Shown in pieces: positions 1 to 64,000 of a stretch of 64,000 nucleotides of DNA. Source of the stretch: Arenimonas terrae (GTDB lineage Bacteria; Pseudomonadota; Gammaproteobacteria; Xanthomonadales; Xanthomonadaceae); assembly GCF_006265115.1 (NCBI RefSeq), contig NZ_SMDR01000001.1, positions 1 through 64,000 of the forward strand. The letters run 5' to 3'. The position numbers and the translations under genes were made by a program. The notes beneath the pieces were generated by a model. The model worked only from the letters and a program-made list of their open reading frames with translations, ran no database searches and was not told where the DNA came from. The number at the start of each line of letters is the position of its first letter. Within the stretch, counting starts at the first letter, position 1.

Positions 1-162
1 CGACCACACGCGAAATGGCTGGAAGCGGGCGACCAAGACCCGCACTGGAACTTCCCGAAGCCAGAGACGACATCGGCCCGCGAACGGGCCGAAGCAACTG
101 AAGCGGATGAAGGCCTAACGCCTAAGTTAAGCCGCGCCGAAGGCGTCGGCTTGAATGATTAG
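1..162 (+). CDS. Partial plus-strand ORF entering from the left edge
   Basis: Frame 1 is open from the first base to a TAG at 160-162 inside the first attC site. It encodes 53 residues containing WLEAGDQDPHWNFPKPE, which looks like real protein, then the attC-derived tail LTPKLSRAEGVGLND. It lies antisense to every other cassette gene and its start is outside the window. It may be the end of a cassette gene inserted against the usual polarity, or a chance open frame. I do not recognise it. Confidence 0.3.
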   Translation, partial: RPHAKWLEAGDQDPHWNFPKPETTSARERAEATEADEGLTPKLSRAEGVGLND

Positions 163-168
163 TTAGGC
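113..168 (-). other. attC: attC recombination site 1
   Basis: This 56-bp site has outer cores GCCTAAC (113-119) and GTTAGGC (162-168) and an inner palindrome closed by a GAAG-type loop. The extrahelical G in the right arm sets the polarity as minus strand. It belongs to the cassette carrying the gene at 159-650, whose TAA stop lies inside the site. Confidence 0.93.
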
Positions 169-650
169 GCATTGCTGGTGCGCCGGATTACGATGAGTGC
201 GACCGCGAGCGCGACAAGGATCGTTAAGCAAACGATCTCTATTCCGATGCCGAAGCCTATGTACGCTGCATCAGTCCTCAGCCGCCACGAGGGAGACAGG
301 CTAAACGGATGGATGAAGAAGCTAAGTATTTTGTCGCCGGCCCCCGGAACATTGATCTCTATCCGGCAGTTCGGCCAAAAGTGAAGCGCGTATGCGATGG
401 AGCCTCCCGCGAACGAGAATGCTTGTGGGATCAGCGTTGCAGCTGCTAGCACCATTCCAAGTACGGGCCGGAAGAACCAAATGACGCCGGCTGCGCACAT
501 CGTGAGGGCTATGACTCCGGCAATCGGCCCCAATCCTTGATCGAAGTCGAAGGAACTCAACGCGATTATTAAGTTTGAGACCCCGCAAGCCCAGACTCCC
601 CCGAGGAAGAACAACGTGGCCAGTACTCGGTGAGCGTTGCGATGTCGCAT
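159..650 (-). CDS. Cassette-encoded four-helix membrane protein, unknown function
   Basis: The 163-aa product has four hydrophobic stretches, near residues 8-30, 40-60, 62-85 and 130-155. A more polar segment with WPNCRIEINVPGAGD lies between the third and fourth, and the C-terminus is basic (VIRRTSNAPN). The ATG lies 5 nt after the AGG of the upstream attC core, which may act as a weak Shine-Dalgarno, and the TAA stop is in the cassette's own attC. I do not recognise the family. It is an inner-membrane protein by sequence; any role is unknown. Confidence 0.75.
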   Translation of the reverse strand: MRHRNAHRVLATLFFLGGVWACGVSNLIIALSSFDFDQGLGPIAGVIALTMCAAGVIWFFRPVLGMVLAAATLIPQAFSFAGGSIAYALHFWPNCRIEINVPGAGDKILSFFIHPFSLSPSWRLRTDAAYIGFGIGIEIVCLTILVALAVALIVIRRTSNAPN

Positions 651-654
651 TTGA

Positions 655-742
655 GCCTAACGCCTAAGCTAAGCGGCGCCGGCCGCGGCAGTCATTTGTG
701 CCAGATAGACGGACCGGCGTCCGCTTGAGCACGTGGTTAGGC
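655..742 (-). other. attC: attC recombination site 2, long 88-bp form
   Basis: The cores are GCCTAAC at 655-661 and GTTAGGC at 736-742. The arms AAGCGG-CGCCGG pair with CCGGCG-CCGCTT with one extrahelical base, and a long variable terminal region separates them. It appears identical to the site at 3371-3458 and differs from the short sites elsewhere in the array. Confidence 0.9.
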
Positions 743-979
743 CAACGCTAAGCCGCGGGCTGCATGGTTGCAAGCGCGTGGAGGTAGTGGCCCCGGGGCC
801 AGCGGCACCGGACGCTGACGGCAGGCCGCCCTAGGAAGTGGGATTGCGCTGGAGCCGAACCGGCCGCCGAGGCCGAGATGCGCTTGATGGAGCGGCCGGG
901 CCGGCAAGGACTGCTCTGATGCTGAGCAGGAACAGAAATGCGGAGCGCCGCTTGAACGCAGAAGGCCGAGCTGTTGAAG
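743..979 (-). mobile_element. Gene-less integron cassette, copy 1
   Basis: This 237-bp cassette body between two attC sites holds no minus-strand ORF confined to the cassette. It is a diverged copy of 3459-3694: both begin with the block CCAACGCTAAGCCGCGGGCT and share long aligned stretches near their right ends. Open frames of 81-86 codons on both strands here run through attC 3 and look like by-products of the palindrome. It could encode an RNA, a promoter or nothing. Confidence 0.7.
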
Positions 980-1035
980 GCCTAACGCCTGAGTTAAGCC
1001 GCGCCGAAGGCGTCGGCTTGAATAAACTGTTAGGC
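980..1035 (-). other. attC: attC recombination site 3
   Basis: The 56-bp site has cores GCCTAAC (980-986) and GTTAGGC (1029-1035) around the usual palindrome. The TAA inside the right-hand core is the stop codon of the gene at 1030-1440. Confidence 0.93.
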
Positions 1036-1440
1036 CTCACAGCCGAAAGCCCTGGCTGCGCTTGCAAGCGCCTCAAGGCTAAGCTGCGATGCCGATAAAA
1101 AGGTAGCAGCCGGTACGCTAGTTGTGCCAGTTTCTTTGCCGCCCCAATATTCCAGACTACTGGAAGTGCACTGGGGGCAATGGATAGAAGCTGTCAGTTG
1201 CTGGCCAGCTATTGGATCAGCGAACGATGCGATTAGCCGCCAGAATCCGCCTGGCGAACAGGAAGTAGCCACGGTCTTTAGGCGCTGTGCAAAGTCACTA
1301 AAGCCATCCGCAGTGGCGTAATTCTTGCCGTCAGCGGTGAATAACACCACTTCTCCGTATGCAAAGTCGCCGAGGCTTGGGTGGCTAAATGTGTTGCCAC
1401 AGTCTGCGCACTTTGCTTCGAGTAACGCAATTTCTCGCAT
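1030..1440 (-). CDS. Cassette-encoded zinc-ribbon-like protein
   Basis: The 136-aa soluble protein has two CxxC pairs, CADC near residue 11 and CPQC near residue 88, which suggests a split zinc ribbon binding one metal ion. Between them is a region with SDFAQRLKTVATSC and GGFWRLIASFADP. The ATG lies 4 nt after the AGG of the attC core, and the stop codon is supplied by its own attC. The family is not recognised. Metal binding is inferred only from cysteine spacing. Confidence 0.75.
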   Translation of the reverse strand: MREIALLEAKCADCGNTFSHPSLGDFAYGEVVLFTADGKNYATADGFSDFAQRLKTVATSCSPGGFWRLIASFADPIAGQQLTASIHCPQCTSSSLEYWGGKETGTTSVPAATFLSASQLSLEALASAARAFGCEA

Positions 1441-1443
1441 GAG

Positions 1444-1499
1444 GCCTAACGCCTAAGTTAAGCCGCGCCGAAGGCGTCGGCTTGAATGTTTAGTTAGGC
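1444..1499 (-). other. attC: attC recombination site 4
   Basis: The 56-bp site has cores GCCTAAC (1444-1450) and GTTAGGC (1493-1499) and the conserved inner palindrome. It ends the cassette whose gene lies at 1537-1749. Unlike most here, that gene stops 37 bp before the site. Confidence 0.93.
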
Positions 1500-1536
1500 G
1501 GCTAGCTACAGCGCCACCCAGTACTCTGACGCCGAA

Positions 1537-1749
1537 TCAAGCGAATTCATCCGACCCGGCGTCCTCGCCCTCATCGCTAGACGGATCGGGCGTACAGCAA
1601 ATGCAGTCTGGATCATCAAATATTACTTCAGGTTCGGCTGGCGGCGGGGGCACTGTTCTAGCCGGGGCGCCACTGCACCCGACCATAGCCACCAGCAAAA
1701 CTGGGAGGCCAAAATAGAAACAAACTGGTCGCGTGCGGCGGATTGTCAT
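1537..1749 (-). CDS. Cassette-encoded small lipoprotein
   Basis: The 70-aa protein has a basic N-terminus, a hydrophobic segment and a lipobox-like MVGC near residue 25, followed by a proline-rich stretch. The acidic tail contains PDCICCTPD and many Asp, Glu and Ser residues. It is probably exported and lipid-anchored. The ATG is 4 nt after the AGG of the attC core. The acidic, cysteine-bearing tail might bind metal, but that is only a guess. Family unknown. Confidence 0.7.
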   Translation of the reverse strand: MTIRRTRPVCFYFGLPVLLVAMVGCSGAPARTVPPPPAEPEVIFDDPDCICCTPDPSSDEGEDAGSDEFA

Positions 1750-1752
1750 GAA

Positions 1753-1808
1753 GCCTAACGCCTTAGTTAAGCCGCGCCGTAGGCGTCGGCTTGAATGATT
1801 AGTTAGCG
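1753..1808 (-). other. attC: attC recombination site 5
   Basis: The left core is GCCTAAC (1753-1759) and the right core is the variant GTTAGCG (1802-1808). The inner palindrome differs by one base in the loop (CGTAGG). It closes the cassette with the gene at 1799-2107. Confidence 0.9.
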
Positions 1809-2107
1809 GCTACCGAGTATGCCGCGTAAGCGGCAACCGCAATTCCCAATGCTGCTGGCAGAGCCCCCGCGAAAAGCAGGGCATGGTCCACTCTTGGCAT
1901 GGACTTGAGGTTACCCCAGCTCTCGGTTACTGCGACCAGTGCCGAAACGAGAGAGACGAAAGCAGACGCACCGGCGCCAAATGCGCCGTAAAGAGCAACT
2001 TGACGAGGCCCGAGAGCAGCGGACAAGGCCAGGACGAGGATGACGCTAACCGCCAGGAGTAGCGGCCCAGTCATCAACCAAGCCTTTTGAGTGCGACTGA
2101 ACCCCAT
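1799..2107 (-). CDS. Cassette-encoded small membrane protein
   Basis: The 102-aa, alanine-rich protein has three predicted transmembrane segments, near residues 10-32, 38-60 and 76-99. A short polar loop ESWGNLKSMPRVDH follows the second. The TAA stop falls inside the attC site. It is one of three membrane proteins in this array. Function unknown. Confidence 0.72.
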   Translation of the reverse strand: MGFSRTQKAWLMTGPLLLAVSVILVLALSAALGPRQVALYGAFGAGASAFVSLVSALVAVTESWGNLKSMPRVDHALLFAGALPAALGIAVAAYAAYSVAAN

Positions 2108-2111
2108 TGGC

Positions 2112-2171
2112 AGCTAACGCCTAAGTTAAGCCGCGTCGCGGAGCGACGTCGGCTTGAATGATTAGTTAGGC
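2112..2171 (-). other. attC: attC recombination site 6
   Basis: The 60-bp site has left core AGCTAAC (2112-2118) and right core GTTAGGC (2165-2171). Its loop is longer (GTCGCGGAGCGAC) than in neighbouring sites, while the TTAAGCCG and CGGCTTGAA arms are unchanged. Confidence 0.9.
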
Positions 2172-2411
2172 CGCGCCTCCAGCCCCGTAGGGCCGGAAGC
2201 CCGGCGTGCCTGCGTAGCGCTTGGTAAAGGCAAGCCACGTCTCGTACCAAAAGCGCTTTGCAATCTCTGGCCTGCACAGTAGCTCGCGCTTGCCATCTGC
2301 AACAAGAAACACGGTGTCAGCCTCAACTTCCAACACGACACGAGCGCGATAAGCGTTGTTTCGCAGGTCGCGCTCGTACCAAATTTCACGCTCCTCAGAG
2401 TATGTAGCCAT
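2166..2411 (-). CDS. Cassette-encoded small hypothetical protein
   Basis: The 81-aa soluble protein is charged and aromatic at the N-terminus (EEREIWYERDLRNNAYRAR). The middle (VLEVEADTVFLVADGKRELL) looks like a beta-hairpin and the tail is glycine-rich. The start is about 25 nt inside the cassette, unlike the tightly packed starts of its neighbours. The stop TAA is provided by the attC core. Family not recognised. Confidence 0.65.
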   Translation of the reverse strand: MATYSEEREIWYERDLRNNAYRARVVLEVEADTVFLVADGKRELLCRPEIAKRFWYETWLAFTKRYAGTPGFRPYGAGGAA

Positions 2412-2436
2412 GAGTCTCTTGGACTGCTTCTTAGCG

Positions 2437-2492
2437 GCCTAACGCCCTAGTTAAGCCGCGCCGAAGGCGTCGGCTTGAATGATTGGTTAGGC
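2437..2492 (-). other. attC: attC recombination site 7
   Basis: The 56-bp site has cores GCCTAAC (2437-2443) and GTTAGGC (2486-2492) with the conserved palindrome. It closes the cassette carrying the gene at 2506-2970. Confidence 0.93.
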
Positions 2493-2505
2493 GGCAACCT
2501 TCCCA

Positions 2506-2970
2506 TTACGCAGACGGAACCGCCGTTACCCACGGAACAGTGGCTTCGAACTCTAGCTGGACCAACGGCTGCCCCTCAAACGCCTCCGGAACTTGGGACA
2601 AGCGGGAGGTGAACCCGATGCTCGTCATGCCTGGGTAGGGCTCAGGGTCGAGGTTGTGGGCGGTTTCGCTGACTTGGCGCCACGCGTCCGCGCCACCCTC
2701 AAGGTGGCCGATGAAGTGAAACCAGCCCTGCGTTGGCATGGGCTCGCCGCTGCTGCCGTAGTGACACAGCTCTGCCGGCTTGCCTGGATCGATTCCGAGC
2801 TCCCTGAGCAAATGCAGGAACGGCCGAGAGAACGCTGCCTCGCCTGCGGCCCGAAAATTGGCGCAGTCCGTGCACTCACAGGCAATCGTTTGTGCCTCCG
2901 CATAAAGTTTCCGCGTTGCCTCCGGATCAAAGCGAATGCTCCAACGCCCAATTTGCGCAGAATGCTCCAT
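2506..2970 (-). CDS. Cassette-encoded cysteine-containing protein
   Basis: The 154-aa soluble protein has a CECTDC cluster near residue 31, preceded by a helical region (DPEATRKLYAEAQTIA), and aromatic segments further on (TQGWFHFIGHLEGG). The cysteine cluster resembles a metal-binding knuckle, but there is no second clear pair. The ATG lies 5 nt after AGG of the attC core. It is the largest soluble product of the array. Family not identified. Confidence 0.75.
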   Translation of the reverse strand: MEHSAQIGRWSIRFDPEATRKLYAEAQTIACECTDCANFRAAGEAAFSRPFLHLLRELGIDPGKPAELCHYGSSGEPMPTQGWFHFIGHLEGGADAWRQVSETAHNLDPEPYPGMTSIGFTSRLSQVPEAFEGQPLVQLEFEATVPWVTAVPSA

Positions 2971-2974
2971 TGCC

Positions 2975-3030
2975 GCCTAACGCCCTAGTTAAGCCGCGCC
3001 GAAGGCGTCGGCTTGAATGTTTGGTTAGGC
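2975..3030 (-). other. attC: attC recombination site 8
   Basis: The 56-bp site has cores GCCTAAC (2975-2981) and GTTAGGC (3024-3030). The TAA in the right core ends the gene at 3025-3366. Confidence 0.93.
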
Positions 3031-3366
3031 CCCGAACCGCTGCACCACAGACCGGCAGGCCCGAAGCGCTTGCGGTGTTGCCCAAGAAATAGCTGACTGA
3101 ATCTCAGGCTCGATGCGCGCAAGAGCTTCTTGCGCCCAGTGAAGCCGAACTGACCCCACAGGGAGCGCATCAGTCTCGGAGGAAATTACGGCGAAGGTAA
3201 CAAAATCTGGGTCACGCTCGTCAATCTCCGCTTCGCGGCGAAGTGCCGCCAAAGAATGGCAAGCCTCTAAAACTGGCACGTCTCCAGAGATGACGCCGGC
3301 CGCGATCTCGGCGGCCCTGCGACGGACCGACAGAACATACTCTTCGTGAGTGATGCCTTCTGCCAT
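3025..3366 (-). CDS. Cassette-encoded helical protein
   Basis: The 113-aa protein is probably all-helical and soluble. It contains THEEYVLSVRRRAAEIAAGV near the N-terminus, then LEACHSLAALRREAE and a C-terminal helix with RACRSVVQRFG. The ATG is 5 nt after AGG of the preceding attC core, and the stop codon is inside its own attC core. I recognise no catalytic motif. It may belong to a DUF known from integron cassettes, but I cannot name it. Confidence 0.72.
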   Translation of the reverse strand: MAEGITHEEYVLSVRRRAAEIAAGVISGDVPVLEACHSLAALRREAEIDERDPDFVTFAVISSETDALPVGSVRLHWAQEALARIEPEIQSAISWATPQALRACRSVVQRFGA

Positions 3367-3370
3367 TGGA

Positions 3371-3458
3371 GCCTAACGCCTAAGCTAAGCGGCGCCGGCC
3401 GCGGCAGTCATTTGTGCCAGATAGACGGACCGGCGTCCGCTTGAGCACGTGGTTAGGC
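3371..3458 (-). other. attC: attC recombination site 9, long 88-bp form
   Basis: The cores are GCCTAAC (3371-3377) and GTTAGGC (3452-3458). It appears identical to the 655-742 site, including the long variable region, and it closes the homologous gene-less cassette. Confidence 0.9.
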
Positions 3459-3694
3459 CAACGCTAAGCCGCGGGCTGCGTGGTTGCAAGCGCGTGGAGG
3501 CTGTGGCCCGGGGCAAGGCGCACCGGACGCCAACGCCGAGCCACCCTGGACAATGGATTGGTGCCGAGACCGATCCGGCCGGCGAGGCCGAGGTGCGCTT
3601 GAAGGTTGGCCCGGGCCGGCAAGGATTGCTCTGACGCTTGGCCGGAGCAGAGATGCCGAGAGCTGCTTGAACGGAGAAGGCCGTGCTGTTTAAG
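3459..3694 (-). mobile_element. Gene-less integron cassette, copy 2
   Basis: This 236-bp cassette is homologous to 743-979. The first 20 bases are identical and most of the rest aligns with scattered substitutions. No ORF on the minus strand is confined to it. A plus-strand frame (3484-3693) partly matches the plus-strand frame of copy 1 (NAEGRAV versus NGEGRAV). Having two copies in one array shows duplication within the integron or repeated acquisition. Confidence 0.7.
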
Positions 3695-3750
3695 GCCTAA
3701 CGCCCTAGTTAAGCCGCGCCGAAGGCGTCGGCTTGAATGATTGGTTAGGG
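3695..3750 (-). other. attC: attC recombination site 10
   Basis: The 56-bp site has cores GCCTAAC (3695-3701) and GTTAGGG (3744-3750). The preceding cassette gene reads through almost the whole site, stopping at 3705-3707. Confidence 0.92.
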
Positions 3751-4118
3751 CCCGGCCGACAGATGACATGAGTTTTTAGCGCCACTACCGCACCGCACCC
3801 GATTGACCAAAGCCCAAGGTCTATCGCTACTAGAAGAAGCACCAAGCCGGGGATGACGCCGATAGCAATAGCAGAAACCCAAGAGGCTCGGCCATGGGAA
3901 AGCAGCCAAGCGTAAAGCGGTGCGCCGAAGGCTGCGACGGGAATGCAGCCGATTGCCATGGTGTATGCAAAAACCACGAGAGCGACGCCAATAGAGCTAG
4001 AAGGGTCACTTTGAATGGCTGCCTGAACTGCAAAGAGAACTGCTAGCGCAGCAGCGACTGCGAGAAGCGAAAAAGTTGCCACTGCCTCTGTTTTCGCTAG
4101 GTGCTTTAGAAACGTCAT
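3705..4118 (-). CDS. Cassette-encoded three- or four-helix membrane protein
   Basis: The 137-aa protein starts at the ATG at 4118 (MTFLKHLAK), 12 nt inside the cassette and 6 nt after AGG of the core. A longer frame reaches 4157 but would cross the recombination core. Hydrophobic segments lie near residues 13-33, 43-70, 80-102 and 103-118. The last 15 residues (GPNQSFKPTPSARLN) are encoded by the attC palindrome itself. It would be the first cassette on the attI side. Function unknown. Confidence 0.75.
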   Translation of the reverse strand: MTFLKHLAKTEAVATFSLLAVAAALAVLFAVQAAIQSDPSSSIGVALVVFAYTMAIGCIPVAAFGAPLYAWLLSHGRASWVSAIAIGVIPGLVLLLVAIDLGLWSIGCGAVVALKTHVICRPGPNQSFKPTPSARLN

Positions 4119-4123
4119 GAGGG

Positions 4124-4141
4124 ACCTAACGCCTATTAGGC
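4124..4141 (-). other. Lone integron core, truncated attC or attI boundary
   Basis: The core ACCTAAC at 4124-4130 (GTTAGGT on the minus strand) marks the first base of the last cassette. The adjacent GCCTATTAGG resembles the GCCTAAGTTA that follows the core in complete sites, but no pairing arm or second core follows. It is either a truncated attC or the remnant of an attI site. Confidence 0.55.
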
Positions 4142-4439
4142 CTCGAAAGTGAGGCATATCACCGTATGGTTCTCCTGTTCGGGCGGGGGCGTCAAGCGGA
4201 AATCCGTTCCGGCGCCAATGCCTTGCGCCACCTCCGTCCGGGGGGCGGTCGCCGGCGCATTCGGCGTTATGGAGCGCAGGCGAGGGATATCTGGTTATTG
4301 GAGCGGGGGCGAGGGGTTTGCTTGCCTCACAAACGGCCGGCAGGTTGTTGAGCCGGAACGAAATCGTGCGGGTCGAATGGGTCGCGCGGCGGGCGTGTTG
4401 TTCATCCGGCGTAGTTTCCCGGCGCCGTCGGGGCAGCCG
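4131..4439. other. Gene-free stretch bordering the integron array
   Basis: This is where an integron integrase, transcribed away from the cassettes, would be expected. I find no frame resembling a tyrosine recombinase and no intact gene. The long plus-strand frame here is arginine and glycine rich and runs antisense over the HAD gene. I see no clear promoter or attI site. Confidence 0.5.
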
Positions 4440-4604
4440 CTACCAGTACGCGAACGTCACCACGATCACGGCGACCAGCAGCAACACCAGGAGGCCGCGC
4501 ATCACCGCGCCGGCGATCCGCACCCACCGGTGGCGCCGCGTGGCCCGGTGGGCGGCGGCGTCCAGTGCAGCGGTGGCGATCAGGTCGACGAAATCGTCGG
4601 GCAT
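4440..4604 (-). CDS. Small single-helix membrane protein
   Basis: The 54-aa protein has a helical N-terminal half (MPDDFVDLIATAALDAAAHR), a basic patch (RRHRW) and one transmembrane helix (GLLVLLLVAVIVVTFAYW). A GGAGG ribosome-binding site lies 6 nt before the ATG, and the gene starts 13 bp after the HAD gene ends, suggesting cotranscription. Basic residues before the helix suggest an N-in topology. No family recognised. Confidence 0.6.
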   Translation of the reverse strand: MPDDFVDLIATAALDAAAHRATRRHRWVRIAGAVMRGLLVLLLVAVIVVTFAYW

Positions 4605-4617
4605 GCGTGCCTCCAGC

Positions 4618-5247
4618 TCAGGGGGCGGGTCCGGTCAGTTCCCGCCCACGATAGTGGCGGTGGTGGGCGAGGGCCAGCAAGTCGAGGTCCTCGACGGTGT
4701 CGCCGTAGGCGTGCACGCAGTGGAAGGCCGACAGGTCGTAGCGGGCCAGCACGCGGGCGGGCTTGTCCGCGCGCACGCACTGCGGCCCCTGGTAGCGGCC
4801 GGTCAGGTGGCGGCCGTCGTGCGCCAGGGAGGAGCAGATCACGTCCACGCCGTGCTGCCGGCCCCAGGGCTCCAGGTACACGTCGAAGGCGCCCGAGACC
4901 ACCACCACGGTGTCGCCGCGGGCCTGGTGCCAGCGCAGGCGGGCCATGGCCTCGGGGCGCAGCACGCCCGGCAGCACGTCGGCGGCGAAGGCCTCGCCGT
5001 GGCGGCGGTAGTCGGCCAGCGGCAGACCGGCCATGCCCACGCGCACGATGGCGGCCCGCACCACGGTGCCGGGCACCCAGCCCAGGCGGTAGCCCACGAT
5101 CAGTGGCGCCAGCAGCATCGTGCCCAGCCATCGCCGCGGTCGCGGGATGGCGCGCCGGAAGAAGTCGGGCAGCATCTCGCGGGTGGTCAGCGTGCCGTCG
5201 AAATCGAAGAGGGCGAGGTCGCGGCGGTGCGGGGCGTCAGTGGACAT
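4618..5247 (-). CDS. HAD-IB family hydrolase (phosphoserine phosphatase-like)
   Basis: The 209-aa protein has the HAD motifs in order: DFDGTLT near residue 14 (nucleophile and acid Asp), VVVVSGA (motif II), ADKPARV (motif III Lys) and YGDTVEDLDLL (motif IV). Helical cap residues lie between motifs I and II, as in the CicA/SerB-like subfamily. It probably dephosphorylates a small phosphorylated metabolite or lipid; the substrate is unknown. The ATG at 5247 was chosen over an upstream start because the motif then lies at the usual distance. Its start overlaps the zinc-ribbon gene by 11 bp. Confidence 0.82.
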   Translation of the reverse strand: MSTDAPHRRDLALFDFDGTLTTREMLPDFFRRAIPRPRRWLGTMLLAPLIVGYRLGWVPGTVVRAAIVRVGMAGLPLADYRRHGEAFAADVLPGVLRPEAMARLRWHQARGDTVVVVSGAFDVYLEPWGRQHGVDVICSSLAHDGRHLTGRYQGPQCVRADKPARVLARYDLSAFHCVHAYGDTVEDLDLLALAHHRHYRGRELTGPAP

Positions 5248-5479
5248 CGCGGCGTGGCACGATCTTGACCCCGTGCGGAACTTCCCAGGCCACGAACGGC
5301 GCCAGGGTCCACTGCCACTTCGAGACATGGCTGCAGCCGCCGCATTCCAGCAGGGCCCAGTCGCGGTCGTAGGCCAGGGCCAGGCTGTCGGGGTCGTGCA
5401 CCATCTCGCGCCCGCAGGCCGGGCAGGCGAGGGCGATGTCCAGGTCGGACAGCGCCCAGTCTTCGTCGTCTGCCGTCAT
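5237..5479 (-). CDS. Small zinc-ribbon protein
   Basis: The 80-aa protein has CPAC near residue 19 and CGGC near residue 47, spaced as in a zinc ribbon. The N-terminus is acidic and the core aromatic (KWQWTLAPFVAWEVPHGVKIV). The ATG at 5479 gives a compact product; a GTG at 5515 would overlap nearly to the upstream stop. It ends inside the start of the HAD gene, so the two are probably cotranslated. Function unknown. Confidence 0.72.
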   Translation of the reverse strand: MTADDEDWALSDLDIALACPACGREMVHDPDSLALAYDRDWALLECGGCSHVSKWQWTLAPFVAWEVPHGVKIVPRRDVH

Positions 5480-5516
5480 CCCGGCCTGCCGCGATTTTGA
5501 CCGGCGGTTCGGCACA

Positions 5517-7319
5517 TCACTTGCGCGAGGCGATCCAGCGATCGACCTTGGCCTCGAGCACGGCCAGCGGCACCGAGCCGTCCTGCAGCACTTCGGCGTG
5601 GAAGCCGCGGATGTCGAACTTGTCGCCCAGTTCGGCCTCGGCGCGGGCGCGCAGTTCCTTGATCTTGAGCTCGCCGATCTTGTACGCCAGCGCCTGGCCG
5701 GCGATGGCGATGTAGCGCTCGGTCTCGGCCACGGCCTCGGTGTCGCTGGTGGCCGAGTTGGCCTTCATGTAGTCGATCACCTGTTCGCGGGTCCAGCCCT
5801 TGCTGTGCAGGCCGGTGTCCACCACCAGGCGGATCGCGCGCCACATCTCGGCCTGCAGGCGGCCGAAATACTGGTAGGGGTCGGTGTAGACGCCCAGTTC
5901 CTTGCCCAGCGATTCGGCGTACAGGCCCCAGCCTTCGGCGAAGGCGGTCTCGCCGCCGAAGCGGCGGAACTTCGGCAGGTCGCCCAGCTCCTGCTGCAGC
6001 GCGATCTGGAAGTGGTGGCCCGGGATCGCTTCATGCAGGAACAGGCTTTCGCTGTCCCAGCGCTTTCGGGTCGGCAGGTCGTAGGTGTTGACGTAGAAGA
6101 TGCCCGGGCGCGTGCCGTCCTCGCTGGGGCGCATGTAGCTGCCGCCGGCGGCCGACTGCGCGCGGAAGGGTTCGACCGGGCGGATCTCGAACGGCGCCTT
6201 GGGCTTGAGCGAGAACAGCTCGTCCACGCGCGCGTTGATCTTGGCTTCCAGGGCGCGGTAGGCGGTCAGCAGCTCGTCCTCGCTGCCGAACTCGAACTGC
6301 TTGTCCTTGGTCACGAACTCGAAGAACTCGGCGCGCGTGCCCTTGAAGCCGGTCTGCTGCATCACGCCGTCCATCTCGGCGTGGATGCGCGCCACTTCGG
6401 CCAGGCCGATGTCGTGGATCTGCGCCGGCGTCAGGTCGGTGGTGGTGAACTGCTTGGCGCGGAACGCGTACCAGGCCTCGCCGTCGGGCAGGGCGCTCAG
6501 CGACACGGTGTCGCGGCTGGCCGGCAGGTATTCGTCGTTCACGAAGGTGCGCAGGTCGCGGTAGGCCGGCATCAGCTGGTCGGCGATCAGGGCGCGGTAG
6601 GCTTCGGTCAGGCGGGTCTTGTCGGCGTCGCTGAAGTCGGCGGGCAGGTTGGCGATCGGCTGCCAGAACAGCGTGTCTTCCGGCTTGTCCTTCACCAGCG
6701 CGTCGATCTGCGGGATCACCTTCACCATCAGCACCTTCGGCTGCACCACGCCCGCGGCCATGCCTTCGCGCATGTTGGCCTGCATGGTCGCCAGCAGCTG
6801 CGGCACGCCGGCGGCGCGCTTGAGCCAGTTGTCGTAGTCCTGCACGGTCTTGAAGGGCTGGGCGCTGGTGCCCGAGCCGAGCTGGGCGATCGTACCGGTG
6901 AGGTTGGTGAACTGGTTGAGCGGGATCTGCCAGCCCGGGAAACGCTCGCCGTCGATTTCGAACTGCAGGTCGCGCACGAAGATCTCGTAGCTCAGCAGGT
7001 CCTGGCCGCTCAGGCCCTCGCTGCCGATCGCCTGGGCCTTGGCCAGCCATTCGCGGTTGAAGGCCTCGCCCTTGGCGCGGTACTCGGCGCTGAAGAAGTC
7101 CGGCATCTGGTCGTTGTAGCGCGCGTCGCCGACGAAGGTGGCCTGCAGCGGATTGAGCTTGAGCGAGGCTTCCCAGAAGTCCGCGTACAGCGCGTTCAAC
7201 TGCGCGGCGCGTTCGGCCGGCTGCACGGTGGGCGCGGCTTCGGCGACGGGCGCTTCGGCGGCGGGTTGGCAGGCGGCCAGCGCGAGGGCCAGGGCGAGGG
7301 CGAGCGGACGCAGGGTCAT
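5517..7319 (-). CDS. DUF885 family lipoprotein, putative metallopeptidase
   Basis: The 600-aa protein starts with a lipoprotein signal (LALALALALAAC, lipobox LAAC near residue 17), so it is likely anchored in the envelope. DUF885 features are clear: HEAIPGHHFQ provides an HExxxHH-type metal site around two thirds of the length. Downstream are ETAFAEGWGLYAESLG, with a possible third ligand Glu, and a C-terminal helical domain. DUF885 proteins resemble M32/gluzincin peptidases; the substrate is unknown. It is preceded by a 94-bp gap and may head its own transcript. Confidence 0.9.
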   Translation of the reverse strand: MTLRPLALALALALAACQPAAEAPVAEAAPTVQPAERAAQLNALYADFWEASLKLNPLQATFVGDARYNDQMPDFFSAEYRAKGEAFNREWLAKAQAIGSEGLSGQDLLSYEIFVRDLQFEIDGERFPGWQIPLNQFTNLTGTIAQLGSGTSAQPFKTVQDYDNWLKRAAGVPQLLATMQANMREGMAAGVVQPKVLMVKVIPQIDALVKDKPEDTLFWQPIANLPADFSDADKTRLTEAYRALIADQLMPAYRDLRTFVNDEYLPASRDTVSLSALPDGEAWYAFRAKQFTTTDLTPAQIHDIGLAEVARIHAEMDGVMQQTGFKGTRAEFFEFVTKDKQFEFGSEDELLTAYRALEAKINARVDELFSLKPKAPFEIRPVEPFRAQSAAGGSYMRPSEDGTRPGIFYVNTYDLPTRKRWDSESLFLHEAIPGHHFQIALQQELGDLPKFRRFGGETAFAEGWGLYAESLGKELGVYTDPYQYFGRLQAEMWRAIRLVVDTGLHSKGWTREQVIDYMKANSATSDTEAVAETERYIAIAGQALAYKIGELKIKELRARAEAELGDKFDIRGFHAEVLQDGSVPLAVLEAKVDRWIASRK

Positions 7320-7413
7320 GGTGGGTTCCGGGCGGCGTGGGGAAGGGCGCAGCATCGCCGCTGCGGCGTCGCACCGCCTAGGCCATAGGTCACGATTGCG
7401 CCGAAAGCGCGCC

Positions 7414-7671
7414 TCAGACGAGCCCGAAGGCGAAGAACCAGACCACCCCGTGCACCATCGCGCTGCCGATGCCCAGCAGCAGGAAAATCAGCCCCGTGCC
7501 GCGGTTTTCTTCGTCGGACATCGCGACTTCGCCGCCCAGGATGCTGGACAGGACGAACAGGATCGGCGGCCCCCACATCCACGGGTTGTCCCAGGACAAT
7601 GCGCGCGTCATGAACAGCAGCGCGAGCAGCGCCCAGCCGGAGAGCAACGAACCCAGGGCGAGCACCGGCAT
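7414..7671 (-). CDS. Small membrane protein
   Basis: The 85-aa protein has three hydrophobic helices, near residues 3-21, 34-52 and 60-82. The second is preceded by DNPWMWGPP and followed by a polar SDEENRG loop. It starts 20 bp after the queuosine-precursor transporter gene, in the same direction. No family recognised. Confidence 0.72.
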   Translation of the reverse strand: MPVLALGSLLSGWALLALLFMTRALSWDNPWMWGPPILFVLSSILGGEVAMSDEENRGTGLIFLLLGIGSAMVHGVVWFFAFGLV

Positions 7672-7691
7672 TCAGGCGCTCCGTCGAAGGG

Positions 7692-8456
7692 TCACTGCCG
7701 CGCCGCGCTGGCGCGCAGCTGCCCGGCCTGGTCGCGGCCAAGGAAACCGGTGATCGCGCGGCGCACGACGTACAGCAGCGGGATCAGCGCGATCGCCGCC
7801 GCCATCTTGTAGGCGTAGTTGAGCGTGCCCACGGCCAGGAACAGGTCCATGCCCCACTGCTGCGGGCCGAGCACGAAGGCGATGTAGAGCACGATGAAGC
7901 TGTCCACCAGCTGCGACACCGCGGTCGAGCCGGTGGCGCGCAGCCACACCATCTTCTCGCCGGTCGCGCGGCGGATGCGGTGGAACACACTGACATCGAT
8001 CAGCTGGCCGAGCAGGAAGGCCGTCAGCGAACCGCCGATCGTCCACATGCCCTGGCCGAACACCGCGGCGAAGGCCTTCTGGTAATCCGGAACGCCCTGG
8101 TCGGCCGCCACGCCCACCCACCAGCTGGCGGGCGCCAGGCCGATGGCCAGGTAGGCGAACACGAAGCCGTACACGATCACGCCCACCGCCAGCCAGCTGA
8201 TGAAGCGCACGCCGCGCTTGCCGTAGAACTCGTTGATGACGTCGGTCATCACGAACACGATCGGCCACAGCAGGGTGCCGGCGGTGAAGTTCAGCGAGCC
8301 GGTCTGGCCGAACAGGTTCCACTCGAAGGGCGACAGGCCCAGGGTGTCCTCGAGCGCGAAGATCTTCACGCCGATCAGTTCCGCCAGCAGGGCATTGCCG
8401 ACGAAGAACACCGCCAGCACCAGGAACAGCCGGCTGGCGCGCTCCTGCCCGGTCAC
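7692..8456 (-). CDS. yhhQ: Queuosine precursor transporter
   Basis: The 254-aa membrane protein belongs to the VUT/DUF165 (COG1738) family, which imports preQ0/preQ1 for queuosine tRNA modification. It has about six hydrophobic helices and the family segments WPIVFVMTDVINEFYGKR, GGSLTAFLLGQLIDVSVFH and STAVSQLVDSFIVLYIAF. The start is GTG at 8456, whose last two bases overlap the TGA of the DUF502 gene (GTGA), indicating translational coupling. Confidence 0.9.
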   Translation of the reverse strand: MTGQERASRLFLVLAVFFVGNALLAELIGVKIFALEDTLGLSPFEWNLFGQTGSLNFTAGTLLWPIVFVMTDVINEFYGKRGVRFISWLAVGVIVYGFVFAYLAIGLAPASWWVGVAADQGVPDYQKAFAAVFGQGMWTIGGSLTAFLLGQLIDVSVFHRIRRATGEKMVWLRATGSTAVSQLVDSFIVLYIAFVLGPQQWGMDLFLAVGTLNYAYKMAAAIALIPLLYVVRRAITGFLGRDQAGQLRASAARQ

Positions 8457-9103
8457 GCGCGCGGCTCCGGGCGTTCGAAGGGCATGGTGTCGGGGCTGAC
8501 GGCGCCGCCGGAGATGATGAAGGTCATGGCCTCGTCCACGGTCCAGTCGGTCGGGGTGAGTTTGTCCACGGGCACGATCTCCAGGTAGCCCGAGGTCGGG
8601 TTGGGCGTGGTCGGCACGTACACCGCGGCCAGCTCGCGGCCGGTGCCCTGTTCGCGCACGATGCGGGTGACGAAGCCCACGCACTTCATGTCGCGGTGCG
8701 GGAAGTCGATCAGCACCACGCGCTGGGTGCCGTCGGGTTTGGTCTGCAGCAGGTCGAGCAGTTTGCGCGCGCTGCCGTACACGGTCTTCATCAGCGGGAT
8801 GCGCTGGATCAGGCCCTCGAACCAGGCGAGCAGGCGCTGGCCGACCACGCGCCGCGCCAGCGCGCCAACCGCGACAATCACCAGCACGGTGCCGGCGACC
8901 GCGAAGGCCGACTGCGCCCAGGGGTCGTCCATCCAGCCCAGCATCTCGGGGTGCGCGGCGGCAAGGTTGGCCGAGATCGGCCCGACCCAGGGCTGGCTGA
9001 TGTCCGACAGCAGGGCCAGCACGAACTTGAAGACGATCCAGACCAGCCAGATCGGCAGCAGGGTCAGCAGGCCGGTGAAAAAATAGGCGCGGAGTCTTCG
9101 CAT
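8453..9103 (-). CDS. DUF502 family membrane protein
   Basis: The 216-aa protein has an N-terminal transmembrane helix (AYFFTGLLTLLPIWLVWIVF), a second helix (FAVAGTVLVIVAVGALARR), and the conserved soluble DUF502 region: IPLMKTVYGSARKLLDLL, VVLIDFPHRDMKCVGFVT, YVPTTPNPTSGYLEIVP. The ATG at 9103 was chosen over one six codons upstream because it places MRRLRAYFFTG at the usual start. The gene begins 18 bp after the kinase gene. The family role is not settled. Confidence 0.88.
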   Translation of the reverse strand: MRRLRAYFFTGLLTLLPIWLVWIVFKFVLALLSDISQPWVGPISANLAAAHPEMLGWMDDPWAQSAFAVAGTVLVIVAVGALARRVVGQRLLAWFEGLIQRIPLMKTVYGSARKLLDLLQTKPDGTQRVVLIDFPHRDMKCVGFVTRIVREQGTGRELAAVYVPTTPNPTSGYLEIVPVDKLTPTDWTVDEAMTFIISGGAVSPDTMPFERPEPRA

Positions 9104-9121
9104 GCGCCGATTGTAGGGCAA

Positions 9122-11407
9122 CTAGCGCGCGCCCAGTTCCTCGGCGCTGACCGCGCGCACCAGGCGGAAGCCGATGTCGTCGAAGCCGGTGTCGGCGTCG
9201 AAATCGTCCACGTGCGTGGCCGGCGTGCGGGCCGTGTCGCGCCAGCCCAGGCCGGCGGCCAAACGCCGTCCGCAGCCGCGGGCACCGCAGTCCGACAGCC
9301 ACTCGCGGGCGTTGCCGCGCAGGCCGTTGAGCCCGGTCGGGCTGGCCGGTCCCTGCGAGGCCGCGGCCGTGCCTTCGCTGCCGCAGCTGATGCGGCCGTC
9401 GCGGCAGGCGTTGCCGCTGGCGCGGTAGTCGGCCAGCTGGCGCCATTCGCTGGTGGTGGGCAGGCGGTAGTCCTGGCCGGTGCGGCGGCTGAGCCACTGC
9501 GCGTAGGCGCGGGCGTCGTCGTAGCTGACGCAGACGGCGGGGTGGTTGCCGCCCTGATTGAAGCCGGGATCGTCCCAGGTGCGCTTCTTGAGCGTGATCG
9601 GCGCGAGGCGGTTGCGGCAGCGCGCCGCCGGGCGGCCGCTGCCGGAGGCGAAGGCGGCGTATTCGCTGCGGGTGACTTCGTTGCGCATCGCCGCCAGGCC
9701 GGCGCGTTCGCCGCGCGGCAGGCCGACCAGGACCATCGCGACGCCGTTGTCCTTGAGCGCGTCGCCGGGCTTGGGCAGTTCGATCGCCTGCGACCAGGCC
9801 GGTTCGAGCTGGTCGGAGGGAACCTCGAGCGCCGTCGCCAGCGCCTTGGTGCGGGCGACGCTGACGCCGTCGACCTTCTTCAGCCCGTCCTGCAGCCGGG
9901 CCAGCAGGGCCGGCGTCAAGCCTTCGCGCAGCGCGATCCAGGGCTTGCCCTGGCCGCGCTCCATCTCGGCCACGAAAGGCGCGATGCGGGCGTAGGTTTC
10001 CTGCGCTTCCTCGTCCTTGCCGGCGTTCACCGCCTCGAGCACCTTGGGCGCGTAGTAGGCGATCACTTCGTCCGAAAGGCGGTACAGCGCCGGTTCGCGC
10101 GGCGCCAGGCCGCGGGCGGCGCGCAGCGATTCCATGGCGTTGTCGCCGGCGGGCAGGCTCAGGCGGTTGCGGTCGATCTGGCGGCGCGCGGCGGCCAGTT
10201 CGCGGGCGCCGGCACGGGTGGGGTCGTAGTCGAGCGCGAACACGGCGACTTCGGCGCTGACGTTGGCGAAGGGCGACGTGGCGGCTTCCGGCGGTGCCTG
10301 CGCCGCCTGGGCCAGGGCGGCGTCCACCGGCGCCGGCGCGGGGGCCGGTTCGGCCGTCGGGGCCGCCGGCTCGGCCGCGGGCGCGGCGTCTTCGACGGTG
10401 AAGAAGTCGGTTTCCGGCGCGGTGTCGGGTTCGCGCTGCAGCCAGGCGATGGCGGCGAGCGCGATCAGCACGCCGGCCAGGGCGCCGGCCGCGGGTTTCC
10501 AGTAGCGCTGCGCGGCGTCGCGCAGCTTGGCCGGGTCGATCTTCGGCTCCGGCGGCTTGCCGGCGGCGATCTGGTTGAGCGCACCCAGCATCTGCTGGGC
10601 GTTGCGGTAGCGGTTGTCGGGCGACTTGGCCATCGCCCGGTCGAGGAAGGGCTGCCAGTGCTTCTTGTCGGCCGGCAGGCGCGGTACCGGGTCCTGGGCG
10701 TGCATCAGCGCCAGGGCCAGCGGGTCGGCGGCCTGGTAGGGCAGGCGGCCCATCAGCAGTTCGTAGGCCAGCACGCCGACGCTGTAGAGGTCGGCGCGGC
10801 CGTCCACCACTTCGCCGCGGGCCTGTTCGGGCGCCATGTAGCCGCCGCTGCCGACCGCAAGGCCGGCGGTGGTGATGCGGGTCTGGTCGCGCTTGGACAG
10901 GGCGATGCCGAAGTCGGTGAGCAGCGGCCGGTCGGCGTTGTCGAACAGGACGTTCTCGGCCTTCACGTCGCGGTGCACGATGCCGCGCGCGTGCGCGTAT
11001 TCCAGCGCCGACAGCAGCGAACGCAGCACTTCGACGATGCGGTGCTCGTCGTGGGTGAAGTCGCGCTGGCCCAGGTGGCCCTTGGCCAGGTAGGGCAGCA
11101 CGTAATACAGCAGGCCCTGGCGCGTGCGTCCGACCTCGTGGATGCCGACGATGCAGGGGTGCTCGAGTTTCGCGATCGTGCGCGCCTCGTGTTCGAAGCG
11201 CTGCTTGGAGATTTCGTCGGTCAGCGCCGCCGGCGACATGACCTTGACCGCGACCTGGCGGTCCAGCGACTCCTGCACGCCCAGGTAGACCTGGGACATG
11301 CCGCCCTTGCCGATCCGGCGCAGCACCCGGTAGCCCGGGATCTCCGGCATGTAGCTGGAGAGCAGCGCGGTCAGTTCGTCAGGGGAAAGTTCTTCTTCCT
11401 GCTGCAT
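9122..11407 (-). CDS. Ser/Thr protein kinase with FGE/SUMF1-like sensor domain
   Basis: The 761-aa protein combines three parts. Residues about 26-290 form a Hanks-type kinase: glycine loop GKGGMS, catalytic VAVKV (K55), HRDVKAEN (D147), DFG (165-167) and MAPEQ. A transmembrane helix lies near 302-320 (GALAGVLIALAAIAW), then an Ala/Pro/Glu linker and a helical region. Residues about 550-750 form a formylglycine-generating-enzyme-like domain (RNEVTRSEYAAF, VSYDDARAYAQWLSRRTG, YRLPTTSEW, GNAREW, DIGFRLVR). The kinase faces the cytoplasm and the FGE-like domain the periplasm, where it may act as a sensor. Confidence 0.92.
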   Translation of the reverse strand: MQQEEELSPDELTALLSSYMPEIPGYRVLRRIGKGGMSQVYLGVQESLDRQVAVKVMSPAALTDEISKQRFEHEARTIAKLEHPCIVGIHEVGRTRQGLLYYVLPYLAKGHLGQRDFTHDEHRIVEVLRSLLSALEYAHARGIVHRDVKAENVLFDNADRPLLTDFGIALSKRDQTRITTAGLAVGSGGYMAPEQARGEVVDGRADLYSVGVLAYELLMGRLPYQAADPLALALMHAQDPVPRLPADKKHWQPFLDRAMAKSPDNRYRNAQQMLGALNQIAAGKPPEPKIDPAKLRDAAQRYWKPAAGALAGVLIALAAIAWLQREPDTAPETDFFTVEDAAPAAEPAAPTAEPAPAPAPVDAALAQAAQAPPEAATSPFANVSAEVAVFALDYDPTRAGARELAAARRQIDRNRLSLPAGDNAMESLRAARGLAPREPALYRLSDEVIAYYAPKVLEAVNAGKDEEAQETYARIAPFVAEMERGQGKPWIALREGLTPALLARLQDGLKKVDGVSVARTKALATALEVPSDQLEPAWSQAIELPKPGDALKDNGVAMVLVGLPRGERAGLAAMRNEVTRSEYAAFASGSGRPAARCRNRLAPITLKKRTWDDPGFNQGGNHPAVCVSYDDARAYAQWLSRRTGQDYRLPTTSEWRQLADYRASGNACRDGRISCGSEGTAAASQGPASPTGLNGLRGNAREWLSDCGARGCGRRLAAGLGWRDTARTPATHVDDFDADTGFDDIGFRLVRAVSAEELGAR

Positions 11408-11533
11408 GGCGCGGGGGTCGGGCGGACGGGGGGTCGGGACGGCCAGCATACGGCAGCCGGCCGGGCTGGCAAGCCATTTGTGAATATGTGAAGCGGGTCA
11501 CATTCCAGGGGGCCGGGCGCCACCCGGGGCGGC

Positions 11534-11998
11534 TCAGGCGGGGCCGGCGGGGCGGTCGCGCTTGCGCCTCACGTACAGCTGCTTGCGGACCCGGGCGACG
11601 ACCTCGCCCTCGGCGTTGCGGACGTCCACCTCGAACCAGCGCAGCACCTTCTCGCCGCCGGCGGCGGCGCCGCGGACCTCGTCCACCACTGCGTCGTCGA
11701 GCCGGAACTCGGCCACCACGGTGCCCTTGCCCGGCTTGAGGAACTGGATCTCGCCGGCCTGGTCCCAGACCAGGTAGTCCGGGCCGAGGCGCCGCAGCAT
11801 CAGGATCATCCAGAACGGGTCGGTCATCGAGAACAGGCTGCCGCCGAAATGGGTGCCGACATAGTTGCGGTTGTACCAGCGCATGCGCAGCTCGACCCGC
11901 GCGTAGCGGAAGTCGTCGCTGATCTGCGTGACGCGGATGCCCGCGAACAGGAAGGGCGGCCAGAAACTGAAGACGCGGCGGAGACGGGAGGCTTTCAT
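11534..11998 (-). CDS. DUF4442 hotdog-fold protein, putative thioesterase
   Basis: The 154-aa protein has DUF4442 hallmarks: GIRVTQISDDFRYARVELR, RWYNRNYVGTHFGGSLFSM and DPFWMILMLRRLG. The NxxGTHFGG motif sits on the central helix of the hotdog fold, as in acyl-CoA thioesterases. The substrate is unknown. The gene is separate from the kinase (126-bp gap) and diverges from the DUF3667 gene. Confidence 0.85.
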   Translation of the reverse strand: MKASRLRRVFSFWPPFLFAGIRVTQISDDFRYARVELRMRWYNRNYVGTHFGGSLFSMTDPFWMILMLRRLGPDYLVWDQAGEIQFLKPGKGTVVAEFRLDDAVVDEVRGAAAGGEKVLRWFEVDVRNAEGEVVARVRKQLYVRRKRDRPAGPA

Positions 11999-12044
11999 GC
12001 GGATGCGCGCTGGGCTCTAATCGGGGCAGGGTAAGGGGACATCG

Positions 12045-12929
12045 ATGGCCGAAGCCTGCGGCAATTGTGGCGAAATCCTGCGCGGTGCGTACTGCCACGG
12101 TTGCGGGCAGAAGCGTCTGGTCGACGGCGACCGCCGCCTGGGCCACCTGCTGGGCCAGCTGTTCGCCGCGGCCACCGACCTGGACGGGCGGTTCTGGCGC
12201 AGCCTGCGGGCGCTGCTGTTCCAGCCCGGCCGGCTCTCGCGCGATTACCTCGACGGCCGCCGTCGGCACTGGCTGGCGCCGATGACGCTGTTCCTGCTGG
12301 CGAACGTGCTGTATTTCCTTTCGCCCGGCACGCTGACCGATTTCAACCTGCCGCTGGCCGACCAGATGTCGCAGGTGCACAGCCGAATCACCAATCCCTG
12401 GGTGATGCAGCGCATCGCCGAGCGCGACCGCGCCCTGCAGGCGCGCCGTGCCGCCCTGCCCGAAGCGCGTCGTTCCGCTGCGCCCGCGCGCTACACGATG
12501 GCCGACTACGCCCGCGACTACGGTGCGCAGGCAGGCAATGTCGGCAAGGCGCTGATCATCGTGCACATCCCATTCGTGGCCGCGGGTCTGGCGTTGATGT
12601 TCCGGCGCCGGCGGTTGTACTTCGCCGAGCACGCGGTGGTGGCCACGCACCTGTTCACCTTCACCCTGTTCTACATCCAGCTGGTGCTGCTGCCGCTGGG
12701 TTGGCTGCTGGACAAGATTGGGCGTGTCGACGGCGCGCTGGCGACCGGGCTGGTGCTGGCGACCCTGGCCCTGATGGGCCTGCACTACGAGCGGGCGGTG
12801 CGCCGGGTCTATGCGCCGGCGCGCTGGGTGTCGCTGCTGGCGCCCTTCGTGCTGATCACGGTGATGATGCTGGGCAACCTCTACCTGTACCGCACGCTGC
12901 AGTTCCTGCTGACCTTCTGGCTGACCTAG
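12045..12929 (+). CDS. DUF3667 family membrane protein with zinc-finger N-terminus
   Basis: The 294-aa protein starts with CGNCGEILRGAYCHGCGQKR, a CxxC-CxxC zinc ribbon, followed by HLLGQLFAAATDLDGRFWRSL and LFQPGRLSRDYLDGRR, typical of DUF3667. At least five transmembrane helices follow. A GGGGA ribosome-binding site precedes the ATG. Function unknown. It converges with the thioredoxin gene, the stop codons lying one base apart. Confidence 0.88.
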   Translation: MAEACGNCGEILRGAYCHGCGQKRLVDGDRRLGHLLGQLFAAATDLDGRFWRSLRALLFQPGRLSRDYLDGRRRHWLAPMTLFLLANVLYFLSPGTLTDFNLPLADQMSQVHSRITNPWVMQRIAERDRALQARRAALPEARRSAAPARYTMADYARDYGAQAGNVGKALIIVHIPFVAAGLALMFRRRRLYFAEHAVVATHLFTFTLFYIQLVLLPLGWLLDKIGRVDGALATGLVLATLALMGLHYERAVRRVYAPARWVSLLAPFVLITVMMLGNLYLYRTLQFLLTFWLT

Positions 12930-12930
12930 C

Positions 12931-13797
12931 TCAGAACAGCACCGAGGCCATCTTGCGGCGGTAGGCACCGACCAGGTCTTCGTCCTCGATCACGCGGAAA
13001 GCGTCGATCAGGGCCTTGCGCGGCAGGCCCTCGGCGAAGCCGCGGTCGCGGCGCAGCATTTCCAGGAACTGTTCGAGCCCGGCCTGGGACTCGCCTTCGA
13101 CGATCGCGCGCGCGCCCAGAAGATGGCGCGCGCGCAGGTCGCCCGGATCGGCGGCGATCGCGGCCTGCAGCACTTCCGCCGGCGGCGCGTCCTTGAGCAG
13201 GGCGGCGAAGCCCAGGCGCGCGCGGCCGCGCAGGGCGCGGTCGTCCTGGGCGAGGTTGGCGGGCAGGGCATCGAGCAGTTTTTCCGCCTCGGCGACCGCG
13301 CCGGTCTTGAGCAGGGCCAGGGCCAGGTCGAGCTTGAGTTCGTCCTGCTCCGGCTCGGCGTGCACGGCGGCGCGCAGGCGCACGACTTCCTCGTGCGGAT
13401 CCAGCGGCGCGGCTTCGGCCGGCGCGGCCTCTTCGACGGCTTCGCGCGGCACCACGCCGTGGTGGGCCAGGAACTGGCGCAGCTGGCCCTCGGGCAGGGC
13501 GCCCGGGAACCCGTCGACGATTTGCCCGTCCTTGACCAGCATCACCGTCGGCACCGACTTGATCTGGAAGTAGCCGGCGAGCTGCTGTTCCTTGTCCACG
13601 TCGACCTTGGCCAGCAGGAAACCGCCGTTGAACTCGGCCGCCAGCTTTTCCAGGATCGGGCCGAGCGTCTTGCAGGGCCCGCACCAGGTCGCCCAGAAGT
13701 CCACCAGCACCGGCACCTCCTTCGACTTGAGCAGGACGTCCTGCTCGAAGGCGGGCAGGCTGGCGTCGAAGACATGGGCGGGCGCGGCGGCATTCAT
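12931..13797 (-). CDS. cnoX: CnoX-type thioredoxin with TPR C-terminus
   Basis: The 288-aa protein has an N-terminal thioredoxin domain (VPVLVDFWATWCGPCKTLGP, active-site C39 and C42; SVPTVMLVKDGQIVDGFPG). After a charged linker come tetratricopeptide-like helices (KLDLALALLKTGAVAEAEKL and later) and the family end LVGAYRRKMASVLF. CnoX/YbbN proteins are cytoplasmic chaperone-redoxins that protect clients from hypochlorous stress and hand them to GroEL or DnaK. A canonical WCGPC is retained, unlike SxxC in E. coli CnoX. The ATG at 13797 removes a non-homologous 29-residue extension. Confidence 0.88.
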   Translation of the reverse strand: MNAAAPAHVFDASLPAFEQDVLLKSKEVPVLVDFWATWCGPCKTLGPILEKLAAEFNGGFLLAKVDVDKEQQLAGYFQIKSVPTVMLVKDGQIVDGFPGALPEGQLRQFLAHHGVVPREAVEEAAPAEAAPLDPHEEVVRLRAAVHAEPEQDELKLDLALALLKTGAVAEAEKLLDALPANLAQDDRALRGRARLGFAALLKDAPPAEVLQAAIAADPGDLRARHLLGARAIVEGESQAGLEQFLEMLRRDRGFAEGLPRKALIDAFRVIEDEDLVGAYRRKMASVLF

Positions 13798-13863
13798 GAC
13801 GGGGGTATCCGGAAAGGGGCGGCAGACCCGGCAGATGGTGCCAGCCGGGCGCGCAAACAAGCC

Positions 13864-13905
13864 AATGTAATGTTTGCTTGACATTTCCCGATGAGAATGT
13901 AATCT
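13864..13905 (+). promoter_or_regulatory. Sigma70-type promoter with two direct repeats
   Basis: TTGACA (13878-13883) and TAATCT (13900-13905) are 16 bp apart, a strong sigma70-like promoter for the membrane protein/XRE pair. The octamer AATGTAAT occurs twice, at 13864-13871 (upstream of the -35) and 13896-13903 (overlapping the -10), exactly 32 bp apart. This layout suits an operator for the XRE repressor encoded downstream, though that is inference. Confidence 0.65.
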
Positions 13906-13936
13906 GCACCGGACATCAAGTCAGGTGGAGAAGACC

Positions 13937-14563
13937 ATGCGGTGGCCGAAATGGGGTTTGGCGGGAGTGGTGGTGCTGGCGGGCGTGGCGTTCTGGCTGC
14001 TGCTGGCCGGCCCGAAAGAGGTCTTCGGCGTGGACCCGGGCGGTTTCGGTTTCGGGCTGCTGGTGCTGGTGGCCTGGGCCGCCGTGCACGGCATTTCCGC
14101 GGCGCCGCGCACCGAACTGGACGAGGCGGTGTCGCCGGGTGAGTGGCGGGCCTGGATCGGCGTCGGTTTCACCCTCGGGGTGATGGCCTACCTGCTGGCC
14201 AAGGCCGACGTGATCGCCGGCGCCGGGGACCTGCGCGACGTCGGCAGGATCGGCCGCAACATCGTGCTGCTGCTGATCACCTGGGCGGTGGTCGGGCAGG
14301 TGCTGCAGTGGCGCTGGAAGGGCAAGGTGCTCGAGGACGAGCGCGACCGCGAGATCGAGGTGCGCGCCGCCGGCTGGGCCCGCTGCGCCCTGGTTTTCTG
14401 CGTGATCGGCATCGCCGTCACCCTGGGGCTGACGCCGGCCGCGCACCTGGCCTGGGCGACGCCGATCATGCTGGCGCACCTGCTGGTGTTCGCCCTGGTC
14501 TGGCACAGCCTGGTCGAATACGCCGTCACCGCGCTGTCGTACTGGCGGGACCGCCGGCCGTGA
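13937..14563 (+). CDS. Membrane protein paired with an XRE regulator
   Basis: The 208-aa protein has about six hydrophobic helices, in pairs separated by charged loops ([40 protein letters not shown]). The second loop resembles the DERDREI region of DUF2178-like proteins often encoded beside small XRE regulators. The ATG at 13937 was preferred to a GTG at 13925 because AGGTGGAG lies 7 nt before it. Its stop overlaps the start of the next gene (GTGA). Function unknown. Confidence 0.78.
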
Positions 14564-14772
14564 CCGCCACGCCGATCGTCAACCACATCCGCCGCCTGCG
14601 CTTCGAGCACGGCGAGATGACCCAGGAAGCGCTGGCCAGGCAGGCCGGCGTGACCCGCCAGACCATCATCGCGCTCGAAGCCGGCAAGTACGCGCCCTCG
14701 CTGGAGCTGGCCTTCCGCATCGCCCGGGCCTTCGGCGCGGGCGTGGAGGACGTGTTCCAGTGGCCGGCCTGA
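14560..14772 (+). CDS. XRE-family transcriptional regulator
   Basis: The 70-aa protein is almost entirely a helix-turn-helix ([25 protein letters not shown], with [11 protein letters not shown] as turn and recognition helix), ending in [11 protein letters not shown] as in the YozG/HTH_3 class. The start GTG at 14560 overlaps the upstream stop, so both proteins are coupled. It probably represses its own operon through the repeats around the promoter at 13864-13905. Confidence 0.88.
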
Positions 14773-14793
14773 GGCGGGCGCCGCGGCCGCGGA

Positions 14794-15587
14794 TCAGTCG
14801 TGGTCGCTGCGGCGGAATTCCCACAGGCCGGCCAGGGTCACCAGCACGGCCGCGATCGCGCTGAAGGCCAGGATGCGGCCGACGTCGCTGCCTTCGCCCA
14901 TCGTCTGCACCGGCAGCGACCACGGATACCAGCTGCCGTAGCGCGGCGACTGGCCGATCAGGAAACCCATCACGGTCGCGCCCATGCCGGTGCCGCAGGC
15001 CACGGCGAAACTGCGCCAGCGCAGCGCGATCCAGGTGTGCAGGGCGACCACCAGCAGCGAGGCCAGCAGGCCCTTGGCCGCGACGGCGAGCAGCAGCGGC
15101 CACGGCGCCGCGCCGGCCAGGCCCAGCCCGGGTTTGCACAGCATCAGCACGGCGCCGGCCACCGGGATCAGGACCACGACCACGGCCTGCGCCGCGGCCA
15201 GCAGGCCGAACAGGGCGATCAGTTTGGCGAGGTAGTGCACCTCGCGCGGCAGCGGCAGCGCCAGCAGGCGCCGCCACTGGTTGCCGCCGTGTTCGAGCTG
15301 GGCCAGCAGGGCCGCTTCCAGGGTCACGAACAGCGGCAGCATCAGGAAGGACCACAGCGCCAGCACGCCCATCGACAGCCGCGTCCAGGCCTGCTCGGGC
15401 GGCAGCGGCCGGCCCAGCTCGGAAAACACCAGCTGCAGCACCACCACCGCCACCACCAGCGCCGGCGCCACCACGCACATCCACAGCGCCAGGGTGCCGC
15501 GCAGCTTCAGGCGTTCGGCGTGCAGGGTGCGCCACAGCGCGACCGGGAACGGCGGTGTCGCCGGCGCGCCGGCCGGACCGGCGCCGC

Positions 15588-15591
<4 letters not shown>
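14794..15591 (-). CDS. ABC-2 type transporter permease
   Basis: The 265-aa protein has six hydrophobic helices and the ABC-2 permease start (LWRTLHAERLKLRGTLALWM), as in bacitracin- and lantibiotic-type exporters. It contains GGNQWRRLLALPLPREVHYLAKLIALFG, a coupling-helix-like segment. Its ATG overlaps the TGA of the ATPase gene, so subunits are made together. It forms the membrane part of an exporter; substrate unknown. Confidence 0.85.
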
Positions 15592-16505
<914 letters not shown>

Positions 16506-16589
16506 GGCGGGCCGGGAGCGGAAGGAGCGGGCAGCCTGCCGGCCGCGGCCGCCGGCTGCCGCGTGCCGGTGGTGCCGGTGCCTTTGGGC

Positions 16590-17888
16590 CTAGTCGGGCT
16601 GGCGCACGATCACGCCGTCCTTCATCACGAAGTCCACGCGCTTCACGGCCTTGATGTCGCTCAGCGGATCGCCGGGCATCGCCACCACGTCGGCGCGGAA
16701 ACCCGGCGCCAGCTGGCCGATGTCGGCCACGCCCAGCACCTGGGCGGCGTTCACGGTGGCGGTCTGCAGCGCCCGCGCCGGCGGCAGGCCGGCCTCGACC
16801 ATGAACAGGAACTCGTCGGCGTTGTCGCCGTGCAGGCTCACGCCGGCGTCGGTGCCGAAGCCGATCTTCACACCCGCGCGCCAGGCCTGGGCGAAGGTGT
16901 CCTGGATCAGGGCGCCGATGCGCGCGGCCTTGGGCCGCACCACCGCCGGGTAATAGCCGTCGATCTTGGCCTTCTCGGCGACGAAGCGGCCAGCCGAGAT
17001 GGTCGGCACGTACCAGGTGCCGTGTTTTTTCATCAGGGCGAAGATCTCGTCGTCCATGTAGGTGCCGTGTTCGATCGAGTCCACGCCGCCCAGGATCGCC
17101 CGGCGGATGCCTTCCTTGCCATGCGCGTGCGCGGCGACGCGGTAGCCGTAGTCGTGGGCGGTCTGCACCACGGCCGCGACCTCGTCGACGGTGAACTGCG
17201 GCGCGTCGCCGCTGCGGGCATAGCTGAGCACGCCGCCGGTGGCGGTGATCTTGATCACGTCGGCGCCGTCCTTGTAGCGCTGGCGCACCGCCTGTCGGGC
17301 CTCGTCCGGGCTGTTGACCACGCCCTCGGACGGGCCGGGCGTGCCGATCGCGTCGGCCAGCAGGTGGCTCAGGCCATTGGTCGGGTCGCCGTGGCCGCCG
17401 GTGGTGGCGATGCCCTTGCCGGCGGCGTAGATGCGCGGACCCGGCACCAGGCCCTGGTTGATCGCGTCGCGCAGGGCCAGGGTGGTCTCGCCGCCGAGGT
17501 CGCGCACGGTGGTGAAACCGGCGTCGAGCGTCTTGCGGGCGTAACCGACCGAGCGCAGCACGGTGAACTCGGGGTTGAGACGGAACCCTTCGGAATAGGC
17601 CTGCGGGTTGGATTCGCCACGCAGGTGCACGTGCAGGTCGATCCAGCCCGGGCTGCAGGTGTGGCCCTTGAGGTCCACCGACCGGGCGCCGTCCACGGCT
17701 CCGTGCCCGGCGCGGATCTCGCGCACCTTGCCCTCGGCCACCACCACGGTCTGCTCGGACAGGCTGCGCCCCGCGGCTGCGTCGAACAGCTGGCCGCAGT
17801 GCAGGGCCAGGGTCTCGGCCCGGGCGGCGGCGGGCAGGGCGAGTGCGAGGGCGAGCGAGGTCAGTCCGAGGCAGCGGGTCGGTTGCAT
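16590..17888 (-). CDS. Secreted amidohydrolase (imidazolonepropionase-like)
   Basis: The 432-aa protein has a signal peptide (LALALALPAAARA), so it is periplasmic or secreted. The metal site is that of the amidohydrolase superfamily: HVHLR in WIDLHVHLRGES, Lys in DVIKITATGG, AAHAHGKEGI, SIEHGTY and GFGTDAG. It resembles Xaa-Pro dipeptidase-like (Sgx9260-type) enzymes that cleave N-acyl or prolyl amino acid derivatives. Exact substrate unknown. It is separated from leuS by a divergent 114-bp spacer. Confidence 0.9.
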   Translation of the reverse strand: MQPTRCLGLTSLALALALPAAARAETLALHCGQLFDAAAGRSLSEQTVVVAEGKVREIRAGHGAVDGARSVDLKGHTCSPGWIDLHVHLRGESNPQAYSEGFRLNPEFTVLRSVGYARKTLDAGFTTVRDLGGETTLALRDAINQGLVPGPRIYAAGKGIATTGGHGDPTNGLSHLLADAIGTPGPSEGVVNSPDEARQAVRQRYKDGADVIKITATGGVLSYARSGDAPQFTVDEVAAVVQTAHDYGYRVAAHAHGKEGIRRAILGGVDSIEHGTYMDDEIFALMKKHGTWYVPTISAGRFVAEKAKIDGYYPAVVRPKAARIGALIQDTFAQAWRAGVKIGFGTDAGVSLHGDNADEFLFMVEAGLPPARALQTATVNAAQVLGVADIGQLAPGFRADVVAMPGDPLSDIKAVKRVDFVMKDGVIVRQPD

Positions 17889-17921
17889 GGGTGGGTCTCC
17901 GGGGCGAAGGCCCGATCATAA

Positions 17922-20621
<2,700 letters not shown>

Positions 20622-20634
20622 TCGGGTGAATAGG

Positions 20635-21126
20635 ATGTCTCGTGTACTGCTCCTGGCTTGCCTGGTCCTGGCCCTCGGGGCCTGCGGCTTCCATCCGCGC
20701 GGCACCCTGGTGCTGGCCGAGGACCTGGGGCCGGTGAAGGTCCAGACCGCCGATCCCTACAGCACCCTGGCCCAGGGCCTCTCGGTGGCCCTGACCCGCG
20801 CCGGCGTGCAGGCCGCGGTCGAGGGCCAGCCTTCGGCCACGCTGCGGGTGCGCTCGGAACGGCTGTCCACGCGGCCGCTGACCGTGGACCGTCGCGCCCT
20901 GGTGCGCGAGTACGAGACGCTCTACCGCGTGCGCTTCGACCTGATCGGCGCCGACGGCAAGCGCCGCCTGCCCGAACAGACCATCGAGCTCACCCGCGAA
21001 TTCACCTACGACGCCTTCGCCCAGGCCGGCAGCCCGGCCGAGCAGCGGCTGATCGAGGACGAGCTGCGCCGCGACATGCAGGCGGCGATCCTGCGTCGCC
21101 TGGACGCGGTGCTGCGCGCGAAATAA
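20635..21126 (+). CDS. lptE: LPS-assembly lipoprotein LptE
   Basis: The 163-aa lipoprotein has a signal peptide ending in the lipobox LGAC, with Cys near residue 17, followed by GFHPRG, the start of the RlpB/LptE fold. It plugs the LptD barrel in the outer membrane during lipopolysaccharide insertion. The ATG at 20635 was chosen; a GTG three codons upstream is possible. It lies between leuS and holA as in most proteobacteria, and its TAA overlaps the holA start by one base. Confidence 0.93.
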   Translation: MSRVLLLACLVLALGACGFHPRGTLVLAEDLGPVKVQTADPYSTLAQGLSVALTRAGVQAAVEGQPSATLRVRSERLSTRPLTVDRRALVREYETLYRVRFDLIGADGKRRLPEQTIELTREFTYDAFAQAGSPAEQRLIEDELRRDMQAAILRRLDAVLRAK

Positions 21127-22172
21127 TGGAGCTGCGCCCCGACCGCCTGGAGCGCCAGCTCGCCGGCGAACCGCTGCGCCCGGTCTACCTGGTCGCGGGC
21201 GCCGAACCGCTGCTGGTGCAGGAGGCCGCGGACGCGATCCGCGCCCGGGCCCGCGAAGAGGGCTATACCGAACGCGAGGTCTACGACGTCGACGCCCGCT
21301 TCGACTGGAACACGCTCACCCAGGGCATCGCTTCGCTGAGCCTGTTCGCCACCCGCCGCTTGTTCGACCTGCGCCTGCCCACCGGCAAGCCCGGCAAGGA
21401 CGGCAGCGAGGCCCTGCGCGAATTCTGCGAGATGTCGCCGCCCGACACCGTGCTGCTGATCACCGCCCAGGACTGGAGCAAATCGCACGCCGGCAAGTGG
21501 AGCGAGGCGATCGCCAGGGCCGGGCACCTGGTGCCGGTGTATCCGCTCAAGACCCACGAGCTGGGCGAGTGGCTGCTGCGCCGCCTGCGCAGCCGTGGCC
21601 TGGTCGCCACGCCCGACGCCGTGCGCCGCCTGGCCGACCGCGTCGAGGGCAACCTGCTGGCCGCGGCCCAGGAAGTGGACAAGCTGGCCCTGCTGGTCGG
21701 CGGCGGCGCCCGTGGGCCGTCGGCCGAGGCGATCGACGTCGAGCAGATGGAGCGCCTGGTCGCCGATTCCTCGCGTTTCGACGTGTTCAAGCTGGTCGAC
21801 GCGGCCCTGGCCGGCGAGCCGGTGCGCGCGGTGCGCATGCTGGCGGCGCTGCGCGGCGAGGGCGAGCAGGTCGCCGGACTGATGCCGATGGTCGCCCGCG
21901 AAGTGCTGTCGCTGTGCGGCCTGGCCCGCGCCGCGGAATCGGGCAACGTGATGAGCGCGATGCGCGACGCGCGCATCTGGGAAAGCAAGCAGGCGATCTA
22001 CCGGCGCGCGCTGGAGCGGCACCCGGCCTCGCGCTGGGAAAGTTTCGCCGCCGAATGCGGCCGCATCGACCGCGCCGCCAAGGGCCGCGGAGACGGCGAT
22101 CCCTGGCTGCTGCTCGAACGCCTGCTGGTGGCGATTGCCGAGGCGCGCGGACGCAAGCTGCTGGCGTCATGA
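21126..22172 (+). CDS. holA: DNA polymerase III subunit delta
   Basis: The 348-aa clamp-loader subunit opens the beta clamp. Family segments include RPVYLVAGAEPLLVQEAADAIR, SLSLFATRRLFDLRLP, the GNLLAAAQEVDKLALL helix and SSRFDVFKLVDAALAGE, then the C-terminal collar domain. Its ATG shares a base with the lptE stop, and its own stop overlaps the nadD start (ATGA). Confidence 0.96.
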   Translation: MELRPDRLERQLAGEPLRPVYLVAGAEPLLVQEAADAIRARAREEGYTEREVYDVDARFDWNTLTQGIASLSLFATRRLFDLRLPTGKPGKDGSEALREFCEMSPPDTVLLITAQDWSKSHAGKWSEAIARAGHLVPVYPLKTHELGEWLLRRLRSRGLVATPDAVRRLADRVEGNLLAAAQEVDKLALLVGGGARGPSAEAIDVEQMERLVADSSRFDVFKLVDAALAGEPVRAVRMLAALRGEGEQVAGLMPMVAREVLSLCGLARAAESGNVMSAMRDARIWESKQAIYRRALERHPASRWESFAAECGRIDRAAKGRGDGDPWLLLERLLVAIAEARGRKLLAS

Positions 22173-22828
22173 GCCTGACGCTGCTCTACGGCGGCACCTT
22201 CGACCCGGTCCACGCCGGCCACCTCGCGGTGGCGCGGGCGGCGCGCGCGGCGCTGGGCGCCGACGTGGCCTTCCTGCCCGCCGCCGACCCGCCGCACCGG
22301 CCGCCCCCGGGCGCCTCCGCGCTGCAGCGGGCCCGCATGCTCGACCTGGCCATCACCGGCGAACCGGGCCTCCGGGTCGACCGGCGCGAGCTGGAGCGAG
22401 CCGGCCCGTCCTACACGGTCGAGACCCTGCGCGGGCTGCGCGCACAAATCGGTCCGGACGCGCCCCTGGCCTGGCTGGTCGGGGCCGACGCCTTCCGCGG
22501 CCTGCCGACCTGGCACGACTGGTCCGAACTGCTGGCGCTGGCCCATTTTGTCGTCGCGGTGCGGCCGGGCCACGACCTCGAGGCGCTGCCGCCCGACCTC
22601 GAGGCCGCCTGCGCCGGGCGCTGGACCGAGGACCCGGCCGCCCTTCGCGCCGCGCCGGCCGGCGCGCTGTTCAGGCTCGACATGCCCCTGCACCCGGCCT
22701 CGGCCACCGAGCTGCGCCAGCGCCTGCGGGACGGGCAGGGCGACGGCGGCTGGCTGGCGCCGGCGGTAAGGGATTACATCGCGGTGCGCAGTCTTTACGC
22801 GGGCCAGGGCCGTCCCGGCGGCGTATAA
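22169..22828 (+). CDS. nadD: Nicotinate-nucleotide adenylyltransferase
   Basis: The 219-aa enzyme makes deamido-NAD from nicotinate mononucleotide and ATP. It has the nucleotidyltransferase motif YGGTFDPVHAGHL near residues 7-19, RRELERAGPSYTVETL, WLVGADAFRGLPTWHDW and, near the C-terminus, SATELRQRL (the ISxTxxR-like motif, here SATELR). Coupled to holA by an ATGA overlap. A TATAAT hexamer overlaps its stop codon and could belong to an rsfS promoter, but no good -35 is visible. Confidence 0.96.
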   Translation: MSLTLLYGGTFDPVHAGHLAVARAARAALGADVAFLPAADPPHRPPPGASALQRARMLDLAITGEPGLRVDRRELERAGPSYTVETLRGLRAQIGPDAPLAWLVGADAFRGLPTWHDWSELLALAHFVVAVRPGHDLEALPPDLEAACAGRWTEDPAALRAAPAGALFRLDMPLHPASATELRQRLRDGQGDGGWLAPAVRDYIAVRSLYAGQGRPGGV

Positions 22829-22858
22829 TCCGGGCCGTCTTTCCCGCCGAGCACCCCG

Positions 22859-23248
22859 TTGACCACCCAAGCCCACGTCATCAAGACCCAGATGCCCGAC
22901 CCGGCCCCCTCGCCGGAGGCGATCCTCAAGCAGGTCCATCTGGCCCTCGAGGAGATGAAAGCCAAGGACGCGGTCGAGATCGACGTGCGCGGCAAGACCA
23001 GCATCGCCGACTACCTGGTGGTGGTGTCCGGCACCTCGACCCGCCACGTGAAGTCGGTCGCCGACGAAGTGGTGCGCTTCGCCAAGAAGTGCGGCGTGAT
23101 GCCGCTGGGCGTGGAAGGCGAGCGCGAGGCCGAGTGGGTGCTGGTGGACCTGGGCGACGTGATCGTGCACGTGATGCTGCCGCGCGTGCGCGAGTTCTAC
23201 GCGCTCGAGCGCCTCTGGACCGTCGGCGACCAGCCGCCGGAAGAGTGA
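22859..23248 (+). CDS. rsfS: Ribosomal silencing factor
   Basis: The 129-aa protein binds ribosomal protein uL14 and blocks subunit joining in starved cells. The Iojap fold is shown by [40 protein letters not shown] and [20 protein letters not shown]. The TTG at 22859 gives an N-terminus like close relatives; an ATG at 22892 would also leave the domain intact. The stop overlaps the rlmH start (GTGA). Confidence 0.94.
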
Positions 23249-23715
23249 AGGCACGGCTCATCGCCGTCGGCGAACGCGCGCCCGACTGGGTCGCCGCCGG
23301 GTTTTCCGAATACCAGAAGCGCCTCTCGCACTGGCTGCCGCTGGAGCTGGTCGAAGTCGCGCCCGGCCTGCGCGGCAAGGGCCGCGACGCCGCCCGCGCC
23401 ATGTCCGACGAAGGCGCGCGCGTGCTGGCCGCGGTGCCGCGCAATCCGCACGTGGTCAGCCTGGACGGGCGCGGCAAGCCGTACTCGTCCGAACAGCTCG
23501 CGCAGCGCCTGGAGCACTGGCGCCAGCAGGGCCGCGACCTCGCCTTCCTGATCGGCGGCCCCGAGGGGCACGCACCGGAAGTGATCGCCGCGGCCCATGA
23601 AAGCTGGTCGCTCGGACCGCTGACCCTGCCGCACATGCTGGTGCGCCTGGTGCTGGCCGAACAGCTCTACCGCGCCGCCAGCCTGCTCGCCAACCACCCC
23701 TACCACCGGGCCTGA
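23245..23715 (+). CDS. rlmH: 23S rRNA pseudouridine-1915 N3-methyltransferase
   Basis: The 156-aa SPOUT-family enzyme methylates m3-pseudouridine 1915 in helix 69. Its C-terminal knot holds [13 protein letters not shown] and [29 protein letters not shown]. The GTG start at 23245 overlaps the rsfS stop, giving coordinated production with RsfS, another ribosome factor. Length is normal. Confidence 0.96.
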
Positions 23716-23757
23716 ATCCCCGGGGGTCCGGCAGCCGCGCCGGGTGCCGGGATTCAG
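23712..23757 (+). terminator. Hairpin after rlmH, possible terminator without T-tract
   Basis: CTGAATCCC (23712-23720) pairs perfectly with GGGATTCAG (23749-23757), with additional pairing of CCGGCA and TGCCGG inside. The stem includes the rlmH stop codon. No run of T follows, so it may limit transcription into maf only partly, or protect the transcript end. Confidence 0.4.
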
Positions 23758-23779
23758 CCGCAACGGCTATGCTTGGCCG

Positions 23780-24349
23780 ATGCTCTATCTCGCCTCGCAA
23801 TCGCCCCGACGCCGTGACCTTCTGGGACAACTCGGCCTGTCCTTCGGCCTGCTGGACGTGGACGTGCCGGAACAGCGCCTGCCCGGCGAACCGCCGGAAA
23901 CCTACGTCAGCCGCGTCGCCCGCGAGAAGGCCGGCGCCGGCCTGCTGGCGGTGGTCGCCAATCCCAGTGCCGTGGTGCTCGGCGCCGACACCGAAGTGGT
24001 GCTGGACGACGAGGTGTTCGGCAAACCGGCGGACGCCGACGACGCCACCCGCATGCTGATGCGGCTTTCGGGGCGCACCCACCGCGTGCTGTCGACGGTG
24101 TGGCTGGTCAGCGCCGGCCGCGAACTGCACGCCACCAGCGTGTCCGAGGTGAGCTTCGAACCGCTGACCGACGCGCGCGTCGCCGCCTATCTCGCCACCG
24201 GCGAGTGGTCCGGCAAGGCCGGCGCCTATGCCATCCAGGGCCGCGCCGGCGCCTTCGTTTCCCATCTCTCCGGCAGCTTCACCGGCGTGATGGGCCTGCC
24301 GCTGCACGAGACCGCCCGCCTGCTGCGCGGGTTCGGCCTGCTCGACTGA
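23780..24349 (+). CDS. maf: Maf-family nucleotide pyrophosphatase
   Basis: The 189-aa protein hydrolyses non-canonical or excess nucleoside triphosphates (dTTP/UTP-type in the YhdE subgroup). It has the start [19 protein letters not shown], the catalytic region [12 protein letters not shown] and [13 protein letters not shown], and [26 protein letters not shown]. The ATG at 23780 was chosen over an in-frame start 12 codons upstream. It sits 12 bp before rng, the order common in proteobacteria. Confidence 0.94.
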
Positions 24350-24361
24350 CCGGGGAAGCGC

Positions 24362-25846
24362 GTGTCCGAGGAAATCCTGATCAACGTCACTCCGCGCGAG
24401 ACCCGCGTGGCCGTGGTCGAGAACGGCATGCTGCAGGAGCTGCACATCGAGCGCACCTCGCGCCGGGGGGTGGTCGGCAACATCTACAAGGGGCGGGTGC
24501 AGCGGGTGATGCCCGGCATGCAGGCGGCCTTCGTCGAGATCGGCCTGGACCGCGCCGCCTTCCTGCACGCCTCCGACATCCTGAAGGTGCCGCAGGTGCA
24601 GACCGGCGAGGGCGACGAACCGCCGCCGCCGTCCGGCCCGCCGCCGGCGATCAATGCGCTGGTGCATGAGGGCCAGGAGATCGTGGTGCAGGTGGTCAAG
24701 GACCCGATCGGCAGCAAGGGCGCGCGCCTGACCACGCAGATCTCGATCCCGTCGCGCTACCTGGTGTTCCTGCCGCATTCGCGCGTGCTGGGCGTGTCGG
24801 CGCGCATCGAGGACGAAACCGAGCGCGCGCGCCTGAAGACCCTGATGGCCGAGCTGGCCAACGGCAGCGGCCAGGGCTACATCGTGCGCACCAATGCCGA
24901 AGGCCAGCCCGACGAGGCCCTGGCCGAGGACGTGGCCTACCTGCGCCGCGCCTGGGACGTGATCCGCAGCGCCAGCGCCACCACCAAGGTCGGCCAGCGC
25001 ATCTACGAGGACCTGGCGCTGCCGCTGCGCGCGGTGCGCGACCTGATGCGCAAGGACGTGGACAAGGTCCGGGTGGATTCGCGCGAGGCCTTCGACCGGC
25101 TCAGCGCCTTCGCCGCGCAGTTCATGCCGGCCCTGGCCGAGCGCATCGAGCACTACTCCGGCGAGCGGCCGATCTTCGACCTCTACGGCGTCGAGGACGA
25201 GATCCTGCGCGCCATGCAGAAGGAGGTGCCGCTCAAGTCCGGCGGTTACCTGATCATCGACCAGACCGAGGCGATGGCGACGGTGGACGTCAACACCGGC
25301 AGCTTCCTCGGCCAGCGCAACCTCGAGGAGACGGTGTACCGCACCAATCTCGAGGCCGCGCAGGCAGTGGCGCGCCAGCTGCGGCTGCGCAACCTGGGCG
25401 GCATCATCATCATCGACTTCATCGACATGACCGACGACGAGCACCGCCGCCAGGTGCTGCGCACGCTCGAGAAGGGCCTGTCGCACGACCACGCCCGCAC
25501 CTCGGTGCACGAGTTCTCGCCGCTGGGCCTGGTCGAGATGACGCGCAAGCGCACCACCGACAGCCTCGAGCGCCAGCTCTGCGAGCCCTGCCACGAATGC
25601 GGCGGTCGCGGCACGCTCAAGACCGCCGAGACGCTGACCTACGAGATCTTCCGCGAGATCACCCGCGCGGTGCGCCAGTTCGAGGCCTCGCAGCTGCTGG
25701 TGATCGCCTCGCCCAAGGTCGTCACCAAGATCACCGAGGAGGAGTCGGCGGCGGTGGCCGAGCTGGAGGAATTCCTCGGCAAGACGATCCGCTTCCAGGC
25801 CGACGAGCAGTACGCGCAGGAACAGTACGACGTGGTCCTGCTCTGA
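24362..25846 (+). CDS. rng: Ribonuclease G
   Basis: The 494-aa endoribonuclease matures the 16S rRNA 5' end and degrades some mRNAs. The S1 domain lies near residues 36-125 (GNIYKGRVQRVMPGMQAAFVEIG). The catalytic core carries TVDVNTGSF (metal Asp) and IIIIDFIDM (second Asp), and the zinc-link CEPCHECGGRG lies near 408. A GTG start at 24362 fits the conserved MSEEILINVTPRETRVAV. It lacks the long C-terminal scaffold of RNase E. Confidence 0.96.
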   Translation: MSEEILINVTPRETRVAVVENGMLQELHIERTSRRGVVGNIYKGRVQRVMPGMQAAFVEIGLDRAAFLHASDILKVPQVQTGEGDEPPPPSGPPPAINALVHEGQEIVVQVVKDPIGSKGARLTTQISIPSRYLVFLPHSRVLGVSARIEDETERARLKTLMAELANGSGQGYIVRTNAEGQPDEALAEDVAYLRRAWDVIRSASATTKVGQRIYEDLALPLRAVRDLMRKDVDKVRVDSREAFDRLSAFAAQFMPALAERIEHYSGERPIFDLYGVEDEILRAMQKEVPLKSGGYLIIDQTEAMATVDVNTGSFLGQRNLEETVYRTNLEAAQAVARQLRLRNLGGIIIIDFIDMTDDEHRRQVLRTLEKGLSHDHARTSVHEFSPLGLVEMTRKRTTDSLERQLCEPCHECGGRGTLKTAETLTYEIFREITRAVRQFEASQLLVIASPKVVTKITEEESAAVAELEEFLGKTIRFQADEQYAQEQYDVVLL

Positions 25847-25853
25847 CCGGTCG

Positions 25854-28800
25854 ATGACCAGCCCGCTGCGCCGCCGGATCCGCCATGCCCGCCGTTTCCT
25901 CGGCTACGGCGCGCTCGTCCTGCTGATCCTGGCCGCCACCCTGGTCGGCGGCCTCAACCAGCTGCTGCCGCTGGTCGAGCGCCATCCGGACAAGGTCGCG
26001 GCCTGGCTGAGCGATCGCATCGGCGAGCCGGTCAGCTTCACCCGCGCGGTCGGCGAATGGACCCGGCGCGGGCCGCGCTTCACGCTCGACGGCCTGCGCA
26101 TCGGTGCCGGCGGCCGCAGCCTCGACATCGGCCGCGCCGAACTGCTGGTGGCGGTGTATTCGGGTCTGCTGCCGGGCGGCAACCTGACCGAGCTGAAGGT
26201 GCGCGAGCTGTCGCTGCGCCTGGAGCAGGGCGAGGACCGGCGCTGGCGCCTGGCCGGCCTGCCCTTCGAACCGCAGCCCGGCGTGGATCCGCTGGACACG
26301 CTCGAAGCCCTGGGCGAGCTGCAGGTCGAACGCGCGCGCCTGACCGTGAGTTCGCCGGCGCTGCGCTCCGAGCTTCGCCTGCCGCGGGTGGACCTGCGCC
26401 TGCGCGTCAGCGGTTCGACCGTCAGGGCCGGCCTGCGCGCCTGGGCCGATCGCGCCGGCACGCCGCTCAACGCGGTGGTGGACCTGGAGCGCGGCGAGTG
26501 GTCGGGCCAGCTCTGGGCCGGTGGCAGGAAGCTGCGCCTGGACGAATGGTCGCCGCTGCTGGCCGACACCGGTCTGGTCTTCGCCGGCGCCGGCGACCTG
26601 GACCTGTGGGCGCGCATCCAGGCCCAGCGGGTGATGGACGTGCGCAGCCGCGCCGAGTTTTCGCCCCTGGCGCTGGGCGCGCGCCAGCCCTGGCGCGACC
26701 GCGGCGACGGTCGGCTGGAATCGCCGCCGGTCGCTTTCGAACGCGCCAACCTGCTGGCGCGCTGGCAGGTGGACGACAACGGCTGGCAGCTGCACGTGCC
26801 GCAGCTGGACTTCCACGAAACCGGCCGGCGCGAGCCACGCAGTTTCGACGGCCTGTGGCTGGCCGGCGGCAAGCGTTTCGCGCTGCAGGCGCCGCGCCTG
26901 GACCTGGCGCCGGCGCGTGCGCTGGCCACGCTCAGCCCGGCCGTGCCCGCCGGCCTGCGCCGCTGGCTGCACGAAGCCGCGCCCGACGGCGAACTGCGCT
27001 GGCTCGACGTGCGCGGGCGCGAGGGCGAGTGGAGCGGGTCGGCGCGCTTCGACGCGGTCGGCTGGAGCCCCTATGGCGACAGCCCCGGTCTGCAGGGCCT
27101 GAGCGGCGATGCCGCCTTCGACGAGGGCGGCGGCGTGCTGCGGCTGGCCGACGGGTCGGCGCGCTTCGACTGGCCGCGTTTCCGGCAGCCGCTGGACCTG
27201 CGCATGGACGGCACGCTCGGCTGGTGGCGCGACGGCGGGCAGTGGACCGCCGGTGCCGGCGGCCTGCGCGTTCGCGGCGCCGACTTCGGCGCCACGGTGC
27301 GCGCCGAACTGCAGTTCCCCGGCGACGGCACCCGTCCGCGCCTGGACCTGGCCGCGGACGTGGACGAGTCCGCCGTCGTGACCTCGCACAAGTTCTGGGT
27401 GGTCGGGAAGATGCCGCCCGCCACCATCGACTGGCTCGACAACGCGCTGCGGGACGGCCGCGTCGAAAAGGGCCGGGCGGTGCTGGCCGGCGACCTCGAC
27501 GATTGGCCGTTCCGCGAGCGCCAGGGCCGCTTCGACGCGCGCGCGCGGGTGCGCCAGGCGCGCGTCGCCTTCAATCCCGAGTGGCCGCCGGCCGAAGCGC
27601 TGGACCTGGATGTGAGCTTCGACGGGCCGGGCATGGCGCTGGAAGGCGAGGGCATGATCCAGGGCAACCGGGTGCGCCGCGTCGCCGGCGGCATTGCCGA
27701 CTTCAAGGACCCGCGGCTGCTGCTGGACATCGACTCACCGGCCAACGGCGAGTCGCTGCAGGCGCTGATGCTGGCCAGTCCACTGCGCCAGCGCTACGAA
27801 GAACACCTGCGCAACGCCCGCATCCGCGGCCCGGCCACGGTCGCGCTGGACCTGGACCTGCCGCTGGCCGCGCGCCTGGGCGGCCGGCGCATCGAGGGCA
27901 CGCTGGACCTGGAGAAGGCGCAGCTTTCGGACCCGCGCTGGAAGATCGACTTCAGCCAGGTCAGCGGCCGAACGCGCTTCAGCGACCAGGGTTTCGCCGC
28001 CGAACAGCTGGCGGTCGAGTTCGAAGGCAAGCCGGCCACCTTCAGCCTGCTGGTCGGCAGCTTCACCGGCGAGCCGGCCCTGGCGGCGCGCGCCACCCTG
28101 GTCGGCGAGCTGCCGCCGCAGGTGCTGCTGGCGCGGCATCCGCCGCTGGCCTGGCTCGACCCCTGGCTGCAGGGCAGCAGCGCCTGGACCGTGGACGTGC
28201 GCATCCCGCAGGCGCTGCCGGGCCAGACCACGCCGCCGGCCCAGCTCAACATCACCACCGACCTGGTCGGCACCGCCGTGGGCCTGCCGGCGCCGCTGGC
28301 CAAGGCCGCGGGCACGTCGCTGCCGCTGAGCCTGCAGGCGCCGCTGCCGGTCGGCGCCGGCGAGGTGCAGCTGCGCCTGGGCGAGGTGATGCGGATGCGC
28401 GGCCGCGTCGGCGCCGACGAGGCCATGACCGGCCTGATCCATTTTGGTCCCGGCGAGCCTGGTGCGCTGCCCGACCGGGGCCTGGTCGTGCGCGGCGTCA
28501 GCGAAAGCCTGGATGCCGCCGGCTGGATCGGCTTCGCCGCCAAGGGCGAAGGCGCCGGCGCGCTGCGCGAGGTCGACCTGCGGGTGGCGACGCTGGACCT
28601 GCTGGGTTCGCCCTTCGCCGACACGCGTCTGCAGCTGCGGCGCGAGGCGGCGACCACGCGCGTGTCGCTGGAGGGACCGGCGATCTCCGGGCGCGTGGAC
28701 ATTCCCTCGGAACTCTCGCTCGGCGTGCAGGGCAGCTTCAGCCGCCTGCACTGGCCGCAGAAACCCGAGCCGACGCTGGAACAGATCGCGGCGGCCGACG

Positions 28801-29687
28801 CCGGCCTCAGCGACGACCCGCGCAGGCTGCCGCCGCTGCGTTTCGGCGTCGAGGACCTGCGCATGGGCAGCCTGGCGCTGGGCAAATCGGAACTGCTGGC
28901 GGTGCCGGTGCCCGAAGGTCTGCGCATCGAACGTTTCAGCACCCGCTCGCCCAGCCTGGAGCTGCTGGCCAGCGGCGAGTGGCAGCACGCGGGCGAAGGC
29001 AGGGCGCGCTCGCGCTTCGAAGTCGAGTTCACCGCCAGCAGCCTGGGCGAGCTGCTCGATGCTTTTGGCCTGGCCGGCATGGTGGACGACGGCGAGACCC
29101 GCGGCCGGCTCGACGGCAGCTGGGCCGGATCGCCCGGCAATTTCGCCCTGGCCCGCTTCACCGGACGCCTGAAGGCCGACGTCGGCGAAGGCCACCTGCT
29201 GGAGGTCGAACCCGGCGGCAGCGGCCGCGTGCTCGGCCTGATCAGCCTGGCCGAAATCCCGCGCCGCCTGAGCCTGGACTTCAGCGACTTCTTCAACAAG
29301 GGCTTCGCCTTCAACACCATGAGCGGCGAGTTCGTCTTCGCCGACGGTTACGCCCGTACCGACCTGCTGCAGATCAACGGCCCCGCGGCCGAGATCCGCG
29401 TCAGCGGCTCCACCGATCTGCGCCGGCAGGAATACGACCAGCGCATCGAGGTGCTGCCCAAGGCGGGCGGCGTGCTGCCGGCGATCGGCCTGGTGGCCGG
29501 TGGCCCGGTCGGCGCGGCCGTGGGCGCGATGGCGCAGGCCGTGCTGCAGAAGCCGCTCAAGCAGGCCGCACGTACGGTCTACCGGATCACCGGGCCGTGG
29601 AAGGATCCGAAGATCGAGGTGATCGAGAAGGGTCCGCCGCCGGTGAACCGGGAAGCCGAAAGCCAGGAAGTAGAGAGGAGGAAGTAG
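25854..29687 (+). CDS. yhdP: YhdP/AsmA-like envelope protein
   Basis: This 1277-aa protein has one N-terminal transmembrane helix ([20 protein letters not shown]) and a very long periplasmic part rich in beta strands, as in AsmA-like bridge proteins that move phospholipids to the outer membrane. DUF3971 and AsmA_2 regions are recognisable, for example [22 protein letters not shown] and [22 protein letters not shown]. The last residues (about ESQEVERRK) are encoded within the heptamer repeats that follow, so the original C-terminus may have been altered. It follows rng by 7 bp. Confidence 0.94.
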
Positions 29688-29792
29688 GAAGTAGAGAAAA
29701 GCCTGGTGCGGGCGCCGGTTACGTCGACTCTACTTCCTACTTCCTACTTCCTACTTCCTACTTCCTGCTTCCTACTTCCTACTTCCTGCCTC
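29667..29792. repeat. Heptanucleotide repeats with inverted partner
   Basis: Nine tandem CTACTTC-type units fill 29730-29792 (seven exact, CTGCTTC at 29765 and CTGCCTC at 29786). The reverse complement GAAGTAG occurs three times just upstream, at 29667, 29681 and 29688, the last two adjacent. The two sides could fold into a hairpin of at least 14 bp with a loop of about 35 nt. The left arm overlaps the yhdP stop codon at 29685-29687. Confidence 0.85.
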
Positions 29793-29872
29793 CCGCCCGG
29801 CGGCGTCCCTTGATCCTTCGTCCCGCCACCCGCATCTGTCACCCTGTAACCCACCGTTTCCAGGCCCAGCGC

Positions 29873-31315
29873 ATGACCGACACCCTGCAACTCGCCCAAT
29901 CGCGCCTGCTCACGCCCGGTGGCCTCGGCCTGGACGGGCTGGACGCGGCGTTCTCGCGCCTGATGGGCCCGGGCGTGGACTTCGGCGACCTGTATTTCCA
30001 GCACAGCCGGCGCGAGAGCTGGAGCCTGGAGGACGGCATCGTCAAGGACGGCTCGCACGCGATCGAGCAGGGCGTCGGTGTACGCGCGGTCAGCGGCGAG
30101 AAGACCGGTTTCGCGTATTCCGACGACATCCGCGCCGACGCGCTGCTCGAATCCGCCGGCGCCGCCCGCGCGATCAGCCGCAGCGGCGCCAGCCACGGCG
30201 GCGGCCAGCGCATCGTCGTGCCGGGCCGCGCGCTGTACGCGCCGCTGGACCCGATCGAGGGCATGGACGCGGACGGCAAGATCGCCGCGCTGCGCGCCGT
30301 CGACCACTGGCTGCGCGACCAGGACCCGCGCGTGCGCCAGGTCATCGTCAGCCTGGCCGGCGGCGTCGATACCGTGCTGGTGGCGCGCAGCGACGGCGTG
30401 CTGGCCTCGGACGTGCGGCCGCTGGTGCGCTTCAACGTGCAGGTGATCGTCGAACAGGACGGGCGCCGCGAGCAGGGCTATGCCGGCGCCGGCGGCCGCT
30501 ATTCCTACGAGGAACTCTTCGCCGGCGGCAAGCCGCGCGAGGTCGCGCGCGAGGCCCTGCGCCAGGCGCTGGTGAACCTGGACGCGATCGACGCGCCGGC
30601 TGGCACGCTGCCGGTCGTGCTCGGCCCGGGCTGGCCGGGCGTGCTGCTGCACGAAGCGGTCGGCCACGGCCTGGAGGGCGACTTCAACCGCAAGGGCACC
30701 TCCGTGTACGCCGGCCGCATCGGCGAGCGCGTGGCGGCGCCGGGCGTCACCATCGTCGACGACGGCACGCTCGCTTCGCGGCGCGGCTCGCTCAACATCG
30801 ACGACGAAGGCACGCCGACCCAGTGCACCACGCTGATCGAGGACGGCATCCTGCGCGGCTACCTGCAGGACACGCTCAACGCCCGCCTGATGGGCGTGGC
30901 GCCGACCGGCAACGGCCGTCGCGAGTCCTTCGCCCACCTGCCGATGCCGCGCATGACCAATACCTACATGCTGGCCGGCAACTACGATCCGGCCGAAATC
31001 ATCGCCTCGGTGAAGAAGGGCCTGTACGCGCCCAACTTCGGCGGCGGCCAGGTCGACATCACCAGCGGCAAGTTCGTGTTCTCGGCCACCGAGGCCTACC
31101 TGATCGAAGACGGCAGGATCACCCGGCCGGTGAAGGGCGCCACCCTGATCGGCAACGGCCCGGAGGCGATGACCCGCGTGTCCATGGTCGGCCGCGACCT
31201 GCAGCTCGACGCCGGCGTCGGCGTCTGCGGCAAGGATGGCCAGAGCGTGCCGGTGGGCGTGGGCCAGCCCAGCCTGAAGATCGACGCGATGACGGTCGGC
31301 GGCACCCGCGCGTGA
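29873..31315 (+). CDS. tldD: Metalloprotease TldD
   Basis: The 480-aa protein forms a heterodimer with PmbA/TldE that degrades unfolded peptides and processes small modified peptides. The zinc site is [11 protein letters not shown] (HExxxH) near residue 260. Other family segments are [40 protein letters not shown] and [17 protein letters not shown]. The ATG at 29873 follows a 185-bp spacer containing the heptamer repeats. Its partner pmbA lies 665 bp downstream, separated by darP. Confidence 0.96.
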
Positions 31316-31317
31316 GC

Positions 31318-31944
31318 TCAGCCGCGGCCGCTGTCGAAATCGAAGTCGTCCGGCGCGATGTAGTCGGATTCGTCGACGGTGTCGATCTCGATCTCGAGCT
31401 CGTCGGCTTCGTCCGGCACCGGCGCTTCGGCCAGCAGGTCGCGCAGTTCGCGGAACAGTTCGCGGTAGGCGTGCGGCGGCTTGTTCTTGAGCTTTTCCTG
31501 GTGCGCGTTGCGCGCCAGCTGGCGCAGGTGCTGGCGGTCGGCGTGCGGATGCAGGGCCAGCAGCTCCGACAGCGCGCCGTCGCCGTCGGCGATCAGCCGG
31601 TCGCGCCAGTATTCGACCTGGTGCAGGGCCTGGGCCTCGCGCCGGCCTTCGACCTTGTCGTGGTCGAGCGCGGCGCGGATCGCCTGCAGGGCGTCGTCGT
31701 CCTGCCGGCGCATGATCTTGGCCAGGTACTGCGCCTGCCGCTTGCGGGCGATCTGGGCGGTGATCTTCTTGGACGCCAGCACCAGGTTGCGCAGGTCCTC
31801 GTCCATCGGGATCTGGCCGATGCGCGCGTCGGACTGCTCCATCAACTGCAGGGCCAGCGCCAGCACGCCCAGGGCCTCGCGCCGCTGTTCGCTGCGGCTC
31901 GGGCCGAAATCCTCTTCCTGTTCGAACTCGTCGCTGTTATGCAT
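31318..31944 (-). CDS. darP: Dual-action ribosomal maturation protein DarP
   Basis: The 208-aa DUF615 (YjgA) protein associates with pre-50S ribosomes and promotes peptidyl-transferase centre maturation. It has the acidic start EFEQEEDFGPSRSEQRREA, the helical core (IPMDEDLRNLVLASKKI, ARKRQAQYLAKIMRR) and ARNAHQEKLKNKPPHAYRELF. It is transcribed divergently from pmbA and converges with tldD, the stops being 2 bp apart. Confidence 0.94.
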   Translation of the reverse strand: MHNSDEFEQEEDFGPSRSEQRREALGVLALALQLMEQSDARIGQIPMDEDLRNLVLASKKITAQIARKRQAQYLAKIMRRQDDDALQAIRAALDHDKVEGRREAQALHQVEYWRDRLIADGDGALSELLALHPHADRQHLRQLARNAHQEKLKNKPPHAYRELFRELRDLLAEAPVPDEADELEIEIDTVDESDYIAPDDFDFDSGRG

Positions 31945-31979
31945 CGTCCACCACCGTTCCGGAGCGAAAGGATACGCCC

Positions 31980-33338
31980 ATGCACGCCCTGACCCCAGCC
32001 TCCGACGATTCCCGGGAGCGGATGGACCGCCTGTCCGGCCTGGCGGGCGAGGTGCTGCGCCTGTGCGCGGCCCGCGGCGCCAGCCAGGCCGAGGTCGCCC
32101 TGAACGAGGACCGCGGCCTGTCGGTGAACCTGCGCATGGGCGAAGTCGAGACGGTCGAGCGCACCCGGGACCGCGGTGTCGCCCTGACCGTCTATTTCGG
32201 CCAGCGCAAGGGTAGCGCGAGCACCGCCGACCTGCAGCCGGGCAGTCTGGAGGCCACGGTCGAGCAGGCCTGCGCGATCGCCCGCTTCACCGAGCCCGAT
32301 CCGGCCTCCGGCCTCGCCGACGCCCACCGCATGGCCACCGACCTGCGCGAGTTCGACAGCTGGTCGCCCTGGGCCCTGGACGCCGACCAGGCCATCGCAC
32401 TGGCCCAGCAGGCCGAGGCTGCCGGCCTGGCGGCGGATCCGCGCATCGCCAACTCCGACGGCGCCTCGGCCTACACCGGCGACAGCGTCTCGGTGTACGC
32501 CAACAGCCACGGCTTCACCGGCGCCGAGCGCGGCACCAGCCACTCGCTCAGCGTCTCCCTGATCGCGGGCCGCGGCGACGCCATGCAGCGCGAGTACTGG
32601 TACACCAGCGGCCTGGCGCCCGAAGACCTGGAGGCACCGGCCGCGGTCGGCCGCCGTGCCGCCGAGCGCACCGTCGCCCGGCTCGATCCGCGCCCGATCC
32701 GGACCGGCGAATACCCGGTGTTGTTCGCGCCGGAAATGGCCCGAAGCCTGGTCGGCCACCTGCTGGGCGCGATCTCGGGCGGCGCGCTGTACCGGCGCGC
32801 CAGCTTCCTGCTCGACCACGTCGGCAAGCCGGTGCTGCCGTCCTGGTTCAGCCTGGTCGAACGCCCGCACCTCAAGCGCGGGCTGCGCTCGGCCGCCTTC
32901 GACGCCGAAGGCGTGGCGACGGTGGATTCGGACGTGGTGCGCGACGGTGTGCTGCAGCGCTACCTGCTGGGCAGCTATTCGGCCCGCAAGCTCGGCCTGG
33001 AGAGCACCGGCAATGCCGGAGGCGTGCACAACCTCGAGACCACGGCCAATGCCGCCGGCCTGGACGAGATGCTGCGCGGCATGGGCACCGGCCTGCTGGT
33101 GACCGAGCTGATGGGGCAGGGCGCCAACACGGTCACCGGCGACTATTCGCGGGGCGCCAGCGGCTTCTGGGTCGAAAACGGCGAGATCGTGCACCCGGTC
33201 GACGAGCTGACCATCGCCGGCCGCCTGCAGGACCTGTTCCTGGCGATCGAAGCGGTCGGCGCCGACGTCGACCGGCGCTCGCACGTGGGCATCGGTTCGG
33301 TCCTGGTCGGGCGCCTGATGGTGGCCGGGGAGGCCTGA
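31980..33338 (+). CDS. pmbA: Metalloprotease partner PmbA/TldE
   Basis: The 452-aa protein is the TldD partner. It has the same two-lobe fold but no HExxxH, as expected. It starts with GLAGEVLRLCAARGASQAEVAL and contains FAPEMARSLVGHLLGAISGGALY and RGASGFWVENGEIVHPVDELTIAG near the end. Divergent from darP with a 35-bp spacer. Confidence 0.95.
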   Translation: MHALTPASDDSRERMDRLSGLAGEVLRLCAARGASQAEVALNEDRGLSVNLRMGEVETVERTRDRGVALTVYFGQRKGSASTADLQPGSLEATVEQACAIARFTEPDPASGLADAHRMATDLREFDSWSPWALDADQAIALAQQAEAAGLAADPRIANSDGASAYTGDSVSVYANSHGFTGAERGTSHSLSVSLIAGRGDAMQREYWYTSGLAPEDLEAPAAVGRRAAERTVARLDPRPIRTGEYPVLFAPEMARSLVGHLLGAISGGALYRRASFLLDHVGKPVLPSWFSLVERPHLKRGLRSAAFDAEGVATVDSDVVRDGVLQRYLLGSYSARKLGLESTGNAGGVHNLETTANAAGLDEMLRGMGTGLLVTELMGQGANTVTGDYSRGASGFWVENGEIVHPVDELTIAGRLQDLFLAIEAVGADVDRRSHVGIGSVLVGRLMVAGEA

Positions 33339-33350
33339 TTCCCCGTTGCC

Positions 33351-33379
33351 TTGACAGCCCCTTCACCAGGCCGGACATT
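33351..33379 (+). promoter_or_regulatory. Possible promoter of the DUF4870 gene
   Basis: TTGACA at 33351-33356 is a perfect -35. Seventeen bases later GACATT (33374-33379) is a weak -10. A strong GGGGAG ribosome-binding site precedes the ATG at 33431. The -10 is poor, so this is tentative. Confidence 0.4.
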
Positions 33380-33430
33380 AGCGCCACCGCGACGCCCGCA
33401 GCGTCGTTTCACAACAAGAAGGGGAGAGAA

Positions 33431-33772
33431 ATGAGCGACGTTGCGCAGGAAGACCGGACCATGGGCCTGATCGCCCACCTCAGCGGCATCATCACCGGCT
33501 TCATCGGCCCGCTGGTGATCTGGCTGATCAACAAGGACAAGGCCGACAAGGGCTGGATCACCGGCCAGGCCAAGGAAGCGCTGAACTTCCAGATCACGGT
33601 CATCCTGGCCATGATCGCCGCCATCATCCTGACCATCGTCTCGCTGGGCCTGCTGTTCTTCATGCCCATGCTGGTCGGCATCGGCGCCCTGGTGCTGTGC
33701 ATCCTCGCCGGCATCAAGGCCAACGAAGGCGTGGACTACCGCTATCCGTTCGCGATCCGCCTGATCAAATAA
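33431..33772 (+). CDS. DUF4870 membrane protein
   Basis: The 113-aa protein fits DUF4870: MGLIAHLSGIITGFIGPLVIWLINKD, GQAKEALNFQITV, two following hydrophobic helices and an end with KANEGVDYRYPFAIRLIK. Inner-membrane; role unknown. It appears to have its own promoter and converges with ispA, 19 bp apart. Confidence 0.9.
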   Translation: MSDVAQEDRTMGLIAHLSGIITGFIGPLVIWLINKDKADKGWITGQAKEALNFQITVILAMIAAIILTIVSLGLLFFMPMLVGIGALVLCILAGIKANEGVDYRYPFAIRLIK

Positions 33773-33791
33773 GCGGAGCCGGCGGCGCGGG

Positions 33792-34670
33792 TCAGCTGGC
33801 CCGCGCCACCGCGAACTCGGCGAGCCGACGCAAGGCGTCGGCGCGCCCGCCAAGCGGCCCCAGGGCCGCTTTTGTTTTTTCCGCCTGCTCGTGCAGCCGC
33901 GCCTTGGCGCCGTCCATGCCCAGCAGGGCCGGATAGGTGGATTTTTCCTGCGCCTGGTCCTTGCCGGCGGTCTTGCCGAGCTGGGCGCTGTCGGCCTCGA
34001 TGTCGAGGATGTCGTCGCGGATCTGGAAGGCCAGGCCCAGGGCCGCCGCGTATTCGTCCAGGCGGGCCAGCGTCGCCGTGTCGGCGCCGCCGGCCAGCGC
34101 GCCCATGCGCACCGCGGAACGGATCAGCGCGCCGGTCTTGAGCGCATGCAGGCGTTCGAGCCCGGCCAGGTCGAGCGCGGCGCCGGTGCCGGCCATGTCC
34201 AGCGCCTGGCCGCCGCACATGCCGCGTGCGCCGGTGGCCTGCGCCAGCGACTGCAGCCAGGCCACGCGCAGCGCCGGGTCGGCCGGCGATTCGGCCAGCA
34301 CGCTGAAGGCCAGGGCCTGCAGCGCGTCGCCGGCGAGGATGGCGGTGGCTTCGTCGAAGGCTACGTGTACGGTCGGGCGGCCGCGGCGCAGGGAGTCGTC
34401 GTCCATCGCCGGCAGGTCGTCGTGCACCAGCGAAAACGCGTGCACCAGTTCGACGGCGGCGGCCGGCGCGTCGAGCAGGATCTCGCCGGCGCCGGTCGCT
34501 TCGCCGGCGGCGTAGACCAGCAGCGGCCGCAGGCGCTTGCCGCCGCCGAGCACGGCGTGGCGCATGGCCCGGTGCAGGTGTTGCGGGGACTGGTCGGGCG
34601 CCGGCAGCGCAGCCTCCAGGCGGGTCTCGACGCGCTGCAGCCAGCGCGCGAGGCGCGGCTCAGGAAGCAT
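33792..34670 (-). CDS. ispA: Farnesyl diphosphate synthase (polyprenyl synthetase)
   Basis: The 292-aa enzyme condenses dimethylallyl or geranyl diphosphate with isopentenyl diphosphate. The first Asp-rich motif DDLPAMDDD lies at 84-92 and the second, DDILD, near 224. Other conserved features are [10 protein letters not shown] and [10 protein letters not shown]. It sits after xseB with an 11-bp overlap, as in many proteobacteria; dxs, which often follows, is not here. Its product feeds UppS, encoded in the same window. Confidence 0.95.
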
Positions 34671-34917
34671 CGGGCTGGAAGGGCTGGGCGCTGTCGGGAT
34701 CAGCCGGATCGCTGAGCAGGCGCACGCGCAGTTCGGCCTGTTCCAGCGCGCTCTGGCACTGGCGGTACAGACCGACGCCGCGTTCGTAGGCGGCGAGCGA
34801 ATCGTCCAGCGAGAGATCGCCCTTCTCCATCTTCTGCACCAGCTGTTCGAGCTCGTCGAGCGAGGTTTCGAACTGGGCGACGGGGGACGGCGGCGGTGCG
34901 GGGGTCTTGGCGGCCAT
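34660..34917 (-). CDS. xseB: Exodeoxyribonuclease VII small subunit
   Basis: The 85-aa helical protein contains the family core [32 protein letters not shown] and [13 protein letters not shown]. It binds several copies per large subunit XseA in a nuclease of single-stranded DNA; xseA is not in this window. The ATG at 34917 gives the usual length. Overlaps ispA by 11 bp. Confidence 0.95.
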
Positions 34918-34949
34918 GGCGGAAGTTTGCGCGGGCGGGGCCGGGGCGG

Positions 34950-36230
34950 TCAATCGGCGGGCGTGTGCCGCAGGCGCCGCGCACCGGCCTGCAGCCAGGC
35001 CGACAGCCGCGCCGAGACCACCACGTCGCCGGCGGCCAGCAGCTCGCCGTCGTCGGCGAACAGCAGCGGCAGCCGTTCGCGCTCCCAGGGCGGCAGGCCG
35101 AGGTCCTGCAGCACCTGCTTGAGCTCGCTGGAGTGGCCGCGACCGGGCAGCACGAGGCGTTCACCACCGGCGCGCGCGCGTACCGACACCGGCCCTTCGA
35201 AACCGCCCGCGGGCTCCAGTGCAAGGGTGCCGCCGCCGGGCAGGGCCAGCGGCGCCAGGCCATCCCATTCCGCCTGCCAGACCGGAGGCAGCGGCGCCTG
35301 CACGCGGCCGGCATGCAGGCCGTCGCGCCAGCGCCGGATCACCGCACCGGCCCAGCGGAATTCGCCGCGGCTCTCGTCGCGTTCGGCCAACAGTTCGGCG
35401 TCGATCGTGCGGGTGGCGTCGCCGGGCAGCGGCGGCAGCTGCAGCGCGCGGACCCAGGCACGCAGCAGGCGGTCGCGCCAGGCCGCGGGCTGCGCCATCA
35501 GGCCGGGCAGGTCGAGCCGCGCCGGGTCCAGGCCCTGCAGCATGGCCAGGCGCCGCGCGTCCTCGCCGGCGAGCAGGTCAGCCTGGGTCGCCAGCAGCGC
35601 CGCGCTGCGCGCCAATGCGACGGGCGCCTGCGGCCAGCGTTCGCCGAGCAGCGGCAGCACGCGGTGGCGCAGGAAATTGCGGTCGTGGCGCTCGCTGGCA
35701 TTGGAGGGGTCCTCGATCCAGGCCAGGCCCCGGCTTTCGGCGAACCGCTGCAGTTCGGCGCGCGGCACGGCCAGCAGCGGCCGCCACAGCCAGCCGCGCC
35801 CGAACGCACGCTGCGACCGCATCGCCGACAGGCCGTCGCCGGAACCGCGCAGCAGGCGCAGCAGCACCGTCTCGGCCTGGTCGTCGCGGTGGTGCGCCAG
35901 CGCGATCAGCTCGCCATCGAGTTGCCAGTCGAGCAGGGCCCGGTGCCGCGCGGCGCGCGCGGCCGCTTCCAGGCCGTGGCCGCTGTCGCGCACGGCGACG
36001 CGGCGCGAGGCGAAGTCGACGCCGAGCGCCGCGCAGGCCGACGCACAGGTTTCCGCCCAGCGGGCCGAGTCCGCATGCAGGCCATGGTCGACATGCAGCG
36101 CACGCAGACCGCGGGCGCGGATCGCCGGATCGTCGGCCAGCAGGTGCAGCAGCACCGTCGAATCCTGGCCGCCGCTAAACGCGACGGCGACCGGGCCGGT
36201 GCCGGGGGCCGGGGGCAAACTCAGCGGCAT
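34950..36230 (-). CDS. tilS: tRNA(Ile)-lysidine synthase
   Basis: The 426-aa enzyme converts C34 of tRNA-Ile(CAU) to lysidine. The PP-loop SGGQDST lies at residues 19-25, followed by [38 protein letters not shown] and [20 protein letters not shown] TilS C-terminal domain ([24 protein letters not shown]) completes it. The ATG at 36230 places the loop at the usual distance from the start. Confidence 0.95.
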
Positions 36231-36270
36231 GCTGCCTCCGCGATCGCGGCGGCACGCTGGCCGCTGCGCA

Positions 36271-36579
36271 TTACTGGACCTCGAGTTCCAGGCCGCCGAC
36301 GTATTTCGCGGCCAGGTTGAAGAAGAACGCCGAGATGACGCCGCCAATGAAGCCGAATACGCCGTAGAGGATCGGCAGCACGACCACGGCCGCCAGGCCC
36401 ATGCCCATCATCATGCCGCCGCCCAGCGCCGCATTCTCCTCGCCGCCCATGGCCATCATCGCGCCGCCGCCGATCACGGCGAACAGCGCGTACAGGATGC
36501 CGAACAGCAGGCCGATGCCGGCGTACATCACGGCCATCAGCTTGCCGAGCGACAGCACGCCAATCTTGCGGATCACCAT
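36271..36579 (-). CDS. Small glycine/methionine-rich membrane protein
   Basis: The 102-aa protein has a short basic start (MVIRKIGVLSLGKLMAVMYAG), a first helix continuing to about residue 38, a GEENAALGGGMMMGMG loop, a second hydrophobic stretch and the end KYVGGLELEVQ. Similar small proteins are common in Xanthomonadaceae but I cannot name a role. Lies between accA and tilS. Confidence 0.78.
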   Translation of the reverse strand: MVIRKIGVLSLGKLMAVMYAGIGLLFGILYALFAVIGGGAMMAMGGEENAALGGGMMMGMGLAAVVVLPILYGVFGFIGGVISAFFFNLAAKYVGGLELEVQ

Positions 36580-36637
36580 GTCGATCTCCCCTTCGAACGC
36601 CGGCCGCAGGATTGCGTCCGGGCGATGATGCGATCGT

Positions 36638-37597
36638 TCACGCCGCCTCGTAGGCCCCGTAGCTGCGCAGGCGGCGGTAGCGCCGCTCGAGCAGGTCGGC
36701 GGTGTCCAGCGCGTCGAGCTTGGCCAGTTCGTCCTGGATCGTGCGCTTGAGCGTGGTGGCCATCGCGGCCGGGTCGCGGTGGGCGCCGCCCAGCGGTTCG
36801 GGCACGATGTGGTCGATCAGTCCGTGTTCGAGCAGGCGCTTGGCGGTCAGGCCCAGGGCCTCGGCCGCATCGCGGGCCTTCTCGGCCGACTTCCACAGGA
36901 TCGACGCGCAGCCTTCCGGCGAGATCACCGAGTAGGTGCTGTATTCGAGCATCAGGGTGCGGTCGCCGACGCCGATGGCGAGCGCGCCGCCGGAGCCGCC
37001 TTCGCCGATCACGGTGCAGATGATCGGCACCTTCAGCTCGGCCATCTCCAGCAGGTTGCGGGCGATGGCCTCGGACTGGCCGCGCTCCTCGGCGCCGACG
37101 CCGGGGTAGGCGCCCGGTGTGTCGATGAAGGTCAGCAGCGGCAGCTTGAAGCGTTCGGCCATCTTCATCAGGCGCAGGGCCTTGCGGTAACCCTCGGGGC
37201 GCGGCATGCCGAAGTTGCGCTTGATCTTGGCCTTGGTGTCGCGGCCCTTCTGCTGGCCGATCACCATCACGCTGCGGCCGTCCATCCGGGCCAGGCCGCC
37301 GACGATGGCGGCGTCGTCGGCGAAGGCGCGGTCGCCGGCGAGCTCATGGAACTCGTCGAACATCAGGCCCAGGTAGTCGTTGGTGTAGGGCCGCTGCGGG
37401 TGCCGCGCCAGCTGCGAGATCTGCCAGGGCGTCAGGGCCTTGAAGATCTCCGCGGTGCGGGCGCGCAGTTTCTCCTGCAGGCCGTTGACCTCGGTTTCGA
37501 TATTGACGGCGGGGCCGGTGCTGGCCCGGCGCAGTTCCTGGATCTTGGCGTCCAGTTCGGCGATCGGCTGTTCGAAATCGAGGAAGTTCGGATTCAT
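36638..37597 (-). CDS. accA: Acetyl-CoA carboxylase carboxyltransferase subunit alpha
   Basis: The 319-aa subunit, with AccD, moves the carboxyl group from biotin to acetyl-CoA to make malonyl-CoA. It has the conserved start [19 protein letters not shown] and [27 protein letters not shown]. It also has [26 protein letters not shown] and the oxyanion region [15 protein letters not shown], and [14 protein letters not shown]. It follows dnaE as in E. coli, but a 685-bp repeat-bearing gap separates them. Confidence 0.97.
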
Positions 37598-37772
37598 GGG
37601 GTTACTCGGTTCAGACGCGCCAGCCTGGGGCCGGCGGTCTAGAGCAAAGGATCTAGGCCGGCGATTCTATAGGGCTTGGGGGCATTTCTGTAGGCGGCCG
37701 GGATTTGGGGACCCGGCTGGGTCTGGGGCCGGGCCCGGTCCTGGCGATTGGACGCCCCACGTGGAGGTTTCG

Positions 37773-37810
37773 GTGCCGGGCTCGTTCGGGGCGACAGGTC
37801 GCCGTACGTT
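37773..37810 (+). repeat. Solo left end of the two-hairpin element
   Basis: The block beginning TGCCGGGCTCGTTCGGGGCG is a near copy of 37820-37856 and of the reverse complement of 38211-38248, which flank the two full elements. Here it stops a few bases into the stem arm and is not followed by the hairpin. It is probably a truncated third copy. Confidence 0.7.
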
Positions 37811-37819
37811 AGGTCTCGT

Positions 37820-37971
37820 TGCCGGGCTCGTTCGAGGCGATAGGCCGCCGCACGAGGGAACTTTCCCGGACACGCCGTGAATACGTCCATGTAGGCTCTT
37901 CAGCGACGTCCATGTCGCTGAAGGTCCGGAAAAGTTCCCTCGCACGACGGCCTGTGGTCGACCAGGGCCGG
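37820..37971 (+). repeat. Two-hairpin element, copy A
   Basis: An outer 19-bp arm at 37853-37871 pairs with 37924-37942 with one mismatch. Inside are a 26-nt spacer (37872-37897) and a perfect 10-bp hairpin, CTTCAGCGAC (37898-37907) with GTCGCTGAAG (37914-37923), closing a 6-nt loop GTCCAT. Conserved flanks of about 30 bp lie on both sides. Copy B in inverted orientation has the same dimensions but different stem sequences. Confidence 0.88.
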
Positions 37972-38094
37972 ACTGTCGAACTCGAAGAGCTGGGCGAGCC
38001 CGCCGCTGCGTTGCCCCCTGGGCGCAGCTCCAAGTCCGTTGCTGGACACTTGCCAGAATCCAGGACAAGCGAGCGCTTGCCTGAAATCGATTTC

Positions 38095-38248
38095 CCGGCC
38101 CTGATGGTCCGCAGGTCGTCGTGCGTGAGGTCTTTTTCTGCGGCTTCGAAAACAGGGACGTTTTCGAAGAGCCTCCATGGATGGATTCACGGCGTCCGCA
38201 GAAAAAGACCTCACGTACGGCGGCCTATCGCCTCGAACGATCCCGGCC
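38095..38248 (-). repeat. Two-hairpin element, copy B
   Basis: The outer arms GTGAGGTCTTTTTCTGCGG (38125-38143) and its exact complement (38196-38214) form a perfect 19-bp stem. The inner hairpin CTTCGAAAAC (38144-38153) pairs with GTTTTCGAAG (38160-38169) around a 6-nt loop, and the 26-nt spacer is 38170-38195. On the minus strand the loop (GTCCCT), the spacer and the flanks match copy A, but both stems differ. Confidence 0.88.
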
Positions 38249-38282
38249 AAGGAAGGCGCCAAGGAAGCCGGACAAACGGCGG

Positions 38283-41801
<3,519 letters not shown>

Positions 41802-41906
41802 GCCGGGGACCGCGGGGCGGACCCGCAGTTTACCCCGAGGGTGGGGGCGGACAAGGCTTGACAGTCCCTGTTGCCAAACCCTGCCGCCCGCCCCGTTGGA
41901 GAGACG

Positions 41907-42530
41907 TCAGACGATGCGGAACCGGTCCGGAAGCGCCGGTGCCATCGCGTAGTGCCGGCCGCGCACCTGGCGCCGCTGCTGGATCAGCGCGGCTTCGGCC
42001 AGGCAGGCGGTTTCCCAGGCCAGGCGGCGTTCGGCCGGCGTGCCCCGCGGCCGTTCGGCGGCGCGGTAGCGGCAGTAGTCGCCGTAGTCCTGGGCCTGGT
42101 CCGCGAAGGCGGACCACGACAGCTCCACCAGCAGCGCATCGTCGAGATGGCCGACCAGGGGCAGGTCGTCGGGGATGAGGTCGTTCACTTCCTGCAGGTA
42201 GCTGATCAGCATGCGGGCGCGTTCGCGCGTGTCCACGCACACGTCCCAGTCGCTGTCGTTGAGCATGCGGCGCAGCTGTTCGGCGCGGCCCAGCCGTTCC
42301 GACAGCACCGCCACCGCCTGGTCGCGCGGCTGGTCCTGCAGCCAGCGGGCGAGCGTGACCACCTGATCGGCGCTGACCGGCGGCGCGTTCGGGTCCAGCT
42401 GGGCCAGCACCGCGTTGAAGCGGCGCACGGCCGCGTCGTGCAGGGCGACCGGGCCGACCTGGCGGCGGCGGGAGTCGCCGGATTCCGGCGGCAGGTGGAG
42501 GGCGAGTCGATCTTGCAGGCGGGCGTTCAT
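41907..42530 (-). CDS. DUF1232/YkvA-type protein, paralogue 1
   Basis: The 207-aa protein has the DUF1232 core ISYLQEVNDLIPDDLPLVGHLDDALLVELSW, an amphipathic helical pair of unknown function. A helical region (VSADQVVTLARWLQDQPRDQAVAVLSERLG) precedes it and an arginine-rich tail follows. The ATG at 42530 trims a low-complexity upstream extension. It is similar throughout to the gene at 42696-43316 (for instance IPDD.PLVG.LDDALLVEL), so the two arose by tandem duplication. Confidence 0.85.
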   Translation of the reverse strand: MNARLQDRLALHLPPESGDSRRRQVGPVALHDAAVRRFNAVLAQLDPNAPPVSADQVVTLARWLQDQPRDQAVAVLSERLGRAEQLRRMLNDSDWDVCVDTRERARMLISYLQEVNDLIPDDLPLVGHLDDALLVELSWSAFADQAQDYGDYCRYRAAERPRGTPAERRLAWETACLAEAALIQQRRQVRGRHYAMAPALPDRFRIV

Positions 42531-42695
42531 GGCGGCTCTCGGCTGGCGGCGCGTCGGGGGACGGAACGATTCCGGATCCCGCGCACATCCCTTGGGATGC
42601 GCCGCCAGCTTGAAGCGTTGCACCGCCTGCGTCGAAGGCCTGAAGTGCCAGTGACCTTCGGGCTAATTCAGGCTTCCGACAGTTTCGTGCGCGCA

Positions 42696-43316
42696 TCACA
42701 CCACGCGCAGTCCTCCTTCGAGCGGGCCGTAATCGACGTAGTGCTGGTGCCGAACGCGGTGCAGCTGTTCCCACAGCGCGCCTTCGTCCAGGCGTACGCG
42801 CAGCCAGTCGTCGCGGCCCGGGTGGCCGCCGAAACCGGCGCCGGATTCTTCGCGGAAGCGGCAGAAATCGCGATAGTCCTCGAGCTCCTCGGCGACCATC
42901 GGCCAGGCCAGTTCGACCAGCAGGGCATCGTCGAGGCGGCCGACCAGGGGCACGTCGTCCGGGATCAGGTCGCGCGCCTGGTCGACGTAGTCCAGCAGGC
43001 GGTAGATGCGCTTGGCCAGCGCCGCGTCGAGGGCCCAGTCGCGGTCTGCGGCCATGGCCTTGATTTCCTGCAGCCGGCCCAGGCGCGCCTGCAGCAGGGA
43101 CTCGGCCTGCGCCGTCGGCAGTTCGACCAGCCAGCGCGCCACGCTCGACACCGCATAGGCGTCCACGTGCGGCGCATCGGGATGCAGCTCGTGCAGCAGC
43201 GAATTGAAATCGGCGATGGCGGCGCCGTCGAACGGCATCGGCGAACCGGGTGGTTCGTGGCGCACGGCATGCAGGGGGAGGGCGGATTCCGCCGGAAGGG
43301 GGGTGTTGTGGCGCAT
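42696..43316 (-). CDS. DUF1232/YkvA-type protein, paralogue 2
   Basis: The 206-aa protein has the DUF1232 core LLDYVDQARDLIPDDVPLVGRLDDALLVELAW near residues 106-137. Upstream is AVSSVARWLVELPTAQAESLLQARLGRLQEIKAMAADRDW, aligning with paralogue 1. The tail ends with RHQHYVDYGPLEGGLRVV, a counterpart of the RGRHYAMAP...RFRIV tail of paralogue 1. Role unknown; membrane association is suspected for the family. It precedes paralogue 1 by 165 bp. Confidence 0.85.
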   Translation of the reverse strand: MRHNTPLPAESALPLHAVRHEPPGSPMPFDGAAIADFNSLLHELHPDAPHVDAYAVSSVARWLVELPTAQAESLLQARLGRLQEIKAMAADRDWALDAALAKRIYRLLDYVDQARDLIPDDVPLVGRLDDALLVELAWPMVAEELEDYRDFCRFREESGAGFGGHPGRDDWLRVRLDEGALWEQLHRVRHQHYVDYGPLEGGLRVV

Positions 43317-43447
43317 GGCAGTGCTCGCTGCCGGCCAGGTGAGGGGACTGCGGGCGACTGGTCGGCGCGGGAGGCACGCAGCCGCATCTGCCGGGATGCA
43401 GGCCTTGGTCTACGCCTGCAAAAACACCGTGTCAAATGCCCCGTCGT

Positions 43448-44035
43448 TCAGCCTGGCGTGCCCGCTTCCAGGCAGGCGCGGACCGGCGCGAAACTGCGCC
43501 GATGCTCGCTGCAGGGGCCCAGCCGGCGCAGGTTTTCCAGGTGCTCCGGGGTCGGGTAACCCTTGTGCACGGCGAAGCCGTAACCCGGGTGCAGGGCGTC
43601 GAGTTCGCGCATCCATCGGTCGCGCGCCACCTTGGCCAGGATCGAGGCGGCCATGATCGCCGGTTCGCGCGCATCGCCCTTCACCAGCGCTTCGGCCGGG
43701 CAGGGCAGGCCGGGCGGCAGGCGGTTGCCGTCGACCAGGGCGTGTTCGGCCGACGGCGCGAGCGCATGCACGGCGCGCGCCATGCCTTCCAGTGTCGCGC
43801 GCAGGATGTTGAGCCGGTCGATCTCGGCGGCGCTGACCAGCACCACGTGCCAGGCCAGGGCGCGTTCCCGGATCAGCGGCTCGAGCATCCCGCGGCGGGC
43901 TTCGCTCAGTGCCTTCGAGTCGCCCAGGCCGGCGATCGGCCGCGCCGGGTCGAGAATCACCGCCGCCACCGCCACCGGGCCGGCCAGCGGACCGCGCCCG
44001 GCTTCGTCCACGCCGGCGATGCGCCGCAGGGTCAT
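43448..44035 (-). CDS. rnhB: Ribonuclease HII
   Basis: The 195-aa nuclease removes ribonucleotides embedded in DNA. Catalytic residues are visible in [14 protein letters not shown] (D10, E11), ALVDGNRLP and [12 protein letters not shown], with the [24 protein letters not shown] end. Its ATG overlaps the lpxB stop (ATGA), so it is the last coupled gene of the lipid A cluster. Confidence 0.96.
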
Positions 44036-45228
44036 GGACGCGCCAGCAGTTCGGCGACGGCGTCGGCGGCGCTGGAGGACGCGTCCTGGCGCAGCTTGTG
44101 GTGGATGTGCAGGTAGCGCGGCAGCAGCGCGGCGCGCGCGTCCGGCAGGTTGAACCAGTGCATCACCGCCGACGCCAGGTTTTCCGGCGTGCAGTCGCGC
44201 TGCATCAGCTCGGGCACGATCGGCTCGTTGGCCAATACGTTGGGCAGGCTGTAGCGGTTGACCCTCATCAGGCCCAGGGCCATGACGATGCGGTAGGTGA
44301 GCGCCGAGATGCGGTAGCCCACCACCATCGGCCGCTTGGCCAGCATCGCCTCCAGTGCGGCGGTGCCCGAGGCCAGCAGCACCACGTCCGCGGCGACCAG
44401 GGTCGCGTGCGCGCGGCCGTTGAACACCACCGCATTGGCCAGCGACGAGCGGTGCAGCAGCGCTTCGATCGCGGTCCGGCATTCCGGGGTCGCGGCGGGA
44501 ATGGCGACGGCCAGGCCCGGCACCTGCGCGGTGACCAGGCGCGCGGCCTCGAGGAAGGTCGGCAGCAGGCGCTGGATCTCGCCCAGGCGGCTGCCGGGCA
44601 GCAGGGCCAGCACCGGCGCCTGCTCCGGCAACTCCAGCTGCTCGCGCGCAGCCTCGCGGTCGGGCTCCAGCGGGAAGGCGTCGGCCAGCGGGTGGCCGAC
44701 GAAGCGCGCGTCCACGCCGTGGCGCTGGTAGATCGGCGGTTCCATCGGGAACAGGCACAGCACCAGGTCGGCGCTGCGGCCGATCTTGGCGGCGCGGCCC
44801 TCGCGCCAGGCCCAGACCGAGGGGCTGACGTAGTGCACGGTGCGGATGCCGGCCTGCTTGAGCCGGCGCTCCAGGCCCAGGTTGAAGTCGGGCGCGTCGA
44901 TGCCGATGAAGACGTCGGGCTTCCAGTCGAGCAGGCGGCGGTGCAGGGCGGCGCGCAGGCGCAGCAGGCGCGGCAGGTGCCGCAGCACTTCGGCCAGGCC
45001 CATCACCGCCAGCTCCGAACTGTCGTGCCAGCAGTCCACGCCGGCAGCGCGCAGGTGTTCGCCGCCGACGCCGGCGAACTCGGCTTCCGGGAAGCGCAGG
45101 CGCAGCTCGCGAACCAGGCCCGAGCCCAGCAGGTCGCCCGAGGCCTCGCCGGCGACCACGGCCACGCGCAGGCGCTTGCCGGCGGCGATGGCCAGTTCCA
45201 GGGACGGGGTCAGGCGGATTCCGGACAC
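44032..45228 (-). CDS. lpxB: Lipid-A-disaccharide synthase
   Basis: The 398-aa GT19 glycosyltransferase joins lipid X with UDP-2,3-diacylglucosamine. Signatures are [69 protein letters not shown] and [22 protein letters not shown]. The start is GTG at 45228, 16 bp after lpxA ends. Confidence 0.96.
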
Positions 45229-45244
45229 GGCCGGGCGCCCGGGT

Positions 45245-46015
45245 TCAGCGCAGCAGCCCGCGCTCGCTGCGCTCGATGAACTCGAGCATCAGCCGCACGT
45301 CCTGCGATTGGTCGGCGCTCGTGGCCAGCTGCTCGCGCACCTCGGCCATCGGCTTGCCGGACATGTACAGGGCGCGGTACGCGCGCTTGATGGCGGCGAT
45401 GCGCTCGGCGTCGAAGCCGCGGCGCTTGAGGCCTTCGCTGTTGATGCCGCGTGGCTCGGCGTATTTGTCGGCCACCATGACGAAGGGCGGCACGTCGGCA
45501 TTGACCAGGCTGCCCATGCCGACGAAGGCGTGGGCGCCGATCTTGCAGAACTGGTGGATGCCGGCGAAGCCGCCCAGGATCACCCAGTCGCCCAGCACGG
45601 CATGGCCGGCCAGGGTCGCGTTGTTGGCCAGGATGCACTGGTTGCCGACCACGCAGTCGTGGGCGATGTGCACGTAGGCCATGATCCAGTTGTCGTCGCC
45701 GATGCGGGTGACGCCCCCGCCGTCGGCGGTGCCGCGGCTGATCGTGGTGAACTCGAAGATGGTGTTGCGCTCGCCGATCACCAGCTCGGTGCGCTCGCCG
45801 CGGAACTTCTTGTCCTGCGGGTCGTTGCCGACGGTGGCGTGGGCGTGGATGACGTTGCCGCGGCCGATGCGCGTCGGGCCGGTGAGCACGCAGTGCGGGC
45901 CGATCCGGGTGTCGTCGCCGATCTCGACGTCGGGCCCGATGACGGCATAGGCGCCGACATGGACGTTGGCGCCGAGCGTGGCGCCCGGGTCGATCTGCGC
46001 GCTCGGATGGACCAT
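45245..46015 (-). CDS. lpxA: UDP-N-acetylglucosamine acyltransferase
   Basis: The 256-aa left-handed beta-helix enzyme performs the first acylation of lipid A. Hexapeptide repeats fill residues 3-190. The catalytic His is in [15 protein letters not shown], and [13 protein letters not shown] and [13 protein letters not shown] are typical. The ATG at 46015 lies 1 bp beyond the fabZ stop. Confidence 0.96.
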
Positions 46016-46016
46016 G

Positions 46017-46481
46017 TCAGCCCTTGCCCTCGGCACAGAGGATCTCGGCGCTGGCGACGTCCTTGCCGTCCACGCGCGCGACGCATTCGTACAGCGCCAT
46101 GTTGCGGATCAGGCGCTTGACCTTGACCTCGATGTCGAGCTGGTCGCCCGGCACCACCATGCGGTTGAAGCGGCAGTTGTCGACCTTCACCAGGTAGAAC
46201 AGCTGGCCTTCCTTGTGGCTGTCCTTGCTGGCCGAGAGCTGGGTGAGCAGGCCGCCGGCCTGGGCCATCGCCTCGATCACCAGCACGCCGGGCATCACCG
46301 GCCGGCCCGGGAAGTGGCCCTGGAAGAAGGGTTCGTTGAAGGTGACGTTCTTGATCGCGCGGATGCGCTGGTGCGGCTCCAGCTCGATCACCCGGTCCAC
46401 CAGCAGGAAGGGGTAGCGGTGCGGGAGCAGGTGCAGGATGCAGGAGACATCCACGGGAAGCTTGATGGCGTCTTCGCTCAT
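46017..46481 (-). CDS. fabZ: 3-hydroxyacyl-ACP dehydratase
   Basis: The 154-aa hotdog-fold enzyme dehydrates beta-hydroxyacyl-ACP in fatty acid synthesis. The catalytic His is in [14 protein letters not shown] or in [26 protein letters not shown] (with the Glu). GAAGG lies just before the ATG at 46481; a TTG at 46502 is possible but less likely. Placed between lpxD and lpxA as in most Gram-negatives. Confidence 0.96.
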
Positions 46482-46498
46482 CCTTCGGTCCTTCAGGT

Positions 46499-47521
46499 TC
46501 AATCCTTGGTCAGGGCGCCCATTCTACGCGCCAGCTGGTCCAATTGCCTGAAACGGGCGGCATTCCGGCGCCAGGAACGGCTGTCCTGCACCGCCATGCC
46601 CGAGGAGTACTCGCCGGGTTCGGTGATGGACTGGGTCACCAGGCTCATGGCCGTGATGGTGACCTTGTCGCAGATCTCCAGGTGGCCGGTGATGCCGGCG
46701 GCGCCGCCGATCAGGCAGTAGCGGCCGATCCGGGCCGAACCGGCCACCGCCACGCAGCCGGCCACGGCGGTGTGGGCACCGATGCGGACGTTGTGGCCGA
46801 TCTGGATCTGGTTGTCGAGGCGTACGTCCTCCTCGAGCACGGTGTCCTCGATGGCGCCGCGGTCGATGCAGGTGTTGGCGCCGATCTCGCAGTCGTCGCC
46901 GACCACCACGCCGCCGACCTGGGGCACCTTGATCCAGCGCCCGGCGTCCATGGCCAGGCCGAAACCGTCGGCGCCGAGCACCGCGCCGGGATGCACGCGC
47001 ACGCGGGCGCCCAGGCGAACGCGGGTGACCAGGGTCACGCGCGCCACCAGCACGCTGCCGGGGCCGACCTCGCAGTCGTCGCCGATCACGCAGCCCGGCC
47101 CGATCACCGCGCCGGCGCCGATGCGGCTACGCGCGCCGATGCTGACGAAGGGGCCGATCTGCGCGCCCGGGTCGACCAGGGCATCATCGGCGACCACGGC
47201 GCTGGCGTGGATGCCGGGCGCGGGTGCCGGCGCCGGTTCGAACAGGGCGGAGATCTTCGCGAAGGCGACGTAGGGCGATTTCGCGACCAGGCAGGGCACC
47301 GGCGAATCTCCGGCGTCGTCGGCAGACAGCACGACGGCGCCGGCGCGGGTGGCCGCCAGCTCCCGGCGGTAGCGCGGATTGGCCAGGAAACTCAGCTGCC
47401 CCGGTCCGGCGCCGGCCAGGGTGCCGACACCGTGCACGACGACCGAACCGTCACCCTGAAGGACCAGGCCGAAGGTCTCGGCCAGCCCGGCCAGCGTGAA
47501 TTGCTTTTCCTGGCCGGCCAA
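46499..47521 (-). CDS. lpxD: UDP-3-O-(3-hydroxyacyl)glucosamine N-acyltransferase
   Basis: The 340-aa enzyme adds the N-linked acyl chain in lipid A synthesis. An N-terminal uridine-binding domain (GQLSFLANPRYRRELAATRAGAVVL) is followed by hexapeptide repeats, LGADGFGLAMDAGRWIKVPQ, QIGHNVRIGAHTAVAG (catalytic His) and a C-terminal helix. No ATG or GTG fits; TTG at 47521 is the probable start, 10 bp after bamA ends. The chaperone gene skp, usual here in enterobacteria, is absent. Confidence 0.94.
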   Translation of the reverse strand: MAGQEKQFTLAGLAETFGLVLQGDGSVVVHGVGTLAGAGPGQLSFLANPRYRRELAATRAGAVVLSADDAGDSPVPCLVAKSPYVAFAKISALFEPAPAPAPGIHASAVVADDALVDPGAQIGPFVSIGARSRIGAGAVIGPGCVIGDDCEVGPGSVLVARVTLVTRVRLGARVRVHPGAVLGADGFGLAMDAGRWIKVPQVGGVVVGDDCEIGANTCIDRGAIEDTVLEEDVRLDNQIQIGHNVRIGAHTAVAGCVAVAGSARIGRYCLIGGAAGITGHLEICDKVTITAMSLVTQSITEPGEYSSGMAVQDSRSWRRNAARFRQLDQLARRMGALTKD

Positions 47522-47531
47522 TCAGGCCGCC

Positions 47532-50033
47532 TTAGAACGTGCCGCCGAAGGTGAACTGCAGGCGCTCGATCTGGTCATGACGCTCGTACTGCAGCGGGAT
47601 GGCGTAGCTGATCGAGATCGGACCCATCGGCGACTGCCACTGCAGCGACATGCCGGCCGACAGGCGCAGCGTCTTGGCTTCCCACGAGTCCACCGAGCGG
47701 TAGACGTTGCCGTAGTCGAAGAAGGCCGACAGGCGCGTGCCGCGGCTGTCGAACAGCGTCGGGAAGTACAGCTCGAAGGTGCCCACGGTCTTGAACGAAC
47801 CGCCGATCGGCTGGCGGAAGTCGTCGGAGTAGCGGTAGAACGGACCGATCGAGTTGGACTCGAAGCCGCGCACCGAGTTCGGGCCGCCGACGTAGTAGTT
47901 GCGGAAGAAGGGCAGGCCGCAGTCCGTGCTCTGGCCGGGCACGATGGCGCCGAAGTCGTCGTACACGCGGCAGGTCTGGTCCTTGGTGACGCCGTAGGCG
48001 TCGCCGTAGCCGAGTTCGGCCGCCGACTTCAGGCCCAGCCACGGGCGGATCAGCCAGTAATGCTCGAAGTTGTAGTTGACCCGGTAGTACTCGAGGTCGC
48101 TGCCCGGCAGCACGATCTCGGCGCCGATGCGGTGGTACAGGCCGCGGGTCGGCATCAGGAAGTCGTTGCGCGAGTCGCGCTGCCAGCCGGCCTGCAGGCG
48201 CCAGGCGTTGACGTTCCACTTGCGGTACGGGCCCAGGGTCAGCGGGTCGGTGCCGGGCGTGCCGTCGTCGTCCTCGATCGGCGTGTCTTCGTCGCGGTCG
48301 TTGTCGACGTGGTACTGCGGGAAGCGCGCGCGGTCGCCGAGCGCATCGACCAGGTAGTCGATCAGCAGCGGCGGGGTGTTGAAGTCGTCGGTGGTGATCT
48401 GGTTGCGGTCGATGCCCAGCGACATGCTGATGCTGTCGGTCTCGGTCAGCGGGATGCCGAGCAGGATCTCGCCCGACGACACCGCGTTGTCGAACTGCGC
48501 CAGGTTGGCGTCGCGGTCCGAGTAGTCGAAGTCGGTGTAGCTGATGTTGAAGCCCAGGCTGACGCCGTTGTCGGTCCAGTACGGGTCGGTCATGCCGAAC
48601 GAGAACTGCTTGGAGTAGCTGTTGTTCTGCACCGCCAGGTTGAAGCGGTTGCCGGTGCCCAGGAAGTTGGACTGGCTCAGCTGCACGCTGGTGATCAGGC
48701 CGTAGCTCTGCTGGTAGCCCAGGCCGAAGGTGAACTGGCCGGAGTTGCGCTCCTTGACGTTGACCACGACGTCGACCTGGTCGGGCTGGCCCGCCACTTC
48801 CGGCGTCTCGATCTCGACGGTGTCGAAGTAACCCAGGCGCTGCAGGCGGATCTTGGAGCGGTCCACCGCGGCCTGCGAGAACCACGCGCCTTCGAACTGG
48901 CGCATCTCGCGGCGCATCACCTCGTCGGCGGTGCTGGTGTTGCCCTTGAAGCTGATGCGGCGGACCTGCACGCGCGGGCCCGGGTCGACGAAGAAGTTCA
49001 GGCCGACGGTGCGCTTCTCGCGGTCGATCTCCGGCACCGGGTTCACCTGCGCGAACGCGTAGCCGATGTTGCCGAGCGTGGCGATGATGGTGTCGGAGGT
49101 CAGCTCGATCATGCCGCGCGAGAAGGTGTCGCCTTCCTTGACCAGCACCAGCTTCTCGACGTCTTCCTGCGGGAGCACGGTGTCGCCCGACACCTTCACC
49201 GAGGAGATCGTGTAGACCTCGCCCTCGGCGATGTTGGCGGTGACGAAGATGTCGCGCTTGTCCGGACTGATCGCCACCTGGGTGGATTCGACGTTGAAGT
49301 CGACGTAGCCGCGGTCGAGGTAGTAGTTGGTCAGCTTCTCGAGGTCGCCCGAGAGCTTCTCGCGCGAATACTGGTCGTCGCGCTTGTACCAGGACAGCCA
49401 GTTGCTGGTATTCGATTCCCAGCTGCGGCGGATGTCGTCCTCGACATAGGTGGTGTTGCCGACCAGGTTGATGTCGCGGATGCGGGCCGCCTTGCCCTCG
49501 GCGATCGCGATGGTGATGTCGACGCGGTTGCGGTCGAGGTTGGTCACCGTCGGCGTGATCGAGACGTTGTACTTGCCGCGGTTGTTGTACTGGCGGATCA
49601 GCTCCTGGGTGACGCGGTCCAGGTTCAGAGGATTGAAGGTCTCGCCCTGGGTCAGACCGATGCCCTTGAGGCCGTTGAGCAGGTCCTCGGTCTCGATGTC
49701 CTTGTTGCCGGTCAGGGTGATGGTGTTGATGGCGGGGCGTTCGGTCACCGTCACCACCAGGATCTCGCCCTGGCGCTCGAAGCGCACGTCGCTGAAGAAG
49801 CCGGTCTTGAACAGGGCGCGGATCGCCTCGGACGAGCGGCTGCGGTCGAGCGTGTCGCCCTTTTCCACCGGCAGGTAGGTGAAAACGGTGCCGGCGGAGA
49901 TGCGCTGCAGGCCCTCGACGCGGATGTCGGCGACGGTGAAGGGCTCGTAATTCTGGGCCTGGGCCGGGCCGGCCAGGGCGGCGGCGAGGGCGAGGCTCAG
50001 GAGGCAGCGGCGAACAGTGGGTCGCGTCATCAT
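47532..50033 (-). CDS. bamA: Outer membrane protein assembly factor BamA
   Basis: The 833-aa protein has a signal peptide (CLLSLALAAALAGPAQAQ), five POTRA repeats (residues about 30-430, starting YEPFTVADIRVEGLQRIS) and a 16-strand barrel. The lid motif VRGF (NSVRGFESNSIGPFYRYS) lies near 719 and the C-terminus is FTFGGTF with a final Phe. It inserts beta-barrel proteins, including its LptD clients. Start taken as the ATG at 50033; a second ATG follows and a TTG precedes. Confidence 0.97.
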   Translation of the reverse strand: MMTRPTVRRCLLSLALAAALAGPAQAQNYEPFTVADIRVEGLQRISAGTVFTYLPVEKGDTLDRSRSSEAIRALFKTGFFSDVRFERQGEILVVTVTERPAINTITLTGNKDIETEDLLNGLKGIGLTQGETFNPLNLDRVTQELIRQYNNRGKYNVSITPTVTNLDRNRVDITIAIAEGKAARIRDINLVGNTTYVEDDIRRSWESNTSNWLSWYKRDDQYSREKLSGDLEKLTNYYLDRGYVDFNVESTQVAISPDKRDIFVTANIAEGEVYTISSVKVSGDTVLPQEDVEKLVLVKEGDTFSRGMIELTSDTIIATLGNIGYAFAQVNPVPEIDREKRTVGLNFFVDPGPRVQVRRISFKGNTSTADEVMRREMRQFEGAWFSQAAVDRSKIRLQRLGYFDTVEIETPEVAGQPDQVDVVVNVKERNSGQFTFGLGYQQSYGLITSVQLSQSNFLGTGNRFNLAVQNNSYSKQFSFGMTDPYWTDNGVSLGFNISYTDFDYSDRDANLAQFDNAVSSGEILLGIPLTETDSISMSLGIDRNQITTDDFNTPPLLIDYLVDALGDRARFPQYHVDNDRDEDTPIEDDDGTPGTDPLTLGPYRKWNVNAWRLQAGWQRDSRNDFLMPTRGLYHRIGAEIVLPGSDLEYYRVNYNFEHYWLIRPWLGLKSAAELGYGDAYGVTKDQTCRVYDDFGAIVPGQSTDCGLPFFRNYYVGGPNSVRGFESNSIGPFYRYSDDFRQPIGGSFKTVGTFELYFPTLFDSRGTRLSAFFDYGNVYRSVDSWEAKTLRLSAGMSLQWQSPMGPISISYAIPLQYERHDQIERLQFTFGGTF

Positions 50034-50080
50034 CAATCCGTTGGTGACGGACGCCGGGGCGCCCGCGAAGAGGGTGGGTG

Positions 50081-51430
50081 TCAGAAGCTGGGCCGGAAGA
50101 TGTCGTTGTAGAAGGCCAGCCCCATCAGGCCGGCGAGCAGCACCAGACCGACGTACTGGCCCGCCACGAGCGCACGCTCGCCGACCGGGCTGCCTTTGAC
50201 CAGCTCGATAAGGTAATACAGCAGGTGCCCCCCATCCAAGACGGGAATGGGCAGAAGGTTCATTATGCAGAGGCTGAGCGACAGGATCGCGAGGAAATTC
50301 AGGAACCAGGCCAGGCCCAGCCCGGCGCTGCCGTTGGCCACCCGGGCGATGGTGATCGGGCCCGAGATGTTGTCCAGCGAGGCCTTGCCGCTGACCATGC
50401 GCCAGAGCATGCCCAGGGTGTCGCCGGTCATCTGGCGGGTCTCCGACAGGGCCGCCGGAATGGCCTGCAGGGGGCCGAAACGCAGCAAGGCATCAGGTTG
50501 GGCGGTCGCTGCCGCCGGCAGGATGCCCAGGACCCAGCGCTTGCGGTCGCCGTCGCCGGCCAGTTTCGGGTCCACCAGGACTTCCCGCGTGGCGCCGGCC
50601 CGCTCGATCCGGATTCGGACAGGCTCGCCGTTTCGGGCCAGGTCCTGAAGCAGCGGCCCGACCTCTTCGAAGCGTCCGATCGCCCGTCCGTCCATCGCCA
50701 GGATGCGGTCGCCGGGGCTCAACCGGCCCTCGGCGGCGCTGCCGGGGGCGACGTCGCCGACCACCGGCGGGAACATGAACTGCGCCGGCATCAGGCCCAG
50801 GCTGGCGAAGGGGCTCTTTTCATCGAGCACCAGGCCGGGGCGGTCCAGCGGCAGGGTGCGGACCCGCTCGTCGCCGTCGGCGGTGCGGACCCGCACGGCC
50901 AGCGGCTCGCGGTCGATCGCCGCGGCGGCGAACACCGTGCCGGCCTCGGTCAAGGTCCGGATCGGGCGGCCGTCCACATCGAGCAGGCGGTCGCCGGCCT
51001 GGAACCCGGCCTCGGCGGCCAGGCCCTCCGCGCGGCCGATGTCGGGCTGGAAGTCGGGCTTGCCGACCACGAACATCAGCCACAGCAGGCCGATGCACAG
51101 CAGCAGGTTGGCGGCCGGGCCGGCGGCGACGATGGCGATGCGCTGGTAGACCGACTTGGCGTTGAAGCTTTCGTGGCGCTCGTGCGGGGCCACTTCGACC
51201 TCGCGCTCGTCGAGCATCTTCACGTAGCCGCCCAGGGGCAGCATGGCCACCACGTATTCGGTGCCGTCCTTGCCCACCCGGGTCCACAGCGGCCGGCCGA
51301 AGCCCACCGAGAAGCGCAGCACGCGCACGCCGCAGCGGCGGGCCACCCAGTAGTGGCCGAACTCGTGGAAGGTGACGAGGATGCCGAGGCTGACGATCAG
51401 CCACCACACCGAGCCGAAGAATTCCGTCAT
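50081..51430 (-). CDS. rseP: RIP metalloprotease RseP
   Basis: The 449-aa site-2 protease cleaves anti-sigma-E RseA within the membrane. The zinc site is HEFGH (22-26) with LDGGH near 395. Two PDZ domains lie at about 115-190 and 205-280 ([34 protein letters not shown]), and [11 protein letters not shown] is in the last helices. Its ATG overlaps the dxr stop (ATGA). Confidence 0.96.
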
Positions 51431-52611
51431 CGCCGCCGCATCCTCGGGACCAGGGTATGGGCCATGCGCCGGGCCGCGGCGTCGGTGTCCATCAACTGCT
51501 CCAGCGAGTCGGCCGGGCCGCCGGGGAGGGCGTCGAGGCAGGCCTGGATCAGGTCCGGGATGCCTAGGAAACCCAGTTCGCCCTGAAGAAAGGCTGAAAC
51601 CGCGACTTCGTTGGCCGCGTTGAGCACCGCCGGGGCGCCGCCGCCGGCCGCCAGGGCGCGATAGGCCAGGGCCAGGCAGGGGAAGGTCTCCAGGTCGGGG
51701 CGCTCGAAATCGAAGCGGGCCAGGGCCGCCAGGTCGAGCGGCGGCACGCCCGAATCGATGCGTTCGGGCCAGGCCAGGCCGTAGGCCAGGGCGGTGCGCA
51801 TGTCCGGGTTGCCGAGCTGGGCCAGCACCGAGCCGTCCACGTAGTCCACCAGCGAGTGCACCACGCTCTGCGGGTGCACCACCACTTCGATGCGCTCGGC
51901 GGGCAGGCCGAACAGGTGGCAGGCCTCGATCACCTCCAGGCCCTTGTTCATGAGCGTGGCCGAATCGACCGAGATCTTGCGGCCCATTACCCAGTTCGGG
52001 TGCGCGCAGGCCTGGTCGGGCGTGATGCCGGCCAGGTCCTCGCGGCGGCGGCCGCGGAAGGGCCCGCCGGAGGCGGTCAGCAGCAGGCGGCGTACGCCAC
52101 GGCGGCCTCCGTCGGCGGGCAGGCACTGGTAGATGGCGTTGTGTTCGCTGTCCACCGGCAGCACGGTCGCGCCGCCCTCGCGCACCGCCTGCATCAGCAG
52201 CTGGCCGGCCACGACCACCGATTCCTTGTTCGCCAGCAGCAGGCGTTTGCCGGCACGCGCGGCCGCCAGCGTGGAGGCGACGCCGGCGGCACCGACGATG
52301 GCGGCGACCACGGTGTCGTTGGCCGGGTCGGCGGCGATCTCGTCCAGTGCAGCCGGGCCGGACAGGGCGCGCGTGCGCAGGCCGCGGGCCTCCAGGCCGT
52401 CGCGCAGGGCGGCATGGCCGGCCGGGTCGGCCAGCACGGCGGCATCGGGATGGAAGCGCTCGCACAGCGCCAGCAGTTCGTCCACACGGCCGTGGGCGCT
52501 GAGCGCGCCGATGCGGAAGCGGTCGGGATGGCGGGCGACGACGTCGAGCGTGGACCCGCCGATCGACCCGGTCGCACCCAGCAGGGCGATGGTCTTCAGA
52601 GGCCCAGCCAT
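51427..52611 (-). CDS. dxr: 1-deoxy-D-xylulose 5-phosphate reductoisomerase
   Basis: The 394-aa enzyme makes 2-C-methylerythritol 4-phosphate for isoprenoids. The NADPH fold starts at [56 protein letters not shown] and [22 protein letters not shown] are diagnostic. Located between cdsA and rseP. Start at 52611 matches family length. Confidence 0.97.
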
Positions 52612-53423
52612 GCCTTGCCCACCACGAACACCGGCAATGCAGCCAGCAGGCTGTCGAGCCGGTCCATCAGGCCACCGTGGCCGGGGAACAGCGCGCCGGA
52701 GTCCTTCACGCCCGAATGCCGCTTCATCAGGCTCTCGAACAGGTCTCCGACCACCGAGATCGCGGCGGTGACTACGGTCAGCAGCACCAGGGCCGGCAGC
52801 GAGCCCCAGCCCAGGCCGAGCAGGGGCAGGGCGATGACGGCCAGCAGCACCGCGGTGGCCAGGCCGCCCCAGACGCCTTCCCAGGTCTTGCCCGGGCTGA
52901 TCGCCGGCGCCAGCTTGCGCCTGCCGAACTTGGAGCCGGCGAAATAGGCGCCGCTGTCGGCGGCCCAGCACAGCGCGATCGCGAATAGGGTCCAGCGCGG
53001 GCCCAGCGGGTCCTCGGCATGCAGCCAGCCCAGTGCGCACCAGGCCGGCACCACGCACAGGCTGGCCGCCAGCAGCTTCAGGCCGCGCGCGGCCTGGGTG
53101 TCGCCAGAGCCGAAGGCCGGCCGCGACAGCCACAGCAGCACGAAGGCCCACCACAGCACGCCGATCAGGCTGGCGAGCTTGAGCGTGAACAGGCTGGGCC
53201 CGCCGCCCCAGACCAGGGCGGCCATCAGCAGGGCGTTGGCGGTCAGGAACAGGGTGCGCGGCAGGGTTTCGTCGATGCCGGCGAAGGCGGTCCACTCCCA
53301 CAGGCCGGCCAGCAGCACGATGGCCACCGCGGCGGCCAGCCAGGGCGTGGGCAGCCACAGCACCGCGGCGATCGGCAGCGGCGCCAGCACCAGGGCGGTG
53401 GTGATGCGCTGGCGCCGGCTCAT
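52596..53423 (-). CDS. cdsA: Phosphatidate cytidylyltransferase
   Basis: The 275-aa membrane enzyme makes CDP-diacylglycerol. It has about eight helices and the signature [37 protein letters not shown] near the C-terminus, preceded by [28 protein letters not shown]. The ATG at 53423 overlaps the uppS stop; its end overlaps dxr by 16 bp. Confidence 0.96.
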
Positions 53424-54166
53424 GCGGCGCCCCCGGCGACCTGGGCGCTGGTGAGGCCGAAGCGGCGCTCGCGTTCGGCAAAGTCGTCGATGGCCATCTG
53501 CAGCACCGTTTCGTCCAGGTCCGGCCACAGCGTCTCGGTGAACCAGAGTTCGGTGTACGCGAGCTGCCAGAGCAGGAAGTTGCTGATGCGCAGGTCGCCG
53601 CCGGTGCGCAGGAACAGGTCGGGAGCCGGCAGCCCGGCCAGGCCGAGCTGGCGTTCGACCATGGCGTCGTCGATGGCCTGAGGGTCCAGGCGGCCGGCCG
53701 CGGCCTCGGCGGCCAGGTGCCGGCAGGCCTGGGTGATGTCCCAGCGGCCGCCGTAACCGGCGGCGATGGTCAGCGCCAGGGTGCGGTGGTGCGCGGTCCG
53801 GGTCTCGGCTTCTGCCATCTTGAGGCGGATCGCCTCGGGAAAGCCGCTGCGGTCGCCGATGAAGGCCAGGCGCACCCCGCGGCGGTCGAGTTCGTCGACT
53901 TCCAGGTTGAGCATGCGCAGGAACAGCTTCATCAGCGCGCCCACTTCCTCCTGCGGCCGGTTCCAGTTCTCGCTGGAGAAGGCGAACAGGGTCAGGGCCT
54001 CGATGCGGCGGGCCAGGCAGAACTCGACGCAGACCTGCACCGCCTTGGCCCCGGCGCGGTGCCCGAGCGTGCGCGGACGCTGGCGGCGTTCTGCCCAGCG
54101 GCCGTTGCCGTCCATGATGATGGCCAGGTGGCGCGGGATGCGGGCGGCGGGCGGGGAGGCGGACAT
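53420..54166 (-). CDS. uppS: Isoprenyl transferase, undecaprenyl diphosphate synthase
   Basis: The 248-aa cis-prenyltransferase makes the lipid carrier for peptidoglycan and LPS. Catalytic D19 lies in [52 protein letters not shown] and [28 protein letters not shown] follow. The ATG at 54166 was chosen; a TTG at 54184 overlapping the frr stop is an alternative. Confidence 0.96.
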
Positions 54167-54180
54167 TGCGGCGGCGAGGT

Positions 54181-54738
54181 TCAAACCGCCATCAGTTCCT
54201 GTTCCTTGGCCTTGACCACGTCGTCCACGTCCTTGACGTGCTTGTCGGTGAGCTTCTGGATCTCGTCCTCGCTGCGGCGGGCGTCGTCCTCGGTCACCTT
54301 CTTGTCCTTGAGCAGTTCCTTGACGTGCTGGATCGCGTCGCGGCGCACGTTGCGGATCGCGATCTTGGCGTTCTCGCCCTCGGCGTGCACGTGCTTGGTG
54401 AGCTCCTTGCGGCGCTCCTCGGTCAGCGGCGGCAGGTTGATGCGGATCACGGTGCCGGCGGTGTTCGGGGTCAGGCCCAGGTCCGAGGCCAGGATGGCCT
54501 TCTCGACGGCGGCGACCATGCCCTTTTCCCAGGGCGTGATCGTCAGCGAGCGCGCGTCGGCGATGGCGACCGAGGCGACCTGGGTCAGCGGCATGTCCGA
54601 ACCGTAGTAGTTCACCTTCAGGTGGTCGACCAGGGCGGTGGTGGCGCGGCCGGTGCGCAGCTTGGTGAGATCCTGGCGGAAGGCCTCCACGCTCTTGTTC
54701 ATCCGGGTGGTGGCGTCTTTCTTGATGTCGTTCAGCAT
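54181..54738 (-). CDS. frr: Ribosome recycling factor
   Basis: The 185-aa protein splits post-termination ribosomes together with EF-G. It has MNKSVEAFRQDLTKLRTGRA, the beta-rich domain (LTQVASVAIADARSLTITPWEKGMV), and the long helix ERRKELTKHVHAEGENAKIAIRNVRRDA. Follows pyrH by 60 bp and overlaps the region of uppS. Confidence 0.97.
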   Translation of the reverse strand: MLNDIKKDATTRMNKSVEAFRQDLTKLRTGRATTALVDHLKVNYYGSDMPLTQVASVAIADARSLTITPWEKGMVAAVEKAILASDLGLTPNTAGTVIRINLPPLTEERRKELTKHVHAEGENAKIAIRNVRRDAIQHVKELLKDKKVTEDDARRSEDEIQKLTDKHVKDVDDVVKAKEQELMAV

Positions 54739-54798
54739 CGCGGGCTCCGCGTCGATTCCAGGCAGTCGGGCATTATAGGGGCAGGGCGGCAGGGCCGC

Positions 54799-55521
54799 TC
54801 AGGCGGCGACCAGGGTGCCCAGGGCTTCGCCCTTGAGGATCCGCATCAGCGCGCCGGGCTGCATCATGTCGTAGATGCGCAGCGGCACCTGGTTGTCGCG
54901 GCACAGGGCGAAGGCGGCGGTGTCCATCACCTGCAGGTTGCGGGCGATCACCTCGTCGTAGCTCAGGCGCTCGAAACGCTTGGCATGGGGGAACTTCTTC
55001 GGGTCGGCGTCGTAGATGCCGTCCACCTTGGTGGCCTTGAGCAGCAGGTCGGCGCCGATCTCGCTGGCGCGCAGGGCCGCGGCCGAGTCGGTGGTGAAGA
55101 AGGGATTGCCGGTGCCGGCCGCGAACAGGGCGATGCGGCCCTTCTCCATGTGCCGGATGGCGCGGCGGCGAATGTAGTCCTCGCAGACCTCGTTGATCTT
55201 GATCGCGCTCATCACCCGGGCGAAACCGCCCTGCTTCTCCAGCGCGTCGGCCATGGCCAGGGCGTTGATGACGGTGGCCAGCATGCCCATGTGGTCGCCG
55301 GTGACCCGGTCCATGCCGGCCGCGGCCAGGCCGGCGCCGCGGAAGATGTTGCCGCCGCCGATCACCAGGCCGATCTCGGCGCCGGCGCGCTGGGCCTCGA
55401 CGATCTCGATGGCCAGGGCCTTGATCACCGCCGGGTCGATGCCGTAGTCCACGTTCCCCATCAGGGCCTCGCCGGAGAGCTTGAGCAGGACGCGGCGGTA
55501 CTTCAGGGGGGTGTCGCTCAT
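54799..55521 (-). CDS. pyrH: UMP kinase
   Basis: The 240-aa kinase phosphorylates UMP to UDP. It has [60 protein letters not shown], and [24 protein letters not shown]. It is first in the frr-uppS-cdsA run and is separated from tsf by three unrelated genes. Confidence 0.97.
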
Positions 55522-55603
55522 GGGGCTCTCCGGAGGCGGGCAAACGCCGGAATTCTAGCCGATCGGGCCGCCTGCCGTGGCGCGCGTGCGCCGCGCGCGG
55601 CGC

Positions 55604-55963
55604 TCAGCGCAGCGCCGGCTCGAAGATCACGTAGACCTTGCGCGCCCGTTCGAGCACCTCCCAGGTGCCGATCCACCCCGCCGGAACCACGAAGCGGTCG
55701 CCGGGGCCGACTTCTTCGACGGTGCCGTCCTCGTGGCGCATGCGGATGCGGCCCTCGAGGATCTCGCAGTACTCGTGTTCGGTGTAGTGCACCCGCCAGG
55801 TCGCCGGCTCGGCGGCCCAGACGCCGGCATGAAACTGCCCGGACGCGTCGGAATAGGCATTGGCCACGCCCTGGCGCGGGTCGCCGGCGAGCAGGCGGTC
55901 GGCGGCGACCGCCGGCGCCAGGGCGATGTCGCCGGCGGGAGCGATCCGGGTCAGTGCGGTCAT
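55604..55963 (-). CDS. Cupin domain-containing protein
   Basis: The 119-aa protein has a single cupin fold: WRVHYTEHEYCEILEGRIRMRHEDGTVEEVGPGDRFVVPAGWIGTWEVLE with His, Glu and Glu as possible metal ligands. The CEILEGRI form is that of small cupins linked to (S)-ureidoglycine-like families. Function unknown. ATG at 55963; it lies between pyrH and the AIM24 gene, transcribed against the latter. Confidence 0.85.
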   Translation of the reverse strand: MTALTRIAPAGDIALAPAVAADRLLAGDPRQGVANAYSDASGQFHAGVWAAEPATWRVHYTEHEYCEILEGRIRMRHEDGTVEEVGPGDRFVVPAGWIGTWEVLERARKVYVIFEPALR

Positions 55964-56054
55964 GGTCGGGCATCCTCTTCGGGTTCCCGGCGATATTGCC
56001 GCCGCGCGCGGCCCTGGCCTAGTGTTCGGACTTCCCGCCGCCGGAGTTCCGCCC

Positions 56055-56753
56055 TTGGCCATCAAGACGCTCGACCAGTTCCTCGCCGAATCCGCCCAGA
56101 AGGACGCCTCGCCCGACGCCTTCGAGCTCGAGAATCCGCGCATGCTCGAGGTCCGCCTCGCCGGCCGGGTCTGGACCAAGGCGGGGGCCATGGTGGCCTA
56201 CCACGGCGACGTGCGCTTCACCCGCCAGGGGCTGGCCGAGCAGGGCCTGGCGACGCTGCTGAAGAAGGCGGTGAGCGGCGAGGGCATGCGGCTGATGAAG
56301 GCCGAGGGCAAGGGCCGGGTCTACGTCGCCGATTCCGGCAAGAAGGTCACGCTGCTGCGTTTGCAGGGCGACACCATCTTCGTCAACGGCAACGACGTGC
56401 TGGCCTTCGAGGACGGCATCGAGTCCGAGATCACCATGATGAAGCGCATGGCCGGCATGATGTCCGGCGGGCTGTTCAACGTGCGCCTGAGCGGCAGCGG
56501 CCTGGTGGCGATCACGTCGCACTACGAGCCGCTGACGCTGCGGGTCTCGCGCAAGGACGGCCCGATCTTCACCGACCCCAACGCCACCGTGGCCTGGTCC
56601 GGCGGCCTGCGCCCGGAAGTGGCGACCGACATCACGCTCGGCACGCTGTTCGGCCGCGGCTCGGGCGAAAGTATCCAGCTCAAGTTCCACGGCGAAGGCT
56701 GGGTGGTCGTCCAGCCCTACGAAGAGGTCTACTTCCAGCAGCGCGGCGGCTGA
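56055..56753 (+). CDS. AIM24 family protein
   Basis: The 232-aa protein belongs to the AIM24/TIGR00266 beta-rich family (LEVRLAGRVWTKAGAMVAYHG, VTLLRLQGDTIFVNGNDVLAFEDGIESEI, GLFNVRLSGSGLVAITSHYEPL). The TTG at 56055 is preceded by GGAG eight nucleotides upstream and is the best start; there is no ATG before residue 35. Role unknown. It faces away from the cupin gene. Confidence 0.82.
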   Translation: MAIKTLDQFLAESAQKDASPDAFELENPRMLEVRLAGRVWTKAGAMVAYHGDVRFTRQGLAEQGLATLLKKAVSGEGMRLMKAEGKGRVYVADSGKKVTLLRLQGDTIFVNGNDVLAFEDGIESEITMMKRMAGMMSGGLFNVRLSGSGLVAITSHYEPLTLRVSRKDGPIFTDPNATVAWSGGLRPEVATDITLGTLFGRGSGESIQLKFHGEGWVVVQPYEEVYFQQRGG

Positions 56754-56833
56754 GCCGCCCTTGCTCCCGGCGAGGGCCTGCTTCACGATCGGCCCCGGCC
56801 GGCGCGTCGCCGGCCCCACTCAAGGGACGCAGG

Positions 56834-57436
56834 ATGACGAATATCTTCAAGGGGACGCTGGCGCTGCTGCTGGCGGTTTTTTCCGGCATCGCCGGCGCAC
56901 AGTCGATCGAGTGGCCGCAGGACCTGCCGCCGGTTCCGGCCGACAAGGCGCAGATCGTTTTCGTGAAGCCGGGTGGCGGCATGTGGGCGGGCCTGCCGGT
57001 CGGCGTACTGGAGATCATCGGCGAGAAGCGCGAGCTGATCGGCGTGCTCAGCCAGAGCGAGCGCGTGACCTACGACGTGTCGCCTGGCAAGCACCGGTTC
57101 ATGTCGCACATCACGCCGGCCGTGGTGCACTTCCTCGACGCCGAGGTCGAGGCCGGCAAGCGCTACGTCGTGCTGGTGCGCTTCATCTACGGCAACGGCT
57201 TCCAGCTGCGGCCGATCCGTCCGGGTGAGCAGGGCGACTTCAGCACGTCCAATCCGGATTTCCCGGAATGGCTGAGCGACACCGACGCGGCCGATCCGAA
57301 GCACGCGAAGGTGCGCTGGTACCTGCGCAAGGACGACAAGGTGGCCAAGCACCAGGCCAAGTACCAGCCCACCTGGGACCGGAAGACCGACGCCGAGCGC
57401 GCCGAACTGACGCTCCGCGTCCAGGATGCCCTCTGA
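56834..57436 (+). CDS. Secreted DUF2846-like protein
   Basis: The 200-aa protein has a signal peptide (IFKGTLALLLAVFSGIAGAQ, cleavage near residue 22). The core contains KAQIVFVKPGGGMWAG, VTYDVSPGKHRFMSH and AEVEAGKRYVVLVRF, as in DUF2846-type small exported proteins. The C-terminus is charged. Start ATG at 56834 with GGGACGCAGG before it. It ends before a strong bidirectional terminator. Confidence 0.75.
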   Translation: MTNIFKGTLALLLAVFSGIAGAQSIEWPQDLPPVPADKAQIVFVKPGGGMWAGLPVGVLEIIGEKRELIGVLSQSERVTYDVSPGKHRFMSHITPAVVHFLDAEVEAGKRYVVLVRFIYGNGFQLRPIRPGEQGDFSTSNPDFPEWLSDTDAADPKHAKVRWYLRKDDKVAKHQAKYQPTWDRKTDAERAELTLRVQDAL

Positions 57437-57455
57437 CCTGATGGGGTCTGGAGGC

Positions 57456-57490
57456 AACAAAAAACCCCGCAAAATGCGGGGTTTTTTGTT
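57456..57490. terminator. Strong bidirectional rho-independent terminator
   Basis: AACAAAAAACCCCGC (57456-57470) pairs perfectly with GCGGGGTTTTTTGTT (57476-57490) around a 5-nt loop. Each strand carries a GC stem followed by a U-run, so it can stop transcripts from the gene at 56834 and from the tsf side. Confidence 0.93.
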
Positions 57491-57507
57491 CTCCTGATCC
57501 TGCCTGG

Positions 57508-57558
57508 AGGAGAGCCCCCTTGATAAGGGGGCGCGCCGAAGGCGCGGGGATCGGGAGT
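57508..57558. repeat. Palindromic repeat cluster near tsf
   Basis: GCCCCCTTGATAAGGGGGC and GCGCCGAAGGCGC are adjacent short palindromes in a gene-free stretch. They look like a dispersed REP-type sequence, but a genome comparison would be needed to say so. Confidence 0.45.
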
Positions 57559-57596
57559 GGTGAGCCGGGGCCCGAGATACGCGCAGCGGATCTTGG

Positions 57597-57622
57597 GGGT
57601 GGTTGGGCGAATGCCCAACCAC
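57597..57622 (-). terminator. Hairpin directly after tsf
   Basis: GGTGGTTGGGC (57597-57607) pairs perfectly with GCCCAACCACC (57612-57622) with a GAAT loop, 6 bp past the tsf stop on the minus strand. No T-tract follows, so it may stabilise the rpsB-tsf message end while the 57456 hairpin terminates it. Confidence 0.6.
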
Positions 57623-57627
57623 CGCCA

Positions 57628-58503
57628 TCAGACCGCCATCGCCTTGGCGACTTCAGCGGCGTAGTCCTCGACGACCTTCTCGATGCCTTCGCCGACCGCC
57701 AGGCGCTGGAAGCCGACCACGTCGGCGCCGGCGGCCTTCAGGGCCTGCTCGACCGTCTGGTCGGTGTTGAGCACGTACGGCTGGCCGTACAGCGTCACCT
57801 CGTTGACGATCTTGGCGACCTTGCCGCTGATGATCTTCTCGAGGATCTCGGCCGGCTTGGCCTTGTCCTTGTCCGACATCTTGGCCAGCTCGATTTCCTT
57901 TTCCTTCGCCAGGAACTCGGCCGGCACGTCGGCGGCCTTGTTGTACGGCGGGTTCATGGCGGCGACATGCATCGCGATGCCGCGGGCCAGCTCGACGTCG
58001 CCGCCCTTGAGCTCGACCAGCACGCCGATGCGGCCGCCGTGGATGTAGGCGGCGACGTTGTTGGCGGTGTCGACCTTGGCCAGGCGACGCACGTCGACCT
58101 TCTCGCCGACCTTGGCGATGACGGCGGCGCGGGCTTCCTCGACGGTCTCGCCGGAGGCCAGCTTCGCGGCCTTCAGGGCCTCGATGTCGGCGGCGCCGGA
58201 GGCCAGCGCGGCCTGGGCGACGGCGCTGGTGAAGGCCAGGAAGTTGTCGTCCTTGGCCACGAAGTCGGTCTCGGAGTTGATCTCGACCAGCACGGCCTTG
58301 CCGCCGTTGGCGGCCGACACGATGCGGCCTTCTGCGGCCACGCGGTCGGCCTTCTTGTCGGCCTTGGCCAGGCCCGACTTGCGCAGCCACTCGGCCGCGG
58401 CGTCGATGTCGCCGCCGGTGGTGGTGAGCGCCTTCTTGCACTCCATCATGCCGGCGCCGGTGCGCTCGCGCAGATCCTTCACAAGGGAAGCCGTGATTTC
58501 CAT
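57628..58503 (-). CDS. tsf: Translation elongation factor Ts
   Basis: The 291-aa factor recycles EF-Tu from GDP to GTP form. N-terminal [43 protein letters not shown] (the TDFV EF-Tu contact) and the C-terminal domain ([30 protein letters not shown]) are clear. The ATG at 58503 has GGAGAT in front. It follows rpsB by 100 bp. Confidence 0.97.
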
Positions 58504-58603
58504 GGGTATCTCCAACTATTTGATTGCGCGCATCGGCCAGGCCGGTGCACTCGAAAGAGGGGCCGCGGCGCATCCTGGCGCCGCGGCATGACGCGGTTGT
58601 GGC

Positions 58604-59440
58604 TTAGCGCTTGTCGCCAGCCGGACGGCGGGCCGGGCGCTTGTCGTCGCGCGGGGCGCGCGGGCCACGCGGGGCGGCCTTCTTGTCTTCCTTGGCGACC
58701 GGGTTGCCTTCGGCGTCGAGCTCGACGAAATCGTCGGCGGCGACGTGGGCCTGCGGCGAGGCGGCCTTGCCTTCCAGCACGGCGTCGGCGGCGGCGCGCA
58801 CGTACAGCTGCACGGCGCGGATGGCGTCGTCGTTGCCCGGGATCGGGTAGTCCACCAGGTTGGGGTCGTAGTTGGTGTCGACCACGGCGATGACCGGGAT
58901 GCCGAGCTTCTTGGCTTCCTGCACGGCGATGTTCTCGTGGCCGATGTCGATCACGAACAGCGCGTCCGGGAGGCGGTTCATTTCCTTGATGCCGCCCAGC
59001 GAGGCTTCCAGCTTGTCGCGCTCGCGGCGCAGGGTCAGCACTTCGTGCTTGACCAGCTTCTCGAAGGTGCCGTCGGTCTCGGCGGCCTCGAGCTCCTTCA
59101 GGCGGGCGACCGACTTCTTCACGGTGGCGAAGTTGGTCAGGGTGCCGCCCAGCCAGCGCATGCTCATGTACGGCTGGTTGCAGCGGATCGCCTCTTCCTT
59201 GATGGATTCGCGGGCCGAGCGCTTGGTGCCGACGAACAGGATGGTGCCGCGCTTCTGCGCGATCGCCGAGATGAAGTTCATCGCGTCGGTGAAGAGCGGC
59301 AGCGTCTTCTCGAGGTTGATGATGTGGATCTTGCCGCGGGCGCCGAAGATGTACGGGCCCATCTTGGGGTTCCAGTAGCGGGTCTGGTGGCCGAAGTGCA
59401 CGCCGGCTTCCAGCATCTGGCGCATGGTGACCTGGGTCAT
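58604..59440 (-). CDS. rpsB: 30S ribosomal protein S2
   Basis: The 278-aa small-subunit protein starts [34 protein letters not shown], with [33 protein letters not shown] and [15 protein letters not shown]. The C-terminal tail is unusually basic and alanine-rich ([23 protein letters not shown]), typical of high-GC relatives. The gene is read from a promoter about 210 bp upstream. Confidence 0.97.
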
Positions 59441-59646
59441 TGCGGTATTTCCTTAAGAACAGGGAGCCGGCCGCACGCTGGCGGCTTCGGAGCTCCGGGG
59501 TTGGGCCTCCACCAAGCTGCCGTCTCGAACCTCGGGTCCGTGGACCCGGGGCACCCCGGGACGGGGGATGGCCTGGTGTGTGTATTCGCCGGTGACGCCC
59601 GGCGTGGGCGGTTCGAGGCCGGGCAAGCCGGTTTTCGAGCCGCGGG
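59441..59646 (-). promoter_or_regulatory. Long rpsB 5' leader
   Basis: About 200 nt separate the rpsB promoter from its ATG, with several GC-rich palindromes, for example GACCCGGGGCACCCCGGG near 59543. In other gammaproteobacteria the rpsB leader binds S2 and represses rpsB-tsf translation. The length and structure are compatible, but the exact S2 site was not identified. Confidence 0.5.
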
Positions 59647-59676
59647 AGTATAGCCCGCTGGCCCAAGTGCCTGCAA
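59647..59676 (-). promoter_or_regulatory. rpsB-tsf promoter
   Basis: On the minus strand TTGCAG (59676-59671) and TATACT (59652-59647) are 18 bp apart, a good sigma70 match reading toward rpsB. A GATAAT at 59683-59688 on the plus strand could serve map, whose ATG at 59697 would then be almost at the transcript start. Confidence 0.7.
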
Positions 59677-59696
59677 GTAAGGGATAATCCCGGCCC

Positions 59697-60473
59697 ATGA
59701 GGATCACCATCAAGACCGCCGAGGACATCGAGCGCATGCGCGTGGCCGGCCGCCTGGCCGCCGAGGTGCTGCAGGTCGTCGCCCCCCATGTGAAGCCGGG
59801 GGTGACCACGGCCGAACTGGACCGGATCTGCCACGACCACATCGTCGATGTGCAGAAGGCCATCCCGGCCAATGTCGGCTACAAGGGCTTCCCGGCCACG
59901 ATCTGCACCTCGGTCAACAACGTCATCTGCCACGGCATCCCGTCCGAGGCCAAGGTCCTGAAGGACGGCGACATCGTCAACATCGACGTCACCGTGATCA
60001 AGGACGGCTGGCACGGCGACACCAGCCGCATGTACTTCGTCGGCGAGCCGAGCGTGAAGGCCCGCCGCCTGGTCGAGGTGACCCGCGAGGCCATGTTCCG
60101 CGGCATCCGGGTGGTCAAGCCCGGCGCCACCCTGGGCGACATCGGCCACGCCATCCAGACCTTCGCCGAAGGCCAGCGCTTCAGCGTGGTGCGCGAGTAC
60201 TGCGGCCACGGCATCGGCCGCATCTACCACGAAGACCCGCAGGTCCTGCACTACGGCCAGCCGATGACCGGCGTGGTGCTGCAGAAGGGCATGGTGTTCA
60301 CCATCGAGCCGATGATCAACGAGGGCAGCCGCCACACCAAGCTGCTCAATGACGGCTGGACGGTGGTGACCCGCGACAAGTCGCTGTCGGCGCAGTGGGA
60401 ACACACGGTGGCGGTCACCGACGATGGCGTCGAGATCCTGACCCGCCTGCCCGGCGACGACAACGAGCTGTGA
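59697..60473 (+). CDS. map: Methionine aminopeptidase, type I
   Basis: The 258-aa enzyme removes initiator Met. The metal ligands are visible: IVNIDVTVIKDGWHGDTSRMY (two Asp), GHGIGRIYHEDPQVLHYG (His), MVFTIEPMINEG (Glu) and QWEHTVAVTDDG (Glu). Divergent from rpsB, with 256 bp between start codons, and 13 bp ahead of glnD. Confidence 0.97.
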   Translation: MRITIKTAEDIERMRVAGRLAAEVLQVVAPHVKPGVTTAELDRICHDHIVDVQKAIPANVGYKGFPATICTSVNNVICHGIPSEAKVLKDGDIVNIDVTVIKDGWHGDTSRMYFVGEPSVKARRLVEVTREAMFRGIRVVKPGATLGDIGHAIQTFAEGQRFSVVREYCGHGIGRIYHEDPQVLHYGQPMTGVVLQKGMVFTIEPMINEGSRHTKLLNDGWTVVTRDKSLSAQWEHTVAVTDDGVEILTRLPGDDNEL

Positions 60474-60486
60474 CCAGGGCCGGCCG

Positions 60487-63115
60487 ATGAGCGCCGTCCC
60501 TGCCTCGCCCGAACTCCCGCTGTCCGCGGCCCTGGCCGCCGCCCACGACGACGCCGCCTGGCGCGAAGCCGCGAAGGCCGGCCTGGCCGCGCGCCGGACC
60601 GGACTGCGCCGCCGCTTCGAGGCCGGCGAGGCCATCGACCGCCTGGTGTCGCTGTGCAACGAGGCCTCCGACACCGTCGTGGTCTCGGCCTGGCGCCGTT
60701 GCCTGCCCGACGATGCGCCGCTCGACCTGCTGGCCACCGGCGGCTACGGCCGCGCCGAGCTCTACCCGCAGTCCGACATCGATCTGCTGGTGCTGGGCGA
60801 GCCGGAGGCGCAGAAGGCGCACGAGGCGGCGATCGGCCGCTTCTTCTCGCGGCTCTGGGACGCCGGCCTGGCCACCAGCCAGGCGGTGCGTTCGGCCGCG
60901 CAGTGCGTCGAGGCCGCGCGCGAGGACATCACCGTGCTCACCGCGCTGATGGAGTGCCGCGTGCTGGCCGGCGACGCCGGCGCGCCCGCGCGCCTGGCCA
61001 CGGCGCTGGCGCCGGACGTGCTGTGGCCGCCAGCGCAGTATTTCGACGCCAAACGCGCCGAACAGCGCGCCCGCCACGCCCGTTTCCACGACACCGCGCA
61101 CAATCTCGAACCCAACATCAAGGAAGGCCCGGGCGGCCTGCGCGACCTGCAGACCGTCACCTGGATGGGCATGCGCCTGTACGGCGTGCCCGGCCTGCGC
61201 GCCCTGGTGCCGCTGGGCCTGCTGGGCGAGGACGAGTGCGCCAGCCTCGAGCGCGAGTGGCGCATCCTGGCGCGGCTGCGCTTCGGCCTGCACCTGCTGG
61301 CCGGACGGCGCGAGGAGCGCCTGGGTTTCGATCACCAGAAAGCCCTGGCGGCGATGCTGGGCCTCACCGACGAACACCGCGACAACCTCGCGGTGGAGCA
61401 GATGATGCAGGGCTTCTTCCGCAGCGCCGCCACGGTGATGCGGATCAACGACCGGCTGCTGCAGCGTTTCGAGGAGCAGCTGTCGGGCCAGGAAGCGCCC
61501 GAGCCGGTGGGCGAGGGCTACGAGCTGCGCCACGGTTACCTCGCCATGACCCGGCCGCAGCAGCTGCGCGATGGCCTGGCGCCGATGCTGGCCCTGTTCG
61601 CCGCCTGGGACGCGCGCCCGGACGCACGCGGCCTGCATTCGGAAACCGCGCGCGCGCTGGGCGAATCGCTCAATGCCATCCGCCCCTACGAAGAGCAGCC
61701 GGCCGACGTGCGCCAGCAGTTCATCGCCCTGCTGCAGTCGCGCCAGGCCGTCGCCACGCTCACGCGCATGGCGCGCCTGGGCGTGCTGGCGCGCTACCTG
61801 CCGGCCTTCGGCAAGGTGTCGGGGCGCATGCAGTACGACCTCTTCCACGTCTACACGGTCGACCAGCACACGCTCACCGTGCTGGCGCACATGGACGGCT
61901 TCGCGCGCCGGGTGGACGAACGTTTCGCCATCGCCCACGAAGTGCTGCCGCGGCTGCGCAAGCCGCACCTGCTGCTGCTGGCGGGGCTCTTCCACGACAT
62001 CGCCAAGGGCCGCGGCGGCGACCATTCCGAACTGGGCGCGGTGGACGCGCGCGAGTTCGCCGCCGCGCACGCGCTGCCGGAAGCCGACGCCGACCTGCTG
62101 GCCTGGCTGGTCGAACAGCACCTGCTGATGTCGGTCACCGCCCAGCGCCAGGACATTTCCGACCCGGACGTGGTGGCACGTTTCGCCGGCAAGGTCGCCG
62201 ACCGCGAACACCTGGACTACCTGTACCTGCTCACCTGCGCCGACATCGCCGGCACCAGCCCCAAGCTCTGGAACGCCTGGAAGGACCGGCTGCTGGCCGA
62301 CCTGTACGCGGCCACGCGCTTCGCGCTGCGGCGCGGGCTCGAGAACCGCGTGCACGCCAACGAGATCATGGCCGAGACCCGCGCGGTGGCGATGGAGCGC
62401 CTGCTGGGCGAAGGGCTGGAGCAGGCTGAGGTCGAACGCATCTGGGCGGCCTATCCCGACGTCGGCTTCCTGCGCTACCGGCCCGAGCAGATCGCCTGGC
62501 AGACCCGCGGCATCGCCGAATCCGGCGGCGCCGAAACCCTGGTGCTGGTGCGCCCGCACCTGCAGGACAGCGGCCTGGAGGTGTTCGTGCGCACGCCCGA
62601 CCGCGACGGCCTGTTCGCCGCCATCGTCGCCACGCTCGACCGCCTGGGCCTGAACGTGCTGGAAGCGCGCGTGCTCAACTCGGCCGACGGCCACGCGCTC
62701 GATTCCTTCCAGCTGATCGCGCCCCAGGGCGTGGCGCCGGAACCGGGCGCCGTGGTGTCGGCGCTGCAGGCCGCGCTGCGCGACCCGGCCCGGGTGCGCC
62801 CGGCCAAACGCGCGGCGCCGCGCCAGCTGCGCCACTTCCGGGTGCCGGCGCGCGTGGACTTCGACCACCTGGCCGACGGCAGCCGCACCCGCATGAGCCT
62901 GGTCTGCACCGACCAGCCGGGCCTGCTGGCCGGCGTAGCCCAGGTGCTGCGCCAGCACCGGCTGCGCGTGCACGACGCCCGCATCGCCACCTTCGGCGAG
63001 AAGGTCGAGGACTTCTTCCTGCTCACCGACGAGAACGACCGCGCGATCGGCGACCAGGACCTTTTGGACAAGCTGCGCCAGGCCATCGTGGCCTGCGTCG
63101 ATGGAGAGACGGACC

Positions 63116-63141
<26 letters not shown>
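60487..63141 (+). CDS. glnD: Bifunctional PII uridylyltransferase/uridylyl-removing enzyme
   Basis: The 884-aa nitrogen sensor modifies PII protein. The nucleotidyltransferase motif [17 protein letters not shown] lies at residues 85-101. The HD hydrolase motif [16 protein letters not shown] lies near 500. Two C-terminal ACT domains bind glutamine, near 683-760 ([22 protein letters not shown]) and 802-880 ([22 protein letters not shown]). Its stop lies 26 bp inside the dapD gene. Confidence 0.97.
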
Positions 63142-63960
<819 letters not shown>

Positions 63961-63964
<4 letters not shown>

Positions 63965-64000
63965 GCGTCACGGTCTACGGCCTGGACAACTGCGACACCT
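63961..64000 (+). CDS. ArsC/Spx-family protein, truncated by window end
   Basis: Only 13 residues are visible ([13 protein letters not shown]). VYGLxNCDT is the start of YffB/ArsC-like thioredoxin-fold proteins, with the first Cys of a CxxC. It begins by an ATGA overlap with dapD, an arrangement common in this family's neighbourhood. The rest is outside the window. Confidence 0.7.

Follow-up and report, generated by a model that had tools for sequence, protein, structure and literature searches.

A mobile YPAL-type repeat with two conserved ANGGAN hexaloops and rewritten stems in Gammaproteobacteria, a candidate ligand of CsrA/RsmA

Two inverted repeats, A and B, that face each other between accA and dnaE in Arenimonas terrae almost certainly make up one mobile repeat, MITE-like and belonging to the YPAL family, of which each forms one half. 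They were examined in a window of 64,000 nucleotides, the whole stretch of DNA analysed (contig NZ_SMDR01000001.1, positions 1 to 64,000). Copies of the family keep their loops while the stems are rewritten in compensated form, and this makes it a clean case of such conservation even if CsrA plays no part. Our best reading, to which we give an even chance, is that the element is a mobile, strand-specific RNA cargo that binds CsrA/RsmA. If this is true, the Csr/Rsm network of many Gammaproteobacteria would have an overlooked, mobile component in repeats until now classed as intergenic palindromes.

Results

Two copies of one fold between accA and dnaE

The spacer is bounded by accA (start 37597, - strand) and dnaE (stop 38283, - strand), both confirmed by NCBIfam equivalogs. 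A sequence-only reading of this DNA had described A and B as copies of one design that face each other between these genes, and its coordinates and anatomy hold: both copies take one three-helix fold, A on the - strand and B on the + strand (Table 1). Both are among the 59 rows from which the covariance model R1 was built, and the R1 alignment marks zero broken pairs in either. When the window was searched with R1, the places of A and B were the only significant ones, the third listed match having an E-value of 0.68.

Table 1. Features of the composite repeat in the window, and of related loci elsewhere
Feature	Position	Strand	Evidence or remark
Composite repeat unit: inverted copies A and B inside outer inverted flanks	37821..38248	.	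flank inverted repeat; near-full copies elsewhere
Outer inverted flanks of composite	37821-37864 / 38204-38247		inverted-repeat search
Left flank alone, extra tandem copy 46 bp before A's flank	37765..37808	+	direct repeat D1, 86% identity to 37811-37854
Copy A, 92-nt three-helix fold	37852..37943	-	cmsearch with model R1: 97.6 bits, E 1.6e-22
Copy A outer stem, 3' arm	37854..37871	-	pairs with 37924-37941; R1 positions 73-90
Copy A conserved core hairpin: GCC, UAC, hexaloop AUGGAC, GUA, bulge UUCAC, GGC	37874..37896	-	
Copy A core hexaloop AUGGAC (ANGGAN)	37885..37890	-	sequence and consensus structure
Copy A inner hexaloop AUGGAC (ANGGAN)	37908..37913	-	inverted repeat I13
Copy A outer stem, 5' arm	37924..37941	-	R1 positions 3-20
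Copy B, 92-nt three-helix fold	38124..38215	+	cmsearch with model R1: 95.2 bits, E 6.1e-22
Copy B outer stem, 5' arm	38126..38143	+	pairs with 38196-38213
Copy B inner hexaloop AGGGAC (ANGGAN)	38154..38159	+	inverted repeat I14
Copy B conserved core hairpin: GCC, UCC, hexaloop AUGGAU, GGA, bulge UUCAC, GGC	38171..38193	+	
Copy B core hexaloop AUGGAU (ANGGAN)	38177..38182	+	sequence and consensus structure
Copy B outer stem, 3' arm	38196..38213	+	
Copies with second hairpin in loop	L263:11069-11208, L232:1598-1737, L232:14669-14807, L241:19009-19149, L255:15381-15520		
ISAzo13-type transposon, terminal repeats matching one set of core-bearing miniature elements	L252:16554-17886		

All 18 outer pairs of the model are standard in both copies, and the inner arms are fully paired around 6-nt loops (A, 37898-37907/37914-37923; B, 38144-38153/38160-38169). 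Outer pairing extends further, to 36 bp in A (5 mismatches) and 32 bp in B (3 mismatches). The one "mismatch" noted earlier in A, C-A on the + strand, is a G-U on the - strand on which A folds. The spacer between the stems is conserved as claimed, with 23 of 26 positions matching by our count rather than 22. Several near-full copies align to window positions 37820-38247, which sets the limits of the repeated unit, a composite of about 428 bp. Three 44-nt tandem repeats of A's left flank, spaced at 46-47 bp and 68-100% identical to the reference, occupy 37718-37854; some other copies are likewise preceded by extra flanks.

Stems covary across the class

The collection comprised 162 unique elements, 105 in the standard register, 44 in another register, 11 without an outer stem and 2 at contig edges. 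Removal of near-duplicates from the 105 left 59 non-redundant rows, alignment A1. The core letters of A1 are invariant by construction, being fixed by the search pattern, which left the stems, A47, G71 and the letters of the inner loop unconstrained. Alignments A2 to A4, whose rows were picked by the model rather than by the exact core, provide a less biased check, although alignments fitted to a structure lean towards it.

RNAalifold, given the alignment alone, recovered the outer stem, the inner hairpin and the core hairpin with its 5-nt bulge. Over the 34 pairs and 59 copies of A1, 94.1% of pair cells were paired, against 61.9% in shuffled alignments and 37-47% in slid ones; cells changed on both sides numbered 630 against 169 shuffled, and the covariation score was 0.822 against 0.192. 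Double changes occurred somewhere in 18/18 outer pairs and 9/10 inner pairs. Counting how many pairs show any double change hardly separates A1 from its shuffles (28 against 26.5; 57 of 500 shuffles reached 28), unlike the count of cells and the covariation score. The core stem covaried among hits chosen by the model, in 2/3 and 3/3 pairs of its two parts in A3 and in 2/3 and 2/3 pairs in A4. The earlier proposal that compensated stems imply selection on structure is therefore supported, both by this strong class-wide covariation and by the strand bias of outer-stem wobbles described below. Most copies have paired stems; 11 of the 162 have no outer stem by the criterion used.

In minimum-energy folds, the inner hexaloop was open in only 16 of the 59 rows and the core hexaloop in only 11. 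Near the base of the inner stem (A1 columns 23 and 44), an almost invariant U stands opposite a base with which it does not pair in 31 of 59 rows, a mismatch that is kept. Several Methylotuvimicrobium copies have a second hairpin repeat, some 50 nt long, inserted into the loop of the inner hairpin (Table 1).

The family is widespread and mobile

A search for the 25-nt core pattern in the 3.3-Mb genome of A. terrae gave 29 exact matches, compared with 0 for the reversed control. The majority are B-type, with the inner stem TTCGAAAAC or one letter different from it, while the A-type inner stem (TTCAGCGAC) was found in L001 and L018. At three further loci (L005, L021 and L025) the inner stems differ and the flanks are unrelated; L021, moreover, no longer has an outer stem. 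Facing A-type/B-type pairs recur, as L001/L002 and L017/L018 in this genome and as L039/L040 and L043/L044 in the genus genome G003, and a facing A-like/B pair is present in G023. Since these pairs recur, we conclude that A and B represent separate subfamilies that have been united in a composite, near-full copies of which recur in this genome and in G003.

Empty and filled sites could be compared in the genus. Both anchor genes lay in the stretch taken from 20 of 27 genus genomes, the other 7 being not assessable. The composite occupies the accA–dnaE spacer in three of the 20 (G000, G003 and G023) and is absent from 17, whose spacers are 13-200 bp long; relatives with empty sites, a sign of mobility that the sequence-only reading had suggested looking for, thus exist. 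In G003 the order is opposite to that in G000, with the B-type copy nearer to accA, as would be expected if the inverted flanks had recombined or the element had inserted separately. In G023, the composite sits between two inverted REP-like arms. By eye, palindromic inserts of other kinds are present in the composite-free spacers of L179 (G022), L180 (G020) and L183 (G011), namely a pair of REP-like sequences, one long palindrome and a further inverted repeat. These inserts suggest that the accA–dnaE spacer may be an insertion hot spot.

Beyond the genus, a scan of named genomes with the core pattern returned at least 119 matching stretches. Among the 80 matches listed, all are, judging by their names, presumably Gammaproteobacteria, save one titled only "Proteobacteria bacterium". 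Of 321 class genomes, 25 had matches to a pattern whose 10-nt middle was left free, although three of the 25 (G099, G238 and G338) look like chance matches. The covariance model, built and run on genomes along the lines proposed earlier, revealed further copies, with matches in 39 of 185 class genomes. Methylotuvimicrobium (G308) had 345 matches to the free-middle pattern and 147 model matches in 800 kb (E ≤0.01), which extrapolates to some 900 in the whole genome. Phage sequences searched with the composite as query gave no match, and a plasmid search with the Sodalis copy gave 10 Pantoea records, at 77.5-78.7% identity over 40% of the query.

Wobble pairs point to one strand

A one-sided transition in a stem leaves a G-U pair on one strand and an A-C mismatch on the other, so the wobble count suggests which strand is functional. 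Read on the GGA strand, the outer stems of the 59 rows contained 54 G-U and 4 A-C, and the copies leaning this way numbered 29 to 0. An earlier, overlapping count on 64 non-redundant stems gave 68 versus 14, and 31 copies versus 3; these two counts and the whole-inner-stem count given below share loci and are not independent. In Methylotuvimicrobium, where both stems could be parsed in 94 of 145 cores, the outer stems held 121 G-U and 27 A-C, and a cruder outer-stem count over all copies gave 197 to 148. Transitions outside the stems were strand-symmetric there (29/22 and 36/38). The RNA fold was more stable on the GGA strand in 48 of 59 rows. For the inner stem the bias is not settled, with G-U/A-C counts of 14/5 in the 59 rows and 12/22 over whole inner stems; inner-stem pairs adjoining the loop are Watson-Crick almost throughout (599 of 614).

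We take the wobble bias to mean that selection acts on a single strand, whether of RNA or of DNA, and infer that it is RNA. Strand-specific selection at the RNA level is, in our judgement, probable.

Both loops carry the CsrA-type motif

An inner hairpin was obtained for 151 of the 162 unique elements; 15 odd-length loops were left out and 136 were read as hexamers. The ANGGAN motif was nearly invariant in these 136 loops (A in 131, G in 132, G in 131 and A in 134), although no search pattern fixed the inner loop, and the hexaloop was closed by C-G in 126. In A1, the same positions were conserved in 57, 59, 59 and 59 of 59 rows. The core loop on the GGA strand shows the same ANGGAN motif. In the model-chosen alignments, the inner and core loops read A.GGA in 26 and 26 of 27 rows (A3), in 34 and 37 of 38 (A4), and in 93 and 96 of the 110 full-length rows among 147 (A2).

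ANGGAX in a hexaloop is given in passages of a published study as the high-affinity consensus of CsrA/RsmE (PMC4005645), and passages of another state that CsrA-type motifs are generally paired because CsrA is a homodimer (PMC4333381). By sequence and consensus structure, the loops of the family are ANGGAX hexaloops on a stem, and on this likeness CsrA/RsmA could as readily as not be their partner. A transcript of the GGA strand would carry its two hexaloops at a distance of 23 nt from each other, one for each of the identical RNA-binding faces of the CsrA/RsmA dimer. Copies might then act as CsrA ligands, either as a decoy in trans or as a CsrA-docked 3' end in cis. In this proposal the loops and the fold are what is read, so that the stems would drift freely while pairing is kept.

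The gene csrA was found in this genome and in 36 of the 39 model-positive genomes, the three without it being 67-88% complete; this co-occurrence is weak evidence, as 272 of 321 class genomes have csrA. Where csrA was not found, ANGGA was present in both loops in 14 of 16 rows (G128), 9 of 9 (G255) and 2 of 2 (G159), all of these being draft assemblies of 88, 98 and 67% completeness. This retention stands against the CsrA reading, as do the UUCAC bulge, for which CsrA offers no explanation, the small share of minimum-energy folds in which the hexaloops are open, the unsettled strand bias of the inner stem, the cruder outer-stem count in Methylotuvimicrobium, the opposite strand chosen for the Rfam model Ysr224, and the lack of a gene-orientation bias and of better-preserved sense copies described below.

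Carriers and gene context

Of the 159 cores found in 800 kb of Methylotuvimicrobium, 86 lay within short elements with TATACC...GGTATA ends, 8 within elements with other ends and 65 in neither. These other ends also stand on both sides of a 1.3-kb stretch that encodes a 411-aa frame with a 351-bit match to an ISAzo13 DDE transposase domain. Because it occurs inside elements with different ends, the core appears as the cargo of more than one kind of miniature transposon in this genus.

Orientation relative to genes was counted with a codon-usage caller made for the analysis, not with the annotation, and copies inside a called frame were dropped (10 among L049 and later, 5 among L001-L048, 7 in Methylotuvimicrobium). 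No gene-orientation bias was found, tandem sense/antisense counts being 23/28 (L049 and later), 12/18 (L001-L048) and 32/33 (Methylotuvimicrobium). Sense copies were not better preserved than antisense ones (p 0.33 and 0.63). These counts give no sign of a cis role tied to the orientation of the host gene.

Discussion

Weighing the explanations

A single-stranded DNA hairpin of the GGA strand could also serve as substrate of a transposase or of another ssDNA-binding protein, with the loops as recognition letters. The element is mobile, the wobble bias speaks more for a single strand than for a cruciform, and the absent gene-orientation bias would suit a role at the DNA level. We nevertheless consider this unlikely: in Methylotuvimicrobium the core sits in elements with different terminal repeats, one set flanking the ISAzo13-type transposase gene, so transposition there seems to rely on the ends and not on the core; the loop positions that vary are the very ones that the CsrA consensus leaves free; and no core adjoins a Y1 transposase gene in the 32 of 43 Y1 places that were examined. 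These same places bear on the proposal of a REP/RAYT system, in which REP-like hairpins are moved by a cognate Y1 transposase. REPs carry GTAG or GGAG 5' of the hairpin, and here these letters precede the inner hairpin when the opposite strand is read; BIMEs are facing repeat pairs, as are A and B; and a search of 12 copy-bearing genomes gave a Y1_Tnp match in 10. However, none of the examined Y1 places has a core with up to 3 mismatches within about 1.5 kb (one match with 4 mismatches is at chance level), the copy-bearing genomes G376 and G298 have no Y1_Tnp match, and pairing inside the core hairpin can explain GTAG/GGAG. With no Y1 gene flanked by cores in these places, REP/RAYT mobilisation is unsupported and we regard it as very improbable indeed.

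The element might instead be an RNA with another partner or role, for instance a stabiliser of mRNA 3' ends or an RNase III site. Its strand-biased fold agrees with this, as does the excess of copies in convergent over divergent gaps (28 to 6 for L049 and later, 7 to 2 for L001-L048); yet that excess is absent in Methylotuvimicrobium (28 to 30, against a background of 75 to 76), and a plain stabilising hairpin needs no two like conserved hexaloops. We rate such a role as low in probability, on a par with the DNA hairpin. The sequence-only reading had also raised a copying mechanism that remakes one arm from the other. Long near-perfect palindromes are known substrates for polymerase template switching, which could copy arm to arm (quasi-palindrome correction), so that letters drift and pairing is kept with no selection at all. 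By itself, arm copying predicts neither wobbles mainly on one strand of the outer stem nor a fixed set of loops and bulge, which makes it the less likely reading. Methylotuvimicrobium transitions are asymmetric in the left arm (63/23) and not outside the stems, yet the right arm is symmetric (40/37) and the core shows some asymmetry (64/39). We consider this explanation improbable, well below either of the two roles for a single strand just discussed.

Returning to CsrA/RsmA as partner, a further step seems possible but is held only tentatively: the family may be a class-wide parasitic or domesticated CsrA decoy, a strand-specific RNA with two hexaloops, moved between unrelated miniature transposons and reaching hundreds of copies in some genomes. 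Such a decoy would supply its host with a large, evolvable pool of CsrA/RsmA sites and tie mobile-element load to global post-transcriptional control.

Comparison with known systems

REP and BIME elements are likewise dispersed intergenic hairpins, often in facing pairs. The present family differs from REP/BIME with RAYT by having two hairpins and a long outer stem, and by the lack of a Y1 transposase adjoining the core in the places examined. The CsrA-sequestering RNAs of the CsrB/RsmY/RsmZ type also present GGA hexaloops of ANGGAX form on hairpins. Each of those is one multi-hairpin gene, while here there are two loops per unit and many mobile copies. None of the CsrB/RsmY/RsmZ Rfam models scored above threshold in 17 loci and none was listed for the window; a search of family copies gave a sub-threshold RsmW match of 10.7 bits. 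The TwoAYGGAY RNA (RF01731) is described in passages of PMC4333381 as two AYGGAY-loop hairpins with a poorly conserved external stem, for which a CsrA-binding role was proposed; in contrast, the element here has one hairpin with a UUCAC bulge and is a dispersed repeat. As a candidate match for the window and family copies, TwoAYGGAY was rejected, with no match at E up to 10.

The closest relative is YPAL/RU-2 of Yersinia, for which De Gregorio 2006 is reportedly the main paper. The core is also that of Rfam RF02770 Ysr224, modelled on the strand opposite to the GGA strand. At its gathering cut-off of 70, the Sodalis locus L110 passes with 82.9 bits and none of the other 16 of 17 loci does; copy A reaches 26.6 bits and copy B is not listed. 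RU-2 shares with the present family a core hairpin whose loop is ANGGAN, an inner loop of that form and an outer stem, and contains GCCTACATGGATGTATTTACGGC, which has 2 differences in 23 nt from copy A (PMC2759123). Its inner loop AAGGAT and outer arms were read by eye from this sequence; on a rigid 92-nt template only 17 of 34 pairs form, because RU-2 is one nucleotide off that template. Sharing the core, the ANGGAN loops and the outer stem with RU-2/YPAL, the copies in the window are homologues of a known element, and the earlier view that no named family shows this design does not survive. As far as the available passages go, YPAL is mobile, with known empty sites and targets that span or adjoin dyads (PMC2229807). 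The empty and filled accA–dnaE spacers of the genus repeat this likeness, and the REP-like arms flanking the composite in G023 recall the dyad targets reported for YPAL in the same passages (PMC2229807).

Searches of the literature text did not find the core 15-mers, and the titles listed for 10- and 11-mers were unrelated to bacterial repeats; a link of these repeats to CsrA was not found in the literature searched, many subscription papers lying outside it. A described family exists, and its stem rewriting is not mentioned in the available passages on YPAL. Four features of the family were not found described in the literature searched: its wide range, its rewritten stems, its strand bias and its loops of CsrA type. 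Apparently new are the outer-stem wobbles that fit one strand, the ANGGAN loops on that same strand, and, in Methylotuvimicrobium, the carriage of the core by miniature transposons whose ends differ. The passages used place YPAL in enterobacteria, whereas the family here spans the class; stems and flanks differ from those of YPAL, and in A. terrae two inverted copies are joined in one 428-bp composite.
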